64,000 bases of DNA from a bacterium. Its GTDB lineage: Bacteria > Orphanbacterota > Orphanbacteria > Orphanbacterales > Orphanbacteraceae. The stretch lies in assembly GCA_025782575.1 (NCBI GenBank), contig JALGYY010000017.1, forward strand, positions 609,892-673,891, read 5' to 3'. A program made the position numbers and the translations under genes. Below the pieces are notes generated by a model. The model did no database searches, was not told the origin of the DNA, and saw nothing but the letters and a program-made list of their open reading frames with translations. Below are positions 1-64,000 of the stretch, piece after piece (the first letter of the stretch is position 1; the number at the start of each line of letters is the position of its first letter).

Positions 1-1833
1 CCGGAGGAGTCTAAACTCCACGTCATCGCCCGCGCATGCCACCAGGTCGGCCGACCGATCGTGTTTGCAATCTCGATTATCATTATCGTGTTCCTGCCGC
101 TCTTTACGTTGCAAGGGGTAGAAGGAAAGACATTCCGGCCGTTGGCCTACACCGTGTCATTTGCCATGCTGGGATCGCTCATATTTGCGCTTGCTTTTGC
201 TCCCATGCTGGGAAGCCTCTTCATGCGCCGCCCGAAACCGGGCAGCAGTAGCGAAGCACCGGTTGTGCGCTGGCTTCTCAAGCCCTATCGTCCGCTCGTC
301 AGTTTCTTTGTTCGAAAACGATGGGTCGCCGTTGTCATCGCCGCCGGCCTTCTGGGCATCGGCGCACTTATTTTTCCACGTCTCGGATCTGAATTTACTC
401 CGAAACTCAAAGAAGGGACCATAGTCGTTCGCCTCACCATGGCTCCCTCCATCTCACTTACCGAAAGCACTCGCCTAACGCTGATTGTCGAGAGGCGCCT
501 GCTCAAGATCACCGAAGTGCGAGAAGTGGTCACCCGTATCGGGCGCGGCGAAGTCGGCGCGCACGCCGACCCTATCAACAGCGCCGAGATTTACGTGCTA
601 CTCCATCCTCAGTCCGAATGGCGCAGCGCAGAAACGCAGGATGACATCGAAGACATCATCCGCGAGGAACTCGGTAGTACGCCGGGCATTCTCGCGAATC
701 TCACCCAGCCGATCGAGATGACCATCGATGAGCTGCTGGAGGGAGTCCGGGCCGAACTCGCCATCAAGATCTTCGGGGAGGATCTGGACGTCCTGAAAAC
801 ACAGGCCGATAAAGTCGCCGCAGTGGTTCGAGGGGTTCGAGGTGCGGCCGATATTCAGGTGGACCAGGTGAGCGGCGCGCCACAGCTTCTTGTGCGCATC
901 GACCGGCAGGCGATCGCACGCTACGGCATTAATGTCGCCGATGTCCAGGAGGTTGTCCACGCCGCGGTCGGCGGAGAAGTAGCTGGCCAAATCTTTGAGG
1001 GTGTCCGCCGGTTCGACATCCTCGTCCGTTACGAACCGCGCGCCCGGGAGACAGCAGACGCCATCCGCCAGGTGCTGATCAACGGGCCGGACGGGCTGAA
1101 AGTACCACTCGATGAACTCGCCACAATCGAAGAGATTGTCGGGCCCCGGCAGATCACCCGCGAAGACAATCAGCGTTTCATTTCGATCCAGTGCAACGTG
1201 GTGGACCGTGACATAGGGACTTTCGTTGAAGAGGCGCAGAAGGCGATCGATGAAAACGTCGAATTACCGGCGGGATACCTCGTGACCTGGGGCGGTCAGT
1301 TCCGTTTGCAGCAGGAAGCGAACAAGCGACTCTCTCTCGTAGTACCCATCACACTGCTCGCCGTCTTTCTGCTTCTTTTTAGTAGTTTTCAGTCACTGAA
1401 GAACGCCCTTCTCATCCTGCTGAACATTCCTTTAGCCCTTGTGGGAGGGGTGGCCGCTCTCTGGCTCTCCGGGCAGAACCTGTCGGTGCCCGCTTCTGTC
1501 GGTTTTATTGCACTTTTCGGAATCGCGCTCGAAAACGGAATGGTGCTCGTTACCTATCTGAACGAACTTCTTCGCCGCGGGATATCGCTCGACGAGGCCT
1601 CGGTCCAGGGGGCGTGTCTGCGGCTTCGGCCTGTACTGATGACCGCCCTTACGACTGCGCTCGGTCTGATCCCCCTGCTCCTGGCGTCCGGCTCGGGAAG
1701 TGAAGTCCAGCGCCCGCTCGCCACAGTTGTTGTCGGCGGACTTGTGACGTCGACGGTGCTCACACTCTTAGTTATTCCGGCTCTTTACAAATGGTTTGCA
1801 GCGCTACCACAGAGTGGTGGGGATAATGTATAG
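1..1833 (+). CDS. Heavy-metal efflux RND pump (CzcA/CusA family), 5'-truncated
   Basis: The reading frame is open from base 1, so this is the C-terminal ~610 residues of an inner-membrane RND pump of about 1,030-1,050 residues that exports metal cations using the proton gradient. Family landmarks are visible: the membrane segment ending FTLQGVEGK at the left edge, LGSEFTPKLKEG at the start of the second porter half, ARYGINVADVQ, VTWGGQF, and the last membrane helices with FGIALENGMVL and GSGSEVQRPLATVVVGG. The stretch VRAELAIKIFGEDL resembles CzcA more than CusA, and few methionines are seen, so divalent cations rather than Cu/Ag are a guess. The membrane-fusion and outer-membrane partners would lie left of the window. 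A P-II-like gene follows after 141 bases. Confidence 0.93.
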   Translation, partial: PEESKLHVIARACHQVGRPIVFAISIIIIVFLPLFTLQGVEGKTFRPLAYTVSFAMLGSLIFALAFAPMLGSLFMRRPKPGSSSEAPVVRWLLKPYRPLVSFFVRKRWVAVVIAAGLLGIGALIFPRLGSEFTPKLKEGTIVVRLTMAPSISLTESTRLTLIVERRLLKITEVREVVTRIGRGEVGAHADPINSAEIYVLLHPQSEWRSAETQDDIEDIIREELGSTPGILANLTQPIEMTIDELLEGVRAELAIKIFGEDLDVLKTQADKVAAVVRGVRGAADIQVDQVSGAPQLLVRIDRQAIARYGINVADVQEVVHAAVGGEVAGQIFEGVRRFDILVRYEPRARETADAIRQVLINGPDGLKVPLDELATIEEIVGPRQITREDNQRFISIQCNVVDRDIGTFVEEAQKAIDENVELPAGYLVTWGGQFRLQQEANKRLSLVVPITLLAVFLLLFSSFQSLKNALLILLNIPLALVGGVAALWLSGQNLSVPASVGFIALFGIALENGMVLVTYLNELLRRGISLDEASVQGACLRLRPVLMTALTTALGLIPLLLASGSGSEVQRPLATVVVGGLVTSTVLTLLVIPALYKWFAALPQSGGDNV

Positions 1834-1974
1834 AGAAGAACCATTGAGCCCGACCGGTGGAATCCGGCAAGAGCGACGAACTCATACTAGCCTTGCGGTT
1901 CGTTTCGCGTTGTACTATGGATCAGTCTACGCAGCGAACACAAGTAAACCACTCTTCGTTTCAGGAGACAAATC

Positions 1975-2307
1975 ATGAAGCTAATACAAGCCTATATCCA
2001 GCCTCACCGACTCTCAGAGGTAGCCTTGGCACTGCACACCCTCTGTGGGTTCACCGTGACAGACGTCCGGGGTCGCGGGCGTGGTAAGCAGGCTAGCGAG
2101 AAGGACAGCCCCGTGGAAGAGGCCTTCGAGTTCGAGGACCACGTAAAGGTAGAGATCTGTTGCGGGGATACCGCGGTCACTAAAATCGTCGACGCCGTTC
2201 AAAAAGCTGCCCATACGGGTCTACGAGGAGATGGTTTGATCTGCGTACTCCGATTGGAAGATGCTATCCGCATCGGCACCGGGAAACGCGGAGATGATGC
2301 CTGCTAA
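1975..2307 (+). CDS. P-II family protein of the type linked to metal RND pumps (PII-NG-like)
   Basis: A 110-residue ferredoxin-fold protein, the usual P-II length. The N-terminus (MKLIQAYIQP, then LSEVALAL) and the C-terminal block GDGLICVLRLEDAIRIGTG plus RGDDA match GlnB/GlnK strands and the nucleotide-binding C-loop. The T-loop (about residues 36-55) is changed: it is rich in charged residues and lacks the tyrosine that is uridylylated in GlnB, so classical nitrogen control is unlikely. An AGGAGA ribosome site lies just before the ATG. P-II relatives without a GlnB-type T-loop are known beside CzcA/CusA pump genes (the PII-NG group). Position and sequence both fit that group; a role in sensing or modulating the pump is inferred. 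Confidence 0.85.
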   Translation: MKLIQAYIQPHRLSEVALALHTLCGFTVTDVRGRGRGKQASEKDSPVEEAFEFEDHVKVEICCGDTAVTKIVDAVQKAAHTGLRGDGLICVLRLEDAIRIGTGKRGDDAC

Positions 2308-2490
2308 GATAATGGTGACGACTAGGCGAACAGCAAACAATCCCACGGACCTAATTGGGGAGAGTTTTACAAGGCAGACAACTGACTCTCATCCCACCAG
2401 GGGAGGGGTAGTGGAGAAGATATTGGAGACATATGCTAATCTGCTTCAGAAAGATCGCTGAGTCACCGTGCTCCTGTCGAATCGTCATCC

Positions 2491-2520
2491 TCGACCACCT
2501 GCCCCCCACACTGATATAAT
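2491..2520 (+). promoter_or_regulatory. Sigma-70-type promoter upstream of the secreted hydrolase
   Basis: A consensus TATAAT (2515-2520) is preceded by TG one base upstream (extended -10). TCGACC at 2491-2496 stands as a -35 with an 18-base spacer (4 of 6 match TTGACA). The expected start near 2527 leaves a leader of about 50 bases. The rest of 2308-2573 shows no gene. Confidence 0.55.
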
Positions 2521-2579
2521 GCGTAGGAGTGTGGCTGCTTCGCGGCGAACTTCCACCCGACCCTGTCTGCGAGATGACT

Positions 2580-4856
2580 ATGAAACTCAATCTGAATTGC
2601 TCCCTGTTATTGTTTCTGCTTATCCTCGTCGCGCCCTCTAATGGACTGGCAAACGGGGCAACGACAATAAGAGCGGGCGCACAACTGGTACCCCTTCTCA
2701 GCGAGTTGGATGCGCAGTCGGTTCCGACGGGTCTCCTATACGATCGGGTACTTCCCCTCGCACGTATTGGTGAGTTCGATGGGTCAGCGGATGCTGCCGT
2801 AGCGACAACTGGCCGCTGGCGCCAGGCTTATTTGGAGATGGTGCGTGGAACGGTCGTCGGCGCTTCGAACACGCTTCCTCAGCTTGATGAGGTGGACCGA
2901 CGGGCTGATCTGATGATGGCGGATGGCGTGATCCCGATCGCCCTGCTGGACGTCCGGTACAATCGGATTCGGGAGTCGGCGCTGAGAGACGGCGTGCTGG
3001 AAATGCGGAGCGGACGACTGGTGGCCGGTCGCGAAGCGGGCGGCGATCTGATCGAAGGCCTGCAAAACGCTTTCTCCGAACATATCGCTTTTACCGCCGC
3101 TACCATGCGTGACCGAACCTACCGCGGTGCTGTCACCAAGTTTCGTCTGAGCGAAGAGCTCTATCTCTCCAATCGGGCCGAACGCCCCGCACAGATTGAA
3201 GTCGACTTCGATGACGGCGCAGGCCCGCGCCCCGCGTCGCTAGGCGAAATCGTCGAAGCGCACTACCTGAGCGCCGGTACCAAAACGATCTGTCTCACCG
3301 CGGTGTTTTCGAACGGCGCCACACGTGAATCGAGTTTCCTTTTTACTGTTGAAAGCCTTGTCTCACCCGACCCGCACGACACTCTCGCGATTACAGCAAC
3401 GATTCCGTTCGAGGGTTCGTTCGCCACCGGTGAAGCTTACGTCTATCTCGCTGATGGACATGCGTCGATCACCAACCCGGTCGTTGTCATCGAGGGATTC
3501 GATCTCGATAACACCCTCGATTGGGATGGCCTCTACAATCTACTGAATCAGGAAAACCTGATCGAAGAGCTTCGGACACGCGGTTTCGATGCCGTCATTC
3601 TGAACTTCACCGAAGCGACCGACTTTATCCAGGCAAACGCCTTTCTCACGGTCGAACTGATTGAGCAGGTAAAAGCGGCGATCAGCCCGGGCGCAGAGTT
3701 TTCCATGATCGGTGCGAGTATGGGCGGGCTTGTTGCACGATACGCGCTCACCTACATGGAGAGCCAGGCGATGGATCACCAGGTGCGAACCGCAATCTTC
3801 TTCGACTCGCCGCAGAGCGGCGCCAATATCCCGCTCGGGATTCAATACTGGATGGATTTCTTTTCGGAGCAGTCAACCGAAGCTGCGTTTCTTTTGAGCC
3901 GTCTCGACACGCCGGCCGGGCGACAAATGCTCGCCTATCATCACACGACGCCCCCGGGCGCAACCGGTGAGGCGGACAGTCTGCGGGGCGCATACCTGGC
4001 TGATCTCGCGTCGATCGGAAGTCTGCCCTCCTTGCCGCGGCTGGTTGCGATCGCAAACGGAAGCGGCGCGACAGTCAATCAGGGCTTCGCTGCAGCGGCC
4101 CAGATTATTGACTACGAATATCGGAGCTTTCTGGTCGACATCGACGGAAACGTCTGGGCGGTACCCGATGGCGGCAGCCAGCAGATATTAAAAGGACTTA
4201 TCGACATCATTCTCCTTCCTGCCGAGACGATAAACGTGACCGTATCAGGCACCGACCCCTGGGATAACGCACCGGGCGGCTGGCGCGGTTCGATGGCCGA
4301 CATGGATTCGACCACCGCCCCCTGGGGCGACATTGTGGCGCTCCATCCTAACCATTGTTTTGTGCCGACCATCAGCGCACTCGCGCTCAGCACGACCGAT
4401 CTCTTCTACGATGTCGCAGGCGACCCCAATCTGATGGCGCTCACTCCGTTCGACACCCTCTACTATCCGACGGTCAATCAAGAGCATGTTTCGATCACAC
4501 CGGAAAGCGCGATCTGGTTTCTCGATGAGATTGACGTGGTTACAACGACACTGGCGGCGGGGGCGGGGAGCGCGCCCGGGCGGCCGGTACTCTTTCCCAA
4601 TCGGCCGAATCCCTTTAACCCGGTAACGAGTATTCGATTTGATGTGCAGGTTGCCGGACATCTTTCGATTGCTGTCTTTAATGTGAGTGGAAGGCTTGTC
4701 CGCACCCTTGCGGGGGGGCACCACGATGCCGGCCCGCTCGATCTTACATGGGATGGACGTGACAACACCGGCCGCGAAGTCCCTTCAGGAACGTTCCTCC
4801 TTCGGGCGCGCACGGGCGGCGAAGCATTCGTTCACAAAATGACACTGGTGAGGTAG
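2580..4856 (+). CDS. Secreted alpha/beta-hydrolase (lipase/esterase-like) with FlgD-like sorting C-terminus
   Basis: About 758 residues. The start at 2580 gives a good signal peptide (MKLNLNCSLLLFLLILV, cleaved near NGLA); the ATG at 2574 is two codons upstream and cannot be excluded. The middle holds an alpha/beta-hydrolase: a strand leading to GASMGGLVARYAL near residue 380 is the nucleophile elbow (G-x-S-x-G), after PVVVIEGFDLDN. The last ~90 residues carry FPNRPNPFNP and LVRTLAGG...TWDGRDNTGREVPSGTF, the FlgD Ig-like domain that ends many exported FCB-group proteins and often acts as an export or surface-anchoring signal. The substrate is unknown. A promoter lies just upstream and a cupin gene follows after 2 bases. 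Confidence 0.8.
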   Translation: MKLNLNCSLLLFLLILVAPSNGLANGATTIRAGAQLVPLLSELDAQSVPTGLLYDRVLPLARIGEFDGSADAAVATTGRWRQAYLEMVRGTVVGASNTLPQLDEVDRRADLMMADGVIPIALLDVRYNRIRESALRDGVLEMRSGRLVAGREAGGDLIEGLQNAFSEHIAFTAATMRDRTYRGAVTKFRLSEELYLSNRAERPAQIEVDFDDGAGPRPASLGEIVEAHYLSAGTKTICLTAVFSNGATRESSFLFTVESLVSPDPHDTLAITATIPFEGSFATGEAYVYLADGHASITNPVVVIEGFDLDNTLDWDGLYNLLNQENLIEELRTRGFDAVILNFTEATDFIQANAFLTVELIEQVKAAISPGAEFSMIGASMGGLVARYALTYMESQAMDHQVRTAIFFDSPQSGANIPLGIQYWMDFFSEQSTEAAFLLSRLDTPAGRQMLAYHHTTPPGATGEADSLRGAYLADLASIGSLPSLPRLVAIANGSGATVNQGFAAAAQIIDYEYRSFLVDIDGNVWAVPDGGSQQILKGLIDIILLPAETINVTVSGTDPWDNAPGGWRGSMADMDSTTAPWGDIVALHPNHCFVPTISALALSTTDLFYDVAGDPNLMALTPFDTLYYPTVNQEHVSITPESAIWFLDEIDVVTTTLAAGAGSAPGRPVLFPNRPNPFNPVTSIRFDVQVAGHLSIAVFNVSGRLVRTLAGGHHDAGPLDLTWDGRDNTGREVPSGTFLLRARTGGEAFVHKMTLVR

Positions 4857-4858
4857 CG

Positions 4859-5236
4859 ATGAAAAGTGGAACTGGCATCGTCAAGCGAGTCGACAGGATC
4901 GCACTTAACAAAGTTGCCGCCGGTCAGGCGACCGAATCGCAGGAGCTGATCGGGGCAGCCGACGGCGCGCCTCACTTTGCCATGCGGCGCTTTGTCATGG
5001 GCAAAGGGGGCGGCATGCCCCGCCACACCAACGCAGTGGAGCACGAACAGTACGTTCTCCGTGGTCGGGCGCGAATCACCATCGCTGACAAAGTGTTCGA
5101 GGTGAGCGAAGGGAATGTCGTCTTCATCCCGGCAGGCGTACCTCATTCCTACGAAGTGACCGAGGCCCCATTCGAATTCCTCTGCATGGTGCCCAACAAA
5201 GAAGACCGGGTCGAGCTTCTCGACGGGTGCGGCTAG
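4859..5236 (+). CDS. Small cupin-domain protein
   Basis: A 125-residue single-domain cupin. The first cupin motif is visible as PRHTNAVEHEQYVLRG (metal-ligand pattern H...EHEQ) and the second as GNVVFIPAGVPHSYEV, with the third metal-ligand His in PHSY. Such proteins bind a divalent metal and serve as dioxygenases, isomerases or storage/sensor proteins; nothing here shows which. The start two bases after the hydrolase stop, with GAGGTAG as ribosome site inside the previous gene's end, points to co-transcription and coupling. Confidence 0.8.
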   Translation: MKSGTGIVKRVDRIALNKVAAGQATESQELIGAADGAPHFAMRRFVMGKGGGMPRHTNAVEHEQYVLRGRARITIADKVFEVSEGNVVFIPAGVPHSYEVTEAPFEFLCMVPNKEDRVELLDGCG

Positions 5237-5313
5237 CCCACCGTACTCACGCCGGCGATTCCGTTCACGTTGTCATCCGGCCGTTGAATTTTACATTAGG
5301 TGGTAACTTCTAG

Positions 5314-5339
5314 GGGGCTGTCCGGTGACGTATGCGTTT
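5314..5339 (+). repeat. Terminal inverted repeat, gene-3' end of copy A
   Basis: Begins GGGGCTGTCCGG, then TGACGTATGCGTTT. It pairs with the inverted copy at 6860-6885 with one mismatch. Confidence 0.85.
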
Positions 5340-5392
5340 CACTCCCGATCCACTTGAACCGCCTCTCGTTATCCGTCCTACTCCCCCGTCCC

Positions 5393-6559
5393 TCAACGTT
5401 TCGTCAGCAACATCTCCCGCGCCGCCAAACGATTGTGTTTGCCGCACAGGATGCGCAGATTCTCGAGGGAGTGCTCCCCTCCCCGGCAATACGGCGTGAT
5501 GTGATCGATCTGCAGGTGAGCGGTCGAGTCGCATCGGATGCCGAGGGAACTGGTGTAGGTGCAGCGCCCTTTGTCGCGGTTGAATACCGCGTCCCGCAGC
5601 TGGGCCGGAATGTGCCGGGAACGAACGGGCAGCCCCTCTGCTCCCTCGCCTGTAGACTCTATCTCATCGGCTGTTCTTGAGCCGCTCACGGCCGCTGGTT
5701 TGACCGGGGAATTGCCCTTCCCCAGTCTCTGCGCCTGGCTCTCTGACTTGCTCTGTTTCCTGACCTTTCTCTTCTTCCTCCGCACCTCTTTCCGTTCGGG
5801 GTCCCGCTTCTCCAGCAGGTCTTTGATTGCTCTCCCTATGATCGCTTCCAGATTCCAACTACGGGAGCAGACCCTCTTCGCCCGCTCCAGATCCCGGCAG
5901 AACTCCTCGCTCGCCGAGAATCGGATTTCGTAGCGATGTTCCAGTTTCTTATTCGGGCTATCGATTGGAGAGTTGCCCCCCAGCTGATCAGTCTGATCAT
6001 CCACAAGATTACTATCAATTTGATAGTTCTCAAGTGTTCGATTCGGCTGAAAAAGATCCTCGTGATCGGCACTTCGATCCCGCCCGACCGCCGGTTCCTG
6101 CAGTCCGATCGGCCGGATCGACTCCCGGGTCTTCGGTGCGATCTTCAGCGAGGCGACGATTTTTTCGATCTCCACGAATCTCTTTCCCGAAACTTCCTGA
6201 AGGATCTTGTCGGAGTTCTTACTCGTCAGGATTCCGGCGATTCTGGAGACGCCGCAGAGTGTAATCTTGCGCCGCGCAAGCAAATCCCGCACATCTGGAA
6301 AGTTCTTCATACATCGGGCAGCCGCGATGAACCGCCCCGCTTTGGGGGGTGAGTAGTGCCATCTCCGCGTGCAGTAGTCGAACAGGGAGGAGTACCCTTC
6401 CTTTAAGAATATCGATCGCCCCTCGATCTCGACCAGACAGTCGAGAATTTCAATGGAGAGCTCATGTCGGCTCTGAACCGCACGATCCCCTTTCTGAATG
6501 ATCTCATGATTGGAAAGCTTTGCCAGAGCCGAGTCCATCTTCTTCGTCGTCATCGCCAT
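5393..6559 (-). CDS. HNH endonuclease, 13E12/DUF222-like, in element copy A
   Basis: About 388 residues. The start at 6559 (MAMTTKK) is preferred because AGGAGG lies 8 bases upstream; an ATG at 6583 in frame lacks one. The N-terminal ~150 residues (KEGYSSLFDYCTRRW...PKAGRFIAAARC...ITLCGVSRIAGIL) resemble the helical region of mycobacterial REP13E12/DUF222 proteins. A low-complexity charged linker follows, rich in K, R and E. The C-terminus is a full HNH domain: LQIDHITPYCRGG, SLENLRILC and CGKHNRL supply the H-N-H triad, with cysteines at CTYTS, RCDS and LCGKH for zinc. About 60% identical in the HNH part to the protein at 50213-51433 but much less elsewhere. A DNA-cutting role is inferred from family; no partner gene is nearby. 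Confidence 0.82.
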   Translation of the reverse strand: MAMTTKKMDSALAKLSNHEIIQKGDRAVQSRHELSIEILDCLVEIEGRSIFLKEGYSSLFDYCTRRWHYSPPKAGRFIAAARCMKNFPDVRDLLARRKITLCGVSRIAGILTSKNSDKILQEVSGKRFVEIEKIVASLKIAPKTRESIRPIGLQEPAVGRDRSADHEDLFQPNRTLENYQIDSNLVDDQTDQLGGNSPIDSPNKKLEHRYEIRFSASEEFCRDLERAKRVCSRSWNLEAIIGRAIKDLLEKRDPERKEVRRKKRKVRKQSKSESQAQRLGKGNSPVKPAAVSGSRTADEIESTGEGAEGLPVRSRHIPAQLRDAVFNRDKGRCTYTSSLGIRCDSTAHLQIDHITPYCRGGEHSLENLRILCGKHNRLAAREMLLTKR

Positions 6560-6733
6560 CTTCTTCCCCTCCTGTCCACTCATCTCGTTCCAAGCCCCAC
6601 CGATATCTTAGCATGCCCTTTTCCGGCTTCGAGAGAGGCCTGACAAACGAAGCCGCCAGTGATTTCCCAAAAAAGAAAGGGGAGATTGCTGCCAATTGAT
6701 TCCTGGACAAGAGAGGTCTTCTGATAGGAGTCT

Positions 6734-6783
6734 GGAGAGGCATCTGCGCTAATGAAAACTGGCGAGGCCCGAAACGTGTCAAG
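6734..6783 (-). promoter_or_regulatory. Conserved leader motifs of HNH element, copy A
   Basis: Read on the minus strand, CTTGACACGTTTCGGGC (6767-6783) is followed by GCAGATGCCTCTCC (6734-6747). Both recur in the leader of copy B (CTTGACACGTTTTGGGC and the identical second motif). The first contains TTGACA and could be a -35 box; no clear -10 is seen. The remaining leader between 6584 and 6858 has no gene. Confidence 0.6.
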
Positions 6784-6858
6784 CAATATTTCTTGAAATC
6801 GATAGAAAAGTTAAATTGATTGAAATACACGGCCGAACTACGGATCGGTGCCGCCAGG

Positions 6859-6885
6859 AAAACGCATACGTCTCCGGACAGCCCC
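6859..6885 (-). repeat. Terminal inverted repeat, gene-5' end of copy A
   Basis: On the minus strand it reads GGGGCTGTCCGG, then AGACGTATGCGTTTT, and continues into CCTGGCG (6852-6858). The same CCTGGCG extension occurs at the gene-3' end of copy B (51471-51477). Confidence 0.85.
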
Positions 6886-6966
6886 ACTTCTCGACCGCCA
6901 TTTCGGCAGTGGAAACTGGTCTGTTTTCTTCAGTAGACCAACTCTTTGACCGGACCGCTCGACCAG

Positions 6967-7890
6967 CTACGCTGGAGATGGTTCTTCTTCGTCCAGAAAG
7001 CACTCCACTTGCGGGCGCGTCGGAATCCCTTGGCGCCCACCAAGCGAGCGGCACTTGATGGCCGCCACAGCCGCCGCGAATCTCATCGACTCGGTCAGAG
7101 TCCAACCTTCGACCACGCCGACCAGAAATGCGCCGTGATACACGTCACCGGCGCCTGTCGTGTCGTAAACATCGACCGGAAACGCCGGAATGTGAACTGA
7201 CGGGGATTGAGACTCGGTTTGCGCGCCCCATGCCCCCTCCTCCCCCGCTGTGACTACGACCTGCTTCGCGCCGGTCTGGTTGAGGAGCTTAGTGGCTCCG
7301 CTCTCTGCATCGCTCGCGCCTGTCGCCCATTCCGCGAAGCCACGCGACGCGATTACAATGTCGGTAATCTGCGCGAGTTCCAACGTCTCGTCTCTCTCCA
7401 GGTCCGCGTCGATCACAACGGGGATGCCACGCCCTCGCGCTTCGTTCGCCAGTTCGAGCGATACCAGTATGTCGGAACCATCCAGATAGAGAACGCTCGC
7501 TTCTTTGACCCCGTCGACAAGCGCCTGCGATCGCTCATAGACCGGCGCGTTCTTATTGTACGCGAGAATGGTCCGCGAGCTGTGGCCCGGATGGATCAGG
7601 ATGAACGAGTGTCTTGTGCGGGCGCCTTCCTGGGCTTGAAGGTGCCGCTCATCCACACCTTCCGAGGCGAGCTGCTCCATGACTACCGTCCCTTCCAGAT
7701 CGGTCCCCACACAACCACCGAAGCAGGTCCTGAGGCCGAGTCGCTGCGCGGCGACGATTGCCGTTGCGACCAGCCCTCCCCCCTGGATATCAGAATCGGT
7801 AAGGTGAAGCCGCTCGTCTTCCGAAGGAAAACGAGGGACCACTGCGAGGTAGTCGAGCGTGGCGATGCCGAATCCGAGCACGTCATACAT
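6967..7890 (-). CDS. PfkB-family sugar kinase (ribokinase-like)
   Basis: About 307 residues from the ATG at 7890 (MYDVLGFG), chosen because the family begins directly with this beta-strand; an upstream in-frame ATG at 7965 would add 25 unrelated residues. It shows the N-terminal GGG-x-x-A motif (QGGGLVATAIVAAQRLG), the VGTDLEG segment and the C-terminal PfkB signature YDTTGAGDVYHGAFLVG, whose Asp is the catalytic base and whose GAGD forms the anion hole. It should phosphorylate a sugar or nucleoside using ATP; the substrate cannot be named. The gene ends 82 bases from the right end of the HNH element. No Shine-Dalgarno is obvious. Confidence 0.85.
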   Translation of the reverse strand: MYDVLGFGIATLDYLAVVPRFPSEDERLHLTDSDIQGGGLVATAIVAAQRLGLRTCFGGCVGTDLEGTVVMEQLASEGVDERHLQAQEGARTRHSFILIHPGHSSRTILAYNKNAPVYERSQALVDGVKEASVLYLDGSDILVSLELANEARGRGIPVVIDADLERDETLELAQITDIVIASRGFAEWATGASDAESGATKLLNQTGAKQVVVTAGEEGAWGAQTESQSPSVHIPAFPVDVYDTTGAGDVYHGAFLVGVVEGWTLTESMRFAAAVAAIKCRSLGGRQGIPTRPQVECFLDEEEPSPA

Positions 7891-8100
7891 GAGGGCAGAT
7901 TCGCGCGTGTGAGAGAAAAGGGCAATAGAAAAGTGTGAGCACTTCTGGCAATCCTCGCCCTGCACTCAGTCGCCTGGATAGTGATGTGGTGACCCGAGAG
8001 ACTTCATGTCTGCCCTGCGTCACCTTACAGCCACAGAATACTATAGGACCTAATCGACTTCGGCACGGGAATCTTCTGTGCATTTTCTTTACATCGCTGA

Positions 8101-8130
8101 TTGACTCACTGCGCAGCACGATGTTACGAT
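8101..8130 (+). promoter_or_regulatory. Possible sigma-70 promoter
   Basis: TTGACT (8101-8106), 18-base spacer, TACGAT (8125-8130). Five of six and four of six positions match consensus. It would give a leader of nearly 480 bases for the gene at 8617, so it is only a candidate. Confidence 0.3.
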
Positions 8131-8283
8131 CAGTCCAAGTTGATCGTGCCAGGCATTGCATCGTCTTGCACGTTCTATGGCTCCATTCCGATACTGATTA
8201 TTAAATGTGACTAACTTCTACCTCAGCTCTCACCGACATCCCTCGCTCTACCGGACTGCCACATTCCCGTTCTCGTTCTTATC

Positions 8284-8309
8284 CTCTGCAATTGCAAGCA
8301 ATTGCGGAG
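8284..8309. promoter_or_regulatory. Double palindrome GCAATTGC-AA-GCAATTGC
   Basis: Two copies of the self-complementary octamer GCAATTGC are separated by AA and flanked by CTC and GAG, so the 26-base unit is itself almost perfectly palindromic. This is typical of a dimeric repressor site, but the binding protein is unknown. Confidence 0.35.
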
Positions 8310-8560
8310 TAAAGAATTTATCGCTTTCGGGGCCGACATTCGGAAGCAGTCGATTTGTCGATGAGGGTAGTGTGAACAATCGATACCACTTCTTCGATAT
8401 GAAGAAGAATTGACCTAACTCGGGTTTTTGGAAGCATTTGGCAAGCTCGGATCGATTTTCGGTTCGTTGGGAAGTGCGGGCGGGCAGTGAAGAACAGTAG
8501 ATCGAGTAGGGAGAGGCTTGCGGGGAACCAAGCGCGGGTGCTAGGGTATCTTCCACAGCA

Positions 8561-8609
8561 CCAAGCTTTTGCACAGAAAAGAATTTTTCTTTTCCCCGCT
8601 TGGAAGGAG
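8561..8609 (+). promoter_or_regulatory. Two-tier hairpin overlapping the ribosome site of the 8617 gene
   Basis: Outer stem CCAAGC (8561-8566) with GCTTGG (8598-8603); inner stem GAAAAGAA (8576-8583) with TTCTTTTC (8587-8594), loop TTT. The ribosome site GGAAGGAG (8602-8609) begins inside the outer stem, so folding could tune translation. Confidence 0.4.
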
Positions 8610-8616
8610 TATTCCG

Positions 8617-8901
8617 ATGAAGTGTGCACGCCGTACCGCACGCACCCCTCTATCTGTCATCTCCCTGTTCGTCATTATTGGCCTCCTATTGCCCCTGGCC
8701 ATCCCGATGGACGCCCTCGCCTACGACGACCGGCTTCCCTCAAAACCGTTTGAGCCGATTTGGGAAGAAAGTGACCCCGATGTTCCAGAGGGGATTATCT
8801 CGCAAAACGGCATGACGGCCGAAGGATCGTCGTGGAGAGTATCAAGAGACTCTCTGACCTTTTACTGGCACATATTCGAGCAACTGATTCACCTGTTCTA
8901 G
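8617..8901 (+). CDS. Small secreted protein of unknown function
   Basis: About 94 residues. The ATG at 8617 sits 7 bases after GGAAGGAG, a strong ribosome site. A signal peptide is evident (KCARRTARTPL, then a hydrophobic stretch to MDALAYDD), leaving a mature peptide of ~58 acidic and aromatic residues (FEPIWEESDPDVPEG, WRVSRDSLTFYWHIF). No family is recognised. It lies 12 bases before the TPR/sigma-54 regulator and is probably co-transcribed; a signal or ligand-like role for that regulator is only a guess. Its leader is highly structured. Confidence 0.65.
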   Translation: MKCARRTARTPLSVISLFVIIGLLLPLAIPMDALAYDDRLPSKPFEPIWEESDPDVPEGIISQNGMTAEGSSWRVSRDSLTFYWHIFEQLIHLF

Positions 8902-8913
8902 TTCGGAGATCTT

Positions 8914-11880
8914 ATGCAAGGTAAATGGGAAGATATCGAGCGACTCAGGCAGCAACCTCTGCGCTCCCGGTTTTGGGAGGGTCTCCCCGAATCGGCGGCA
9001 AAGGAAATCACCACATACTTGTCTGAGTTTCACTCTCGCTCTCAACTGGACAATCCAGAGTCAACCTTCTCTCACTCGTCCGCCAACAGATCAATCCTCG
9101 CAGCGTGGTCCCACTGGGCAATGAAACAGTACACTCTGGCTGAGAAGGTCGCTAATTCTGTTCATCTTGGCCCCCAACTTAGCGACCCCCAATACCTTGC
9201 GATAGTCGAACTTCGGGCCCTTCTTTTCAATTCATTTGGCAAACCCGAAGAGACGATTAAACTCCACGTTTTGTTACTGGAGCGATTTCCTGATGTAATC
9301 CAAAGGCGATCTCTTCCTTCGCTCCTCAGCATTGGCGTGGCGCACCTCGTACTTTCAGAGTACGAAAAAGCTGAAGCCCTGTTCTTTCTATGTGCTTCAG
9401 CCTCAACCATCTTCGAGGACCATAAGACCAAAGGCGCGTCACTTCATAACCTAGGGATCCTTTTCAAGAATCTTGGGCAGCTAAATCGATCTCTTGAGTA
9501 CATAAACAGATCTATCCAAGTTGGAAAAGCTACTGGTGTGCCGGAACTTGCCCTCAGACTAATTGCACGGGCAAACTTGCTATCGTGGAAAGGCCAGTTT
9601 CCGAAGGCATTGCTAGATCTCGAGGCCGCAAGAAAGAGAATTCCCTCATCCAAAATCCCCAAGGCAGAGGCGGCGTACAACGTTGCATTGGGGAGGGCGA
9701 ACCTCTATCTGCGAAACTACGGCTCCGCTAGGAACGAGCTAGCCAAGGGATTGGATATTGCACGAGAGCTTAGATTCCCCCGCGAAGAGGCTCTCGCTTA
9801 CGAATTTCTCGGGGATCTGGAACGAATAGAGGGGAATTCAGATAAGGCCGGCGAGCTCTACAAGAAGGGGATGGCGATCGCGCTCCGTATCGCCCCGCGT
9901 GGTGATCTGGTAACGGAACTGAGCCGGCGATTAGCGGACTGGCACCTGGATCGCGGCGAAAATGTCGATGCACGCAAGCATATTGAAAGCGCACTTGCTC
10001 TGGCGGAGGAAATCGGTGATCGCCGCGAAGAGGCGATTCTGCATCGCGTCCGGGCCCGTCTGATTCTGGCAAGCCGGGGGCGCCGTGCCTCGGCCGAGCG
10101 ATCACTGACCAAGTCGATCGGAATCCTTTCCGGCATGGGCGCCCGCTACGAGGAATCGTTATCTCTCGCGGAACTGGGCAAGCTGAAGCTCCGCGCACCA
10201 CGTAAGAACCGCCACGAACGGAAACATGGTTTGGATGACTTCTTACGCGCCGTCAAGATACTGACGCGTCTCGAACTTCCCAAGCACAAGCTGGAAATGC
10301 TCCTCTCCGCAATCCGAGAATCGGAAGGGGTGATTCAGCCGCACGAAGGACTTGTCTTCGTCAGCGAAGCGGAGATGGCGGCGCGCGACCTCGACGACCA
10401 GAAGACCCTTTCTGAATTAGCCTCTCTTCGTTGTAACTACGAAGAGGAGATCGCCCATCGCGTCGATCGGCGCTCGAAAAAGCGGGCCGCCCACAAGACC
10501 GGCAAAATATCAGCAGAAAAAGGCGTGCAGGAGTTGGCGCACCGCCTGGATGCGAAGCGTGTCTTTCTTCGTCTCCCGTGGGCACCCGAAGGCCCGAGGA
10601 CGATCGGCTGCACCGAAGAGGATGCGCTCAATCGCCTGGCCCACCTGCCCCTGTCCGAGGAGCAGAATCTGATCGTCTCATCGGGGCGCATCGCGGGCGA
10701 GGGCGTTCTGTCCGGACCGTACATGGCCTACCGGGCGAAAGACGAGTCGGCTCTTATTTATGTGGAGCGCGCCATCGGGAGCGCCCCGTTTTCTGATCGT
10801 GAGGCGAGCGATCTCACCACGTGGGCCGACCGTCTGGCCCGTCGATTCGTGAAACGATCTGATCTACCCGCACGGGGATGCTCGTTCCCTCTCGTCGCCA
10901 AAGATCCTAAGATGCGTGAGATCGTGGATCAGATCGCAATGGTGCGAAATTCGCCTGCATCGATCCTTCTCGAAGGGGCGACCGGCACCGGAAAAGGTCT
11001 GATCGCCCGCCTGCTGCACGACCTCTCCGATCGACGGGGGGAATTCGTTCACATCCACTGCGCTGAGTTTCCTGATTCGCTCGTGGAGAGCGAGCTTTTC
11101 GGTCACACACGGGGCTCGTTTACCGGCGCAGAACAGGAGAAGATGGGGCTTCTCGAAAGTGCCCACGAAGGAACGCTCTTCCTCGACGAAGTGGGCGACC
11201 TATCCCCGAGCGTACAGCTTCGTCTACTTCGTGTGCTCGATGAGGGGCGGATCAAACGGATAGGGGAAATCGGCTTTCGCGAAATCGATCTCCGTGTCGT
11301 CTCTGCAACGAATCGCATTCTGGAAGATGAAGTTGCGGAGAAGAAATTCCGTCAGGATCTCTATTATCGGCTGAAGGTGATTCGCCTCGAAATTCCACCG
11401 CTCCGTGACCGGCAGGAAGACATTCCGCCTCTGGTTCGTCAGTTTCTGGAATCCGCTTGCGAGGCGGAGGGGAAGCCTGTCCCGGTTGTCATGGCGGATG
11501 CAATGAATCGGTTCCTGCTCCACTCCTGGCCAGGCAATGTGCGTGAACTGCAGAATGAGATCAAGCGGGTCGTTGCCCTCCTGCCACAAGGGGCGCCTAT
11601 CGACGCTTCTCAGCTTTCGGATACTCTCACAAAGAAACGACGTACCCGGCCACGTCACCGGGGCCGTAGCAATGGAACGCGGAACCGCACGGGAATCTCG
11701 AACGATCAGGAGAGCCTGATCGGACATCTCGGTGAAATGGAAAAGGAAATGATTTACGATGCACTTTCCGAGACGGAAGGCAATCTTGCCCGGGCGGCCC
11801 ATGTCCTCGGAATTTCCGCGCCCCTGCTACGTTACAAAATGAGAAAACACGCGATCATTCGCTATCCTGCCCGCAAGTAA
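8914..11880 (+). CDS. TPR / GAF-like / sigma-54 activator (AAA+) with Fis-type HTH
   Basis: 988 residues. Residues ~50-500 are helical repeats of TPR type (NLGILFKNLGQLNRSLEYI and similar), followed by a GAF-like segment around 540-650. The AAA+ domain has Walker A GATGTGKG (~688), the sigma-54 contact loop as GSFTGA (~734; Ala replaced by Ser relative to GAFTGA), Walker B GTLFLDEVGD and the arginine-finger region PPLRDRQEDIPPL. The C-terminal ~40 residues (EGNLARAAHVLGISAPLLRYKM) are a Fis-type HTH. There is no receiver domain, so the trigger is probably a ligand or protein bound by the TPR/GAF part. It activates RpoN-dependent genes; its targets are unknown and no clear -24/-12 site was found nearby. 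Confidence 0.9.
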   Translation: MQGKWEDIERLRQQPLRSRFWEGLPESAAKEITTYLSEFHSRSQLDNPESTFSHSSANRSILAAWSHWAMKQYTLAEKVANSVHLGPQLSDPQYLAIVELRALLFNSFGKPEETIKLHVLLLERFPDVIQRRSLPSLLSIGVAHLVLSEYEKAEALFFLCASASTIFEDHKTKGASLHNLGILFKNLGQLNRSLEYINRSIQVGKATGVPELALRLIARANLLSWKGQFPKALLDLEAARKRIPSSKIPKAEAAYNVALGRANLYLRNYGSARNELAKGLDIARELRFPREEALAYEFLGDLERIEGNSDKAGELYKKGMAIALRIAPRGDLVTELSRRLADWHLDRGENVDARKHIESALALAEEIGDRREEAILHRVRARLILASRGRRASAERSLTKSIGILSGMGARYEESLSLAELGKLKLRAPRKNRHERKHGLDDFLRAVKILTRLELPKHKLEMLLSAIRESEGVIQPHEGLVFVSEAEMAARDLDDQKTLSELASLRCNYEEEIAHRVDRRSKKRAAHKTGKISAEKGVQELAHRLDAKRVFLRLPWAPEGPRTIGCTEEDALNRLAHLPLSEEQNLIVSSGRIAGEGVLSGPYMAYRAKDESALIYVERAIGSAPFSDREASDLTTWADRLARRFVKRSDLPARGCSFPLVAKDPKMREIVDQIAMVRNSPASILLEGATGTGKGLIARLLHDLSDRRGEFVHIHCAEFPDSLVESELFGHTRGSFTGAEQEKMGLLESAHEGTLFLDEVGDLSPSVQLRLLRVLDEGRIKRIGEIGFREIDLRVVSATNRILEDEVAEKKFRQDLYYRLKVIRLEIPPLRDRQEDIPPLVRQFLESACEAEGKPVPVVMADAMNRFLLHSWPGNVRELQNEIKRVVALLPQGAPIDASQLSDTLTKKRRTRPRHRGRSNGTRNRTGISNDQESLIGHLGEMEKEMIYDALSETEGNLARAAHVLGISAPLLRYKMRKHAIIRYPARK

Positions 11881-11889
11881 TCACAGACC

Positions 11890-12381
11890 CTACTGCCAAC
11901 CGACCGTCTTTACCGAAAAGCAACGTGGATCATAAATGAACTCAGGATCGTCGCAGTTGATTGCTGTCAGGAACAGGTCGTCATCCAGGTCGTCGGCCGG
12001 GCCGGTCTTCCCCCCCACCAGCCGGACGTCGTTCCCTCTTGTCTGCGAAGTAGGCAAAGGATCGGAGACCGGACTCGCTTCATACCCACCGGTCGTCCGC
12101 CCATACTGCGTGCCCATCATGAATGCCGCAGCAATGGAAGCTGCGATTGCAAGCCCTTTGCCGTAACGGACCCAGGCGGCACCGCGACGCTTCCCGGTTC
12201 CGGCCGCGCCTGCCGCCACCCCGCCACCAGCTCCAACACCCGCGTCGATCAGCCCGCGCTCGCGGAGTGCACCAACCACACTGTCTTCGGTCCGGTCTGC
12301 AAGCTCTCTTGATTCGGCCAGAAGACGAAACGCCTCCCGCTCTTCTCTGGTCAGCTCGTCGTCTCGATTGTCATTCATCAT
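11890..12381 (-). CDS. Single-pass membrane protein, putative anti-sigma factor
   Basis: 163 residues. An acidic cytoplasmic N-terminus (DELTREEREAFRLLAES) is followed by a Gly/Ala-rich linker, one membrane helix (GKGLAIAASIAAAFMMG) and a periplasmic tail with two cysteines. It overlaps the ECF sigma gene by 4 bases (ATGA), the usual arrangement for sigma/anti-sigma pairs. No zinc-binding H-x3-C-x2-C motif of the ZAS class is seen, so its identity as the anti-sigma factor rests on topology and context. Confidence 0.6.
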   Translation of the reverse strand: MMNDNRDDELTREEREAFRLLAESRELADRTEDSVVGALRERGLIDAGVGAGGGVAAGAAGTGKRRGAAWVRYGKGLAIAASIAAAFMMGTQYGRTTGGYEASPVSDPLPTSQTRGNDVRLVGGKTGPADDLDDDLFLTAINCDDPEFIYDPRCFSVKTVGWQ

Positions 12382-12947
12382 TTCGCTCCGTTGCTTTCTC
12401 CGAGAGTCACGCGGACCGCGCTCCGCGCGCGACTCAACTGGCTCTTCGACGTGCCACTTTGAATGCCGAGAAAATCGCCGATCTCCTCGTGCGTGTAACC
12501 TTCTACATCGTGCAGTATGAGCACTTCCCGATATCCTGTGGGAAGCCTGTCGACCGCCCGTTCGAGATCGATCCGGCTGATCTCGTGACGAATCCTTGCA
12601 GGCGCCGGAAGCTCCAGACTATCCACAGAATCGTGCATCATGTCCCGCTTACGGCGCTTCAACAGCTCCCGGGAACAGTTCACCGCGATCCCCATGAGCC
12701 AGGTCCGAAGGGACGATTCCCAGCGAAATGTCTCCAGATTTTCAATCGCCCGAATCCATGTATTCTGAACCACGTCCTCGGCATCGCCGTTCCCCCCTCC
12801 CACGAATCGGAGAATCATCCGGTTCAGCGAGGGGGCGTGCCGCCGGTAGATCTCGCGAAACGCGAACTCCTCGCGGCGCCCGAGGAAGTTAGCTACCAGC
12901 AACCGGTCGAGATCGTTTCCGTGTTGCTCTGGTTCGGTCAGTCCCAT
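12378..12947 (-). CDS. RNA polymerase ECF-type sigma factor
   Basis: About 189 residues from the ATG at 12947 (MGLTEPEQ), where sigma-70 homology begins; a longer in-frame start at 13067 adds unrelated sequence. Region 2 is visible as FAFREIYRRHAPSLNRM and DAEDVVQNTWIRA, region 4 as LPTGYREVLILHDVEGYTHEEIG and SQLSRARSAVR. ECF factors direct RNA polymerase to stress or envelope regulons and are held by a membrane anti-sigma factor, probably the product of the next gene. The thioredoxin-like gene is upstream in the same direction, 200 bases away. Confidence 0.92.
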   Translation of the reverse strand: MGLTEPEQHGNDLDRLLVANFLGRREEFAFREIYRRHAPSLNRMILRFVGGGNGDAEDVVQNTWIRAIENLETFRWESSLRTWLMGIAVNCSRELLKRRKRDMMHDSVDSLELPAPARIRHEISRIDLERAVDRLPTGYREVLILHDVEGYTHEEIGDFLGIQSGTSKSQLSRARSAVRVTLGESNGAK

Positions 12948-13074
12948 GGCTCCCGTGCCTTCTGTAATTGTCCTGCTCCCGAAGGAGCGGCGCGCCCGGC
13001 CTGGAGGTTGAAGTTGGTACCAGATTGCCGGGCACGCCTTTGAAAAGCAAGATAATGGCGGTGGCACGCTGAGA

Positions 13075-13102
13075 GCGCGGCGGGAAACCTTCCCACCGCG
13101 CC
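13075..13102 (-). terminator. GC-rich hairpin downstream of the thioredoxin-like gene
   Basis: On the minus strand GCGCGGTGGGA pairs with TCCCGCCGCGC (one G-T pair). It lies about 50 bases past the stop of the thioredoxin-like gene but has no T-run, so termination is uncertain. Confidence 0.35.
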
Positions 13103-13147
13103 GGACGCGCGCAACGTCGTTATCTCAGCTTATGGCTCTTCATATTC

Positions 13148-14350
13148 TTACTTCTGCGCCGCCAGTACTTCTTCGAAGCGAGTGAGCTGCTTCTGGAAGT
13201 ACTCGTTATCGGGGTCCTCGGCGACGGCGAGCCGCATGAGATCAACCGATTCGCCACATTCACCGGTCACGTTACAGATTTCGGCGAGCGTATCGAGGAT
13301 GTTCCCCTTCTGCGTACCAGGCTTGGCCAGCTCGATACCCTTCTTCGCATAGTCCGCTGCTTCGTCGAGATTGACTCTCTTCTCGAAACACCACCACGCG
13401 AAGTTGTTCAATGAGTTCGCGTCCTTCATCCAGTCTTCCGACTGGGCGTTTTTCTTGAGCGCAACTGCTTTTTTCGCATCGTTCTTAATGAGCAGGGCGT
13501 AATCGGGCGCCACGCTCTCCCGCATCTTCATGACCTTTTCGTGCGTCGAGTTGGCCGTCATCTCGTAGCCCTTCTTCAGGAAAGGCTTATAGAGCGCCAC
13601 ATCGCCGAGCTTGCCGGAGGCCTTCGCCATGGAGTAGACAACGCTCATGTAATCCTTGTCGTTCGACTTCGGCTCGTTAAAGACCACGTGAGCCTGCTTC
13701 GTGAGATCGGCACTGTCAAAGATGTTGAACATCGTACCGTACGAATAGCAGTTGAATATCTGGGTCTCGTAGTTCTCTTCAGAATCCGGATTAAGAGACT
13801 TTGCTCGTCTGTACCAGGCGATCGCCTCTGCGAAGAGGGACTCATTGTGACGGATCGAAGCGATCTTGCTCGCGTCTTCTTCGGTCGGTTCCGTGCGGAA
13901 ACGGGCGAAGCGGTCGCTCACAGTAATGGCGTCCGGCACCGATTTCTGAATCTGATTTTCGAACTTCTCCACGCCCGCATACCAGTTCCAGCGGTCCATC
14001 GTCTCGCCGCTGGCGTTCATCAGAACGAATGAAGGGCGCTGATAGACCGAGTAGACATCGCCGATCGCGCCCGCTTCGCCCTCATAACCGTTCAGAACGC
14101 AAAGTACGAAATTTTCCTCGATGATCCGCTGCATCTGGGGGTCAGTTGCGACCGCCTCGTCAAATTCCACGCAGGGACCGCACTTCTCTGAGCCGAACTT
14201 CACCAGAATCGGCAGATCGGACCGCTCGGACTCCGCTTTGGCACGCTCCAATGACTCGACTACCGTAGCGGAAGCGGTGCCGACAGCCAGAACGGCAGCT
14301 GTAAGCACGCCGGCCAACATGATGACTCGAAACGTCTTGCTCTGAACCAT
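13148..14350 (-). CDS. Exported thioredoxin-like protein with TPR-like C-terminus
   Basis: 400 residues. A signal peptide (FRVIMLAGVLTAAVLAVG...ASA) is followed by a thioredoxin fold with the redox site KCGPC at about residue 57 (PILVKFGSEKCGPCVEF). Residues ~200-400 are helical and TPR-like (LNNFAWWCFEKRVNLDEAADYAKKG). It probably acts in the periplasm on disulfides or in metal/cofactor delivery. A tiny five-cysteine exported protein is encoded next to it (14508-14684), a plausible substrate, which is inference. The family of Trx plus TPR tails is common in FCB-type genomes. Confidence 0.83.
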   Translation of the reverse strand: MVQSKTFRVIMLAGVLTAAVLAVGTASATVVESLERAKAESERSDLPILVKFGSEKCGPCVEFDEAVATDPQMQRIIEENFVLCVLNGYEGEAGAIGDVYSVYQRPSFVLMNASGETMDRWNWYAGVEKFENQIQKSVPDAITVSDRFARFRTEPTEEDASKIASIRHNESLFAEAIAWYRRAKSLNPDSEENYETQIFNCYSYGTMFNIFDSADLTKQAHVVFNEPKSNDKDYMSVVYSMAKASGKLGDVALYKPFLKKGYEMTANSTHEKVMKMRESVAPDYALLIKNDAKKAVALKKNAQSEDWMKDANSLNNFAWWCFEKRVNLDEAADYAKKGIELAKPGTQKGNILDTLAEICNVTGECGESVDLMRLAVAEDPDNEYFQKQLTRFEEVLAAQK

Positions 14351-14434
14351 GCTCTATCTCTCCTGTTTGGGGTTCCGTTCATAAGTGGCCTGATCGTGCG
14401 AAATGGTTGCATGGAAATCGGAGTGGAATTGGAC

Positions 14435-14469
14435 GGTGCCCGCCGGGACTTCCCGACGGGCACCTTTTT
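14435..14469 (+). terminator. Strong hairpin with T-run, plus-strand orientation
   Basis: GGTGCCCG (14435-14442) pairs with CGGGCACC (14457-14464), extended inside by CGGG/CCCG, and TTTTT follows at 14465-14469. The genes on both sides run on the minus strand, where the hairpin lacks a T-run; so it would stop an antisense transcript or act as a processing stem between 14508 and 14350. Confidence 0.5.
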
Positions 14470-14507
14470 GATACAACCGGCCTCGAGTACCGGCATCTAA
14501 TCCTGCG

Positions 14508-14684
14508 TTATCCGCAGGAGGACTTGCAGACCTCGCCCGGCGAGCATTCCGCCGGATCGGAGCACTGCGTCGCCTGGCCGCAGGCGGCGCCGTCAGGACC
14601 ATCACCGGCGTAGAGCTGGTAACTCCCGAAAAGAGCGCCCACCACCAGCAGGGCCGCAATCAAATTGCGCTTTCTGGTAAACAT
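14508..14684 (-). CDS. Tiny cysteine-rich exported peptide
   Basis: About 58 residues from the ATG at 14684, which has AGGAAGGAAA just upstream. The signal peptide (MFTRKRNLIAALLVVGALFG) is followed by a mature part of ~32 residues with five cysteines in CGQATQC, AEC, EVC and SSC spacing. The odd number leaves one free Cys or dimer. No family is recognised. It resembles short Cys-rich exported peptides whose function is unknown; its neighbour downstream is a CGPC thioredoxin-like protein. Confidence 0.6.
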   Translation of the reverse strand: MFTRKRNLIAALLVVGALFGSYQLYAGDGPDGAACGQATQCSDPAECSPGEVCKSSCG

Positions 14685-14977
14685 GAATTTTCCTTCCTCA
14701 ATTGCTCTTGGCTGTCCCGCATACAAGCGGGAACGAATCCTGGTCTAGGAAAGATACAGGGACTGGGGAGGGTGGATCGACGGTCAACATGATAGGCATG
14801 TGGGAAATCTCGGTTTCAAGGAGAGGGAGCTGAACCGCCCACACAACCGGAACCAGTCGCAGTAGATTGGCGGATTCACGGCGGAAACGCTCCAATTTGG
14901 ATACTCTTCCTGAACAGGAAAACAGACTGACGGACCGGGATAATCCCGCCCTGCGACATCTATTCAGTGGCACACGT
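14685..14977. other. Intergenic region upstream of the Cys-rich peptide gene
   Basis: About 290 bases with the ribosome site of the 14684 gene at its edge. I saw no other gene, repeat or clear promoter. Confidence 0.5.
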
Positions 14978-15574
14978 TCAGGTTGGATTTGGTTCCAGTC
15001 CGATCGCCCGGCGCAAAACAGAAACGTAGTTCGTGTTCCGAAAACCATCCAGCTTCAAGCTGCGTACAAGAGCGATTACACGATCAGGATCGACATCTTC
15101 CACACAGATCGTGCGCGTCACTTTCCCGGCGATCGTGAGTTCGGCGATCTCTGCGAGAGCATCTTTAATCAGATAGCTCGATCGTTTCTTCAAGACCTTG
15201 ACAGTATGAAGTTCGGGGTGGGGCTCAATCAAGTCATCGAGAAATCGGTCGAGATCGCAATCGGGAGGGCTCTTCACTCTTCCTCTGGGATCGAGCGCAC
15301 TCCAGACTCGGGTGAATTCGTCAGGCCCCAGGGGAAAACGCGCTTTAAGCACAGGTAGCCACTGTTCGAGGCGGGAATCGTTCACCGCCTGCAACTCCTT
15401 GATTTCGAGCCGGCCGTCCCTGATCTTTACATTTCCTCTCCCCTGCGCCGAAACAACGTACAGGTCTTCACTTTCCGATACGCGTGGACTGCCCGCCCCG
15501 TCGAGAATCGCCCCAGCGAGAGACAGGCTCTCCCCGAACACTCTCCACTCCCACCGAGAGATGATGGCCGGCAT
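14978..15574 (-). CDS. CYTH-like protein encoded after a Na/Pi transporter
   Basis: About 198 residues from the ATG at 15574, four bases after the transporter's stop; a longer in-frame start would overlap the transporter by ~90 bases. The pattern EWRVFG, then DLYVV, VKIRDGRLEIKEL and W.P.LK..FPL is compatible with the beta-tunnel of the CYTH/triphosphate-tunnel superfamily, whose members bind or cleave triphosphate and polyphosphate. The similarity is weak and seen by eye only. As last gene of a run with Na/Pi transporter, phosphate-type porin and another CYTH-like protein, a link with phosphate or polyphosphate is reasonable. Confidence 0.5.
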   Translation of the reverse strand: MPAIISRWEWRVFGESLSLAGAILDGAGSPRVSESEDLYVVSAQGRGNVKIRDGRLEIKELQAVNDSRLEQWLPVLKARFPLGPDEFTRVWSALDPRGRVKSPPDCDLDRFLDDLIEPHPELHTVKVLKKRSSYLIKDALAEIAELTIAGKVTRTICVEDVDPDRVIALVRSLKLDGFRNTNYVSVLRRAIGLEPNPT

Positions 15575-15578
15575 GCGG

Positions 15579-17888
15579 TCAGTCCTCCTGCAGATCCAGG
15601 TCCGGGGTCGGGGCGTTCTGCCCTTTTTCCCGTTTGTGGTCACTCTGGGCCAGAATGGCCCGCGCAATATTGGCGGTGTAGCTGTTCAATCGCCTCAAAA
15701 TATCCATGAGCTCCAAATGAATCGCGCTCGACTCAACCGATTCTTGAATCGCCTCTCTCACCCGCTCAAAATGTGCCTGCCTGTAGGCTCCTGCCAGATT
15801 GACGTATTTGGCCTGCTTCTTTTTCATGTGTTTCGCTTTTTCCAGACTGACATCACGGAAGGCGATCAGAGAGCGGCTCACCTGCTTCACCATCTTGAGG
15901 TGATACGCTTCCACCTCCGCCCTGCCCGAATCGGAGAAAACGACACCGCTGGAGATCTTTTTCTGCGCCAGCGTGCGCAGGTCGCGGTGAATGGTGTCGG
16001 CGAACTGTTCGAACTGTTTGCAGACATGCATCATCAAATAGACTTCGCTCGCCTGCTCTTTGCTTATGTCCTGCTCACCGATAGCCAGAAGATAGCTCGT
16101 GATCTGTTCTTCGAGCGCATCCACTTCTTCTTCTAAATCGTCGAACTTGTCCAGGATCTGCACATTGTTATGCAGGAACGGCTCCAGGCAGATCTGGCCC
16201 ATCACTCTTGCCTTGTTCCCCATGCGGAGAATCTCCACCTTGGCGAGGTTCAGCGCAAGCGCCGGCGCGGCAAGCATTCCCCTGTCGAGATGCTTCGCCT
16301 TGTACTCATATTCCACCACTTCTATTCTATCCGGCAGGAGCCGCGTCAAGACAGAGGCGATCACACCGGTGAGCGGAAGAAACAGAAGCGCCGTTGCTGT
16401 GTTGAATAACGTGTGTGCGTTTGCAATCTGCCTCGGAATGAGCCTCGCCATGATTTCCTGATCGACCGAAAGAACGCCCCCTCCGGGAGAAATTTTCCTT
16501 ATCAGATCGGCGAATTGTGGAATCCACATCAGGAAGAGAAGAACACCGGCGACCTGAACGAAAATATGGGCGACGGCTACCCTTCTCGCCTCCCGGCTGG
16601 AACCTATGCTAGCCAGAAACGCAGTAATACACGTGCCGATATTCGCTCCGAAAATAAGGGGAATGCCCGCAGTGAGTGTAAGAAATCCTTGCTGCGCAAG
16701 GACGATAATGATTCCTGTAAAAGCGCTACTGCTTTGAATGAGGGCCGTAAAGACCATCCCGATCAATATTCCGAAGATCGGATTCTCGAGTCCGAGCAGG
16801 ATGTCCAGGAACGGCTGATACGTACGCAACGGCGACATCGCCTGGGACATGACGGACATCCCGTAAAACAGGATACCGAAGCCGAGAACGGCCTCACCGA
16901 TTCCGCGAATCCTTCCCTTCTTGGTCAGGAAGGTCAGTCCGAACCCGATGCCGATCATGAGGAGGGCGTAGTCAGTCAGCTTAAAGGCAATGAGCTGAGC
17001 GGTTACGGTCGTTCCGATATGGGCACCGAGAATGACTCCGAGCGTCTGAGCGAAACTCATCAGCCTCGCCTCAACAAAACTGACGAGCATGACCGTGGTC
17101 GCGCTGGAACTCTGGATCACCATTGTCACGAACGCGCCGACCGCAACCCCGATCAACCGATGCCTGGTTAATGCGCCGAGAATCGCACGCATCCGTCCCC
17201 CGGCCGATCGCTGGAGAGCCCGGCTCATCATCTCCATGCCGAATAGAAAGAGGCCGAGCCCCCCTACAAGGCCGAAGACCATCATGAGTACCCAGTCCGG
17301 TTTATGAACGGGCATGTGATAAACGATCTGCGCTTGATCGCCGACCTCCCCCGGAATACGAGCAGTCACCGTGTACATGCCGGCTACTTTTCCCGCAGTC
17401 ATTTTTATCTGCGCAAAACCGCCGGGATCGGTGATCGCCCGGCCGATCGACGTCATGATCGGAGTCACCAGATCAAATGAGACCGTCACCCCCGGCACTC
17501 CCTCGTTCTCTTCATCGACCACGAGCGCACGGAGCGGCTTTTTCATCTGATGAAGCGTAACGCCGCTCTGTCTATCCCCGGAGATTACCCGCCCGTTCGA
17601 ACTCTGAATCGGATGTAACAGCCGGAGATGGCGTTCTGTTCCAACCACCGAGTCCGCGGCAGACGGCACTGTCGAGAGGGAGTCCTGCGCACATGCTACA
17701 GAGGGGAGAGAGACCGCCAGAAGAAGAACCATTGCCAGCGCCGGCAGGAGGAAACCGGCGGGAGTCCCGGCTATCTCTTCTGTCCACGGTTTTCCTTGTC
17801 GAGTCACTCGGTCACTCCCGGCAATCAGAAAAAGACTCAGCCTAAGTCCCGGGCTGAGTCTCATCTCACCATTATGCCTCAGGCTCAA
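15579..17888 (-). CDS. Na+/phosphate cotransporter (NptA/PhoU type) with N-terminal Ig-like domain
   Basis: 769 residues. The two inverted transporter halves carry the QSSSA signatures (VIQSSSATTVMLV and LIQSSSAFTGIII), with GAHIGTT and GANIGTC beside them. The C-terminal ~180 residues are a PhoU-like helical domain (LDKFDDLEEEVDALEEQI...LMMHVCKQFEQFADTIHRDLR). Residues ~95-185 form an extra extracytoplasmic Ig-like domain (MKKPLRALVVDEENEGVPGVTVSFDL begins it) preceded by a hydrophobic signal (LLPALAMVLLLAVSL); an internal ATG at 17864 may be the true start. It should import phosphate with sodium. It lies 4 bases after the porin gene. Confidence 0.92.
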   Translation of the reverse strand: MSLRHNGEMRLSPGLRLSLFLIAGSDRVTRQGKPWTEEIAGTPAGFLLPALAMVLLLAVSLPSVACAQDSLSTVPSAADSVVGTERHLRLLHPIQSSNGRVISGDRQSGVTLHQMKKPLRALVVDEENEGVPGVTVSFDLVTPIMTSIGRAITDPGGFAQIKMTAGKVAGMYTVTARIPGEVGDQAQIVYHMPVHKPDWVLMMVFGLVGGLGLFLFGMEMMSRALQRSAGGRMRAILGALTRHRLIGVAVGAFVTMVIQSSSATTVMLVSFVEARLMSFAQTLGVILGAHIGTTVTAQLIAFKLTDYALLMIGIGFGLTFLTKKGRIRGIGEAVLGFGILFYGMSVMSQAMSPLRTYQPFLDILLGLENPIFGILIGMVFTALIQSSSAFTGIIIVLAQQGFLTLTAGIPLIFGANIGTCITAFLASIGSSREARRVAVAHIFVQVAGVLLFLMWIPQFADLIRKISPGGGVLSVDQEIMARLIPRQIANAHTLFNTATALLFLPLTGVIASVLTRLLPDRIEVVEYEYKAKHLDRGMLAAPALALNLAKVEILRMGNKARVMGQICLEPFLHNNVQILDKFDDLEEEVDALEEQITSYLLAIGEQDISKEQASEVYLMMHVCKQFEQFADTIHRDLRTLAQKKISSGVVFSDSGRAEVEAYHLKMVKQVSRSLIAFRDVSLEKAKHMKKKQAKYVNLAGAYRQAHFERVREAIQESVESSAIHLELMDILRRLNSYTANIARAILAQSDHKREKGQNAPTPDLDLQED

Positions 17889-17892
17889 ACGC

Positions 17893-18993
17893 TCATTCTA
17901 TACTGACTTGGAGAAGAAAGCGAATCTCGTTTTCGTCCCATCCTCGCGTATCGGGTGAGTTCAACTTGTGGTGATCCGCATACTCGAGCATCAGATTGAG
18001 CAGCCGTCCGTGGGGATAGAAATTCAAACCGTAAGTCACGGTTTTTTCCGTATCATTCGCCGTGTTGCTGCTGGGATTAAACTCATCGTACATGATCCGT
18101 GGTTCGAGTCTCCCGCGGTCCCAATAATAACTCGCCTGAACGAGATAGCCGCCGGCGTCGAAGTCACGGCCCGGATCCGGCTCAAAGCTCGCGTGGTTCT
18201 CCTCATAGTTCAGAAACAGGCCTTTACACTTCAGGGTGAAGTCGAATCCATATATGTCTTTCCTACCCGGGATGGTTCGAAGGTATTCGGGATCATCGTC
18301 CGCGAATTCGGCATCCTCGCTGGAAGCGAATCCGGCACCCATATGGACGCGAAGTTCTCTCGTGTACTCGGAGTCGCCCTCGGATTTTCTGACCATGCCG
18401 AGCGGCATGATCTCAACACGGCCGACAAGGAGCTTCTTACCCAGGCGATCATCGTCGGACCGGTTGGGACCCGCCCCCGTGAAGATCCCCCCACGAAACA
18501 TATATTTCTTGTCAAAAGATCGGAGCCGGATCATTCCCCCCACGTCCCGACCAGGAAGGAAATCACCTCCCACACCCGGACGCCGGGTCGTAATCAATTT
18601 CGATCGTGGAATCGTTCGCATCCTGCCGAAAGGGGTTCGAAATTGCCCTGCGTAGAGCTTGATCTCCGTCCGCGGGCTGTAGGCCAGGAAGAGATCCTTG
18701 GCTTCCATCGGAGATCCGTCTTCAATGTAGCCTCGAAGCTCGAATTCCAACTCGTACTCGAAATCGTCCAGGTAATCACCCTGAATGCCGATCCGCGCCT
18801 GCTGAACGAAGATCCTGTCGTGATCCTGATCATCGTCACCGTCGAACTCTTCCCGCTCAACAGCCATGATCCGGAGCCGGCCCGTGAATTCCATGGTTCC
18901 GTTTTCACCGACTACTTCAAATTGAGCTCGAACAGGGGGAGCGGCCAGAATGAGCGACACGGCAATCATTCCGAACGTCAGTCGAGCAATCAC
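17893..18993 (-). CDS. Phosphate-selective porin O/P-like outer-membrane protein
   Basis: 366 residues. Signal peptide MIARLTFGMIAVSLILA...VRAQ, then alternating amphipathic strands with the OprO/OprP hallmarks: RIFVQQARIGIQGDY, FEYELEFELRG, AYSPRTEIKLYAGQFRTPFGR and a final strand NEIRFLLQVSIE. These porins carry anions such as phosphate or polyphosphate across the outer membrane. It sits between a CYTH-like exported protein (4-base overlap) and a Na/Pi cotransporter, which supports phosphate as substrate. Confidence 0.85.
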   Translation of the reverse strand: MIARLTFGMIAVSLILAAPPVRAQFEVVGENGTMEFTGRLRIMAVEREEFDGDDDQDHDRIFVQQARIGIQGDYLDDFEYELEFELRGYIEDGSPMEAKDLFLAYSPRTEIKLYAGQFRTPFGRMRTIPRSKLITTRRPGVGGDFLPGRDVGGMIRLRSFDKKYMFRGGIFTGAGPNRSDDDRLGKKLLVGRVEIMPLGMVRKSEGDSEYTRELRVHMGAGFASSEDAEFADDDPEYLRTIPGRKDIYGFDFTLKCKGLFLNYEENHASFEPDPGRDFDAGGYLVQASYYWDRGRLEPRIMYDEFNPSSNTANDTEKTVTYGLNFYPHGRLLNLMLEYADHHKLNSPDTRGWDENEIRFLLQVSIE

Positions 18994-19928
18994 CGGACTT
19001 TTCCCTCCGACCGGTTCTTCCGGCCACCTTCATAAACAAGATCCGTTTTGGTCTGCCCCTCAATGACCATCCTGCCAAATGCCTGGTAGAGCGCAACAAT
19101 AAAATCTTCGCTCACCCGCACGGGAATGCCAGGGAGACTTTCCAGATTCCTGAACTTATGATCATAGGAAAATTCGGCAATCATCGGGACATCATCAAAC
19201 TTGATTCTCCAGCAAGTAATATCGCAGGAAACGATGAGCCCGCCGCCGAAATCGAACCGCCCCGGATTGATCTTATACTCTTCAATGATCAGTCCGCTGA
19301 CCGGCCGGAGTCGTTCATCCATGCTGAGTCCCATGCGCCGGAAATCAGGGAAAATTTCCATCGCCCCTAAAACTGTCTTTTCCATGGAGATGTCGAGTTT
19401 TTTCACTTTGCAGGCCTGCGAATAGACTGAAACAATTGCGGGACCGGCGAGGCCGAACCGAACGGAGAGATCTTCTTCGAACTCCCTCACCGGTCGAATC
19501 CCACGACCACACTCGATCGGCCTGGCAATGGCCAGCATCGGGTTCCGGCTCCGCTGCTTCAGCGTGAGCTCCCAATCAAGGCGGAGCTTGCCGTCCCGAT
19601 ATTTCGTCCGTTGCCGAAGGAGACGGCCGCTCGCCCGGAGATCGTTGTTCTTCGTATCGAGAAAGACTATGCGCTGTCGTTCCACATCAAACGGATTGCG
19701 ATTGGGGCGGTGACGGACTCTTCTTGCTTCCGCCACCTGGAGAACGGTTTGCCAGGTCTTTTGGAAACCATCCTCCATAACCGTGAACGAGGAAGGATCG
19801 AGAAGGAGATTGAATTCTCTCGAGTCGACTCCGTCACAAAACCCGTTACCAGGGTAAGCACCGATCCACAATACTGACAATTGAAACAGCATGATGCGGA
19901 TCGTGCCGAATTGCCGCGATCTTCCCAT
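18990..19928 (-). CDS. Exported CYTH-like protein
   Basis: 312 residues. Start MGRSRQFG with a hydrophobic N-terminal stretch (IMLFQLSVLWIGAYPGNGF) that could be a signal peptide. The segment IVFLDTKNNDL, LLRQRTKYRDGKLRLDWELTLKQR closely follows the CYTH pattern (y/f-DT...L...g..LR.R......w.LT.K). Later strands end with IIEEYKINPGRF, ISCDIT-like and FSYDHKF. CYTH enzymes hydrolyse triphosphates or polyphosphate or cyclise ATP. A periplasmic CYTH beside a phosphate porin suggests external polyphosphate use, which is inference. Overlaps the porin gene by 4 bases. Confidence 0.6.
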   Translation of the reverse strand: MGRSRQFGTIRIMLFQLSVLWIGAYPGNGFCDGVDSREFNLLLDPSSFTVMEDGFQKTWQTVLQVAEARRVRHRPNRNPFDVERQRIVFLDTKNNDLRASGRLLRQRTKYRDGKLRLDWELTLKQRSRNPMLAIARPIECGRGIRPVREFEEDLSVRFGLAGPAIVSVYSQACKVKKLDISMEKTVLGAMEIFPDFRRMGLSMDERLRPVSGLIIEEYKINPGRFDFGGGLIVSCDITCWRIKFDDVPMIAEFSYDHKFRNLESLPGIPVRVSEDFIVALYQAFGRMVIEGQTKTDLVYEGGRKNRSEGKVR

Positions 19929-19967
19929 CCAGTCCGCTCCTTTTCCTCGAGTGAGGTATCAGGCGGG

Positions 19968-21758
19968 CTAGCGAGGCAAGCTTTCAGCGCTGATCCGTGC
20001 CCGTCCATCGAGGGCTCCTCCATGACCAGGATTCAGGCGGAGGGTCTCCTCGTACTGCTTATCGGCAGCGGGATGGTTTCTCGTCCCCTCGAGAGCAAGC
20101 CCCAGTCGAAAGTGGGCTTCGGCATCTTCAGGGACGATGCGGACGGCCTGTTCCAGGGCAGAAACGGCGGGCTCGAACCTCCCTTGCGCCTGGAGCGCGA
20201 GACCGAGATTGGTGTAGAGCTGCGGCGCGTGGGGACGGATGGCAAGTGCCGAGCGATACTGCCGAATCCCCTCATCAATGCGGCCGAGGGAGACGAGGGC
20301 GACTCCCAGATTGTTTCTGACAAAGACATTATCCGGATCATCTTCGATTACCTTGGCGTAATGGCGGATCGCTTCCGCTTTCCTGCCGGTAACGTCGAGA
20401 GCAATGCCGAGATTATTGTGAGCCCGCGCGTATTCCGGTTTCAGGGCGAGAGCCTTTTGCAGAAGCGCGATCGCTTCCTGATGCTCGCCTCGCTCGATGA
20501 GCGACGACCCCAGATTGTTGTACGCCATCCAGGCGCCCTCGTTCTTTTTGATCGTGTCGCGCCAGAGAACCTCAATGTCTCGAAACACTGTCGAGCGATT
20601 CCATGTAAGTGTGGCGAAAATTAAGAGGAGTCCCCCGACGGCGATCCGCCCCGCCCCTCCGGGTAGAGCGATTCTGCGAAACGCTGTTGTGAGAAGGCCG
20701 GCGGCAAGCGCGATCAACCCGATACTGGCGAGGTATTGAAAGTGGTCAGCCACGAATGAGAAACGAAACGGATAGACATTGATGTAGCCGAGTGCGGGAG
20801 CGAGAGATCCGCCAAAAAAGAGAACGGCGGCAAGGGGTCCTCTCCCGGTTCTCTTGCGCGTGATGACGAGAATGACGAGAAGCAGGAGGGCCGCCGCCGG
20901 ATAGATGAACTGGTCTATCCGATTCGAATCGATCTCCCATCGGGGGTAGAAGAAAATGAGCTCGGCAGGCCAGACGATCTTCGATGCGTAGAACCATAGC
21001 GCCCGGCCGGCGATCAGAGTTCGCTCGACAAGCGTGGAATCCCACTCGGAGCCGGTCGCGCCCAGATAGTTTCTCTCGATCCACGCTGTGAAAAGTCCCG
21101 CCGCGATGCCGCAAAGAAAAAACGGAATCAAACGAACCACGTCGCGAGCCGCTAAGCGGCCGTTCTTCCACCAGAGCCCGACAAGGATTGCGGCTGGTAG
21201 CGAAGCGGTTACCGACTTCGCGCCGAGAGCCAGCAGGAAGCAGAGCAGCGCCACACCGTAAAGCGCCATTCCCCCGCCTTTTCTATGCTTCAGATAAATC
21301 AGGAATGAAGAGAGGTAGAAGACGCCCGACAATACATTCTTCCGTTCCGTGATCCAGCCCGCCGATTCCACATGGACAGGATGAAGAGCGAAGATCGCCG
21401 CCGCGAGCCATGCGCCGGGCACTCCGAGAGCGGCAAGAACTCGCCAGGCGAGAATGCTTCCAATCGCGTGCAGCAGAACATTGACGATATGATATCCGGC
21501 GGGATTCAAGCCCCACAGATGGTACTCGACCCAGAAAGTCGTGTGAACCACCGGATAATACTGCGTCGTCGCACCCGGTTTCGCCCAGATGTACCGGAGT
21601 CCCTCGGCCGTACGAAGAGTGTTGTTCTCAGTTACATAGGAGTCGTCATCCCAGATAAAACCGCCGGACAGAACGGGGAAGTAGGCTGCAAGAACCAGCA
21701 ATACAAGAAGAGAGGCCCGGATGGCGAAACGGGCGGTGCCGGGGGAAGGCGAAATCAT
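19968..21758 (-). CDS. TMTC-like membrane protein with C-terminal TPRs
   Basis: 596 residues. The N-terminal ~370 residues are polytopic and resemble GT-C/TMTC proteins: GGFIWDDDSYVTEN with the acidic cluster after the first helix, YYPVVHTTFWVEYHLWG and LHPVHVESAGWITERKNVLSG. About six TPRs follow (YARAHNNLGIALDVTGRKAEA type). Related proteins transfer mannose from dolichol-phosphate mannose in eukaryotes; in bacteria they are mostly uncharacterised. It overlaps the SGNH gene by 4 bases, so a role in surface-glycan work with MBOAT/SGNH is likely. Confidence 0.8.
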   Translation of the reverse strand: MISPSPGTARFAIRASLLVLLVLAAYFPVLSGGFIWDDDSYVTENNTLRTAEGLRYIWAKPGATTQYYPVVHTTFWVEYHLWGLNPAGYHIVNVLLHAIGSILAWRVLAALGVPGAWLAAAIFALHPVHVESAGWITERKNVLSGVFYLSSFLIYLKHRKGGGMALYGVALLCFLLALGAKSVTASLPAAILVGLWWKNGRLAARDVVRLIPFFLCGIAAGLFTAWIERNYLGATGSEWDSTLVERTLIAGRALWFYASKIVWPAELIFFYPRWEIDSNRIDQFIYPAAALLLLVILVITRKRTGRGPLAAVLFFGGSLAPALGYINVYPFRFSFVADHFQYLASIGLIALAAGLLTTAFRRIALPGGAGRIAVGGLLLIFATLTWNRSTVFRDIEVLWRDTIKKNEGAWMAYNNLGSSLIERGEHQEAIALLQKALALKPEYARAHNNLGIALDVTGRKAEAIRHYAKVIEDDPDNVFVRNNLGVALVSLGRIDEGIRQYRSALAIRPHAPQLYTNLGLALQAQGRFEPAVSALEQAVRIVPEDAEAHFRLGLALEGTRNHPAADKQYEETLRLNPGHGGALDGRARISAESLPR

Positions 21759-22837
21759 TTAGAAATCGCTCTGATTTCGGGCTCGAGCGTTTTCGCGAGC
21801 AGGCTGGTGAACAGAGGCCTTCCCGTCTCCTCGTTCAGATGATCGCCGAGTGCGAAGTGCTCGAGCTTGATACGCGGATCATCGGTGTAGTCATAGAGTG
21901 TGATCCCTTTGTCATCGAAATAGGATCGGAGGTCAGCCATGTAGCGAAGTAGCGGTTCCGGCTGCTGCCCGGAGGTCAGGTCACGCCTCTTCTTGGTCCG
22001 CACGAAGGTCAGTCGAATACCGGCGCTTGCAGCGAGGTCGATCATCACCGGCAGAAAAGACCTGTCGATTTGCGATTCAAAATCGTAGTAACGCATGTCG
22101 GTCGGCATCTCCATCATGATCTGAGCCTGCGTGACCAGCTCGGGGATCATATTGCCCTCATCGAACACATTCGCGATAGCATTCCGGAGAGTGGTTTGAT
22201 CCACGCTGAGCGCCATACGGGCCAGACGGTCGCGCACGCCATACTCGAAGTCCGACTTGATCGCTCCACGCAAGTGATAGAGAGAAACATAGCGGGTAAG
22301 TGATTCCTTCAGGAAACCCATTTGCTGGAAGTACGCAAGCTGATCGAGAAGAGGCTCTGTACCTGTGGACAGTTCAACGAGCCGCTCCTTGTATCTCCCC
22401 TCTGTACGGAACTCGGGCATTGTCAGCATGTTATCCCGGAAAAACACCACGACCAGCCGGGGAGGCTCCTTCTGCGAGAGAAGCACATTCTTGATCGTAA
22501 GATACCAGAACGCGGTGGCCGCGCCCCCCGAAGTCAGCTGGGTCGCCGTCAGACCCGTCTCGTGACTGAATTGCCTGTCATCCACGCCGCGCTCCACGAT
22601 CGAATTGCCGAGGAATACAATTTGCGCACGGGAGTCATCAAGCATGTGCTGAAAATACGGTTTGAGTTCGGGATTGCGGTCGAACTGCTGGCGGGCGAGC
22701 AGACTGAACCCGACATTGATCACACACACGACAGCAAGGGCGAGCATAGGGCCGGCGAGCGCCCGGAACGGTCCGACCGCGTAGCTCGCTGTTGATCCAT
22801 TCTGACTGCCCGCCAATTTCCTGCTCCCACCATTCAT
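21755..22837 (-). CDS. SGNH-type membrane-anchored hydrolase/acetyltransferase partner of MBOAT
   Basis: 360 residues with one N-terminal membrane helix (LAGPMLALAVVCVINVGFSLLA). The GDS-like block is FLGNSIVERGVDD and the catalytic Asp/His block is DHLNEETGRPLFTSLL, as in AlgJ/AlgX- and DltD-like proteins that work with an MBOAT. It probably carries acyl groups onto an exported glycan. The start codon overlaps the MBOAT stop by one base, and the 3' end overlaps the TMTC-like gene by four. Confidence 0.78.
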   Translation of the reverse strand: MNGGSRKLAGSQNGSTASYAVGPFRALAGPMLALAVVCVINVGFSLLARQQFDRNPELKPYFQHMLDDSRAQIVFLGNSIVERGVDDRQFSHETGLTATQLTSGGAATAFWYLTIKNVLLSQKEPPRLVVVFFRDNMLTMPEFRTEGRYKERLVELSTGTEPLLDQLAYFQQMGFLKESLTRYVSLYHLRGAIKSDFEYGVRDRLARMALSVDQTTLRNAIANVFDEGNMIPELVTQAQIMMEMPTDMRYYDFESQIDRSFLPVMIDLAASAGIRLTFVRTKKRRDLTSGQQPEPLLRYMADLRSYFDDKGITLYDYTDDPRIKLEHFALGDHLNEETGRPLFTSLLAKTLEPEIRAISK

Positions 22838-24225
22838 TAGAATTGAAAGTAAATGAAATCCTGTCCCTGGGATTCCGCCAAAGTGAGAATCGCCGCGATA
22901 GCAACACCGTAGACGAGCGAATGCACCAGACGTCCGCCGACGTTGATCCTGTCCAGCGCCATCAATCCGAAAAGTGGAATTGAATAGACGAGTGTCGCCG
23001 CAATCACCGAAACCGCCGAGACAAGCAGGTCTCCCTGAAATCCTGCGGATGCGCTCCCGAACGCGCTGAAGAACCAGCCCATATCAGGCACACGGAAGAG
23101 AACCCACCCGAAAAGGGTAAATCCGAACATGACCGTCCAGGCAACTGCTGTTTTGATTGGTCCTTCGGGTCGCCACCGGCCACCGAGACCGAGTCGGTGA
23201 TAGGCGAACACCAGAATACCGTGATAGAGCCCCCAGATGACGAAGTGCCAGGAAGCGCCGTGCCAGAGGCCGGATAGCCCCATCGAGACCATGAGCAGCA
23301 GGAGAAAGCGGGCGCCCGTGCCGACCCTCGATCCGCCGAGCGAGATATAAAGATAATCTCTGATCCACGACGAGAACGAAATGTGCCATCTTCTCCAGAA
23401 GTCAGAGGGCGAAATCGCGAGATAGGGGGACTTGAAGTTTTCGATCAACTGGAAGCCGAGAAGCCGTGCCGAGCCACGGGCGATGTCGGTATAAGCGGAA
23501 AAGTCCGCGTAGATCTGTACGGCAAATGCGAGTGATCCGGCTAGAATCATGAGAAGTGACGGACTCTCCAGCATGAAGATCTTGTCGGAAAGCACGGCAA
23601 CGTTATCGGCCACCACGAGCTTTTTGAGATAGCCACGTACGATCAGCGGCCAGGCCTCATCAAGATTCGACCATTTCCAGTAGCGAGGTGCTTCGACCTG
23701 GGGGAGAAATCGCTTCGCCCTTTCGATCGGTCCGGCCACGAGCTGGGGAAAGAATGAAACAAAGACTGCGAAATCGATGAAATTGGTTCGTGGCTCGCAC
23801 TCATCTCTGTAGATGTCGATCGTGTAGGAAAGAGTTTGAAATGTATAGAATGAGATCCCTACAGGGAGAATGATCTGCAGGGTAACGGGGTCGGCGTTCA
23901 AGCCGATAGCGGCGAGGGCGTTACTGACACTGTCGGCGAAGAAGTTGAAGTACTTGAATACGCCGAGAAGGCCGAGATTGCTGAAGAGGCTCGTGATCAG
24001 GAAGATCTTTTTCCTGGCGGGATTTCTTCGCATACCAAGTCCGCAGAAGTAATCGACAACAGTCGAAAACCCGATCAACAGACAGAACCATGGCGTCACC
24101 CAACCGTAGAACAGATAACTTCCCGCAAGGAGCAGGATATTTTGCGGCAGCAGGCGGCGAACAAGCCAGTACGCCGTGAAGATCAGTAGAAAGAAATGGA
24201 GATAAGTGAAGGATGTAAAGATCAT
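22837..24225 (-). CDS. MBOAT O-acyltransferase (AlgI-like)
   Basis: About 462 residues from the ATG at 24225 (MIFTSFTYLHFFLL), where AlgI-type proteins begin; a start at 24291 would run into mnmA. It shows PVGISFYTFQTLSYTIDIYR, FFPQLVAGPIERAKRFLPQ, SDFWRRWHISFSSWIRDYLYI and the catalytic His in SGLWHGASWHFVIWGLYHG. These enzymes move acetyl or other acyl groups across the inner membrane onto polysaccharides. SGNH partner follows directly; mnmA ends 16 bases upstream. Confidence 0.92.
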   Translation of the reverse strand: MIFTSFTYLHFFLLIFTAYWLVRRLLPQNILLLAGSYLFYGWVTPWFCLLIGFSTVVDYFCGLGMRRNPARKKIFLITSLFSNLGLLGVFKYFNFFADSVSNALAAIGLNADPVTLQIILPVGISFYTFQTLSYTIDIYRDECEPRTNFIDFAVFVSFFPQLVAGPIERAKRFLPQVEAPRYWKWSNLDEAWPLIVRGYLKKLVVADNVAVLSDKIFMLESPSLLMILAGSLAFAVQIYADFSAYTDIARGSARLLGFQLIENFKSPYLAISPSDFWRRWHISFSSWIRDYLYISLGGSRVGTGARFLLLLMVSMGLSGLWHGASWHFVIWGLYHGILVFAYHRLGLGGRWRPEGPIKTAVAWTVMFGFTLFGWVLFRVPDMGWFFSAFGSASAGFQGDLLVSAVSVIAATLVYSIPLFGLMALDRINVGGRLVHSLVYGVAIAAILTLAESQGQDFIYFQF

Positions 24226-24241
24226 GGCGCGACGGCGATGA

Positions 24242-25333
24242 TCAGACGCCGACCGATCGGTCGATGACTCCCCCGCCGAGAACCTCCTCACCCCGATAGA
24301 ATACCGCGGACTGTCCGGGAGTGACGGCTGACTGGGGGGTTTGGAACCGTACGGTAGCTCGGCCGTCTCCCTCGATCGTAATATCGGCCGGGCAGGGCTG
24401 GTGCTTGTACCTGATCTTGATTTCCACCTGGGCGCCCGTGATCTCGTCCTCCGGGATCAGGAGACTGACCTGCTCCATCAGGGCTCCCGACGCGAGAAGC
24501 TCTTCTTTCTTCCCCAGTTGAACCTCATTCTGCTCCATATTGATGGCAGTTACGTAAAGCGGCTCTTCCGCTGACACGCCGAGGCCCCTCCGCTGTCCCA
24601 CCGTATATCGGGCCGCCCCTCTGTGGGTGCCGAGCTTCTCACCACCCCGGCCGACCACATCGCCTTCCTTCTCCCCCCCCAGAAAACTGCCGAGATCGTG
24701 ATCGGGAATAAAGCAGATGTCCTGGCTTTCTTCTTTATCGGCGACCGAAATGCCGTTCTCCCTTGCGATCCGGCGGACGTCGGCTTTGGTCAAGCTGCCG
24801 AGGGGAAAGAGCGTATGGTCGAGCGCTTCGCGCCCCATCCCCCACAACACGTAGGACTGATCTTTCTTCGGATCCGCTCCCTGAAGGAGCCGGGCGCGGC
24901 TCCCCGTACAATCGATTCGAGCGTAGTGGCCGGTAGCGAGATAGTCAAAACCCGCCTGGCGAAGCTTATCGAACAGTAGCTGGAATCGGACGTGCCGGTT
25001 GCAATCCACACAAGGATTGGGGGTCCGTCCGAGAAAGTATTCGCTCCGAAAGGGATCGATCACCTCTCGCTTGAACTCCTCGGAAAAATCCCAGACATGA
25101 TGGGGGATTCGGAGCCTCGCCGCTACGGACGCCGCGTCGTCGATCGCCTCCCGCGAGCAACAGGCCTTCTCCGTCTCTCTCTCGGGAAAATCCTCGGAGC
25201 ACCAGAGCTTGAGCGTTACGCCGACCACGCTGCAGTTCGATCGAGCGAGGAGAAGCGCCGCGACAGCGCTGTCCACGCCGCCGCTCATGGCGATCGCCAC
25301 ACGCGATCTCCCGGAGAATCCGTTACTTGTCAT
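24242..25333 (-). CDS. mnmA: tRNA-specific 2-thiouridylase MnmA
   Basis: About 363 residues from the ATG at 25333 (MTSNGFSGRS), chosen because the PP-loop AMSGGVDSAVAALLL follows at the usual distance. Catalytic cysteines are in NPCVDCNRHVRF and SQDICFIPD; ARYTVGQRRGLGV is the tRNA-binding block. It thiolates U34 of Lys, Glu and Gln tRNAs using sulfur from a cysteine desulfurase, whose gene lies immediately upstream and overlaps by 11 bases. Length is normal. Confidence 0.96.
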   Translation of the reverse strand: MTSNGFSGRSRVAIAMSGGVDSAVAALLLARSNCSVVGVTLKLWCSEDFPERETEKACCSREAIDDAASVAARLRIPHHVWDFSEEFKREVIDPFRSEYFLGRTPNPCVDCNRHVRFQLLFDKLRQAGFDYLATGHYARIDCTGSRARLLQGADPKKDQSYVLWGMGREALDHTLFPLGSLTKADVRRIARENGISVADKEESQDICFIPDHDLGSFLGGEKEGDVVGRGGEKLGTHRGAARYTVGQRRGLGVSAEEPLYVTAINMEQNEVQLGKKEELLASGALMEQVSLLIPEDEITGAQVEIKIRYKHQPCPADITIEGDGRATVRFQTPQSAVTPGQSAVFYRGEEVLGGGVIDRSVGV

Positions 25334-26474
25334 GATCGACTCCCCCTCGAAGGATGGCGGCTCCTTCAATCATCTCATTTACGAGCCTGTCGATGTCCTT
25401 CTCGCTGTTGGATCGGCCGAAGCCCACACGAATGGCGCCGGTGGCAAGCGTCGGATCGATTCCCATCGCAAGCAAAACCTCGGATGGTGCAGGTGATCCC
25501 GAGTGACACGCCGATCCGGTTGAGACCTCCAGGCCCCGTTCGTCCAGAATCGCGCCGAGATCGAATCCGATAAGTCCTTCGAATAGTACAAGACTGGTTC
25601 CGGGAAGACGATCAAAGTCGGCACCGACGACGACGACTCCCTCGAGAGATTGCGTCAGTTCACGTTCGAAGCGATCCCGCATGCTGCTGATCCGGGCCCG
25701 TTCCCGCTGCTGATCTTCCATCATCAGTTCCATTGCGACAGCGAGGCCGGCAGCAAAAGCCACGTTTTCCGTGCCCGGTCGGAGGCCTCCCTCCTGCCCC
25801 CCTCCCCGGAGGAACGGGGCGATCTTGATTCCCTCCTTGATATAGAGGGCGCCGATTCCTTTTGGAGCGTAGATCTTGTGCCCCACTATGCTGACGAGGT
25901 CGAACGGATCCTTCCGCACATCGATAGGGATTTTGCCGACGGACTGTGCCGCGTCGACATGAAAAGGGATCCCCCGATACCGACATGACTCTCCTGCTTC
26001 TCGAGCAGGTTGCAGGATTCCCGTTTCATTCTGAGAGTGGATCAGCGAAGCGAAAACTACCGAGTCGTCCAGTTGGTCCCTGAACTGCACAGGGTCGACC
26101 CGCCCGTTAGACCCGGACGGAATGATGCGGATGTCAAACCCCGCCTCGGCAAGATCGGCGCACGGATAACTTGTCGCCGGATGCTCCAGATTGGACGTTA
26201 CGATCGTCCCTTTTCCTGCGGCAGCCGCCATCCCCCGGATTGCTATGTTATTCGCCTCGGTCCCGCTCGCCGTAAAGACGATCTCCCCCGGCCTGGCCCC
26301 GATACAGGCCGCCACGCGCTCCCGAGCTTCTCTCAGATGTCTGCTCGAGTCCCTTCCACTGCCGTGGGCGCTCGAAGGATTCCCCCCACAAGCGGCCAGC
26401 GTTTCCGCCACAACGGCAATCACTTCCGGCCGAACGGGTGTTGTCGCATTGTGATCGAGGTAAACCCGTTCCAC
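25323..26474 (-). CDS. Cysteine desulfurase (NifS/IscS family)
   Basis: 383 residues from a GTG at 26474. It opens with YLDHNATTPVRPEV; the PLP lysine is in VGHKIYAPKGIGALY and the persulfide cysteine in STGSACHSGSPAPSEVL. It takes sulfur from cysteine and gives it to partners, here most likely MnmA, whose gene overlaps it. The start lies 20 bases after a minus-strand terminator that closes the upstream operon, so its own promoter must be within or near that hairpin, or transcription reads through. Confidence 0.95.
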   Translation of the reverse strand: MERVYLDHNATTPVRPEVIAVVAETLAACGGNPSSAHGSGRDSSRHLREARERVAACIGARPGEIVFTASGTEANNIAIRGMAAAAGKGTIVTSNLEHPATSYPCADLAEAGFDIRIIPSGSNGRVDPVQFRDQLDDSVVFASLIHSQNETGILQPAREAGESCRYRGIPFHVDAAQSVGKIPIDVRKDPFDLVSIVGHKIYAPKGIGALYIKEGIKIAPFLRGGGQEGGLRPGTENVAFAAGLAVAMELMMEDQQRERARISSMRDRFERELTQSLEGVVVVGADFDRLPGTSLVLFEGLIGFDLGAILDERGLEVSTGSACHSGSPAPSEVLLAMGIDPTLATGAIRVGFGRSNSEKDIDRLVNEMIEGAAILRGGVDHDK

Positions 26475-26493
26475 CAGCTAATCCTTTCCATCT

Positions 26494-26525
26494 AAAAGGA
26501 CCCGCCCCCTTATGAGAGCGGGTCC
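26494..26525 (-). terminator. Rho-independent terminator
   Basis: On the minus strand GGACCCGC pairs with GCGGGTCC around a 16-base loop, and TTTT follows. It lies 45 bases past the stop of the TPR lipoprotein gene and 20 bases before the desulfurase start. Confidence 0.75.
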
Positions 26526-26569
26526 ACTTCCTGCGAAACCAAACGGGTGTCGGCCCGGATGAATCGAGG

Positions 26570-27742
26570 CTAGTTATACACCTCGGTCTCTTCGTATTCT
26601 TTCTGTTCCTGCAATTTCTTTCTTCGTTCGATCAATTGATTCTGCCTGGTGATCTCACTCTGCGCATAGGGGGACCAGACCGGATCTTCGAGCGCCGACG
26701 CCTGGTTGAATTTTGAAATCGCCTGCTCATACTCCCCTTTGTACTCGAGGGCCTTCCCCCACACGCACCACCCCCGGGCGTTTTCTTTGTCCAGATCGAG
26801 CGCCGTCTTTACGTTAGTGATCGCTTCGTTGAAGCGACCGACAGATTTTGTCGCCTGAAGCTCGGCGACTCGAACAATGGTATTGACGTCGGAATCGTCC
26901 AGTTCAATGACACGCTCATACGATGAAAGAGCGGACGATGTGTCCGGCACCTGCAGATAACAGAGCGCCAGGTTCTTGAGTACGGATACATTATCCTTAT
27001 CGAGTGTCGCAAGCCGATCATAAAGTTCAGCCGCTCCGGAGAAGTCATCCGCTTCCCGCCGCATTTTGGCAACCGATCGGAGGAGTTTCCGATTTTCCGG
27101 GTCTTCCGCGAGTCGGTTCTCCTCGTCTTCGAATATGACATCGAGCTGGCCTGTCTCTTTCAGGCACCTGACCCGCTGCTGCTGGGCAACTTGATTCTCC
27201 GGATCCAAGGCGAGAACGCCATTATACGCTTCCAGCCCCTTGTCATAGTCTTCCACCTGCAAGGCGTAGTAGCCGAGATCGCTCCAATAGGAAACCTCGT
27301 CCCCCTTGAGCTCAATCGCTCGTTCAATGCTGGTGATCGCCCCGCCTACGTTATCCCGTCCGGCCAGTGCAGCCGCATAGCGAGCATGTCCGTCGGGAGC
27401 GTCCGGGGAACTCTTGGTAAACTGTTCATCGAGTCGGAACGCCAGATCGTCCCTTCCCGTCTTACGATAAACGTAGGCCAGATTGATATTGGCTGTACGA
27501 TTCCCAGGATCGACGCGGAGGACCTTTCTGTAGGCACCCTCGGCTTCGTCCCAGATCTCGCTTTTCAAATACGAATCGCCGCTCGCGAGGTAGCGCTTGA
27601 CCTGCTCGTTCTGGTCAAGAGTAACTTCGTCCCTCGTGTAAATGATCGCATTATCGTGGGTAGCTTCGCAGCCGAAGAATGCGAGGATCAGCATGCCGAG
27701 AAGGATCCCGGCCGGTCCGCGGCGCCGGTTTCGGTTCATCAT
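26570..27742 (-). CDS. TPR lipoprotein
   Basis: 390 residues. A lipoprotein signal (GILLGMLILAFFGC, lipobox before Cys ~25) is followed by nine or more TPR units (YLKSEIWDEAEGAYRKVLRVDPGN; note DP-x-N ends). The C-terminus is charged and coiled (KKLQEQKEYEETE). TPR lipoproteins serve as scaffolds at the outer membrane; no partner can be named. It is the last gene before the terminator at 26494-26525. Confidence 0.82.
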   Translation of the reverse strand: MMNRNRRRGPAGILLGMLILAFFGCEATHDNAIIYTRDEVTLDQNEQVKRYLASGDSYLKSEIWDEAEGAYRKVLRVDPGNRTANINLAYVYRKTGRDDLAFRLDEQFTKSSPDAPDGHARYAAALAGRDNVGGAITSIERAIELKGDEVSYWSDLGYYALQVEDYDKGLEAYNGVLALDPENQVAQQQRVRCLKETGQLDVIFEDEENRLAEDPENRKLLRSVAKMRREADDFSGAAELYDRLATLDKDNVSVLKNLALCYLQVPDTSSALSSYERVIELDDSDVNTIVRVAELQATKSVGRFNEAITNVKTALDLDKENARGWCVWGKALEYKGEYEQAISKFNQASALEDPVWSPYAQSEITRQNQLIERRKKLQEQKEYEETEVYN

Positions 27743-27839
27743 CTAGTCGTTTCCTCCTGAATCATAGGATTTCGATATTCCTCTATTGAGTAAGGCCGCA
27801 GGGGATGCGCGGCTACTCTACGAAGGGCGTAGACAGTCG

Positions 27840-28472
27840 TCAACGCCCCTCCATTTTTCGATGGGCTCTAATCAGATTTTTTTCTGCTGTCTCGGCGAGT
27901 GCATGCTTGGAATCAATGGCCCTTACAAGGTCCCATTCCCGGATCGCTTCCTGAATAATACCGACTCGCGCGAAGAGTGTACCGAGTCCGAAATGGGCTT
28001 CCAGGCAGTTCTCATCGATATAGAGCGCGCGCCGATACTGCATCACCGCTTCGCCGATTCCACTGTTGGTATCCGGTGAGGCGGAGAGAAAATCCCCATA
28101 GTAGGAAATCAGAACAGGATCACCGGGGTTCTTATCGATTGCTTCATTAAATATCTTGCCCGCCTCGTCTCTGTGGTCGAGCTGCTCGAGCACAATGCTG
28201 AGGTTAACGAGCGACCTCAAGTCTCCTGTTGATTCCCAACTCCCACGGAAGCGGTCGGCTGCTTCGTCCAGCCTGCCGTCATCATAGAGAGCGTTCCCCA
28301 GCCGAAACAGCAGTTCAGGATTGGTTTCACCCTGCTTCAGAAGGAGTTCATATGCTTCGATTCGCTGGGTTGCGGAACCATGGTCCATTGAGTCGAAGTC
28401 GATTTCGCCCGCGGCAGCGCCGGTGGCGAGCAGTAGAAGAAGGAGGGCCGCTGCCGTCCTGATGAGCGTCAT
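27840..28472 (-). CDS. Exported TPR protein
   Basis: About 210 residues from the ATG at 28472 (MTLIRTAAALLLLLLATGAAAGE, a clear signal peptide); an ATG at 28511 would add 13 residues before it. Four or five TPR units follow (LFRLGNALYDDGRLDEAADRF, LEAHFGLGTLFARVGIIQEAI). Function unknown. It is co-directional with the TPR lipoprotein 97 bases downstream. Confidence 0.78.
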   Translation of the reverse strand: MTLIRTAAALLLLLLATGAAAGEIDFDSMDHGSATQRIEAYELLLKQGETNPELLFRLGNALYDDGRLDEAADRFRGSWESTGDLRSLVNLSIVLEQLDHRDEAGKIFNEAIDKNPGDPVLISYYGDFLSASPDTNSGIGEAVMQYRRALYIDENCLEAHFGLGTLFARVGIIQEAIREWDLVRAIDSKHALAETAEKNLIRAHRKMEGR

Positions 28473-28598
28473 ATTCCGTGTGGCTCCTTTCGGGTGTGCG
28501 GGAAGGATCAATTAATGGCTCCCCACCTGATACAGCCTTTGAGGATAAGGAGTTTCCGGATCGATTGTCAAGTGGTGGGGCGGGGTGAGAAGTTCCGC

Positions 28599-29381
28599 CT
28601 ATCGGAGCAGAAAGAGGGCCATCCCACCGAACGCGATAACCAGGCAATACCAGCCCCACCTGTCGAATCGGCCCCGGATTACCATCCTGACCAGCATCCG
28701 AAGTGCCAATGTACCAATGACCACGGCAACGAGCGTCCCGACCAGAGCCGGGAAGAGAAACCGGGGATCGAGACCTCCCGGAGAGAGATCGCGAAACGTA
28801 AGGATACCGGCCCCCAGAATGGCCGGCACAGACAGCAGAAATGAGAATTCAGCCGCTTCTTTTCGATGGACGCCCAGGAAGAGGGCGGTAATGATCGTGG
28901 CTCCCGAACGGGATACCCCGGGCAGAATAGCGATCGCTTGGGCGATTCCGATCAGGAGAGCAATCTGGAATCCGATCGGCCTCCCACGGTCCTTCGCCCT
29001 TCGCGAAGCCAGCAGAGCAAAGCCGGTGCAAGCCAGAGCGATCAGCACGATCAGTGGACTGTCATAGGCCCTTTCAAAATAGGACTTGAAGAAAACACCC
29101 GCCACAATGGTCGGAATCAGGCCGACCACGAGTACGGCTCGACGATGGTTTCGCTCAGCATCGAACAGGGGGCGGATCAACTCGAGAACTTCACTCTTGT
29201 AGAACCAGATCACCACAGCTGCAGTACCGACATGGAGGAGTACCTCCAGCAGAACGCCGTCCGAAACCGTTCCCATGATATTCTGAGCGAGCACGAGATG
29301 CCCGGAACTCGATACGGGGAAAAACTCGGTAAGCCCCTGAAGTGCGCCGAGAAGAATAGCCTGTAGATATCCGATATCCAT
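28599..29381 (-). CDS. uppP: Undecaprenyl-diphosphate phosphatase UppP (BacA)
   Basis: 260 residues, normal length. The family motifs are LQGLTEFFPVSSSGHLVL at the N-terminus and LPGVSRSGATI in the second half, both with catalytic residues (E, S, H, R). It recycles the undecaprenyl carrier lipid for peptidoglycan and glycan synthesis in the inner membrane. One-base overlap with the prenyltransferase gene upstream. Confidence 0.96.
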   Translation of the reverse strand: MDIGYLQAILLGALQGLTEFFPVSSSGHLVLAQNIMGTVSDGVLLEVLLHVGTAAVVIWFYKSEVLELIRPLFDAERNHRRAVLVVGLIPTIVAGVFFKSYFERAYDSPLIVLIALACTGFALLASRRAKDRGRPIGFQIALLIGIAQAIAILPGVSRSGATIITALFLGVHRKEAAEFSFLLSVPAILGAGILTFRDLSPGGLDPRFLFPALVGTLVAVVIGTLALRMLVRMVIRGRFDRWGWYCLVIAFGGMALFLLR

Positions 29382-30211
29382 CAGTTCCTACCGAGAAGCA
29401 TGGCAGCCATACCGATCCACATCTCCCCTTTCAAAAGGCGACTCATCCGGGCGAGGTTCAGCCTGTCGGGATTGCCAAGATAGAAAACGAGGCCGACGAC
29501 GAGTACCAGGTCGACCAGAACCAGAATGAGGATGAGGTAGATCATATTGAAGAGATCCAGGAAAAACGGGATCGGACTGAAGAGAATAACCGCGGTCAGA
29601 ATGGCGGCCGTCAGTGTGCGCGCCCCTTCGATGCCCGCTTCCATGGGGTAGGTTTTCCTCCCCCCCTTCCTGTCACCATCCATGTCCGCCATGTCTTTCA
29701 CCAATTCCCGTCCGAAGTGGAGCAGGAACGCAAAAATGGCCGGCGGGATCCCCATTTTCCAGTCCCCCCCGAGCCAGGCGCCGAAGAGGAGTACGGAAGA
29801 TATGGTCAGGCTGACAAGAACATTGGCGGGTAAGCCGGTTTGTTTCAGTCCTCGCTCATAGAATGTGAGTGTAGCCGCCCAGACCAGAAGGGCAAAAAAC
29901 GGCGCAGCGCCGGACAGAGCGCCGAGCATGGCGGCGCCGAGAAAGAGAAGAACCGACAGACGACGGGCTTCGGCCCGTCCGATATCGCCGGCCGGCAGAG
30001 GGCGCGACGGGTGGCTCACCCGATCGATTTTCCGATCTGAAAGATCATTGATTATATAGAAACCTGCCACCAGAAGTAGAACGGATAGGGACGAGAGCCC
30101 GAACCGGATGAACGACTTCTCCGCTCCGGCAAGGACGTAGGAGAGGCCGAGAGCAGACGCTGTGATCATCAGATTGGCCGGCCGGATGATCCGGAGATGG
30201 CCGTCCATCAT
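29381..30211 (-). CDS. UbiA-family prenyltransferase
   Basis: 276 residues with seven to nine membrane helices. The two Asp-rich motifs are NDLSDRKID (with HPSRPLPAG) and DMADMDGDRKGGRKTYP, which bind prenyl diphosphate through Mg2+. The spacing resembles the geranylgeranylglycerol-phosphate and chlorophyll/quinone-type members, but the acceptor cannot be told. It overlaps trpA by 4 bases and uppP by 1. Confidence 0.85.
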   Translation of the reverse strand: MMDGHLRIIRPANLMITASALGLSYVLAGAEKSFIRFGLSSLSVLLLVAGFYIINDLSDRKIDRVSHPSRPLPAGDIGRAEARRLSVLLFLGAAMLGALSGAAPFFALLVWAATLTFYERGLKQTGLPANVLVSLTISSVLLFGAWLGGDWKMGIPPAIFAFLLHFGRELVKDMADMDGDRKGGRKTYPMEAGIEGARTLTAAILTAVILFSPIPFFLDLFNMIYLILILVLVDLVLVVGLVFYLGNPDRLNLARMSRLLKGEMWIGMAAMLLGRN

Positions 30212-31023
30212 CCCTTCCCGGGACGGAGAGGGCGGATCAGATCACGGAGCAGGCGATCGAGGGCGGCGAGCCGGGCACTGTCATTTTTTTCACCGTCGAT
30301 CGTCCGTACCACAGCGCTTCCGACGACGACAGCATCGCAGTGAGGAGCGAGCCGGCGAACATGGGACCCCTTTGATACCCCGAAACCGACCGCGAGCGGC
30401 CCCTGGACAACTGCGCGCACTTTCTTCAGACGATCGACAAGTCCGGCCGGAAGAGTCGCTCGAGCGCCGGTCGTTCCCGTGAGACTCACATAATAGGTAA
30501 ACGCGGTAGAGAGCCCCGCGATCTTGCGGATCCGAGCGACCGGCGTAGTCGGCGCGGCCAGAAATACGACGCCTACCTCGTGCTTCTTCAGGGAACCACG
30601 AAGGGACGCGCTCTCCTCGATCGGCATGTCGGTGGGGAGCACAGCGTCCACACCGGCGCTCGCCGCCCGCCGGGCGAATTTGTCATAGCCGAATCGATGA
30701 ATCGGATTGAGATAGGACATGAGAACAAGAGGGGTCGATATCTTCGGACGAACCCGCTCTACCAGATTCAGTGTGTCTCTCAGGGAAACACCGTTGGCGA
30801 GCGCCCGCTCAGATGAAAGCTGAATCGTCGGCCCGTCCGCCAGAGGATCAGAAAAGGGTACGCCCAGTTCTATGGCGATCACCCCCGGCCTGTCCATCGC
30901 TCGGATCGCTTTTTCGGTGAATCGTAGATTGGGATCACCGACCGTCAGGAAGGGAAGCAGGCCGGCTTTTTTTGATTCACGAAGGTCCCGGAAGCGGGAT
31001 GAAATCGGCGTCTCCCGGCTCAC
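30208..31023 (-). CDS. trpA: Tryptophan synthase alpha chain
   Basis: 271 residues. The active-site Glu and Asp are in IELGVPFSDPLADGP; YLNPIHRFGYDKF and LPTDMPIEESASL follow, and the phosphate loop is VGFGVSKGSHVRR. It cleaves indole-3-glycerol phosphate to indole, which normally goes to TrpB. No trpB or other trp gene is in the window; the gene is instead coupled by 4-base overlaps to a TPR gene upstream and a prenyltransferase downstream. Confidence 0.96.
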   Translation of the reverse strand: MSRETPISSRFRDLRESKKAGLLPFLTVGDPNLRFTEKAIRAMDRPGVIAIELGVPFSDPLADGPTIQLSSERALANGVSLRDTLNLVERVRPKISTPLVLMSYLNPIHRFGYDKFARRAASAGVDAVLPTDMPIEESASLRGSLKKHEVGVVFLAAPTTPVARIRKIAGLSTAFTYYVSLTGTTGARATLPAGLVDRLKKVRAVVQGPLAVGFGVSKGSHVRRLAPHCDAVVVGSAVVRTIDGEKNDSARLAALDRLLRDLIRPLRPGKG

Positions 31024-32132
31024 CGCGCGGCCTGCAGGAGGCGGTCGGCAGTGCGATACGCTTCCCGTGCCTTGTGGTCGACCCCTTTCTTGTCGTAGGC
31101 AATGCCGAGAAAATAGTACGGCTTGCCATAGTCGGGATCGATGGCGATCGCCCTCTCGAGAGCCGCGATCGCTTCATCCACACGTTCTGTCTTGTTCTCG
31201 GCCACCCCAAGATAGTAGTAGGCCCTGGCGTTCTCGGGATCGAGACCGAGGATCTTGTTCATCTCTTTTCGCGCCCGATCATAGAGACCACGACGAATAT
31301 AAGCTCTGCCAAGCAGGTAGTGCGCCCGGATATTGTCAGGTTCGGCTTCGAGCGCGATTTTGAATTCCCGGATCGCCTCGTCATAGGCCCCCCGGTCATG
31401 AAAGATCATTCCCAGATTGAAGTGTGCTTCCACATTATGGGGATCGCAGCGAAGAGCCTCGCGAAATTCTAGAATCGCCTCTTTCAGCATCCGCTTCTCG
31501 CCGTACATGGCGCCGACGTTCAAGTGCCACTCCGCACGGTCGGGCTCGGACCGGATCGCCCGCCGGAAATGGACGAAAGCCTCATCGGTTTCGCCGGTCT
31601 GCTCGAGCAGCAGTCCCAGATTCGAGTGAGCCCTGGCGAAATCGTCGTCGATTCGCACTGCTTTGCGATAGGCCTCGATCGCATCATCGATCTTGCCCTG
31701 TTTGGTACGAAGAAGCCCCAGGGCGTAGTAACAGACCGGCACCCGGGGGTGGGTTGTCAGGAGGGAGAGCACGATCTTCTCTGATTCCCTCGTCCGACCG
31801 AGGGCCAGATGGGCCTTGGCGAGATTGAGTTTCACATCGAGATTGTCGGGGGCAAGCCTGCTCGCCTCCGTGATCTTCAACAGCGACTCCTCCCCCTTGC
31901 CGGCCTTTCGCAATAGCTCTCCGATCCGGCAGAGGATCTCCACATCTTCCCGATTCTTGCTGACGAGTGTTTCAAGATATTCAATCGCGCGGTCATAGGC
32001 CTTCTCTTTCTCCGAAAGGTCAGCCAGTTGCCGCAGAATCTCGGGGTTCTCGGGATCCTGTCCGTGGCGCCTCAGGAGCGCCTGGTGGCCCCGCTTCGTC
32101 TCCCTCTTCACCCATCGCCGGAACATGGTCAC
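31020..32132 (-). CDS. Cytoplasmic TPR protein
   Basis: 370 residues composed almost entirely of about nine TPR units (ALRCDPHNVEAHFNLGMIFHDRG type), with a basic N-terminus (FRRWVKRETKRGHQALLRR) and no signal peptide. No catalytic domain. It overlaps trpA by 4 bases, which probably reflects operon packing rather than function. Confidence 0.8.
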   Translation of the reverse strand: MTMFRRWVKRETKRGHQALLRRHGQDPENPEILRQLADLSEKEKAYDRAIEYLETLVSKNREDVEILCRIGELLRKAGKGEESLLKITEASRLAPDNLDVKLNLAKAHLALGRTRESEKIVLSLLTTHPRVPVCYYALGLLRTKQGKIDDAIEAYRKAVRIDDDFARAHSNLGLLLEQTGETDEAFVHFRRAIRSEPDRAEWHLNVGAMYGEKRMLKEAILEFREALRCDPHNVEAHFNLGMIFHDRGAYDEAIREFKIALEAEPDNIRAHYLLGRAYIRRGLYDRARKEMNKILGLDPENARAYYYLGVAENKTERVDEAIAALERAIAIDPDYGKPYYFLGIAYDKKGVDHKAREAYRTADRLLQAAR

Positions 32133-32251
32133 CCCCTGTGGAAGCCGTCAAGCTCGTACCACTTCCAGTAGATTCCGAAGTCTACCCGAGAAGCTCATAC
32201 GTTTCTTACAGTAAGTGAAGAGGGTTGTCCAGAAAATCTTGTAGAGAATAC

Positions 32252-32740
32252 TCAGCGATCCCATGGAGCGCCGTAATAGCGCTCACCAAAGCTGAGGGGA
32301 CGCCCGGCATAGGCGTTTGCGGCACGATAACTGATCTGCATCAGCAGGTTATCGCTCGGCTGGTAACGGAGCGCGAAGCCCGGGATAATGCGCTCTTTCT
32401 GGGACAATTCCCCCTGATCGTAGGGGGAAGCGAACGCGTAACCGAGTGTGATCGTCAGATCGAGCGGATCGGCGATCTTGTAGTTCAGGCGGTTCTGGTA
32501 GAGGCCGGAGTATCCATCACCGTAACGGGCGGCGGCACTCGAGTATCCGAAGGAGATCGAGTGGCTCATATCCAGCTTGGCTGGGTCGAGCAGTCCACCG
32601 ATGGAGGAAGAAGGCATTTCGAACACGCTCTTCGGTAACGTGCCGGTACCGACGCCGATATCGGCGGAGAGGTCGACACTCGATACCATGAAAATGACCA
32701 GCAGAGTGACTGGAATTGCAAGAGAAGATCGATTCGGCAA
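32252..32740 (-). CDS. Small outer-membrane beta-barrel-like protein
   Basis: 162 residues with a signal peptide (SSLAIPVTLLVIFMVSSV...SA) and strongly alternating strands (HSISFGYSSAAARYG, NRLNYKIADPLDLTITLGYAF, LLMQISYRAAN). No family is recognised. The size suits a small barrel or half of one. It follows the MglA-like gene after 73 bases. Confidence 0.6.
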   Translation of the reverse strand: MPNRSSLAIPVTLLVIFMVSSVDLSADIGVGTGTLPKSVFEMPSSSIGGLLDPAKLDMSHSISFGYSSAAARYGDGYSGLYQNRLNYKIADPLDLTITLGYAFASPYDQGELSQKERIIPGFALRYQPSDNLLMQISYRAANAYAGRPLSFGERYYGAPWDR

Positions 32741-32813
32741 GGCCGTGCCTCCCTGGGGGGTTCGTTCTATTAAGCGTAGGGCCCCATGAAGAGACTGTCA
32801 AGGCGCCTGGACG

Positions 32814-34073
32814 TTATACCCCGGAGGGATCCTGATGTTTCACATGGAGTTCGAGGACCATCTCGATCCGAACGACCCCCTCGCCCGAGGTCAGCTCCAC
32901 GGGAACCCGAATCACCTGGCCCTCCTGGCCGGTGGCCACAATCGTTGTAGCGACCGCCACCTGATTGGCAGGAGCGGGCGCTTCTGATGACGGGACAGCC
33001 TGGACGGCCGTCGGAACCGGTACGGCGGATGACGCCATGGGAGGAGCAGCACGGGTAATCGCTGTGGCTATCGGATTCGGGGGTGCCGTCGACGGCTCGG
33101 CACCATCTGACTCATTCCTGGGCCTGCTCCCCGGAGGGATGTAGCTATCCTGCCAATCGAGCTGGCCCGACTTCGTCCTCTCGGTTTCAGACGACTTGGG
33201 AGTTGACGAGCTTACCGGCGCGGCGGAGGCATCTTCTGTCTTGTCACCTTGCACGGTGGCAGGTTTTTCGTCAGTGCTCCCCGCGCCCCATATCTCATTC
33301 GAACCTGACAGACGGACAACCGAGTCACTGCCCGGCATGGCTGCATCATTCGGCCGCGCTTCCGACTGCGAGGCAGTACTCTCCTGATTACTGGTAAAAC
33401 TGGCCGGCTCGGATGTCGGCGGCACCAGAGTCTGCCCACTTACATTCGTATCGGAACTGCTCTTGGCCGGCTTTTCATCGCTGCCGCCCAGTTCCTTCTC
33501 CAGCTTGCTGAAGAGCGCATCAACAGCAGCACGAAACGTCTCCCACACTCCCTTGTCTTCCACGGCCACACCTTCGAAGACCGGCCAGTTGCCTTTGTTC
33601 AGGTCGCTGTTCAACTCTTCGATCGATAGAGGATTCGCCACATCCCGCTTGTTGTACTGCAGAATAATCGGGATCTTGTGGACAGAGAGCTGATACTCGG
33701 CCAGGTTCTCCTCGAGATTCTTGAAGCTCTCGATATTCGCCTCCCGAAGGGCCGGATCGGAATCGGCGACGAAGATAATCGCATCGGTCCCTTTCAGGAC
33801 CAGCTTGCGGGTGGCGTTGTAGTGTACCTGGCCGGGAACTGTATAAAGGAGATACCGCGTCCGAAACCCTTTGATTTCACCACCCTGAATGGGAAGGAAA
33901 TCAAAGAAGAGCGTTCGGTCGCTCCTCGTTTTCATCGAGACCATTTTGCCTCTGCGGGCTTCAGGCACCTGCCCGTAAATGCGCTCGAGATTCGTCGTCT
34001 TGCCGGACAATCCCGGACCGTAGTAGACGATCTTCGCGTTGATCTCTCTTCCGCTGTAGTTGAACACTACCAT
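32814..34073 (-). CDS. MglA-like small GTPase with long Pro/Ser/Thr-rich tail
   Basis: 419 residues, about twice a normal MglA. Residues 1-195 are the GTPase: P-loop GPGLSGKTTN, switch region RTLFFDFLP, TVPGQVHYNATRK and the guanine motif NKRD. MglA sets cell polarity or motility together with MglB. Residues ~200-375 are disordered (many S, T, P, E), and the final ~40 residues are ordered (IRVPVELTSGEGVVRIEMVLELHV), perhaps a binding strand. No mglB is in the window. The tail appears genuine: no stop or frame change occurs between the parts. Confidence 0.85.
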   Translation of the reverse strand: MVVFNYSGREINAKIVYYGPGLSGKTTNLERIYGQVPEARRGKMVSMKTRSDRTLFFDFLPIQGGEIKGFRTRYLLYTVPGQVHYNATRKLVLKGTDAIIFVADSDPALREANIESFKNLEENLAEYQLSVHKIPIILQYNKRDVANPLSIEELNSDLNKGNWPVFEGVAVEDKGVWETFRAAVDALFSKLEKELGGSDEKPAKSSSDTNVSGQTLVPPTSEPASFTSNQESTASQSEARPNDAAMPGSDSVVRLSGSNEIWGAGSTDEKPATVQGDKTEDASAAPVSSSTPKSSETERTKSGQLDWQDSYIPPGSRPRNESDGAEPSTAPPNPIATAITRAAPPMASSAVPVPTAVQAVPSSEAPAPANQVAVATTIVATGQEGQVIRVPVELTSGEGVVRIEMVLELHVKHQDPSGV

Positions 34074-34214
34074 GGAGCTACCACCCTCCCGATCCGGTAT
34101 CGGCGTCTTAGATGCTTGATTGTCTCCCCGGCAAAGCGCGGCCCGCTTGTCCGGTTCTCCTCAATGATCGGCAGAGGGGGTCGGGAGGTTAACTCAGGTG
34201 CAGGAGAGAAAGAT

Positions 34215-34228
34215 CCGTCGCGCGACGG
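34215..34228. promoter_or_regulatory. Perfect 14-base palindrome upstream of the MglA-like gene
   Basis: CCGTCGCGCGACGG is self-complementary and lies 142 bases before the MglA-like start, between two minus-strand genes. It may be a protein-binding site. Confidence 0.3.
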
Positions 34229-34256
34229 GAGAGACAACCGGATAGAATTGCCCTGT

Positions 34257-34272
34257 TCCGGATCAATCCGGA
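34257..34272 (-). terminator. Short hairpin directly after the 34273 gene stop
   Basis: TCCGGA, 4-base loop, TCCGGA, ending at the base before the stop codon. No T-run, so termination is uncertain. Confidence 0.3.
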
Positions 34273-34692
34273 TTAACGGCTGATCCAGACACCGCTGTGT
34301 TCTCTGTAGTTCACTTTCTTCGAGCCCGAGTGGCCATTCTCGCGGTAGTGGGAGAGGAATGTCTCCCGTATGGTCTTGTACTTTTCTTCATCATCCGAAG
34401 GAAAATACCGTGTCTTCTGGTGGAGCATGCCATCGTCTTCGGAATAGAAGTAAAGTTCCACCCGTGTGACCCTTTTCACTTCCAGGCCGGAGTAGCTCGA
34501 TTCCGTGGACTCCCCCCGTTCGAACCAGAGCGACGTGCTCTTGTCGGTCACTTCGAAACCATGTCGCACTCGCATCATGTATTCCCAGAGGTCGAAAATT
34601 TCGAGGGGCACGTATCGTGCAGATAAGCGGGGTGATTCGGCTGGGGGTGGAGGAGTCGACACGGAACATCTAACGAGTTTTTCGGATGTCAT
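34273..34692 (-). CDS. Hypothetical protein
   Basis: 139 residues, no signal peptide or membrane helix. A Pro-rich start (STPPPPAESPRLSARYVPLEIFD) is followed by strands with many aromatic and charged residues (EVKRVTRVELYFYSEDDG) and a basic end. I do not recognise a family. It lies between recG and the MglA-like gene, same direction, 200 bases from the latter. Confidence 0.6.
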   Translation of the reverse strand: MTSEKLVRCSVSTPPPPAESPRLSARYVPLEIFDLWEYMMRVRHGFEVTDKSTSLWFERGESTESSYSGLEVKRVTRVELYFYSEDDGMLHQKTRYFPSDDEEKYKTIRETFLSHYRENGHSGSKKVNYREHSGVWISR

Positions 34693-34756
34693 GCTCTCCT
34701 CCTGAGGGTCCGATTCATTTATATCGAATGAGACGGAACTCTGTCAAGCGCGGGGA

Positions 34757-36744
34757 TCAGCCGGCTCGAAGAGGCTCGGACAGAGTCGATAGATTGATAT
34801 CCGAATTAAATGCCTCACGCCGAGCAGCCTCGAGAAGTTCCGTATCATGGAGAAGCCCGAGGACGGCAAGGCCGTAACGGCCATGCTGGCGGATTCCCAG
34901 AAGATCTCCGGGACCACGTATGGCGAGATCCTCTTCCGCGATGCGGAAGCCGTCCGTCTCTCTCTCGAGCGCTGCCAGCCGCTTCTGTGCGTGGTCGGTC
35001 AACTCGCCGTCGGTTGATAGATAGCAGTGGGACTGAAGTTCGCTTCGCCCGACACGGCCTCTTATCTGATGGAGCTGAGAGAGTCCGAACCGGTCGGCAT
35101 CTTCGATGATCATCACCGTCGCCCTCGGCAGATCGACGCCGACCTCGATCACAGTCGTGCAGACGAGTACATCGGATTCGCCGGCGCGAAAACGGTCAAG
35201 CGTCTCCGCTCGTTCCGCAGCAGCCATACGACCATGGAGCAGTTCCACTCGATAGTCTTTCAGAAATCCCTTTCTCAGTTTTTCCCACGCGCTCGTGGCC
35301 GCTTTAAGATCCACACGCTCCGAATCCTCCACAAGGGGAAAGAGGATGAACGCCTGCTCTCCGCATTCGACGCGTTCCTTCAGTGTTTCGTAGGCTTTCC
35401 GTCTTTCCTTCCCTGACACTTGAATCGTTCTTACCGGTTTTCTGCCGGGCGGCATCGTTCGAATGATCGAGAGATCGAGGTCGCCGTAAATGGTAAGTGC
35501 CAGTGACCGGGGGATCGGCGTCGCGGAAAGATGGAGGAAGTGAGTCCCCTCTCCCTTCGCGGGAAGCGCCCCCCTCTGTTTGACACCGAACCGATGCTGC
35601 TCATCCACGACAGCAAGGGCAAGATTGTGAAACTCGGTCCCATCCTGAATCAGCGCATGGGTTCCGACGGCGATCCTGACCACTCCCGACCGAATGGCCT
35701 CACGGATCCTTCTTTTCTCGGGAGCGGGCCGGTCGCTTGCGAGGAGTTCGACACGCATTCCCGAACGGGCAAACAGTTGACGGAAACTTGCCTCGTGCTG
35801 GCGGGCGAGAACTTCAGTCGGAACGAGGACCGCTGCCTGCCCGCCCGCTTCGAGCACATGAGCCACTGCTGCTGCTGCCACGGCCGTCTTTCCCGAACCG
35901 ACGTCCCCTAGAAGAAGCCGTTCCATCGGATGACCGGATTCCAGGTCGGAACAGATCTCACCGACGACCTTTTTCTGATCCTCTGTCAAAGTGAAGGGCA
36001 ATTCCCTTACGAAGCGATGAACGGAAAGACGCTCATTCGAGCAGGCGAACCGGGATCGCGCAGCGAGCCGCCGCTTTCGAGCAATCGCAAAGAGCGCCTG
36101 CATCCGAAAAACCTCTTCGAAGACGAACCGCCGCCTGGCCCGCTCGGCTTCTTCCGGGCTGTCCGGCATATGGATGCCCCGATACGCATCCTGCTCGCCA
36201 GGCAGATCGTTCCTGTCACGCACCCCCTCAGGAAGAGGATCATCGCCCCAGGTTTCGATCGCCTGAAGGGCCTGCCGGATAGACTTTCGTAGAATACGCT
36301 GGGGCACACCTTTGATCACCGGATACCGCGGTACGATCGATTCGAATTCGGATTCCTCACCAGGGCGAACCGACTCGAATGAGGGGTGGAGCAAACGGAG
36401 CGGCGAGCCGGAAGGTGCGCCCCGGACAATCAGGCGGGCACCCGGTTTCAGGGAGCGAGCCAGATAAGGGGCGCGAAACCATAGCGTCTTGATCGAAGCT
36501 GTGCCGTCGGAGAGAATGGCTTCTACTACCGAGTGAGCCGAATCGACTCGATTTCCACATCAAAAACCGCGGACTCACCGACTGCAGCATCTTCGAGGGA
36601 TCGCTTCTCGGCCGGAAGGATGTATTCACGCGGGAACAGGCCGAGCAGATCCCCGACCGTATCAACAGACTGTTCCCCCATTGTGGCGGCTCGCCGGGGA
36701 CCGATGCCTATGAGACAGTTAACTGGATCGGACCGTTCGATCAC
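34757..36744 (-). pseudogene. recG: ATP-dependent DNA helicase RecG, single frameshift
   Basis: The N-terminal frame starts at 36744 (MIERSDPVNCLIGIGPRR) and runs 72 codons to a double stop at 36521-36526. Just before that stop, near 36527-36531, the next frame carries straight on with SVVEAILSDGTASIKTLWF, the expected wedge-domain continuation, and continues to 34757 with the helicase motifs LLGDVGSGKTAVAAAA, VVDEQHRFGVKQR and QIRGRVGRSELQSHCYL. One inserted base near CTCACTCGG restores a normal RecG of ~675 residues. RecG remodels stalled forks. It is either a recent inactivating deletion or a sequence error; nothing else in the gene is damaged. Starts 3 bases after the FG-GAP gene. Confidence 0.85.
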
Positions 36745-36747
36745 TCT

Positions 36748-38325
36748 TTACTCGCCACCCATCGATTCCCATCGGAGGAGATAGATCTCCCCCGAGTCGT
36801 GCCTCTCGTCATTCGGTCCGTCACCGAGCATCGTGGCGGCGAAAACCAGCCTCTCTCCTCCGAGCAGACCGTGAGCGATCGAAGTTGCGATCTTGTCGTT
36901 TCGGGACGGTCCGAGCATGGAGAGGTCGCCCCCTCCCTCTCCCAGGTCTACGCGGGGGCGGAGATTTCCCTGCCGCGAACCGAGCAAGAGATAGATCATC
37001 CCCGCGTCTTCCCGGCCGCCTCCGGGCCCGTCGTTCATCAATGATGCGAGAAACAGATCGGCGTAAGAGTCATTGTTCCAGTCGTAGAGATCCGTTACTG
37101 AGCCGAGCTGGTCTCCCGGCAGGGCGCCGAACACGGTCATCTCCGCGGAGTAAGTGAGATCGATCGCATGATCGGTTCGAATCGAGCGCTTGCCGAAGAG
37201 CACGTACACTTCACCGCACTTGTCCCTCTGGTTCCCCGGACCGTCGGCAAGATTGGCGCCGATAGCGAGATCATCGATCCCGTCGCCGTCGATATCGCCA
37301 AGTGCCACGGAGACCCCCGCCGCATCGTACTCATCGGCACCGTAGATCGTCAGCTCCCCCCCCTCGGCGATTGTCCGCTTCCCCTCGAAACGCTGACCGC
37401 TCCTGCCGAAGATGACGTATGTTTCGCCGGCGTTCGTCCGGCCGTTGGCCGGGCCGTCCGCGAAGCCGCATCCGAATACGATGTCAGGAATGTCGTCGCC
37501 GTTCCAGTCGCCCGTGGTCATCGCGGTACCGAGTCCGTCCGACTCGTCGAACCCATGCATCACGGGGAACTCCTCTTCAAGAAGATCATACTCGCGATAA
37601 AAATTATCTTTTGAGTCACCATATACAATGTAAACGGCGCCGGCGTCCCGCTCCTCGTCATGCTCACCGTCCGCGCCGACAGCAGCGAGGAGCAGATCGT
37701 CTCTCCCGTCTCCATCGAGATCATCGACGACGATGCGACGCCCGAGCCGGTCTCCAGGTTCTTCTCCGTAGAAGACGATATCAGCCGCGTCACGAAGATC
37801 AACTTCCTCCTGGACGCCGCCGTCCGAATTCCCGAGAACGAGAAAAACCTCCCCCCCGCGGTGGCGGAGTGAATCGGCAGGGCCGTTGGCATAACGAGCG
37901 CCTACAAGAAGATCGGGAACACCGTCACCATCGAAGTCACCCGTATCAATGGAGGAACCGATCCTGTCTCCGGGACGGCCGCCATAAATCACACTCAGCC
38001 CGGTCTCCTCTCCCTGCTCCCGCTCGACCGGCCGGCCGAAGAAGACGTACACTTCACCGGAGCGGGGGCGTTCGTTTTGCCTCCCGTCGGCGAGCCAGGC
38101 GCCGAGGATGACTTCGTCAAACCCGTCACCGTTCAAGTCAGCAAAGCGGGCCTGCACTCCAAGCTCATCCCCCACCTCGGCCCCGATAAACCGGAAATCC
38201 GCTCTCTTCCGCAAATCCATGGAAACATTGGCCTGCTCATCAGACGCAGCGGCGGGACTCCAGAAACTGAGGAACATCCAACCGATCGCAAAGAGAACGG
38301 GCTTCACCACATGTAGCGTATTCAT
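36748..38325 (-). CDS. Exported FG-GAP repeat (integrin-alpha-like beta-propeller) protein
   Basis: About 525 residues from the ATG at 38325, overlapping the DapF-like stop by 4 bases. Signal peptide NTLHVVKPVLFAIGWMFL...AAA. Six or seven repeats follow with calcium loops of the type DLNGDGFDEVILGA, DFDGDGVPDLLVGA, DLDGDGRDDLLLAA and DIDGDGIDDLAIGA, alternating with VYVFFGR/VYIVYG strands. They form a calcium-bound propeller on the cell surface, usually for adhesion. No catalytic domain or sorting tail is seen. Confidence 0.85.
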   Translation of the reverse strand: MNTLHVVKPVLFAIGWMFLSFWSPAAASDEQANVSMDLRKRADFRFIGAEVGDELGVQARFADLNGDGFDEVILGAWLADGRQNERPRSGEVYVFFGRPVEREQGEETGLSVIYGGRPGDRIGSSIDTGDFDGDGVPDLLVGARYANGPADSLRHRGGEVFLVLGNSDGGVQEEVDLRDAADIVFYGEEPGDRLGRRIVVDDLDGDGRDDLLLAAVGADGEHDEERDAGAVYIVYGDSKDNFYREYDLLEEEFPVMHGFDESDGLGTAMTTGDWNGDDIPDIVFGCGFADGPANGRTNAGETYVIFGRSGQRFEGKRTIAEGGELTIYGADEYDAAGVSVALGDIDGDGIDDLAIGANLADGPGNQRDKCGEVYVLFGKRSIRTDHAIDLTYSAEMTVFGALPGDQLGSVTDLYDWNNDSYADLFLASLMNDGPGGGREDAGMIYLLLGSRQGNLRPRVDLGEGGGDLSMLGPSRNDKIATSIAHGLLGGERLVFAATMLGDGPNDERHDSGEIYLLRWESMGGE

Positions 38326-39149
38326 TGCATATCCATCCATAGCTTGAGGGGTGCGTTACCGTCGAAGACTCGTTCACAGGGGCCGGCGAGAGCAAAGCCC
38401 CCCTCCGACTCCCGGAGATTCAGATTCCCTCCTTCGAGGATCACCGTCGCCTCGCTCCCCACAATACCCCTCTTTCGTGCCACTGCAAAGGCGGCGGATG
38501 CTCCGGTACCGGAGGAGGCGGTGCGACCAGCCCCCCGCTCCCAGACGAGAACAACCAATTCGCCCTCTCCCCGGAGGCTCACGAACTCCACATTGGTCCG
38601 CTCCGGGAAACGGGAATGGTTCTCGATCTGTGGACCGAGATCGAGCCAGTTACTCGCACTCCAACCCTCCAGCAGCACAGCGTGGGGATTGCCGACCGAA
38701 ACAACATGGACCGGTACTATACCTGCCTCGACAGAGAGCTCGATCGGTTCACACCCCGTACTTTCCGGAAACGTGGCCGGAGGAAACCTTGATTCCAGAA
38801 CGGCCATCTGACCGGCCCTCTCCTGAAGGACGTGCCCCGAAACACCGGCCAACGTCTCGAGAGAGATACTCGCACCGGGTCCGCTCTCTTCACCCAGAAG
38901 ATGAGCGGCTGCGCACCGGAGGCCGTTCCCGGAAATCTCCGCCTCACTCCCGTCGGCATTGAAGACTCGTACGCGGCTCTCGGCTTTGTCGGACCGCTCG
39001 AGAATCAGGAGACCGTCCGCCCCGATTCCCGCCCGCCTGTCGCAGAGAGCCCGGGCCGCCCGCTCCAGGTCATGCAACGCGCGAGTTCGTGCATCGATGA
39101 TCAGAAAATCATTTTGAAGAGCGTGCCACTTGGTGAAAGGAATCGACAT
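38322..39149 (-). CDS. DapF-like (diaminopimelate epimerase family), catalytic Cys pair replaced by Ser
   Basis: About 275 residues from the ATG at 39149 (MSIPFTKWHALQNDFLIID, the usual DapF N-terminus). NADGSEAEISGNGLRC aligns with the first active-site block, where the catalytic residue is Cys in classical DapF (CGNG) and Ser here. RTASSGTGASAAFA aligns with the second (ACGTGA), again Ser for Cys. DapF inverts LL- to meso-diaminopimelate by two-base chemistry with these thiols. The paired change suggests another substrate or a variant mechanism rather than random decay, since the rest is intact. First gene of an operon with the FG-GAP protein and recG. Confidence 0.8.
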   Translation of the reverse strand: MSIPFTKWHALQNDFLIIDARTRALHDLERAARALCDRRAGIGADGLLILERSDKAESRVRVFNADGSEAEISGNGLRCAAAHLLGEESGPGASISLETLAGVSGHVLQERAGQMAVLESRFPPATFPESTGCEPIELSVEAGIVPVHVVSVGNPHAVLLEGWSASNWLDLGPQIENHSRFPERTNVEFVSLRGEGELVVLVWERGAGRTASSGTGASAAFAVARKRGIVGSEATVILEGGNLNLRESEGGFALAGPCERVFDGNAPLKLWMDMQ

Positions 39150-39229
39150 ACCACCGATCGTAGGGCATTTACGAAGGCAATTGCAAATCGTACGACTTCG
39201 GGGCGCATTGCCCGACATCCGGCGCCCGG

Positions 39230-39258
39230 TTGACACTCATCATGACCGCGCGTATGGT
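39230..39258 (+). promoter_or_regulatory. Sigma-70-type promoter, possibly giving a leaderless mRNA
   Basis: Perfect TTGACA (39230-39235), 17-base spacer, TATGGT (39253-39258). The ATG at 39265 is where transcription would be expected to start. The intergenic space from the divergent DapF-like gene is 115 bases. Confidence 0.5.
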
Positions 39259-39264
39259 CCGGGT

Positions 39265-40326
39265 ATGAAACTGAGTTTTCTACCCGCCATTTCCACCGCG
39301 CTGGCGCTGTTTGTCGGCGCGGCTGCCGGCCAGTCCTCCACCAGTGATTTTTCCGACGAAAGCCGTCTCGCACTCCACCCGTTTTTATCCTACACGGCCT
39401 CAGGACAGGCCATGGGCAATGCGGTCGGCTCTCTTCCCGGCCATCCTTCCAACCCCTGGGTCAATCCGGCCGGAATGGCGTTTCGCGAAGGACTCCTGAT
39501 TTATGGGGCGCCGAACGATGAGGTGAACGACTTCCTCGATGATCGTGATCGATCGTTCAGCGCCATGTATCGCCTGTCGAAGAGCAATGCGGTGGGTGGC
39601 GGGCTGATTGTAAGGGACCGGTCGATCAGACTCGATCGGCCGGTAGGGAAGTACGACATCCTGGAGAAGGCTCTACTGCTATCGTACGCCCGGCGGATGG
39701 GCGAGAACTGGGGAGCCGGACTCTCCGTGATCGGCTATCAACACAGCTCTGACCTGGATACTCTCGATGGAGAAACGGCGTTTGCCGTAACGGTCGGGTT
39801 TCTCGCCAGGAGCGAGATCGTCCTCGGTGACGAATTCCCGGTGGAAACAAGGCTCGGCTTCTCGCTCGCTAACTTCGGATCTACGTTCGACATCGGCACA
39901 AGGGAAGCCGACCTCCCGCTCTACTCCCGCATCGGTTACTCCATGAACTACAAGAAGGACCACGCGAGCCAGATTACTGTAGCGGCCGACATCTACAGTG
40001 TGCTCCGCGATAAAGCGGCCGATCAGGCAGCCTCCGCCGATCCCGATTTGGAAACGACCAACATCACAGACAGGCTCGGTTGGGGTGTAGGGGTCGAGGC
40101 AAAACTGAGCGGCGTCGTGGCGCTCCGATTGGGCTATCTTGCCGATGACGACGTCACCCCCGACGGCCGTTCCGGCGGCACCTTCGGTTTTGGTGTGGGC
40201 CATGAGATACTGAAGGGCATCGGAGGAATGGTGGAGTATGCGAGGGCTCCCGCCTCACCAAGCGACACGGCGGATCACATCGGCGTCCGGTTCTACATGA
40301 TCCCCGGCCGGCTCACTCTCGAATAA
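39265..40326 (+). CDS. PorV/UPF0164-like outer-membrane beta-barrel protein
   Basis: About 353 residues from the ATG at 39265, which gives the signal peptide MKLSFLPAISTALALFVGA; the longer frame upstream has no function. After the signal, AMGNAVGSLPGHPSNPWVNPAGMA is the mark of the PorV/PorQ/UPF0164 group (early Gly-Asn-Pro-A region). Many amphipathic strands follow to a C-terminal HIGVRFYMIPGRLTL. In Bacteroidetes PorV is part of type IX secretion; here it may serve export of the FlgD-tailed proteins, which is inference. Convergent with the next gene, 22 bases apart. Confidence 0.75.
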   Translation: MKLSFLPAISTALALFVGAAAGQSSTSDFSDESRLALHPFLSYTASGQAMGNAVGSLPGHPSNPWVNPAGMAFREGLLIYGAPNDEVNDFLDDRDRSFSAMYRLSKSNAVGGGLIVRDRSIRLDRPVGKYDILEKALLLSYARRMGENWGAGLSVIGYQHSSDLDTLDGETAFAVTVGFLARSEIVLGDEFPVETRLGFSLANFGSTFDIGTREADLPLYSRIGYSMNYKKDHASQITVAADIYSVLRDKAADQAASADPDLETTNITDRLGWGVGVEAKLSGVVALRLGYLADDDVTPDGRSGGTFGFGVGHEILKGIGGMVEYARAPASPSDTADHIGVRFYMIPGRLTLE

Positions 40327-40348
40327 AGTGCAACGCTTGATCGGCGCT

Positions 40349-41185
40349 TTAACGCGGCAGGCAGATCTTCCCGGCGAATTCGAAAGCACTCACCTGTAGC
40401 AGACCGTACACACCGGTTTCACGCCGTGTGTTCTTCCCGGTAGTCTCCGTCAGAAATCCGCCGAGAGCGACCTGCTTGCCGGTCGAAGAGATCCCTTCGA
40501 GAAGAAGATTGACACCGTTTTCGTTGATCGGCTCCAGTTCAATCTTAACTGAATCGGCCTCGAGGAAGTAGTGGACGATCTCTGCCGGCAGGGGCGTTTC
40601 CAATGTATCCGCAAACTCATCCTCTTCACCGCCTGAGTCAGAATCGATGAGGTCATCGGGGTCAACGATCTCGACAACACGCTCGAGATGCCCGATTACC
40701 CAGATCTGCTCGTTCTTGATGTCATCCGGCGGACCATTCTCTTTCCAGTCGGCCAGCTTCATTTTCGTGAAGTAGGAGGTGGTGTACGTCTTCTTCTCTA
40801 CCAGCGTGGGAAGGTCCGAGTCGGCCAGGATCCAGCTGATCGGCCGGCGCAGCCCCTCAACTTCCAGAGCCTGGAGGCGTAGATGAGGATAGGGATAGCC
40901 CCACTTCTTGACTAGGAATGCGGGATCGGAGTCGAGTGTCTCGAGCGTGTCTTCGAGGCCATCGCCGGATAGAATCTGGAACTGATTGCCGTCCCGAAGA
41001 AGCGCGTAGTCCTTTTCAATTGCGACGATTTCCGGACTCACCAGCCGGAAAGTCTCCGTTTCGCTCACAACAGAGCCTGAAGCGATCTGGGATAGGGTAG
41101 CGTCCTCGTATTCTTCCTCACCACCTAGCAGGCCGCAGGAAGTGACAAGCAGGATAACGGGAAAGACAAACCGTAGAATTCGCAT
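40349..41185 (-). CDS. Lipoprotein of unknown function
   Basis: 278 residues. Lipoprotein signal RILRFVFPVILLVTSC with Cys at 17. The rest is acidic, with alternating strands (LVSPEIVAIEKDYALLRDG) and an Asp/Glu stretch (SDSGGEEDEF). No known family. The following gene (41294) is on the same strand; 108 bases separate them. Confidence 0.65.
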   Translation of the reverse strand: MRILRFVFPVILLVTSCGLLGGEEEYEDATLSQIASGSVVSETETFRLVSPEIVAIEKDYALLRDGNQFQILSGDGLEDTLETLDSDPAFLVKKWGYPYPHLRLQALEVEGLRRPISWILADSDLPTLVEKKTYTTSYFTKMKLADWKENGPPDDIKNEQIWVIGHLERVVEIVDPDDLIDSDSGGEEDEFADTLETPLPAEIVHYFLEADSVKIELEPINENGVNLLLEGISSTGKQVALGGFLTETTGKNTRRETGVYGLLQVSAFEFAGKICLPR

Positions 41186-41293
41186 AGCACTCCGGTCCGT
41201 AAAGTGAACAAGAAATCAGAGCGAAAAGCGTAGCAATCGCTCCGTCGGAGTGTCAATCGAATTGTCCGTATGATGGGGGGTGTTCGAGAAAAA

Positions 41294-43174
41294 TCAGCGT
41301 ACGAGAACCATGCTGCCCGTGACCGCGTTTCCATTCGACTCCAGCCGGTAAAAATAGCGGCCGCTTGCGTTGGACCGGCCGTTCCTGTCGGTGCCGTCCC
41401 ATGTAAATGCGGCGTCTCCCGCCGGAATCTCCCCGTCGAAGAGAATCTGAACGAGCCGGCCGGCAGAAGAATAGACCGCCACTCTCCCCCTGATATCGGA
41501 GAGGAGCTGGAGATGGATCTCGGTTCGGGGATTGAAGGGATTCGGGCGGGCGTCATGCCCGATCACGATAGACGGGAGTGAGAGACCGGGAATACTTACA
41601 CCTGTAGCGCCATGAATCTCGATGCTGCCTTCGAAGAATGCCGCCGAAGGGCGGCCTACCGAATTCACCCCACGCACTTCCAGCCAGTAGAGTCCGGTGT
41701 CCGGCGCCGCCGGTTCGAAATGAAAGCTCTCGAGCCCGCCGTCCCAGGTGCTGTCATCAGGGATCGCTTCGATCCAGTCACCGCCATCGAGCCTGTACTC
41801 GACTGAAGCGATTCTGTTGATCGAGACGGCGTGACCATATCCGACCGGGTTCAAATTCGGGATCGGCACGACCGAAGCCTGGCCCTCCACGAGAGCAGTA
41901 CTGCTCTTTCCGATGGCGAGAACCGATACGGTCGGCTCCGTATCCGAAACGTCCGGGATCCCATCCCCGTCAGCATCCACCCACCCGATCTGCCCTCTGG
42001 TCGAACTGGAGATCTCGGCAAAGTCGAGCGGCACGCTGCGCATGATCGAAAACGGCACGTCTTCCAGGCAGCTGCCGTACTGGCTGTTCTCGTTTCGATA
42101 TCGCAGGTAACCGCTTTCAGCATCACACGGAGTTGCGGCACTGTAGTACTCATCCAGCGCGTAAAAGATGTGACCCACTTCGTGGGCGCATACAGAGGAG
42201 AAGTTTTCCTGCCCCCACCCATCATTGTCCAGGGTGAGCACCAGGAATGGCCCGCCGAGATAGGAATAGGCAAAGTGCCCCGAAGCGAACATGCCGTCCG
42301 GGTCGTTCGATGAGTCAACGACGAAGAGAAGGAATGCCCAATCCGCTCCATGGCGGGACTTCAGATCGTTGACGAAATTCTGAGCCTTCGTGAATCGATC
42401 GGGGCCTCCGTAACCAAGGTTGGACAAGACCTCATCTACCCAGAGCGCCTCATCACTCTGGGGACGTTCAATCGGCTCATAGGATGTGGGGACGGCAAAG
42501 TGATATTCATACGTAAATGACAGCGGTTCAAAATCAGTCTGACCGCCCCACCAGTTCATTGCTTCCGTCACATGGGCGGCGATATGATCTGACTCCTCCT
42601 GTGTCCAGTCTTCTGTAGACGGGTCGATCATACCGTTCGATTCAGGTGTGATAACGGCAATGGCGATCTTGCCCAGAAAAAATTCGCTGCCGTCCCAGAA
42701 GCCCGCACCGTAGGGACCGTAATCAGTCGGCCCGGCGCTTTTCTGTGCCCCCTCCGGTACGTCCCGCAGATTCGGGTTCCTGACGATCACGCAGTTGCTG
42801 AGAGGTTGACCGGTTTTGGCCTGACCCGGGGTAGATACCAGGCGGGGCTTGACCATCCGGTTCCACGCCTGCTCGGCAGGTCCGGATGGAGCGGCGATCG
42901 GGGCATCATATACAGCCCATCCTGCCGGAAGTGCGTCTCGCAGCTCATCCCACCGATCCTCGTCAACATCGACAATCATGTGGCCGGAAGGAAAAGTATG
43001 ACGTACCGCACCGCCGGACAGCTTCACCGCGTTCTCCCCATGGGTAAGGGCGACCGTACCTGCTGGCCGCGACAGAAGGAGAGGTGAGCCAGGAAGGCTC
43101 GTTGGAGAGATCAAGACACACAGGACGATCGCCCAACCCATGGAGAGACGTGCTGTTCCGGATTTCGAATGCAT
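41294..43174 (-). CDS. Secreted zinc metallopeptidase-like protein with FlgD-like C-terminus
   Basis: 626 residues. Signal peptide (LSMGWAIVLCVLISPTSL). Near residue 331, SVCAHEVGHIFYALDEYY has the zincin HExGH motif with a downstream acidic/aromatic region expected for the third ligand. The middle also has a calcium-type DADGDGIPD loop and Ig-like strands. The end carries ARPNPFNPRTEIHL and FTWDGTDRNGRSNASGRYFY, the same sorting-type domain as the hydrolase at 2580. It is probably exported to the surface or medium. Confidence 0.78.
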   Translation of the reverse strand: MHSKSGTARLSMGWAIVLCVLISPTSLPGSPLLLSRPAGTVALTHGENAVKLSGGAVRHTFPSGHMIVDVDEDRWDELRDALPAGWAVYDAPIAAPSGPAEQAWNRMVKPRLVSTPGQAKTGQPLSNCVIVRNPNLRDVPEGAQKSAGPTDYGPYGAGFWDGSEFFLGKIAIAVITPESNGMIDPSTEDWTQEESDHIAAHVTEAMNWWGGQTDFEPLSFTYEYHFAVPTSYEPIERPQSDEALWVDEVLSNLGYGGPDRFTKAQNFVNDLKSRHGADWAFLLFVVDSSNDPDGMFASGHFAYSYLGGPFLVLTLDNDGWGQENFSSVCAHEVGHIFYALDEYYSAATPCDAESGYLRYRNENSQYGSCLEDVPFSIMRSVPLDFAEISSSTRGQIGWVDADGDGIPDVSDTEPTVSVLAIGKSSTALVEGQASVVPIPNLNPVGYGHAVSINRIASVEYRLDGGDWIEAIPDDSTWDGGLESFHFEPAAPDTGLYWLEVRGVNSVGRPSAAFFEGSIEIHGATGVSIPGLSLPSIVIGHDARPNPFNPRTEIHLQLLSDIRGRVAVYSSAGRLVQILFDGEIPAGDAAFTWDGTDRNGRSNASGRYFYRLESNGNAVTGSMVLVR

Positions 43175-43474
43175 GAGCCCCTCCCCTGAGAACGGGAAGG
43201 TGCAACGTTGGTGCCAGACAGGTGGAGAAGCTCAATCTTTGAACTGCCCCTATCGTCCTTGTTTTCAATAGCTTACAGACTCGGATCACGAACATTCTTC
43301 ACGAATGGATCCCACATGGTCCGAGGGCCGTTCGAATGACGTTTCTTGCAAGAGCGGCAGGGCGGAACGCAACGGAACAACCTCTGACTTGCCGGGTGCA
43401 TGAAAAGAGCCGATACTCATCGGGAATCGATCGTATTCAACTACAACGAGTTCATTGGCAAGGAGAACCGGAAG
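43175..43474. other. Divergent intergenic region
   Basis: 300 bases between the metallopeptidase and the beta-helix gene. Apart from the ribosome site AAGGAG before 43475 I see no gene, repeat or convincing promoter. Confidence 0.5.
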
Positions 43475-44353
43475 ATGAAAGCACTCGGGATTGTGGCTGC
43501 TGCCGCATTGATGATTATGGTTCACAGCGCGCCGGCGGCGATTCTGGAGGTCGGCAAAGACGGCGAGGCGAAAGCGTCGGATCTTCGCGGCGCCATCCTG
43601 GACGCCCAGGAAGGGGATACCGTCCTCGTCTATCCGGGAACCTACGAAGAGGCCTACGCGATTATCAACGGGAAGAACATCACACTAAAAAGCGTGGCCG
43701 GACCGGAGAAGACAATCCTGGACGGGGGTGCACTGAACCAGATACTGACCTGCAAGAAGGTCTCCCGTGAGACGGTAATCGAGGGTTTTACTTTCCGGCG
43801 GGGCATGACCAAAAGATACGGCGGCGCCATCAACGTCGCTCAGAAATCGAAACCGACGATTCGAAATAACATTTTCGAGGCATGCGAAGCGGGAATCGGC
43901 GGGGCGATTTATCTGAGTCCCAGGGCCGATGCTTTAGTCGAGAACAATCTCTTCATAAAGAATATTGCCGGATCATGGGGAGGAGCGCTCTACGCGCAGG
44001 TCTCTTCTCCCGTGATCAGGAACAACACATTCGCGGGGAACAATTCTGAGCAAATGGGGAGTGCCGTCGCATTCCACCAGTGTACCGGAGAGATTACGGG
44101 GAACATATTCGCCGACCAGCTCGGACTGGCGACGATCCTGCTGATGAACAAGAATTGCAAACCTGAAATCACATGCAACGGGTTCTGGAACAACGCCGGC
44201 GAAATTATCGGTGTCGACCAGGGTGCGCCGCTCCTCGCTGACTCGAAGATGAGTACCAAAGATCCTCTCTTTTCCGATACGGAGTCTTATGGACTTTCTC
44301 CGAAGTCACCCTATCTGACGAATGGTGATTGCGGTCGACTCGGCTGGCGGTGA
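43475..44353 (+). CDS. Exported right-handed beta-helix protein
   Basis: About 292 residues from the ATG at 43475, which follows AAGGAG and starts a signal peptide (MKALGIVAAAALMIMVHSAPA). Parallel beta-helix rungs are clear: VLVYPGTYEEAY, TLKSVAGPEKTILDGG, PTIRNNIFEACEAGIGGAIYL, ALVENNLFIKNIAGSWGGALY. Such folds occur in polysaccharide lyases and surface adhesins. No lyase active site is evident. Convergent with the M50 gene, 10 bases apart. Confidence 0.8.
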   Translation: MKALGIVAAAALMIMVHSAPAAILEVGKDGEAKASDLRGAILDAQEGDTVLVYPGTYEEAYAIINGKNITLKSVAGPEKTILDGGALNQILTCKKVSRETVIEGFTFRRGMTKRYGGAINVAQKSKPTIRNNIFEACEAGIGGAIYLSPRADALVENNLFIKNIAGSWGGALYAQVSSPVIRNNTFAGNNSEQMGSAVAFHQCTGEITGNIFADQLGLATILLMNKNCKPEITCNGFWNNAGEIIGVDQGAPLLADSKMSTKDPLFSDTESYGLSPKSPYLTNGDCGRLGWR

Positions 44354-44362
44354 CCCTCACGA

Positions 44363-45241
44363 TCAGGGCATGGTGTAACTGATCGGAACCGGTGAGAATG
44401 CGAGGAAGAACAGCGCGAGCGTGAGCGCTCCCATCCACCGGCGTCGGATATCCAGGCTCACATCTTCTTCCAGGGCCGGCGGATGGCGGTGCCCGAAGTA
44501 GAGCAGCAACAATACAAGCGGCAGCCAGCCCGGGGATGCCAGAAGGGCGAGTAACGCGATCCCTCCGAACGCGACGAGCGAGATGCGCGAGGCATGCCGT
44601 CCGAACAGACCATAGAGGATATGGCCGCCGTCGAGCTGTCCGATGGGAAGCAGGTTCAGCGCCGTCACGAAAAGCCCCACCCATCCTGCAAGCGCGACCG
44701 GGTGAAGGAGCAGTGTGCTCGCTTCCGGCAAGGCGCCCTTGGCAATCAGAATCAATCCCTTGAAGAGTATCGATTCGCCAAGTGATATTCCGCCCGCCTC
44801 AAACGTCTCCGGCACGACCTCTGAAAGGCGGATCCCGATCAACGTGATCGGGAGTGCAACCACCAGGCCGGCCAGCGGGCCGGCGATTCCCACATCAAAC
44901 AGCTGCTTTCGAGTAGCCCGACGACCATCCATCCGTATTACCGCCCCCATGGTGCCGAAGAAGTTCAGAGGAAACGGAATGAAGTAGGGAAGGGTGGCTG
45001 GGATCCTGTGATAACCCGCCATTACATAGTGTCCCATTTCGTGCGTAAGCAAGATGGCAATGATCGAGAAAGCATAGGCCGCCCCGCCCACTAAATATGT
45101 GGAGAGGAGAGTCAGTAGAAAAAGGATAGCGTGGAGTCGAGGAATCCGAAAGCGCGGCCGGACCTCACGATAGGCGCCGGTGTTCGGATCATATTCCAGC
45201 GGCGCTCCGCTCCTTACTCTCATGTGAGAATCCTCACTCAA
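44363..45241 (-). CDS. M50-family membrane zinc metalloprotease
   Basis: 292 residues with several membrane helices. The zinc motif HEMGHYVMAGY lies in the first membrane third and NLLPIGQLDGGHILY supplies the third ligand, as in site-2 proteases and stage IV sporulation FB relatives. There is no PDZ domain. The substrate is unknown; site-2 proteases often release membrane-bound anti-sigma factors. Start at 45241 overlaps the SGNH gene stop by 4 bases. Confidence 0.9.
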   Translation of the reverse strand: MSEDSHMRVRSGAPLEYDPNTGAYREVRPRFRIPRLHAILFLLTLLSTYLVGGAAYAFSIIAILLTHEMGHYVMAGYHRIPATLPYFIPFPLNFFGTMGAVIRMDGRRATRKQLFDVGIAGPLAGLVVALPITLIGIRLSEVVPETFEAGGISLGESILFKGLILIAKGALPEASTLLLHPVALAGWVGLFVTALNLLPIGQLDGGHILYGLFGRHASRISLVAFGGIALLALLASPGWLPLVLLLLYFGHRHPPALEEDVSLDIRRRWMGALTLALFFLAFSPVPISYTMP

Positions 45242-46257
45242 TTCATTGATCCCTGTTCGCCTTCAATCAGAGGAAGCAGCAGTTTCCAGCTCCGCAGAGC
45301 GAGAATGCGATGGCCCTCAGCGTTCGGGTGGCGATCAACCGCTGAATTGCGGAGACTATCTCCCTCCAGCTTTTTCATCACGACCCACGGAATGGAACGG
45401 GCGTCGAAGGCGGATTGATATGAATTCTCGAACGCATGAACGAACGGATCGTCCAGACCACCGTGGATGAGTCCTACCAGCAATACACCCCGCTCCCGGC
45501 ATGAGGTTGCCATGGCGTCAATCGCAAGCTCGACATCCTGCCAATCCGGGGTCGTTTGATCAAATTTCGCGGGTGAGCGTCCCCGGCTGCCTTTCTGCAC
45601 GGCCAGATTCCGGATGGCGGCCACGACGAACGACCGGGCTCCGGCAGCCCGGTAAAGCCTCTCGGGGAGAGGGAGCACCTCGCCGCGGGCCCCGGGGGGG
45701 AAGAGCTTCTCTTTCGAGATCGCGGTCTTCCCTTTCCTCTTGGGCTCCACATCATTGGGGAGTACGACGAGAACGACCACATCCGGATCGAGATCGAGTC
45801 CTCGCTTGGAAAGGTACTCCGCCTCGGTCCTCGTGTTCCAGGAGACGACACCGGCCGGTATGACTTCCCAGGGATAGCCCGCCTCACGGGCGAGACGCTC
45901 GAGCTGAATCGGGAAGATCGCCTCCTGCGGTGCTCCCCATCCGAATACGAGTGAGTCGCCGAGAAGCAGGATGCGGCGCACCCCTTTCCGCTTTACACGG
46001 TCAATCGGCGGGCCTCGAAACCCATCGCTATTGATCGAAACCCGGACACCCTGGAACTCACCTTGAAAACCGGCGGGGTGAATATAGGCGAAGTCGGGAT
46101 CCGATTCCAGAGAGGCGAAGTAGCGACGTGTTTCGAAAAAGTAGGAGATCCCGAGCGGATCGGTAAGCCGGAGCACGATCTCGAGAAGCAGGAACGCGGA
46201 AACCGCTATGTATAGCGGCATGACCAGCCTGGCTCCGGCGAAACGGGAACGACTCAT
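45238..46257 (-). CDS. Membrane-anchored SGNH/GDSL hydrolase
   Basis: About 339 residues from the ATG at 46257, which overlaps the glycosyltransferase stop by 4 bases. One N-terminal helix (ARLVMPLYIAVSAFLLLEIVL). Block I is LLLGDSLVFGWG, block V DRHPNAEGHRILAL, giving the Ser-Asp-His catalytic set. It is likely a carbohydrate esterase or lipase in the periplasm working on the product of the neighbouring glycosyltransferase. Confidence 0.82.
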   Translation of the reverse strand: MSRSRFAGARLVMPLYIAVSAFLLLEIVLRLTDPLGISYFFETRRYFASLESDPDFAYIHPAGFQGEFQGVRVSINSDGFRGPPIDRVKRKGVRRILLLGDSLVFGWGAPQEAIFPIQLERLAREAGYPWEVIPAGVVSWNTRTEAEYLSKRGLDLDPDVVVLVVLPNDVEPKRKGKTAISKEKLFPPGARGEVLPLPERLYRAAGARSFVVAAIRNLAVQKGSRGRSPAKFDQTTPDWQDVELAIDAMATSCRERGVLLVGLIHGGLDDPFVHAFENSYQSAFDARSIPWVVMKKLEGDSLRNSAVDRHPNAEGHRILALRSWKLLLPLIEGEQGSMN

Positions 46258-47468
46258 ATCAGGTCCCTGTAGAGTTCGACAGTCAGGCGCCCCGCTTCCT
46301 GCCACGATAAAGACCCTGTGGCTCCTTCCGCCCCTGATCGTCCGAGGCTCTCCCGAAGTGCGTCGTCCGAAACAAGCTGGTCGATCGCCGTTGCCAGCGC
46401 CGTCTCATCCTGTGGGGGAACGACCAGTCCGGCGCCGAGCGACCGAACTGTATCGCCAAGCGCGCCCACATCAGAGACGATGACCGGCGCCCCGTAGGTG
46501 AAGTTCTGACAGAGTACACCGCTCTGATAAATCTTTTTGTACGGCAATACGGATAGATCCGTGGCTCGAAGAAGTTGATCGACCTCCGCGCCGGTGAGAT
46601 AGCGGAATTCGAATTGCAGGCGCGCCGGGCTGATGCCGAGCGCGTCTCGTCGCGATGTCAGTTCTCTGGCGTAGGAAGAGTCGGTCGGAATCCCGGCTAC
46701 CAGAATACGGACCTTTTTCCCCTTCCCCGAAAGCAGCCGGGCAGCATCGATCAGCGTTTCGATCCCTTTGTACGGTTTGACCTCGCCAAAACAGGTCAGC
46801 AGAATTTCCTGGTCCGACACACCCCACTTCGCGCGGCCCGTCTTCCGAATTGCGTCGTCTCTTTCAGGCGGAGGTTCGCAGCCGTGGTGGATCACGCGAA
46901 CCTCACCGGCAAGATCCGGGTAGATGCGACGAAGCTCAGCGGCGTTTGCTTCTCCATGTACGATCACCGCTGAGGCAGCCCGATAGGCTCGTCCCATTTC
47001 CCTGCGAAAGCGCCTCGAACTTCCCCCCTCATCACCACTTCTCGCACCTAGATCCTCTACGTTATGACATGTGATCACCAGGCGGGCGCCACTCGATCCG
47101 AGCCGGCTGATCCGCCGTGCCTCCCACCAGAACAGGATTTCCTGAATATGGAGCACGTCGGGGCGCTCCCGGCGAATCCACTCTTCCACCCGTCCGTAAG
47201 AGCTTTCGAATTTGATAAGATGAGAAACCTTTTCGAACGGCCGGCGGAACCGGCCCCATGCCGATCGATCCCGGTTGTCTCCGGCACCGACTTTCCACAG
47301 ATGGAAATGGGGAATCAGATCATAAGTCTGCTCCGATGAGGCTGGTTCGAAATCGCGCGAAGAGATAAGGGAACATCGATCGACAAGAGGAACGGTCGCG
47401 TTCGCCAGGTTATGGGCATAGCGGGCGATACCGCGAATCCCGAGCGGGTGGAGCAGTGCCACATGCAA
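46254..47468 (-). CDS. Glycosyltransferase family 4 protein
   Basis: About 404 residues. The start is uncertain: a TTG at 47468, ten bases after GGAGG, begins with LHVALLHPLGIRGIARY where GT4 homology starts. The C-terminal Rossmann domain has ILLTCFGEVKPYKGIETLIDAARLL and the donor-site region DLSVLPYKKIYQSGVLCQNFTYGAPVIVSD. It would add a sugar from a nucleotide donor to an envelope glycan. Coupled with the SGNH and M50 genes. Confidence 0.85.
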   Translation of the reverse strand: MHVALLHPLGIRGIARYAHNLANATVPLVDRCSLISSRDFEPASSEQTYDLIPHFHLWKVGAGDNRDRSAWGRFRRPFEKVSHLIKFESSYGRVEEWIRRERPDVLHIQEILFWWEARRISRLGSSGARLVITCHNVEDLGARSGDEGGSSRRFRREMGRAYRAASAVIVHGEANAAELRRIYPDLAGEVRVIHHGCEPPPERDDAIRKTGRAKWGVSDQEILLTCFGEVKPYKGIETLIDAARLLSGKGKKVRILVAGIPTDSSYARELTSRRDALGISPARLQFEFRYLTGAEVDQLLRATDLSVLPYKKIYQSGVLCQNFTYGAPVIVSDVGALGDTVRSLGAGLVVPPQDETALATAIDQLVSDDALRESLGRSGAEGATGSLSWQEAGRLTVELYRDLI

Positions 47469-47685
47469 GTCGCGCGCACCTCCTCGGCGTGTCCGGCGCC
47501 TTGTGGCTCCGCCACGACGGCATGAAACCAAGTGTCCCTCCAGAATAGCATCGCCTCTCGCGGCGGCCAACCGCGAATCCGGCGACAAGCGAGAAGCTGG
47601 CGAGATAGGCGGGTTGAAGCTATGATCCTGGGGGGATTCCCCATCGGCCGATGACCGGTAACAATGCCAGGCGAGGAGAACGACA

Positions 47686-48741
47686 ATCTATTCAATCGTA
47701 AAACAGGAAATAGCGGAAGGGGGCCGGATCGCTCTCGCCACGGTGATCGGTTGCCGCGGGTCTTCGCCCCGTGGGCCCGGTTCTCACATGATCGTACGGG
47801 AGGACGGGACTGTACTCGGGTCGACCGGCGGAGGGTCCGGCGAAGCGACGGTGATCCGAGAAGCCATTGAAGCGATCCGGAATGATCGGGGAACGGCGGT
47901 TACGATCGATATGTTCGCCGATGAAACCACGGCCGAGGGAATGGTCTGCGGGGGAACGATGAACATTCTGATCGAGCCGCTTCAGAAAGCGCATGATCAG
48001 GAGTGGCTCGAAGCTCTTACGAGAGAGACCGATTCAGGCCATGAGGCCCTGCTTATTCGTAGAAGCGTCGGCCCCGACTGGTCGAGCGGTGCCTCGCGAA
48101 TGGAGGTCCGGTCGGTAGAGGGGGAGAGAATCTGGCCACCGAACGAATCGACCGCCGGGACAGATGAAACGGGTACGATCAGTCTCGATTTCGCCGGGAT
48201 CGCCGGTCAGGATCTCTCCATCCAAACCCCTGACGGCCAGGACTTCAGTATCGTAATCGAACGGGTCAAACCGGCGCGCCGGCTCATTATTATTGGTGGC
48301 GGGCACATTGGAGCGGTACTCTGCCGATTCGCGCACGACCTCGATTTTCATGTTACCGTTGTCGACGATCGTTCTGAGTTCACCGGTGAGAACCGCTTCT
48401 CCACCGGCACAAGAGTGTTGCATGGTGACTATGGCAGGCTTCTGAATGATATCAGTGGTGGAGCTGACGTCTGCTTTGCTCTCGTTTCGCGTGGATACCG
48501 AGTCGACGTGGAGGCCCTTCGGGCCATTCTAGGAAAAGAGTGCGCCTATCTCGGGATGATCGGCTCCAGGCGGAGAGTAGCGACAGTTAAACGAATCCTC
48601 GCTAAAGAAGGATTTTCGACCGCCCGGCTTCAATCGGTTCGAGGACCGATCGGCCTTTCGATCGGGGCAGAGACTCCGGCCGAAATTGCCGTCAGCATCC
48701 TTGCCGAGATTATCTCGGTCCTGAGAAAACGGTGTGGGTGA
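47686..48741 (+). CDS. XdhC/CoxF-family protein with putative ATC start
   Basis: About 351 residues. The N-terminus IYSIVKQEIAEGGRIALATVIGCRGSSPRGPGSHM is the XdhC pattern. C-terminal Rossmann part: RRLIIIGGGHIGAVLCRFAHDL, then ECAYLGMIGSRRRV. XdhC helps insert and sulfurate molybdenum cofactor in xanthine dehydrogenase-type enzymes. Between the in-frame stop at 47659 and the conserved N-terminus there is no ATG, GTG or TTG; an ATC at 47686 follows AGGAG at the right distance, so it may be a real rare start or a base error. The nearest GTG (47743) would cut away the conserved N-terminal helix. No Mo hydroxylase gene is in the window. Confidence 0.82.
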   Translation: MYSIVKQEIAEGGRIALATVIGCRGSSPRGPGSHMIVREDGTVLGSTGGGSGEATVIREAIEAIRNDRGTAVTIDMFADETTAEGMVCGGTMNILIEPLQKAHDQEWLEALTRETDSGHEALLIRRSVGPDWSSGASRMEVRSVEGERIWPPNESTAGTDETGTISLDFAGIAGQDLSIQTPDGQDFSIVIERVKPARRLIIIGGGHIGAVLCRFAHDLDFHVTVVDDRSEFTGENRFSTGTRVLHGDYGRLLNDISGGADVCFALVSRGYRVDVEALRAILGKECAYLGMIGSRRRVATVKRILAKEGFSTARLQSVRGPIGLSIGAETPAEIAVSILAEIISVLRKRCG

Positions 48742-48783
48742 ATCAGGAGCGGAAACAGTGGTCGTGTCCCGAAGTTGGGGTGT

Positions 48784-48850
48784 GCGCGGAGGGCAATTGG
48801 GACTCGTACCTTCAGGGTAGTTCTGGAACTTCTTCGGCTGCCCTCCGCGC
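48784..48850. repeat. Long stem-loop, 12-bp perfect stem, 43-base loop
   Basis: GCGCGGAGGGCA (48784-48795) pairs perfectly with TGCCCTCCGCGC (48839-48850). The loop itself contains AGTTC-TG-GAACT and TACC...GGTA mini-hairpins, giving a cloverleaf-like outline. It may be a non-coding RNA, a small mobile repeat or a transcript 3' structure of xdhC; no T-run follows. Confidence 0.5.
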
Positions 48851-49070
48851 TACTCCACGGTTTTTTCCCACTGGATTTCCGGTTATTGTATTCGGACTCA
48901 CACCTCCTTCCGTGCTTCATTCGCAGGATTGCTGTGCCCGGGCTTTCCCGACCCGGGCTCACCGCTTGAGAGAGCAGGAGCCGTACCAGAGACACGAAAA
49001 CGGCACGATTGCCTAACCGATTGATGCCATGCATGTTGCAGAGACCAGCCCACGGGCATTTCGATAAGTA

Positions 49071-49110
49071 CTGACCAGGAAGTGGTCAGCAGAAGTCCAA
49101 CAAATGACCA
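49071..49110. promoter_or_regulatory. Operator-like TGACCA repeats before the SDR gene
   Basis: CTGACCA, 5 bases, TGGTCAG (49071-49089) form a perfect 7-bp inverted repeat; a third TGACCA half-site follows at 49105-49110. The SDR start is at 49144, so a bound regulator would cover the promoter region. Confidence 0.4.
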
Positions 49111-49143
49111 CATGATCGCCACTGAAGGAGCAAAAGGGAAATC

Positions 49144-49854
49144 ATGAAGCTCGAAAACATATGGATCAGCGGCGCCGGCAGGGGAATCGGCAAAGAAATC
49201 GCCCTCGCCTTCGCCCCCCGAAAAGTCTGTCTACTTCTATCTTCCCGCACAGCGGCCCAATTGAATGATGTGGCCGCCGAATGTCGCTCTCTCGGTTCGG
49301 AAGCATACGAATTGCAACTGGATGTCTCCGACCCGGACGCCGTGAATCAGATATCCGACAAGATCATGTCTACACATGGGGCGGTTGATCTGCTGATCGC
49401 CAATGCGGGTGTCGGCTACTTCGGGCCGGTCGCGGAACTGAGCGTTGCAGATTGGAACGCGATGATCGGAACCAACTTATCAGGCACGTTTCATATGGTA
49501 CGGGCGGCCCTTCCTGGAATGATCGAAAAGGGAAGCGGCAGAATTGTGATCATCGCCTCGACGGCAGCCCGCGTCGCCTTCCCCGGCGCCGCTGCTTACT
49601 GCGCATCGAAAGCCGGAGTGATCGCGTTTGCGAACTCACTTCGAGAAGAGCTTCGTGAAACGGGGATCCGGGTGAACGCCATTCTCCCTGGTGCGGTCGC
49701 CTCCCCATTCTGGGATTCGATCGAAAGCGATCTTGATCCGGCCCGCATGATTCCGATGCGGCGCATTGCCGAGGCGGTTCTCCAGGTAGCGGATGAGGAT
49801 GGAGCCGCCACACTCGAAGAGATCGTGATCCGACCGCCAGGGGGGAATCTCTAG
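49144..49854 (+). CDS. Short-chain dehydrogenase/reductase
   Basis: 236 residues, classical SDR length. NAD(P)-binding motif SGAGRGIGK at the N-terminus (SGAGRGIG for TGxxxGIG), NAG at IANAGVG, catalytic Ser in IIASTAARVAF and YxxxK as AYCASK. SSR after the third strand suggests NADPH preference. The substrate is unknown. Preceded by operator-like repeats and followed by the HNH element copy B. Confidence 0.92.
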   Translation: MKLENIWISGAGRGIGKEIALAFAPRKVCLLLSSRTAAQLNDVAAECRSLGSEAYELQLDVSDPDAVNQISDKIMSTHGAVDLLIANAGVGYFGPVAELSVADWNAMIGTNLSGTFHMVRAALPGMIEKGSGRIVIIASTAARVAFPGAAAYCASKAGVIAFANSLREELRETGIRVNAILPGAVASPFWDSIESDLDPARMIPMRRIAEAVLQVADEDGAATLEEIVIRPPGGNL

Positions 49855-49918
49855 GTTGCCGGGCTCGGCCCTTGGACTTCGATTGAAAAAGGGGGGGCCG
49901 ACTCAACGGCAATCGATT

Positions 49919-49944
49919 GGGACTGCCCGGCGACGTAAGCGCTT
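49919..49944 (+). repeat. Terminal inverted repeat, gene-5' end of copy B
   Basis: GGGACTGCCCGG, then CGACGTAAGCGCTT. Similar to both ends of copy A. Confidence 0.7.
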
Positions 49945-49993
49945 CTTCGCCTGCCCTTTTTTTTCTTGATTGATCATATTTATGGATTTAGCT

Positions 49994-50063
49994 CTTGACA
50001 CGTTTTGGGCGAATTTCGATTTGCCCTGACGTACCCCGCCACATTGACAGCAGATGCCTCTCC
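49994..50063 (+). promoter_or_regulatory. Conserved leader motifs of HNH element, copy B
   Basis: CTTGACACGTTTTGGGC (49994-50010) and GCAGATGCCTCTCC (50050-50063), shared with copy A. Further on, TATACT (around 50164) could act as a -10 for the gene. About 360 bases precede the gene without another ORF of merit. Confidence 0.6.
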
Positions 50064-50212
50064 CCAGCTCGTCACAGGAATCTATTTCGATTCGTGTCCT
50101 TCGAGCATTCCACGAGCACGGTTTGTACGTCAGAGAGGCTCTTTCGAGACCCGAAAAACAAGGTGTATACTCTATCAATGACCCCATCAAATAGACTTAA
50201 CGATGAAGGGGT

Positions 50213-51433
50213 ATGACCATGAACAAGGCGGAACTGTCCTCCCTAACCAACCAACAGCTGGTCAATTCAATCGAGAAGTCAGCACGCCAGGAGCGATCGA
50301 ACACAACTGAGATCCTCGACAAGCTCGCCGAGATGGATCGACGTAAAATTCATCTCGAACTAGGATTCCGATCACTCCACAGCTACTGCGTCTCAAGGCT
50401 TCGCTACTCAGAATCCGCAGCAGGAAGACGAATCTGCACAGCACGGGCCATTGTCAAGTGTCCTGAGATTCGCGAGATGATCTCCGACGGCAGGCTCAAC
50501 CTCAGTACGGTGTGTGTTCTTTCAAGCGTCTTGAATCAGGAAAACAGATTGGACTTGTTGAAGCAGGCATCAGGAAAATCGCGGCGGGAAGTGGAGGCGA
50601 TGGTCGGGCGCATGAAGCCAAGGAAGAAGATGCGTGAACGGATCACCCCAGTAACGATTGAAGAAATTTCACCAGAGCAGGCGGACCATACAGAACCGTC
50701 CCGCTTTGCAAGCCTCGATGACCTTCCCGATTTCCCCGAAGATAGTACCAATTCGAACAAGTGCAAGAATATTAACCTCCGCCGCGGCGGTAAAATTCCG
50801 ACCACTCCTACGTCGCAGGAAAGCCCGGCCGATCTCCGCCAGGATCGATTCGAACTGCGATTCTCTGTGAAACAGGAAAAAATGATCATGCTTGAGAGAG
50901 CAAGGAAGATTGCTCCGGGAAGTTCTACTCTTGAATCTGTTTTCGGCAGGATGCTCCGCGAGTATCTCGAACGACACGATCCGGCAATGAAGCAGGAAAG
51001 AAGAGAGAAACGAAAAGAGCGGGCATTAAAAAGGAATGAGACGGCAAGATCCTGTGAACCGAAGGGGGAGCCCGGAAGAGACGGTGTGACCGGTTCGAGT
51101 GAGGTGGCAGACAAATCACGAAACTCGAATTGCAACCCGCCCCGGGAGTCCCGTTCCCGCCACATTCCGACACCTCTCCGTGATGAAGTCCTTCTCCGCG
51201 ACGGACATCGATGCACATTCGTATCACCGGACGGCACACGATGCGATGCAACCCGCCACCTGCAGATCGATCACATCACTCCCTTTGCTCTCGGCGGACA
51301 ACACGAAGCAGGAAACCTGCGGCTTCTCTGCGGACCCCACAACCGGCTGGAAGCGGAGAGGATAGGACTCATCCCACCCGAGCAAAGGGTCGAATGGTTG
51401 CTACAGGTCATGAACAGTCGCTGCAGGTCATGA
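50213..51433 (+). CDS. HNH endonuclease, 13E12/DUF222-like, in element copy B
   Basis: 406 residues; the ATG at 50213 (or the one at 50219) follows AAGGGG. N-terminal helical region (LELGFRSLHSYCVSRLRYSESAAGRR) matches the copy A protein in pattern. The central linker is charged (EKRKERALKRNE). The C-terminal HNH domain shows HLQIDHITPFALGG, EAGNLRLLCGPHNRL and cysteines CTFVS, RCDA and LCGPH for zinc. About 60% identical to copy A in this domain. Likely cuts DNA; target and role are unknown. Confidence 0.85.
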   Translation: MTMNKAELSSLTNQQLVNSIEKSARQERSNTTEILDKLAEMDRRKIHLELGFRSLHSYCVSRLRYSESAAGRRICTARAIVKCPEIREMISDGRLNLSTVCVLSSVLNQENRLDLLKQASGKSRREVEAMVGRMKPRKKMRERITPVTIEEISPEQADHTEPSRFASLDDLPDFPEDSTNSNKCKNINLRRGGKIPTTPTSQESPADLRQDRFELRFSVKQEKMIMLERARKIAPGSSTLESVFGRMLREYLERHDPAMKQERREKRKERALKRNETARSCEPKGEPGRDGVTGSSEVADKSRNSNCNPPRESRSRHIPTPLRDEVLLRDGHRCTFVSPDGTRCDATRHLQIDHITPFALGGQHEAGNLRLLCGPHNRLEAERIGLIPPEQRVEWLLQVMNSRCRS

Positions 51434-51477
51434 TCGGTAGCCGGGGGTTACAGCTGCCATTTGTGAACTGCGCCAGG

Positions 51478-51504
51478 GATACGCCTCCGTCTCCGACAGT
51501 CCCC
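51478..51504 (-). repeat. Terminal inverted repeat, gene-3' end of copy B
   Basis: On the minus strand GGGGACTGTCGGAGACG, then GAGGCGTAT, then CCTGGCG (51471-51477) as at the 5' end of copy A. One base shorter than the other ends in the core. Confidence 0.65.
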
Positions 51505-51539
51505 GAGACTTACCGCTTATGAGCACGCAAGCCACCCCC

Positions 51540-52787
51540 CTATCGAGCCTGTTCGATCGAATGAGCGAGCAGTTCTTCGTACGTGCGATGATAAATGGAT
51601 CGAACGGCCGCCTCCGGGTCCGCGCCCCCCCGGATCTCATCCAGCAAGCGCTGCAGATGTCTCTTTGTGAAGCTATCAAGCAGGTAGGCGGTTACCAGAT
51701 ACGCCTCGGCATAGGCCGTTTCCACCTGATCCCTCGGTAGATGCATAAACGAGCGTTCCAGATCGTGGAGAGGAATCCATCGGCCCGTCTCCATCCGCTT
51801 GCGGGAGACAAAACCGGCTGCACGTCCTCCCTCCCCTGCCAGTACCTGGGCGAGTCCCTCGTTCAGCCACGCGGGACAGCGATCCCGCGCAAGTTCGTAG
51901 AGGGCTGCATGAACATATTCATGGGTCGCCAGAACCTGCAGACCATTCGGGTTCTTATCGATCGAATCGATGGGGAGACGAATCTTGCCGTCATAAAGAC
52001 CACGCGTCCAATCATGCCCTCCCGTGTATTCACGGAATCGATCGGGCGCGTAAAGCACCACAGGGACAGTCCGCTCCGTCCGAAACCCGATTGTGCCGGC
52101 GATCTCCCGCCTGGCATCATCGAGAAGATCAATCACATTTCCGGCCCGGCTTCGACCCTTTTCAATCGACGGATCGTATGAAATCGTGAAGTGGGCCCGG
52201 TCAAGAGATCGGAAGTCCTTCTCTATTGTCTGTTCCCGGCCGGCCCGGCTGATTCGCTTTTCCAGCTTCTCCTGAGTCGGATCAAGCCTGTACGACTCGT
52301 CCCAGAACCCGAGAGCCCCGTCGATATCGTCCAGCCTGTAGGAAACGTTGCCGAGTAGCTTGAGTGTCGAGGGATCGCCGTTGTCGAGCCCTGCCGCCGT
52401 TTGAAACGAACTCCGCGCCTCCGCGTAGAGCCCGGCCTCCTGATAAACGTACCCCATCACCTTGTGAAAATAGGCGTGGTCGTCTCGAAGGGCAAGTGCC
52501 GAACGGGCTTCTGAGAGTGCCTCCTGTATGGTGCCGCCACCTGTCCCCGCTTCGGCGAGCAGGATGGCACTCTTCGCGTGAGCGGAGGCGAGATTGAAGA
52601 CGATTGTGGGGTTATCCTCGCCAGCCTCGAGAGCCCGGCGAAAACAGTGGATCGATCCACGGTAATCACCGTCCTCGTAGTAGCGGATGCCGCGATCGTT
52701 CCACTCTCCGGCGGTCGCCCAGGCGGGCGAATCCATCAGCAGGCAGACAGCGGCGAAAAGGAGTGCCTGGCAGCGAAATAAACGCAA
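51540..52787 (-). CDS. Exported TPR protein with gluzincin (peptidase MA) domain
   Basis: 415 residues. Signal peptide MRLFRCQALLFAAVCLLM...AWA, then TPR units (WNDRGIRYYEDGDYRGSIHCF). The C-terminal half is peptidase MA-like: ATHEYVHAALYELA (HExxH) and CPAWLNEGLAQVLAG, whose Glu is the third zinc ligand. The HEYVH variant is normal for the family. It is probably a periplasmic or surface protease. Confidence 0.85.
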   Translation of the reverse strand: MRLFRCQALLFAAVCLLMDSPAWATAGEWNDRGIRYYEDGDYRGSIHCFRRALEAGEDNPTIVFNLASAHAKSAILLAEAGTGGGTIQEALSEARSALALRDDHAYFHKVMGYVYQEAGLYAEARSSFQTAAGLDNGDPSTLKLLGNVSYRLDDIDGALGFWDESYRLDPTQEKLEKRISRAGREQTIEKDFRSLDRAHFTISYDPSIEKGRSRAGNVIDLLDDARREIAGTIGFRTERTVPVVLYAPDRFREYTGGHDWTRGLYDGKIRLPIDSIDKNPNGLQVLATHEYVHAALYELARDRCPAWLNEGLAQVLAGEGGRAAGFVSRKRMETGRWIPLHDLERSFMHLPRDQVETAYAEAYLVTAYLLDSFTKRHLQRLLDEIRGGADPEAAVRSIYHRTYEELLAHSIEQAR

Positions 52788-52898
52788 TAGCTCTCCCTTG
52801 GGTGAGGGGTTTCCCCACCTAAAGAAGAGCTGGTCAACTTATCGGCCCGTCGGCATCAGACTTGAGGGTCGGTGAACGAATTTCCGGGACAGAGATTG

Positions 52899-54170
52899 CT
52901 ACTCTCCCTTGCCCCTCCTTGCGAATAGAAAAGACGCGGCTACGAGAGCGGTCTCGGGCATGATCGGGATCGAGTAGCGCATGCGAACAATGGTAAGGGC
53001 ATGAATCACGACAAAGTAAATCGTAATGAGAAGAAACGGCATGAGAAAGTGCCTTCGCCGCCCGGTCCAATAACCGGCGACCGCGAGAAAGAGGACCGGT
53101 AATTGAATCGCCATATTGCCGGCAATCACTTTCGGCTGACCGAAATACCAGAAGGCGCCCGACTTGGTCAGGAACGCGCGTGCGTAGGCAAGCGGATCAT
53201 CGAGTATACGCTCCAAAGAACGCCCGATCAGATCCTTCTCGGCCCTGGCCCCTTCCGCCGCTTGGTCACGAAGCTCTTCAGGCGTTAGACCGATCGTCTC
53301 CGGAAGCTGCGGATCCGCGGTCTCTTCGCGCGTTTCGAAGTGACGGACCAACATGGTGTCGGCACCGGCAAAGCTCTCGTCGAGCCCCTGATCGATCGCC
53401 CTCCCCGATCTCATCGTAATCGGCACGAATCCCCCTGTTACATCGTAGCCTCTGACAAGCCAGGGGGTCAGGACTACGAGAATCGAAATGCCGGTCGCCA
53501 CTGCCAGGCGAATCCGATGAACGAATCCACCGGGAGGGCGAAGGAGTACGACGAGCAGGAGCAAGGGGGGCAGCAGAATGAGCTTCTCTTTAACGAGCAT
53601 GGCAAGTGCGAGACTCGCGCCGGCAGCGATCGCGTCGGCCTGTCTTCCGTTCTGCTGAAGCCGAACCCAGAAATAGACTGTCAGAGTGACCAGAAACGTG
53701 AAAAGCACCTCGGGTGCCACTCTAGCGTTGTAGACAATGATCTGCGGATAGACGGCCCAGAAGATCGCTCCCGCGAGCGCGGTTTTACGGTTTCGGAAAC
53801 AGAGCATGCCGAGCAGATAGATCAGCAGACAGGTCGCGCCGTCAAGGAGAGGGTGAATCAGCCAGATGCGGATCCCCTCGTTCACCTCCTGACCGGTGAG
53901 GGCGTAAAGACCGGTCAGAAAGTAGACATAGCCGGGGGGAGTCAGAAGATTAGGCACCCGGCCGGGTGCATCGACAAAACCGTGGCCGTCCAGAATATTG
54001 CGGGCGATCTCATCGTAGCCGTCGTCGACCCCCCTCCAATGCAGCCGATCACCGATTACAGGAAAGATGAAGAACGAGTAGATGAGACGGAGAGCGACAC
54101 CGACCAGAATCACGACCAGAAGAATTCGCCTCGTTCTTCCCTTACGTTCCGATCCGGTCCGATCGTTCAC
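52899..54170 (-). CDS. Glycosyltransferase family 39-type membrane protein
   Basis: 423 residues with about 10 membrane helices. The N-terminal acidic motif DDGYDEIARNIL after the first helix and TPPGYVYFL are typical of PMT/ArnT-like GT-C enzymes that take sugars from polyprenyl-phosphate donors. The acceptor is unknown. It lies between the peptidase MA and a small secreted protein, all on the minus strand; a terminator at 54225 separates it from the latter. Confidence 0.85.
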   Translation of the reverse strand: MNDRTGSERKGRTRRILLVVILVGVALRLIYSFFIFPVIGDRLHWRGVDDGYDEIARNILDGHGFVDAPGRVPNLLTPPGYVYFLTGLYALTGQEVNEGIRIWLIHPLLDGATCLLIYLLGMLCFRNRKTALAGAIFWAVYPQIIVYNARVAPEVLFTFLVTLTVYFWVRLQQNGRQADAIAAGASLALAMLVKEKLILLPPLLLLVVLLRPPGGFVHRIRLAVATGISILVVLTPWLVRGYDVTGGFVPITMRSGRAIDQGLDESFAGADTMLVRHFETREETADPQLPETIGLTPEELRDQAAEGARAEKDLIGRSLERILDDPLAYARAFLTKSGAFWYFGQPKVIAGNMAIQLPVLFLAVAGYWTGRRRHFLMPFLLITIYFVVIHALTIVRMRYSIPIMPETALVAASFLFARRGKGE

Positions 54171-54224
54171 GGCGTCCTCCTCCGCCCAATGGTAAGGCCT
54201 GGCTCACGAAGGCTCAAGGCCCGG

Positions 54225-54256
54225 AAAAAAAAGGCCCCGCCCGATTGGACGAGGCC
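54225..54256 (-). terminator. Rho-independent terminator
   Basis: On the minus strand GGCCTCG pairs with CGGGGCC (one U-G pair) and is followed by eight T. It lies 60 bases past the stop of the 54317 gene and before the GT39 start. Confidence 0.78.
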
Positions 54257-54316
54257 CTCGATTGATCGCCTGGTAGAGCTTCGGGAAGATCCGGGGGATT
54301 TGAGAGAGAGACCGTC

Positions 54317-54874
54317 CTACCGGAAAAGCCCCTTTACAGCACCCCAGTTGTTCTCTTCCGTCGCCGACACGCAACCTCCGCCGATGTCGATCATGCAGTT
54401 CATGGCACCGTCAAATCCATGAACACCGGTACCGTCGATGAAGAGAGAGGCGGGAAGATCGACTGTGAGGTCGTCACAAGAATTGTCCACAGCGGCATGA
54501 TAGACCAGCGTCGCGACGAGAGCGGGAGGCACGAGAAGCGCGAGCCCCGTTTTCTCGAGGTCGCTGGCGTCGATATCGACACAATTCTGGCCGCCCACAG
54601 GGTTCAAGTTGAATCCCCAGTTCGGGATGCCGGGTCCTTGTGTGCCACCCTGAAATTCGAGCGAACCATCAAGATTACAGACACGAATGAAGAGCACACT
54701 GGCTGTTCCGGTACCCGTTACCCATACGTCAACGTTTACATAATCGCTGACCGCGGCCACGACGAAGTCCGGCCCGTTTGCAAGCGTACCGTCCAGATCG
54801 AGTTCCACGCCGAGCCCGGCAAAGGAAAGCGAGGCAGTGAGCACAAACAGCAAGCCTGATAGCAATAGCTTCAC
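54317..54874 (-). CDS. Small secreted protein of unknown function
   Basis: About 185 residues from a GTG at 54874, which follows AAAGGAGG; an ATG at 55042 lacks this and adds 56 unrelated residues. Signal peptide (VKLLLSGLLFVLTASLSFAG), then strands of Ig/fibronectin-like character (VELDLDG, VNVDVWVTGTG, VLFIRV) and four cysteines (VCNLDG, NCVDID, SCDDL, NCMID). No family is recognised. Ends at the terminator 54225-54256. Confidence 0.7.
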   Translation of the reverse strand: MKLLLSGLLFVLTASLSFAGLGVELDLDGTLANGPDFVVAAVSDYVNVDVWVTGTGTASVLFIRVCNLDGSLEFQGGTQGPGIPNWGFNLNPVGGQNCVDIDASDLEKTGLALLVPPALVATLVYHAAVDNSCDDLTVDLPASLFIDGTGVHGFDGAMNCMIDIGGGCVSATEENNWGAVKGLFR

Positions 54875-55086
54875 GTGGTCTCCTCCTTTTTTCAATCGAG
54901 TCGAGTCAATATCATGCGAGGGATCAATACAGTACGGAAGCTTAGCGCAATACTGCTTGAATCTCCAGACATTTCGCAGGATTGCGTCCGTTTTCATCAC
55001 TCCATTCATTGAAGTGCAGGACGTAGTGATCCGTGACTCCATCAGCGGCGGCGGCGGCCGATGAATGGAATGAGGGGGAAGTTGCT

Positions 55087-56115
55087 GTGAGAGCTTTTGT
55101 AACAGGCGGCACTGGTTTTACGGGGGCCGCTCTGACAATGAGGCTGCTCGACGAAGGTTGGGATGTACACGTTCTGGATGTGGCGCCCGGACTGATGTTG
55201 AGAGAGCTTCGGGAACGGGGCGCCACAGTAACGATCGGCGATATGCGGGACCGGAACCTGGTTGAATTCGGTGTCAGCGGCGCCGATGTCGTCTTTCATC
55301 TGGCCGCGGCGTTCCGAGCGATTCATCTGCCCGATCGTGACTACTATCAGGTAAATGTGACAGCCATGCGGACACTCTGCGAGGCGTCGATCGAGGCAGG
55401 GGTGAAACGTTTCGTGTATTGCTCGACCTGCGGCGTTCACGGCGGTATCACATCGGTTCCGGCGACCGAAGACTCGCCGATCGAGCCGAATGACTACTAT
55501 CAGGAAACGAAATGGCTGGGAGAGAAACTCCTCCAGGAATTCGACGTTCAAACACTCCCCTGGTCGATCATTCGTCCTCTCGGAATCTACGGTCCAGGCG
55601 ACCCCGGTCGATTTCTGATGCTCTATCGCTTCGCGGAGAAGGGCCGTTTCCCCATGCTGGGAAACGGAAGCACACTGTTTCACCCCGTCTACATCGACAA
55701 TCTCGTCGACAGCTTTCTTCTAGCCGCCGAGAACCGAAATGCCGTTGGTGGGATATATCTGATCGGCGACGAGGAATACATCTCTCTGAACGATCTTGTG
55801 CATGAAGTCGGCCGTTCCCTCGGACGCCGCGTGAGAATTTTCCGCCTCCCCTTTGCTCCCGTCTGGATCGGCGCCGCCCTGATCGAGGGTTTCTGTAAAC
55901 CCTTCGGAATTCCGCCTCCCCTCTTCAGGCGCCGTGTCGACTGGTATCGACTGGATCGTGCTTTTTCGATCGAAAGGGCAAAGTCTGAAATCGGGTACAG
56001 GCCTCGGATCGACCTCCGGGAGGGGCTCGCAAGAACGGCGGAATGGTACCGCACACATGGCTATCTCCACGGGAGCGCGGCGCGTACCCATCCACTCCCC
56101 CGCCCCACGGCCTGA
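55087..56115 (+). CDS. NAD-dependent epimerase/dehydratase
   Basis: About 342 residues from a GTG at 55087, after GAGGGGGA. The Rossmann motif is TGGTGFTGAAL, the catalytic YxxxK is YYQETK, and FHLAAAFRAIHLPDRDYYQVNV precedes it. Extended SDR family: sugar-nucleotide epimerases, reductases or sterol-like dehydrogenases. FVYCSTCGVHGG supplies the catalytic Ser/Thr. A sugar-nucleotide role suits the glycan genes around, but this is inference. Confidence 0.88.
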   Translation: MRAFVTGGTGFTGAALTMRLLDEGWDVHVLDVAPGLMLRELRERGATVTIGDMRDRNLVEFGVSGADVVFHLAAAFRAIHLPDRDYYQVNVTAMRTLCEASIEAGVKRFVYCSTCGVHGGITSVPATEDSPIEPNDYYQETKWLGEKLLQEFDVQTLPWSIIRPLGIYGPGDPGRFLMLYRFAEKGRFPMLGNGSTLFHPVYIDNLVDSFLLAAENRNAVGGIYLIGDEEYISLNDLVHEVGRSLGRRVRIFRLPFAPVWIGAALIEGFCKPFGIPPPLFRRRVDWYRLDRAFSIERAKSEIGYRPRIDLREGLARTAEWYRTHGYLHGSAARTHPLPRPTA

Positions 56116-56218
56116 GACCGGACCACGGCCTCGCCGCCCCCGACTACTTCTCCTCATGATTCGGTTTTTCCTGGAGCGATGATTTGCTATATTCTGGATG
56201 AAACGGAGGAGGTCAATC

Positions 56219-56662
56219 GTGTCCCATTATATTCGAATTCCATTTCAGGATCTCACGCGGGCCTACGAAAACGGCTCGGTGGAGAAGCGTTACTTTCTCG
56301 ATGTGGAGACTGGGGAGATCCTGCCCATTTTCGTCGATATGATCGAGCGGGGCGCCAACACCGCAGATGCACAGCGAATCGCCGGCGGCGTAGGAACGCG
56401 CTACTTTCTTCTCCCTCACAAACCCAAAGGTGAGGGTTACGGGGAGATGGAGGACTTCATCGAAACCGTAAGTGACCTTCAGGCGCGCGATTCGCTCTAC
56501 AAGGCGATCGAAGGCAAGGGTGCATTCCGCCGGTTCCGCGAGATTCTGGCGATCTATCCTCCCGATGAGGAGCGCTGGCTGGAGCTGAAATTCACCAAGA
56601 CGGATAAAGTGATCGATGATTGGCTAGAGAAAAACGAGATCGTCCTTGAGGAGACCTCCTGA
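56219..56662 (+). CDS. UPF0158 family protein
   Basis: About 147 residues. The GTG at 56219 follows GGAGGAGG by 6 bases; an ATG at 56198 is upstream of that ribosome site. The pattern FLDVETGEIL, DMIERGANTADAQ, RYFLLP and WLELKF is the UPF0158 signature; its function is unknown. The stop overlaps the transporter's putative CTG start by 3 bases (CTGA). Confidence 0.78.
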   Translation: MSHYIRIPFQDLTRAYENGSVEKRYFLDVETGEILPIFVDMIERGANTADAQRIAGGVGTRYFLLPHKPKGEGYGEMEDFIETVSDLQARDSLYKAIEGKGAFRRFREILAIYPPDEERWLELKFTKTDKVIDDWLEKNEIVLEETS

Positions 56663-57555
56663 ACGCTTATCTCGCTCTCGTGTTCGTCCAGGTTTTCTTT
56701 GCGATCCACTATCTTGCATGCCAGTCAGTAGTCGCCGTGATCCCGCCCGGAGCCTGGGCGACCATCCGGGTGGTGGCCGCAGCCGCCGTACTCCTTGTAG
56801 TCGAGCGTGTTCGTCGCGGTCGCATATCAGTTACGCCCGTCGACATGGCGAAGCTCGCACTCTATGCGGTTTTCGGCGTCGTTCTGAACCAGATCCTCTT
56901 TACTGAAGGACTCTCCCGGACAACCCCCTCCCACTCCTCTCTTATATGCACACTCATTCCCGTATCGACTTTTCTCTTCGCGATTCTTCTGGGGAGGGAG
57001 CGGCTATCCGTCAGAAAAGGCGCCGGCATTCTGATCGCGTTGGCCGGTGTGCTCGTACTCCTTCGGGTCGAGTCATTCTCAGTGGAAGAAGCATGGGTAA
57101 TGGGCGACCTCATGACCCTCGCCAACGCCATTTCATTCGGCTTGTTTCTGGTGATCTCGCGAAATGTGGTACGCCGCTATCCCCCGCTCACCGTGACGAC
57201 ATGGGCCATGGTATGGGGGGCGATGGGGATCGCGATCTACGGGACCGGGGATGTCATGCAGCTCGAACTGAGTACGATTCCGCCCGGAATTATCTGGACA
57301 GGTGTCTGGATCGTAATCTTTCCGACCGTGCTCGCCTATCTTCTCAACTTCTACGCCCTCGCACGGGTCGAGTCTTCAACCGTGGCGCTGTTTATCTATC
57401 TGCAACCTCTTCTGGCCACCCTTCTTTCTGTCGGGCTCGGAAGGGAAACGCTGAGCGCCCGGTTCATGGTGAGCGCCGCCCTGGTCTTTGCGGGAGTCTT
57501 CCTGGTGGCACGGGGTAAAGGGGTCCCCCATGCCAGGGTCCTGGAGGCGGATTAG
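56659..57555 (+). CDS. EamA/DMT-type transporter, putative CTG start
   Basis: About 298 residues with ten membrane helices; two EamA halves are seen (GAWATIRVVAAAAVL, ALYAVFGVVLNQILF and LLSVGLGRETLSARFMVSAALVFAG). These proteins export metabolites such as amino acids; substrate unknown. In frame after a stop at 56647 the only starts are CTG at 56659 (GAGGAG upstream; CTGA junction with the previous stop) and GTG at 56680, which has no ribosome site and would clip the first helix. CTG is preferred. Confidence 0.82.
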   Translation: MNAYLALVFVQVFFAIHYLACQSVVAVIPPGAWATIRVVAAAAVLLVVERVRRGRISVTPVDMAKLALYAVFGVVLNQILFTEGLSRTTPSHSSLICTLIPVSTFLFAILLGRERLSVRKGAGILIALAGVLVLLRVESFSVEEAWVMGDLMTLANAISFGLFLVISRNVVRRYPPLTVTTWAMVWGAMGIAIYGTGDVMQLELSTIPPGIIWTGVWIVIFPTVLAYLLNFYALARVESSTVALFIYLQPLLATLLSVGLGRETLSARFMVSAALVFAGVFLVARGKGVPHARVLEAD

Positions 57556-57582
57556 AACCGGATCCGGTACGGCACAATCGAA

Positions 57583-59637
57583 TCAGGGCTTCGTAAGTGC
57601 CGACTCACCCCGGTCGAGCCATTTTCCCGCTGTCTCCAGAAGAAGATCGACGAACTCGATATTGTGGACGCCCCGGCTTCGGTCCCCCTTCACGATCTCG
57701 ATGTGCGATAACGCCTCAGTCATGTATTTTTCGGCTACACGGATCGAATCGGACGTGATTCCGCGTGAGCGTCCGGTGAGAGCGAGCTGCCGGATGTCCG
57801 TAAGCCGTTCATCGACTACAATCACTCGTTCATCTGTTTCCGACTGCCATTCGACGACGAACTCTTCGTATCCGTCCTCATGACACTCGACACAGGTTTC
57901 TAGAGTAGCCGCGCGATTGTTCCCTCCATGGAGGTCGGCGTGACAATCCGAACAGTCCAGATCAACCATGATCGACGGCGTCTCTTCGACGCCGAAGCCA
58001 CCGACACCGGCGAACATGGAATGCTGAAGCTTATGGCAATCAGAGCACTCGCGGTTCTCCTGTGAATGATGACACGCCAGACAGTTTTCTCTCTCCAGCT
58101 TGACGTAGCCGTGCTCAATCGAGTTGTCGTGGCAGTAGGTGCACTCGAGGTTGTGCTTGTAGACATGGTCCCTGTGGGTCAACTCGAGCCCCTTGAATGA
58201 TACCCGCTTGGTCTTCCTCAGATTGGCATGGCAACTTTGCGTGCAGTTGCCGCGAAGATCGTCTTCGGTGAAAGCGAGAGGGGTCCGCGTTGCCTGGCCC
58301 GGATTCAACCCGCTCAAAACCGAATTCAGATCTTCCTGGACCTTTACAAGTACGAGCTTCGTATAGACAAGATTGTGCTCGCCGTGTCCTTCCCGGATGA
58401 ACTTGACGTTGTGCTCAGCACGCTCGAGCGCCTCGCGATAGGGTTCGCGACTCCCGGCCGAAGCTCTCTTGTACGCCCCCTGCGCTTCTTTCAGAAGCGG
58501 CCCGATCGCCCGGTTGTAGTCGTCCACAGTCTCTTTCCAACCGGTGAGCACGTTGTCGAAGCCGCGGCCATGGCACATGACACACGCCTCGCCGCTCGCC
58601 GTGGCGATCCGTTCCCCCACCTCCCCGGTGGTATTCTCCCCACGATGGCATCCTTCGCAGCCGACCTGTGCCTTGAACATGACACTCGGATACGGATCGA
58701 CCCCGAGTGCACCGATCCCCATGAACATGTCACGCTGCGGATTATGAGAACCGGAGTGGCAGCCTGTGCACGTCGTCTCGAGGGAGCGGACCAGCTTGAC
58801 GTCCCTGTGCGTGATCGATTCATGACAGGAGGCACAGTCGACGTCGTGCTCCTCCACGTGCTTTCGGTGAATAAACGCCTCATCCTCATAAGCCTCAAGG
58901 CGGGCATTGTGGCAAGTCATGCAGATCGCTCTCGGGACCTCACCATTCCCCTCCGCCACATCGATGTGACACTCCTGGCAGCGCACACCGAGCGTCAGAT
59001 ATTGAGCATGCTTGAACTCGAATCCTCCATGAACCACCAGATCTTCAGGCGCGCCGTGGCAACTGCATCCCGCGATCGCCTCCCCGCGCGGCAGATTCTT
59101 GAAATGACAGAGATAGCAGGTCTCGCGGGTAACCTCCATATGGGATCCCTGAACGATCTGGGAGTGGCATGAAGTGCAGCCAAGCGTCATCCCGCGGACC
59201 TCTTCTCCCATGTGGTCCGCATGATCAAACAGAATTCCCTTTTCGTATTCGATCGTTCCCTGAATCAATCGATCGTCGTGGCATCCCGACTGCAGGCAGT
59301 TCTGGTCGTCGATTTCCGCCCGGGGGAGATTGTCATGGGAACCCCACATGTAACGCCACGTGGATACGATCGCCTGATAACTGCGATCGAGCTTCCCTCC
59401 GAATCCGACCGGCATATGACAGGCGTGGCAATCCACATCCGCGTGGGACGACTCTTCCCAGCTCGTGATGTACGGTTCTTCAAAGTGGCAGTTGTCGCAG
59501 AAACCGGACTGAGTCGATAATTGATACGAGGTGAACAGCGCGCCCATCCATAGAACGCAGGCGACCAGGAAAGAGGAAAAAAGACCACGGCGGTATCGTC
59601 CGATCAAGCGAGTGAAATCGCGGAAGAAGCCTCCCAT
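57583..59637 (-). CDS. Large multihaem c-type cytochrome with N-terminal NapC/NirT-like anchor
   Basis: 684 residues. One N-terminal membrane helix (FLVACVLWMGALFTSYQL) then CDNCH and CHACH as in NapC/NirT. Fifteen canonical CXXCH sites are visible, plus CTQSCH (CX3CH), CLQSGCH (CX4CH) and one CSCH. The C-terminal half repeats a module: MFMGIGALGVDPYPSVMF with following haems recurs as MFAGVGGFGVEETPSIMV, and each is followed by a helical part with an HN-x2-Y/F-type site (EHNLVYT, VHNIEFV), like the end of NrfA-type cytochromes. It faces the periplasm. Last gene of the cytochrome operon, one base after cytochrome b. Confidence 0.9.
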   Translation of the reverse strand: MGGFFRDFTRLIGRYRRGLFSSFLVACVLWMGALFTSYQLSTQSGFCDNCHFEEPYITSWEESSHADVDCHACHMPVGFGGKLDRSYQAIVSTWRYMWGSHDNLPRAEIDDQNCLQSGCHDDRLIQGTIEYEKGILFDHADHMGEEVRGMTLGCTSCHSQIVQGSHMEVTRETCYLCHFKNLPRGEAIAGCSCHGAPEDLVVHGGFEFKHAQYLTLGVRCQECHIDVAEGNGEVPRAICMTCHNARLEAYEDEAFIHRKHVEEHDVDCASCHESITHRDVKLVRSLETTCTGCHSGSHNPQRDMFMGIGALGVDPYPSVMFKAQVGCEGCHRGENTTGEVGERIATASGEACVMCHGRGFDNVLTGWKETVDDYNRAIGPLLKEAQGAYKRASAGSREPYREALERAEHNVKFIREGHGEHNLVYTKLVLVKVQEDLNSVLSGLNPGQATRTPLAFTEDDLRGNCTQSCHANLRKTKRVSFKGLELTHRDHVYKHNLECTYCHDNSIEHGYVKLERENCLACHHSQENRECSDCHKLQHSMFAGVGGFGVEETPSIMVDLDCSDCHADLHGGNNRAATLETCVECHEDGYEEFVVEWQSETDERVIVVDERLTDIRQLALTGRSRGITSDSIRVAEKYMTEALSHIEIVKGDRSRGVHNIEFVDLLLETAGKWLDRGESALTKP

Positions 59638-59638
59638 G

Positions 59639-60634
59639 CTAAGTTTCCCCCTCTACTCGACCGCCGGTCTCTTTATCATATGCCGGGTGGAGTGATTGCA
59701 ACTCCGGGTAGCCGTTCAGGATCTTGAACGGAAGCTCCCCGGTCCGGATCCGCTCCTCCAACTCGAGCGGATGCTCTTCTATCATCTCTTCAAGTGTCAT
59801 TGTTCCTGTCCAGAAGGTCTTGTTCATGGGAAATTTCGCCGGATTGAAATGGGCCCAGTACAGATGCCAGATGATGATCGCGAGGGAAGCCAGAAGAGCC
59901 TCATCAGAGTGAATCAGCTTCGCAATGCTCATAGAGTATGATCCGAGCATGTTCATGAAATAGGTATTGAACGTCAGGAGTGTGCCTGTGCCGACCATGA
60001 TCACCACACCCCAGTAGACCGCCCAGTAATCAAACTTCTCAATGAAGTTATAGCGACCGAAGCGGGGCTTTTCTTTCGATAGGCCGAGCAGGACCTTAAC
60101 CATCATGAAGGCATCGACCAGGTCCCTCGGTTTCGGGACGAACGCCATGAAGTTTCTCCACCCGTAACGTGTGAAGATGATCCAGAACAGGTGCGTAACA
60201 CTGATGAAAGTGAGCAGAATCGCCGCGCCGCGGTGAGCGACTTTCATAATGTCTACCATTCCGACGGATCGGACCAGATCACCCACCCAACTCTCATGGA
60301 ACTTGATCGGTGCGCCGGTCAGAATGAGGATGATCACGCTGCTCGCGAGTACGATGTGCTGGAACCGGAAGAAGAGACGAAATCGGGGAATCGCCTGTTT
60401 TTTCGCACGAAGCCCTTCCATCCGTCGCGCCCTTCGCATCTGTCGTTTATGCGCGCGTCGAACGAGCCGATCAATGTTGTATTCGACCTCTTCATCACTC
60501 ACTTTGAGGACTTCACTGATAATCATCCGGCGTTCATAGGCGGGCACTTCGGAATCCGGAGGGAGTCGCTTCGACAGCTCATCCCGAACCCGCTCTTCGA
60601 TGTAGTCGCGAAGCTTGTTATCTGCTCGATCCAT
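59639..60634 (-). CDS. Di-haem membrane cytochrome b (FdnI/b561-like)
   Basis: 331 residues. A charged cytoplasmic N-terminus of ~85 residues (many R, K, E) is unusual for the family. About four to five helices follow with haem-ligand histidines in [29 protein letters not shown], and IWHLYWAHF. The segment TGAPIKFHE and [14 protein letters not shown] resemble the gamma subunit of formate dehydrogenase and cytochrome b561 groups. It should exchange electrons with the quinone pool and pass them to the cytochromes c encoded on both sides. Confidence 0.88.
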
Positions 60635-60652
60635 GATGCCTCGACCATACTC

Positions 60653-61876
60653 CTAAAAATGAAGCTTGCTGATGAATACCAATGTCGCCTTCCAGGCCAG
60701 CCAGAAAGTGATACAGAGCGGGACAGTAACTACCATGATGTAGCGAAACCACCGCCGGCCATGACGAACCCACTTGTCGTAGAGATCGAGAGCCATATAG
60801 AGAATCATGAAGAAGATAACGGAGGTCGTCAGCCCGATAAAAGCGAGCTCGACAATGTGGAAGAACCTCGCGAATGACCGGTCCCTCCCCTCATGCTGGA
60901 AGAACTCTTCCGTCTCCTGGAAGCGGGCATGAACGCGCCCCTCGGCGAAACCGGGGCCCGCCCCCTCATGACAGCCCGACTGACCGCAGGTTCCGGGCAC
61001 GTTCGTCGGATGGATGCGCGACGTCGGATCCTCACGCCCCAGGATATCGTGATGTCCATGACATACGGTACAGGTAGCGGTCGCTTTCGACCCGAACTTG
61101 TATGCCACGCCATGATAACTCTCACGATAGGACGCGACTGAATTCGACTGGAGACCGAAGCGCTTCATTTTGGTGATGTCTTCGTGGCATACGGAACAGA
61201 CTTCCACCACCTGATCGCGCGCGACGTTCGAGCCGGGATCATCAGCCCCGAGAATGAGGTGCTCGCCGTGACAGTCGGTGCAGACGGGCGCTTCCAGATT
61301 GCCCGCGATCAGCGACTTTCCGTGGACACTGCTGTTATACGCTTCGGCCGCTTCAGCGTGGCATTCTCCGCAGGTCCCCGCTATGTGGAGCTTGTTCACG
61401 TGGGATGAGTTGTCGGCAGGCCGTAGAATATCGTGATCGCCGTGGCAATTCTGACATCGAGGGGCCCGATCGCTCCCCTCGGCGACAAGCTTCCCATGAA
61501 CCGAGCGTTCGTACTCGCGGTAGGTTTTGAGCTGCGGCGCTCCCACCTGGTTGTCGACTCGGTGGCAATCGCTGCATTCGACGGGTGACAGGTTCTTTTC
61601 GTGCGGGATTTCAACGACAGTGCGGTGACAACTCTCGCACCTCTGGTCCCCATGTTCGCTGGCGCGATAGATCTCCCGATCGACGAGAGGCCCCCGTTCC
61701 GTTCCTTCCGGTGGGCTCGGGTTCAAATGGCAATCAAAACACCGCGATTTGACTTCCACAGGAGCGGGCTGTCCCTGTCCCGGTTGGGCAAACAGGAGAC
61801 AGCAGCACAATACGATTGCCCCATGTCCCAGGCTCCGGACGCCAGTTGCACAACGATTCGTAGGGATTCTCGTCAT
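60653..61876 (-). CDS. Multihaem c-type cytochrome with C-terminal membrane anchor
   Basis: About 407 residues from the ATG at 61876 (MTRIPTNRCATGV, signal peptide to QPGQGQP), 18 bases after the upstream gene. Eight CXXCH sites (CFDCH, CESCH, CSDCH, CQNCH, CGECH, CTDCH, CSVCH, CTVCH) and one CGQSGCH (CX4CH), in repeats of the type CHGDHDIL...DNSSHVN. The C-terminal ~80 residues contain two membrane helices (FIGLTTSVIFFMILYMALDLY, IMVVTVPLCITFWLAWK). It is membrane-bound at the periplasmic face. Confidence 0.9.
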   Translation of the reverse strand: MTRIPTNRCATGVRSLGHGAIVLCCCLLFAQPGQGQPAPVEVKSRCFDCHLNPSPPEGTERGPLVDREIYRASEHGDQRCESCHRTVVEIPHEKNLSPVECSDCHRVDNQVGAPQLKTYREYERSVHGKLVAEGSDRAPRCQNCHGDHDILRPADNSSHVNKLHIAGTCGECHAEAAEAYNSSVHGKSLIAGNLEAPVCTDCHGEHLILGADDPGSNVARDQVVEVCSVCHEDITKMKRFGLQSNSVASYRESYHGVAYKFGSKATATCTVCHGHHDILGREDPTSRIHPTNVPGTCGQSGCHEGAGPGFAEGRVHARFQETEEFFQHEGRDRSFARFFHIVELAFIGLTTSVIFFMILYMALDLYDKWVRHGRRWFRYIMVVTVPLCITFWLAWKATLVFISKLHF

Positions 61877-61893
61877 CTTCCACACTTGTTGTG

Positions 61894-63405
61894 CTACGGC
61901 TGCGTTCCCAGGTGACACTCGAAGCAACCGTACTCTCGCCAGGCTTCGTCGATATCCTCTGGATGAACGAACTCCAACCCATCCTGGGTCTCCGCCATCT
62001 GCAGATCTTCTCCACTTCCCTGCGAGAGAATGGTGTGACAGGCATTGCAGTCGTTTGTAATTTTACGTCCGTCGTCGCTCTTATGATTCCCGAGGTGGCA
62101 TCGCATGCAGCCGGGATTGATGAAGTGCCCGATGTTATCCGGGTACGCCGACCAGCGGACTTTCATCTCGGGAAAGATATTCTGGGAGAAGGCCTGCTGC
62201 GTGGCGAGAACGGCATTCTCGATCGAACCTCCCCGGTTTTCATGGATATCGGGATACTCGTTCAGATAGAAAGAGAGAATCCCGTTGGCGGTAGCATGGA
62301 GCGCCTCATCTTCCGTTTCGTACTCGGCCGCCATCAACTCGGTGGCCACGCGCTTGATCTCGGGCAGATCCCGGTCGATCCGGCCGGTCAGAATGGCCTG
62401 GTCAATCGCATGGTCTGGCGATGAATAGGTGTGGCTCGGTCTGTTGTGACAATCCATGCAGTCCATGATGCGCGGGGTAGCCGCCTCAATTTCCTCTTCG
62501 GTAAGAGGATTCTCCTCATCCTGATAGGTGGTCACACGCCCGGTCCGCCGATCGGTGATTCGAACCCACGGGATCTCCTGTCGCCGTTCGTCCCTCGGGA
62601 TGTACTCGACCTTCATCGAGATGTTCATATGCCAATGAATGCCGGAAGTCTGACCTGTCTTCGGGTCCCCCCCTCCGGTCTTGATCAGCATGTTGATCGA
62701 CCACGGGCTGTTCTCTTCGTCGTACATGAAGTGATTGAACTGCCGCTGCTGAGCGCCGAAAAACCTCTCCGGCCAGTGACACTGCTCACACGTCTCCTGC
62801 GCTGGTCTCAGGTTCTTGATCGGAGTCCGAATAGGGCGGGGATACTTGTTAGTCGCCACAGCGTAAACCTGATAGGCGCCCGCAAGCTTCGACTTGGCGT
62901 ACCATCCAGCGCCCGCCCCGACATGGCAATCTGTGCAGGGAACCCGTGCATGAGGTGAATTCTGATAGGCGACAAACTCCGGCTTCATCACGGTGTGGCA
63001 CGTCTGCCCGCAGAATTCCACTGATTCCGTATGATGAAATGCCTGATAGCTTCCCATGATGCTCAAAATGATAAATACCAAAGATCCCATGCTCACTAGA
63101 ATGAGCGTTCTCCTGTGATCCGGCAGATTGAGGTCGATGCGGGGCCACCTTACGGTTACCTCTGACGCGGGTCTCTTTCGGCGCCGCCACCTGCGAAAAA
63201 CTCCGATCGGGATCAGAAGAAGGCCAAAGAAGAGGATGGGGGGAAGAACCATGAAGACGAAAATGCCGCTGTATGGATTAGATGCGCCGGTCATCGCCTC
63301 GAGCCCGAGAACCACGACCATCGTCAGCCCGGTAATAAGTACCATCAGGGTTCCGACGAGCGTGATCTTGTTCTGCGCATATCTGAGAATGATCAGTTTG
63401 TGCAT
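61894..63405 (-). CDS. NapC/NirT-type multihaem cytochrome c with three N-terminal helices
   Basis: 503 residues. N-terminal helices at about 13-40, 47-70 and 100-125 (VGTLMVLITGLTMVVVLG; LILVSMGSLVFIILSI). CGQTCH (CX3CH) right after the third helix and CTDCH follow the NapC/NirT quinol-oxidase pattern; CEQCH, CMDCH, CMRCH, CNACH and CFECH complete seven sites. It could take electrons from menaquinol. First gene of the operon; AGGATGA is the ribosome site. Confidence 0.9.
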   Translation of the reverse strand: MHKLIILRYAQNKITLVGTLMVLITGLTMVVVLGLEAMTGASNPYSGIFVFMVLPPILFFGLLLIPIGVFRRWRRRKRPASEVTVRWPRIDLNLPDHRRTLILVSMGSLVFIILSIMGSYQAFHHTESVEFCGQTCHTVMKPEFVAYQNSPHARVPCTDCHVGAGAGWYAKSKLAGAYQVYAVATNKYPRPIRTPIKNLRPAQETCEQCHWPERFFGAQQRQFNHFMYDEENSPWSINMLIKTGGGDPKTGQTSGIHWHMNISMKVEYIPRDERRQEIPWVRITDRRTGRVTTYQDEENPLTEEEIEAATPRIMDCMDCHNRPSHTYSSPDHAIDQAILTGRIDRDLPEIKRVATELMAAEYETEDEALHATANGILSFYLNEYPDIHENRGGSIENAVLATQQAFSQNIFPEMKVRWSAYPDNIGHFINPGCMRCHLGNHKSDDGRKITNDCNACHTILSQGSGEDLQMAETQDGLEFVHPEDIDEAWREYGCFECHLGTQP

Positions 63406-63881
63406 GATACCGTCATCCTGTCAGGGTCTATCCTGCGCGCAGGAGCTGTGATTCGGACTTCCGGCCTGTTCATCTGAACCCACCCTGTCGGTTGGAGGAA
63501 TACTCATCTCCCCAAACTCGGGCAGCCCGATATAATCGAGCCGTCCGAACTCCTGTACAGAATAGGTACATCGTGGATGACTGCCACCTTCTTTTCCTTA
63601 ATTTGTCGTAAGTAAATTGATTGCCGGGACTACGTGTCCCCCGACGCCTGAACTCGCTTAACTACTGTATTTACAACTCGTTACCATGCTACTGACATTG
63701 GCAACCTTGACATCTTACCTGGAATATGAATCTTCTAGTTATGATTTGAGAACTCCCTGAGAAGGGAGCTGGGCCGGAGGGATGAGAATATTTCTATATT
63801 CGCTTGGCAATTTCAAGCCGATAGAATAGATTAGTACATGGTCAAGTGTTAATACATGGGCTCAGGCCACGGAGGTCCGAA
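63406..63881. other. Divergent intergenic region
   Basis: About 475 bases between the cytochrome operon (minus) and a lipoprotein gene (plus). A small GGGAC-TACGT-GTCCC hairpin occurs at about 63626-63640 and CTCCC-TGAGAA-GGGAG near 63753. GGAGGT before 63882 is a ribosome site. I found no convincing promoter, although TATAAT occurs at about 63534 on the plus strand without a clear -35. Confidence 0.5.
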
Positions 63882-64000
63882 ATGAAACGGATGATGATGA
63901 TGCTTCTGGCGCTTGTTGCGCTCAATCTCTCCTTCGTCGGTTGCGGCGATGACGATGACGACGGTCCGGTCGGCGTGGCTGATCCGGCGATCAAGGTGAC
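63882..64000 (+). CDS. Lipoprotein, 3'-truncated by the window edge
   Basis: Thirty-nine codons are visible. MKRMMMMLLALVALNLSFVGC is a lipoprotein signal (lipobox SFVGC), followed by GDDDDDGPVGVADPA, an acidic stretch typical of surface-tethered proteins. GGAGGT lies 6 bases before the ATG. The function cannot be told from this part. It is divergent from the cytochrome operon. Confidence 0.75.
   Translation, partial: MKRMMMMLLALVALNLSFVGCGDDDDDGPVGVADPAIKV

Follow-up and report, generated by a model that had tools for sequence, protein, structure and literature searches.

An HNH endonuclease gene between 26-bp inverted repeats forms an insertion element that prefers sibling HNH genes as its target

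The window, i.e., the entire 64-kb stretch of DNA that was analyzed, corresponds to C2:609892–673891 of a 4.88-Mb assembly of 49 contigs from a candidate-phylum bacterium. It contains a unit of approximately 1.57 kb, referred to as window copy A, in which a 26-bp terminal inverted repeat is followed by one HNH gene and a second repeat. The unit is flanked by relics of another HNH gene, of a second subfamily called B. The features of window copy A and its flanks are as follows.

5260–5305, minus strand: left flank, remnant of the linker of a B-type HNH gene (aligns, together with 6886–6926, to the B gene B_C46)
5306–5313, no strand: target-site duplication, left copy ACTTCTAG (7/8 identical to the right copy; from the empty-site comparison)
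5314–5339, plus strand: L end, terminal inverted repeat on the 3' side of the gene (25/26 identical to the other end; kept in genomic copies)
5393–6583, minus strand: HNH endonuclease gene of subfamily A, 396 amino acids (open reading frame; Pfam HNH; dN/dS 0.23)
5405–5626, minus strand: HNH domain, residues ~320–393 (Pfam PF01844; model pLDDT ~90)
5948–6094, minus strand: disordered linker, residues 164–212 (pLDDT < 50)
6146–6526, minus strand: helical N-terminal domain, DUF222-like, residues ~20–146 (fold weakly similar to the DNA-binding domains of ParB/Noc)
6860–6885, minus strand: R end, terminal inverted repeat on the 5' side of the gene (matches the other end and genomic copies)
6886–6893, no strand: target-site duplication, right copy ACTTCTCG (the empty site of the L075 B gene, from another genus, reads the same)
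6894–6926, minus strand: B linker relic including the palindrome ACCGCCATTTCGGCAGT (from alignment to B genes)

Positions 5314–5339 and the reverse complement of 6860–6885 are identical at 25 of 26 positions, as had been read from the sequence in the original prediction, and no second inverted pair of 26-mers up to 4 kb apart reaches this value in the entire 64-kb window. The ends of A-type elements are denoted GGGGCTGTCCGG, and their tip reads GGGGCTGTCC. The original prediction further placed a 6-base repeat, ACTTCT, just outside both ends. A repeat is indeed present there, but an 8-bp target duplication (ACTTCTAG/ACTTCTCG) describes it better; the 6-base version leaves AG unexplained on one side.

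When the window flanks were joined and one 8-bp copy was removed, the resulting 88 bp aligned continuously to the linker of B_C46 (gene nt 501–587). The flank alignment scored above 60 shuffles. The B gene of another genus (L075) has the intact site GGTGGTA-ACTTCTCG-ACCGCC and contains GGTGGTAACTTCTCGACCGCCATTTCGGC, which is the empty site of the window, only the left copy of the duplication being altered by one base. Since this intact site reads as the right copy, it is the left copy that carries the substitution. Empty sites, one of the two checks named in the original prediction, were found in the form of intact B genes. The suggested search for target duplications around further copies gave a mixed outcome: 8 bp (7/8) at the window copy, the only one with both duplication copies, and no clean duplication at the other four two-ended copies. 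Two of these (C2:906471 and C20:134348) lie in a second type of B gene, where a different palindrome was partly or wholly lost and no duplication is present; at C2:719738, a deletion adjoins the insertion, and at C44:62214 no duplication was seen.

The host genome contains about 30 related A-type loci, many of them truncated by contig ends. Allowing up to three mismatches, the 26-mer end occurs 22 times in this genome, compared with zero for a reversed control. Outside HNH loci, a 17-base end query yielded just two-mismatch matches, at control level, and an end without an intact adjoining HNH gene (C17:111507) leads to relics only. In the host genome, the ends therefore accompany HNH genes only, rather than being scattered singly. 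No A-type end was detected in six relatives from the same family at up to three mismatches, apart from two chance-like matches, nor in 385 other genomes at two mismatches, nor in viral contigs. Copy-to-copy identity inside the 26-bp ends is 82–93% (87% between L and R ends), whereas identity in the adjoining DNA is 36–51% among ends of one type and 32% when L and R ends are compared. The A genes differ between copies by dS ≥ 0.27, with a dN/dS of about 0.23, i.e., they are under purifying selection. The conservation of the ends despite this divergence implies that they are maintained by selection or by repeated movement. A possible hairpin at the ends was dismissed, as one apparent covarying pair failed across copies and no pairing is conserved across ends.

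One way to account for such a family is that its repeats are ancient palindromes with a regulatory or terminator role and that segmental duplication together with gene conversion multiplied the genes, in the manner reported for REP13E12 of Mycobacterium tuberculosis, whose paralogues undergo frequent gene conversion (PMC13061034). We consider this very improbable: copies lie between unrelated flanks with boundaries that are sharp at the repeats, the ends match each other and have no conserved hairpin pairing, and the empty site aligns across the junction. Taken as a discrete, repeated, and mobile unit with the HNH gene as its only product, the element is well supported, in line with the original prediction.

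What the original prediction missed is that the linker of the second HNH subfamily is a recurrent target. In blastx searches, the flanks of A copies match subfamily B, which is 35% identical to A. The copy at C2:719738–721290, for example, splits a B gene: its N-terminal half (amino acids 5–180) lies to one side and its C-terminal half, starting at amino acid 236, to the other, both read in the same direction. When 80-nt flanks were aligned and compared with a shuffle control, at least 10 A insertions were placed in B linkers, at about nt 490–605, and approximately half of the traceable A copies lie inside this single region of distantly related sister HNH genes. The hot spot corresponds to the part of the linker that matches A residues 164–212. 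Insertion points were found at B nt 491, 514–517, 534/542, 561–579, and 602, in both orientations. Some same-orientation copies could share one event, so the distinct site/orientation classes indicate about seven events, where close to none would be expected; even for 7 such classes among 18, the binomial chance is ~2e-19 (assuming 20 linkers, each 120 nt long). The one-sided junctions C44:1084, C46:292734, and C2:359 were found at B nt 535 or 542 (CAGGAAGT), as were the L side of C2:721290 and, in the orientation opposite to the other copies there, both sides of the window copy. Several copies together define the 8-bp duplication. Hence, A is a real insertion element with a strong target preference for sibling HNH genes. 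A general preference for hairpins outside B linkers was considered and rejected: among the remaining sites, a hairpin is present at C46:159980 and C44:62214 only, and most sites lack one.

The recurrence inside related B genes could also be read as homing, in which the HNH protein cuts B genes and homologous repair from an occupied B gene copies the element, the inverted ends being incidental. HNH homing endonucleases are an established class and share with A an HNH nuclease gene at recurrent sites. However, A is present at several sites with differing insertion points and in two orientations, it is accompanied by an 8-bp target duplication, and its 26-bp inverted ends are conserved although homing does not need them; this reading is accordingly disfavored, and we regard it as improbable.

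The window also contains a B-type copy, referred to as window copy B, with the following features.

49919–49944, plus strand: 5' end of window copy B (21/26 identical to the A-end consensus)
50213–51433, plus strand: HNH gene of subfamily B, 406 amino acids (35% identical to A; DUF222 22.3 bits)
50775–50791, plus strand: linker palindrome ACCTCCGCCGCGGCGGT of copy B
51479–51504, minus strand: 3' end of window copy B (18/26 identical to the A-end consensus)

B linkers contain palindromes of the type GACCGCCGAAATGGCGGTC or resembling ACCTCCGCC-GCGGAGGT. In the host genome, GACCGCCGAAATGGCGGTC is found in B genes and their relics only. This 19-bp palindrome is identical at 19 of 19 positions in another genus, although identity over the coding sequence is 64%. 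The A junctions at B nt 535/542 and 514–517 coincide with its two feet. In the model, two strands enclose this region, which forms a loop of pLDDT below 50; conservation for the sake of protein folding is therefore unlikely. The palindrome may be conserved at the DNA level or at the protein level, e.g., through a role of the peptide DRRNGG. One pair shows a compensatory change, and 141 of 500 shuffles did equally well. The A-like gene of a sister genus (L077 3700–3800) has another linker palindrome, ACACCCAAAATGGGTGT; linker palindromes may be general in this HNH family. We also observed degenerate tandem repeats of ~18–20 nt and variable number (e.g., GGTCATGAACGGTC.., GTGATCCATGAGGTCCT..) 3' of the HNH gene in copies of the B2 type and from Krumholzibacteriota, at these locations downstream of the HNH gene:

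L058 3100–3320, degenerate tandem repeats
window 51380–51460, degenerate tandem repeats
L133–L147, degenerate tandem repeats

The A genes are themselves targets. An insertion sequence (IS) of the IS1182 family, whose first 50 residues are 46% identical to an annotated IS1182 transposase, occupies one site, CACG^TTGG, in the linkers of several A genes and in both orientations:

C44:201, C31:30433, C47:17598, C26:90, C22:35483, C16:9533, C2:996749, and C42:189586, IS1182-family IS in A-gene linkers

This amounts to layered parasitism, with IS1182 copies in A-gene linkers and A elements in B-gene linkers. Its apparent target duplication is about 3 bp long (CGT). It is represented by its ends only, its body being missing from the assembly. 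As a separate observation, a 16-nt stretch of the B2 linker (GCGGAGGTAAATTTCT) is found again close to the 3' end of this IS (L074 3500–3545; L065 linker).

These data bear on the possibility that A is a mobile insertion cassette with the ends of a DDE-type IS, moved by a transposase acting in trans, the HNH gene being either a passenger or an accessory gene that promotes spread. DDE transposases typically leave inverted ends together with 8-bp duplications, and A has both. Moreover, its end tip GGGGCTGTCC resembles GAGGCTGTCC, the tip of the IS1182-family IS of the host genome. Mobile insertion cassettes (MICs) are defined as inverted-repeat-bracketed units with a target duplication and no transposase (PMC3913671), and palindrome-preferring IS elements are known (PMC1525189). 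On the other hand, no non-HNH element with A-type ends was found in the assembly, in which repeated elements are under-assembled, and searches of the assembly for transposases of the PF01609 (DDE_Tnp_1) and PF00872 (IS256-type) families gave no match. A helper transposase could be hidden, because bodies of repeated elements are missing, as with the IS1182-type IS. The apparent duplication of about 3 bp made by that IS does not fit the 8 bp seen here, the ends remain with HNH genes across two subfamilies, and the supposed passenger gene is under purifying selection. We consider a cassette of this type a serious possibility, if a less than probable one. RAYT/REP as the mover was examined and set aside: there are four Y1_Tnp genes, and the REP of one adjoins B copies, but RAYT loci lack A-type ends. 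The REP-like palindrome in question, GGGGACACAATACTTAATT, flanks the RAYT (Y1_Tnp) gene at L089 (C5:52257) and also lies beside the B copies C46:95597, C11:108540, and C20:5877.

Searches against Pfam, NCBIfam, and PHROGs revealed no recognized transposase in window copy A, only the HNH protein, whose HNH domain scores above the Pfam cut-off; a recognizable transposase is likewise missing from all other copies of the element. Among the aligned relatives, HNH was detected in 16/16 and DUF222 (PF02720) in 8/16; window A alone gave no DUF222 match, and window B reached 22.3 bits against a cut-off of 24.4. A search of named genomes with the single protein gave no match, whereas a profile search did find relatives, and those with names identify the family as Candidatus Eisenbacteria. 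The helical N-terminal domain was modeled with a pLDDT of 90, and its only coherent fold matches are the DNA-binding domains of ParB, Noc, and Spo0J; with TM about 0.5 and E-values of 0.5–4, these matches are suggestive but not significant. The HNH domain resembles those of McrA, Gme nickase, and Cas9, and the NCBIfam IscB score is 27 bits against a cut-off of 175.

The reading that we tentatively prefer is that the A element moves by means of its own DUF222-like/HNH protein. The palindromic target, the element ends, or both would be bound by the N-terminal domain, and a cut or nick made by the HNH domain, staggered by 8 bp, would fall at the foot of the palindrome in the target. Joining of the ends would be supplied by the A protein itself, by host repair, or by a helper transposase. 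The preference for the linkers of diverged siblings would follow from recognition of the palindrome conserved there, and insertion into B linkers would inactivate rival family members and leave host genes unharmed. Several observations point in this direction: the ends are tied to HNH genes in the host genome and lacking in the 385 other genomes; related ends are found on window copy B despite 35% amino acid identity; the ends are far better conserved than adjacent DNA, next to a gene with a dN/dS of 0.23; an empty site could be reconstructed and insertion is specific for B linkers; and DDE_Tnp_1 and IS256-type transposases were not detected, while the protein shows weak fold matches to ParB, Noc, and Spo0J, which bind palindromes. 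Against movement by the A protein speak that strand transfer by HNH nucleases is not known, that the ends and the 8-bp duplication look like the work of a DDE enzyme, that only the window copy has both copies of the duplication, and that comparable HNH families of Krumholzibacteriota reach several copies without such inverted ends. A DDE transposase acting in trans is nearly as likely as movement by the A protein. A stronger version, which we consider doubtful, is that the DUF222-like/HNH nuclease replaces the transposase in a new class of transposable elements, recognizing its own 26-bp ends and the linker palindrome of its rivals, making an 8-bp staggered cut, and knocking out competitors.

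Among openly accessible papers, our literature search found none on an HNH-only element bounded by terminal inverted repeats or on insertion into sibling HNH genes. The likeness to REP13E12 noted in the original prediction is apt at the protein level (DUF222-like plus HNH). Both are multicopy genes for a helical domain plus a C-terminal HNH domain, the helical domain of A being DUF222-like (DUF222 was detected in 8 of 16 relatives but not in window A alone), and both host another element, phiRv1 being located inside REP13E12 (PMC9317374), which has been described as being without a defined function (PMC13061034). Unlike REP13E12, A has 26-bp inverted ends and an 8-bp duplication, and no recombinase was found. 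With cassettes of the MIC231 type, A shares a non-transposase gene bracketed by inverted repeats and a target duplication; it differs in that no IS with matching ends was found and that its gene encodes a nuclease, is conserved, and is the sole cargo seen. ISPsy8, ISPa11, and ISPpu9/10 insert into REP palindromes, much as A inserts beside a repeated palindrome, but these elements encode transposases, whereas the target palindrome of A lies in a coding linker of its siblings. IS200/IS605 elements bearing IscB or TnpB provide a precedent for an HNH nuclease (IscB) on a mobile element, and A is weakly similar to the IscB/Cas9 HNH domain; however, A lacks RuvC and a conserved end hairpin and has inverted ends instead of subterminal hairpins.

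DUF222-HNH genes are repeats in many genomes, including that of M. tuberculosis. In one lineage, their mobility becomes testable, since the ends are sharp, the target is defined, the duplication measures 8 bp, and an empty site has been verified. If true, the reading in which the nuclease replaces a transposase merits testing for DUF222-HNH repeats in other phyla, REP13E12 included. A multicopy HNH family without A-like inverted ends was observed in the Krumholzibacteriota genome CSMAG_2137 (G042, L212–L217). Its 5' boundary, CGGATGATCCTGAAAATATC, follows either of two repeated upstream sequences, one of which is a terminator-like hairpin.
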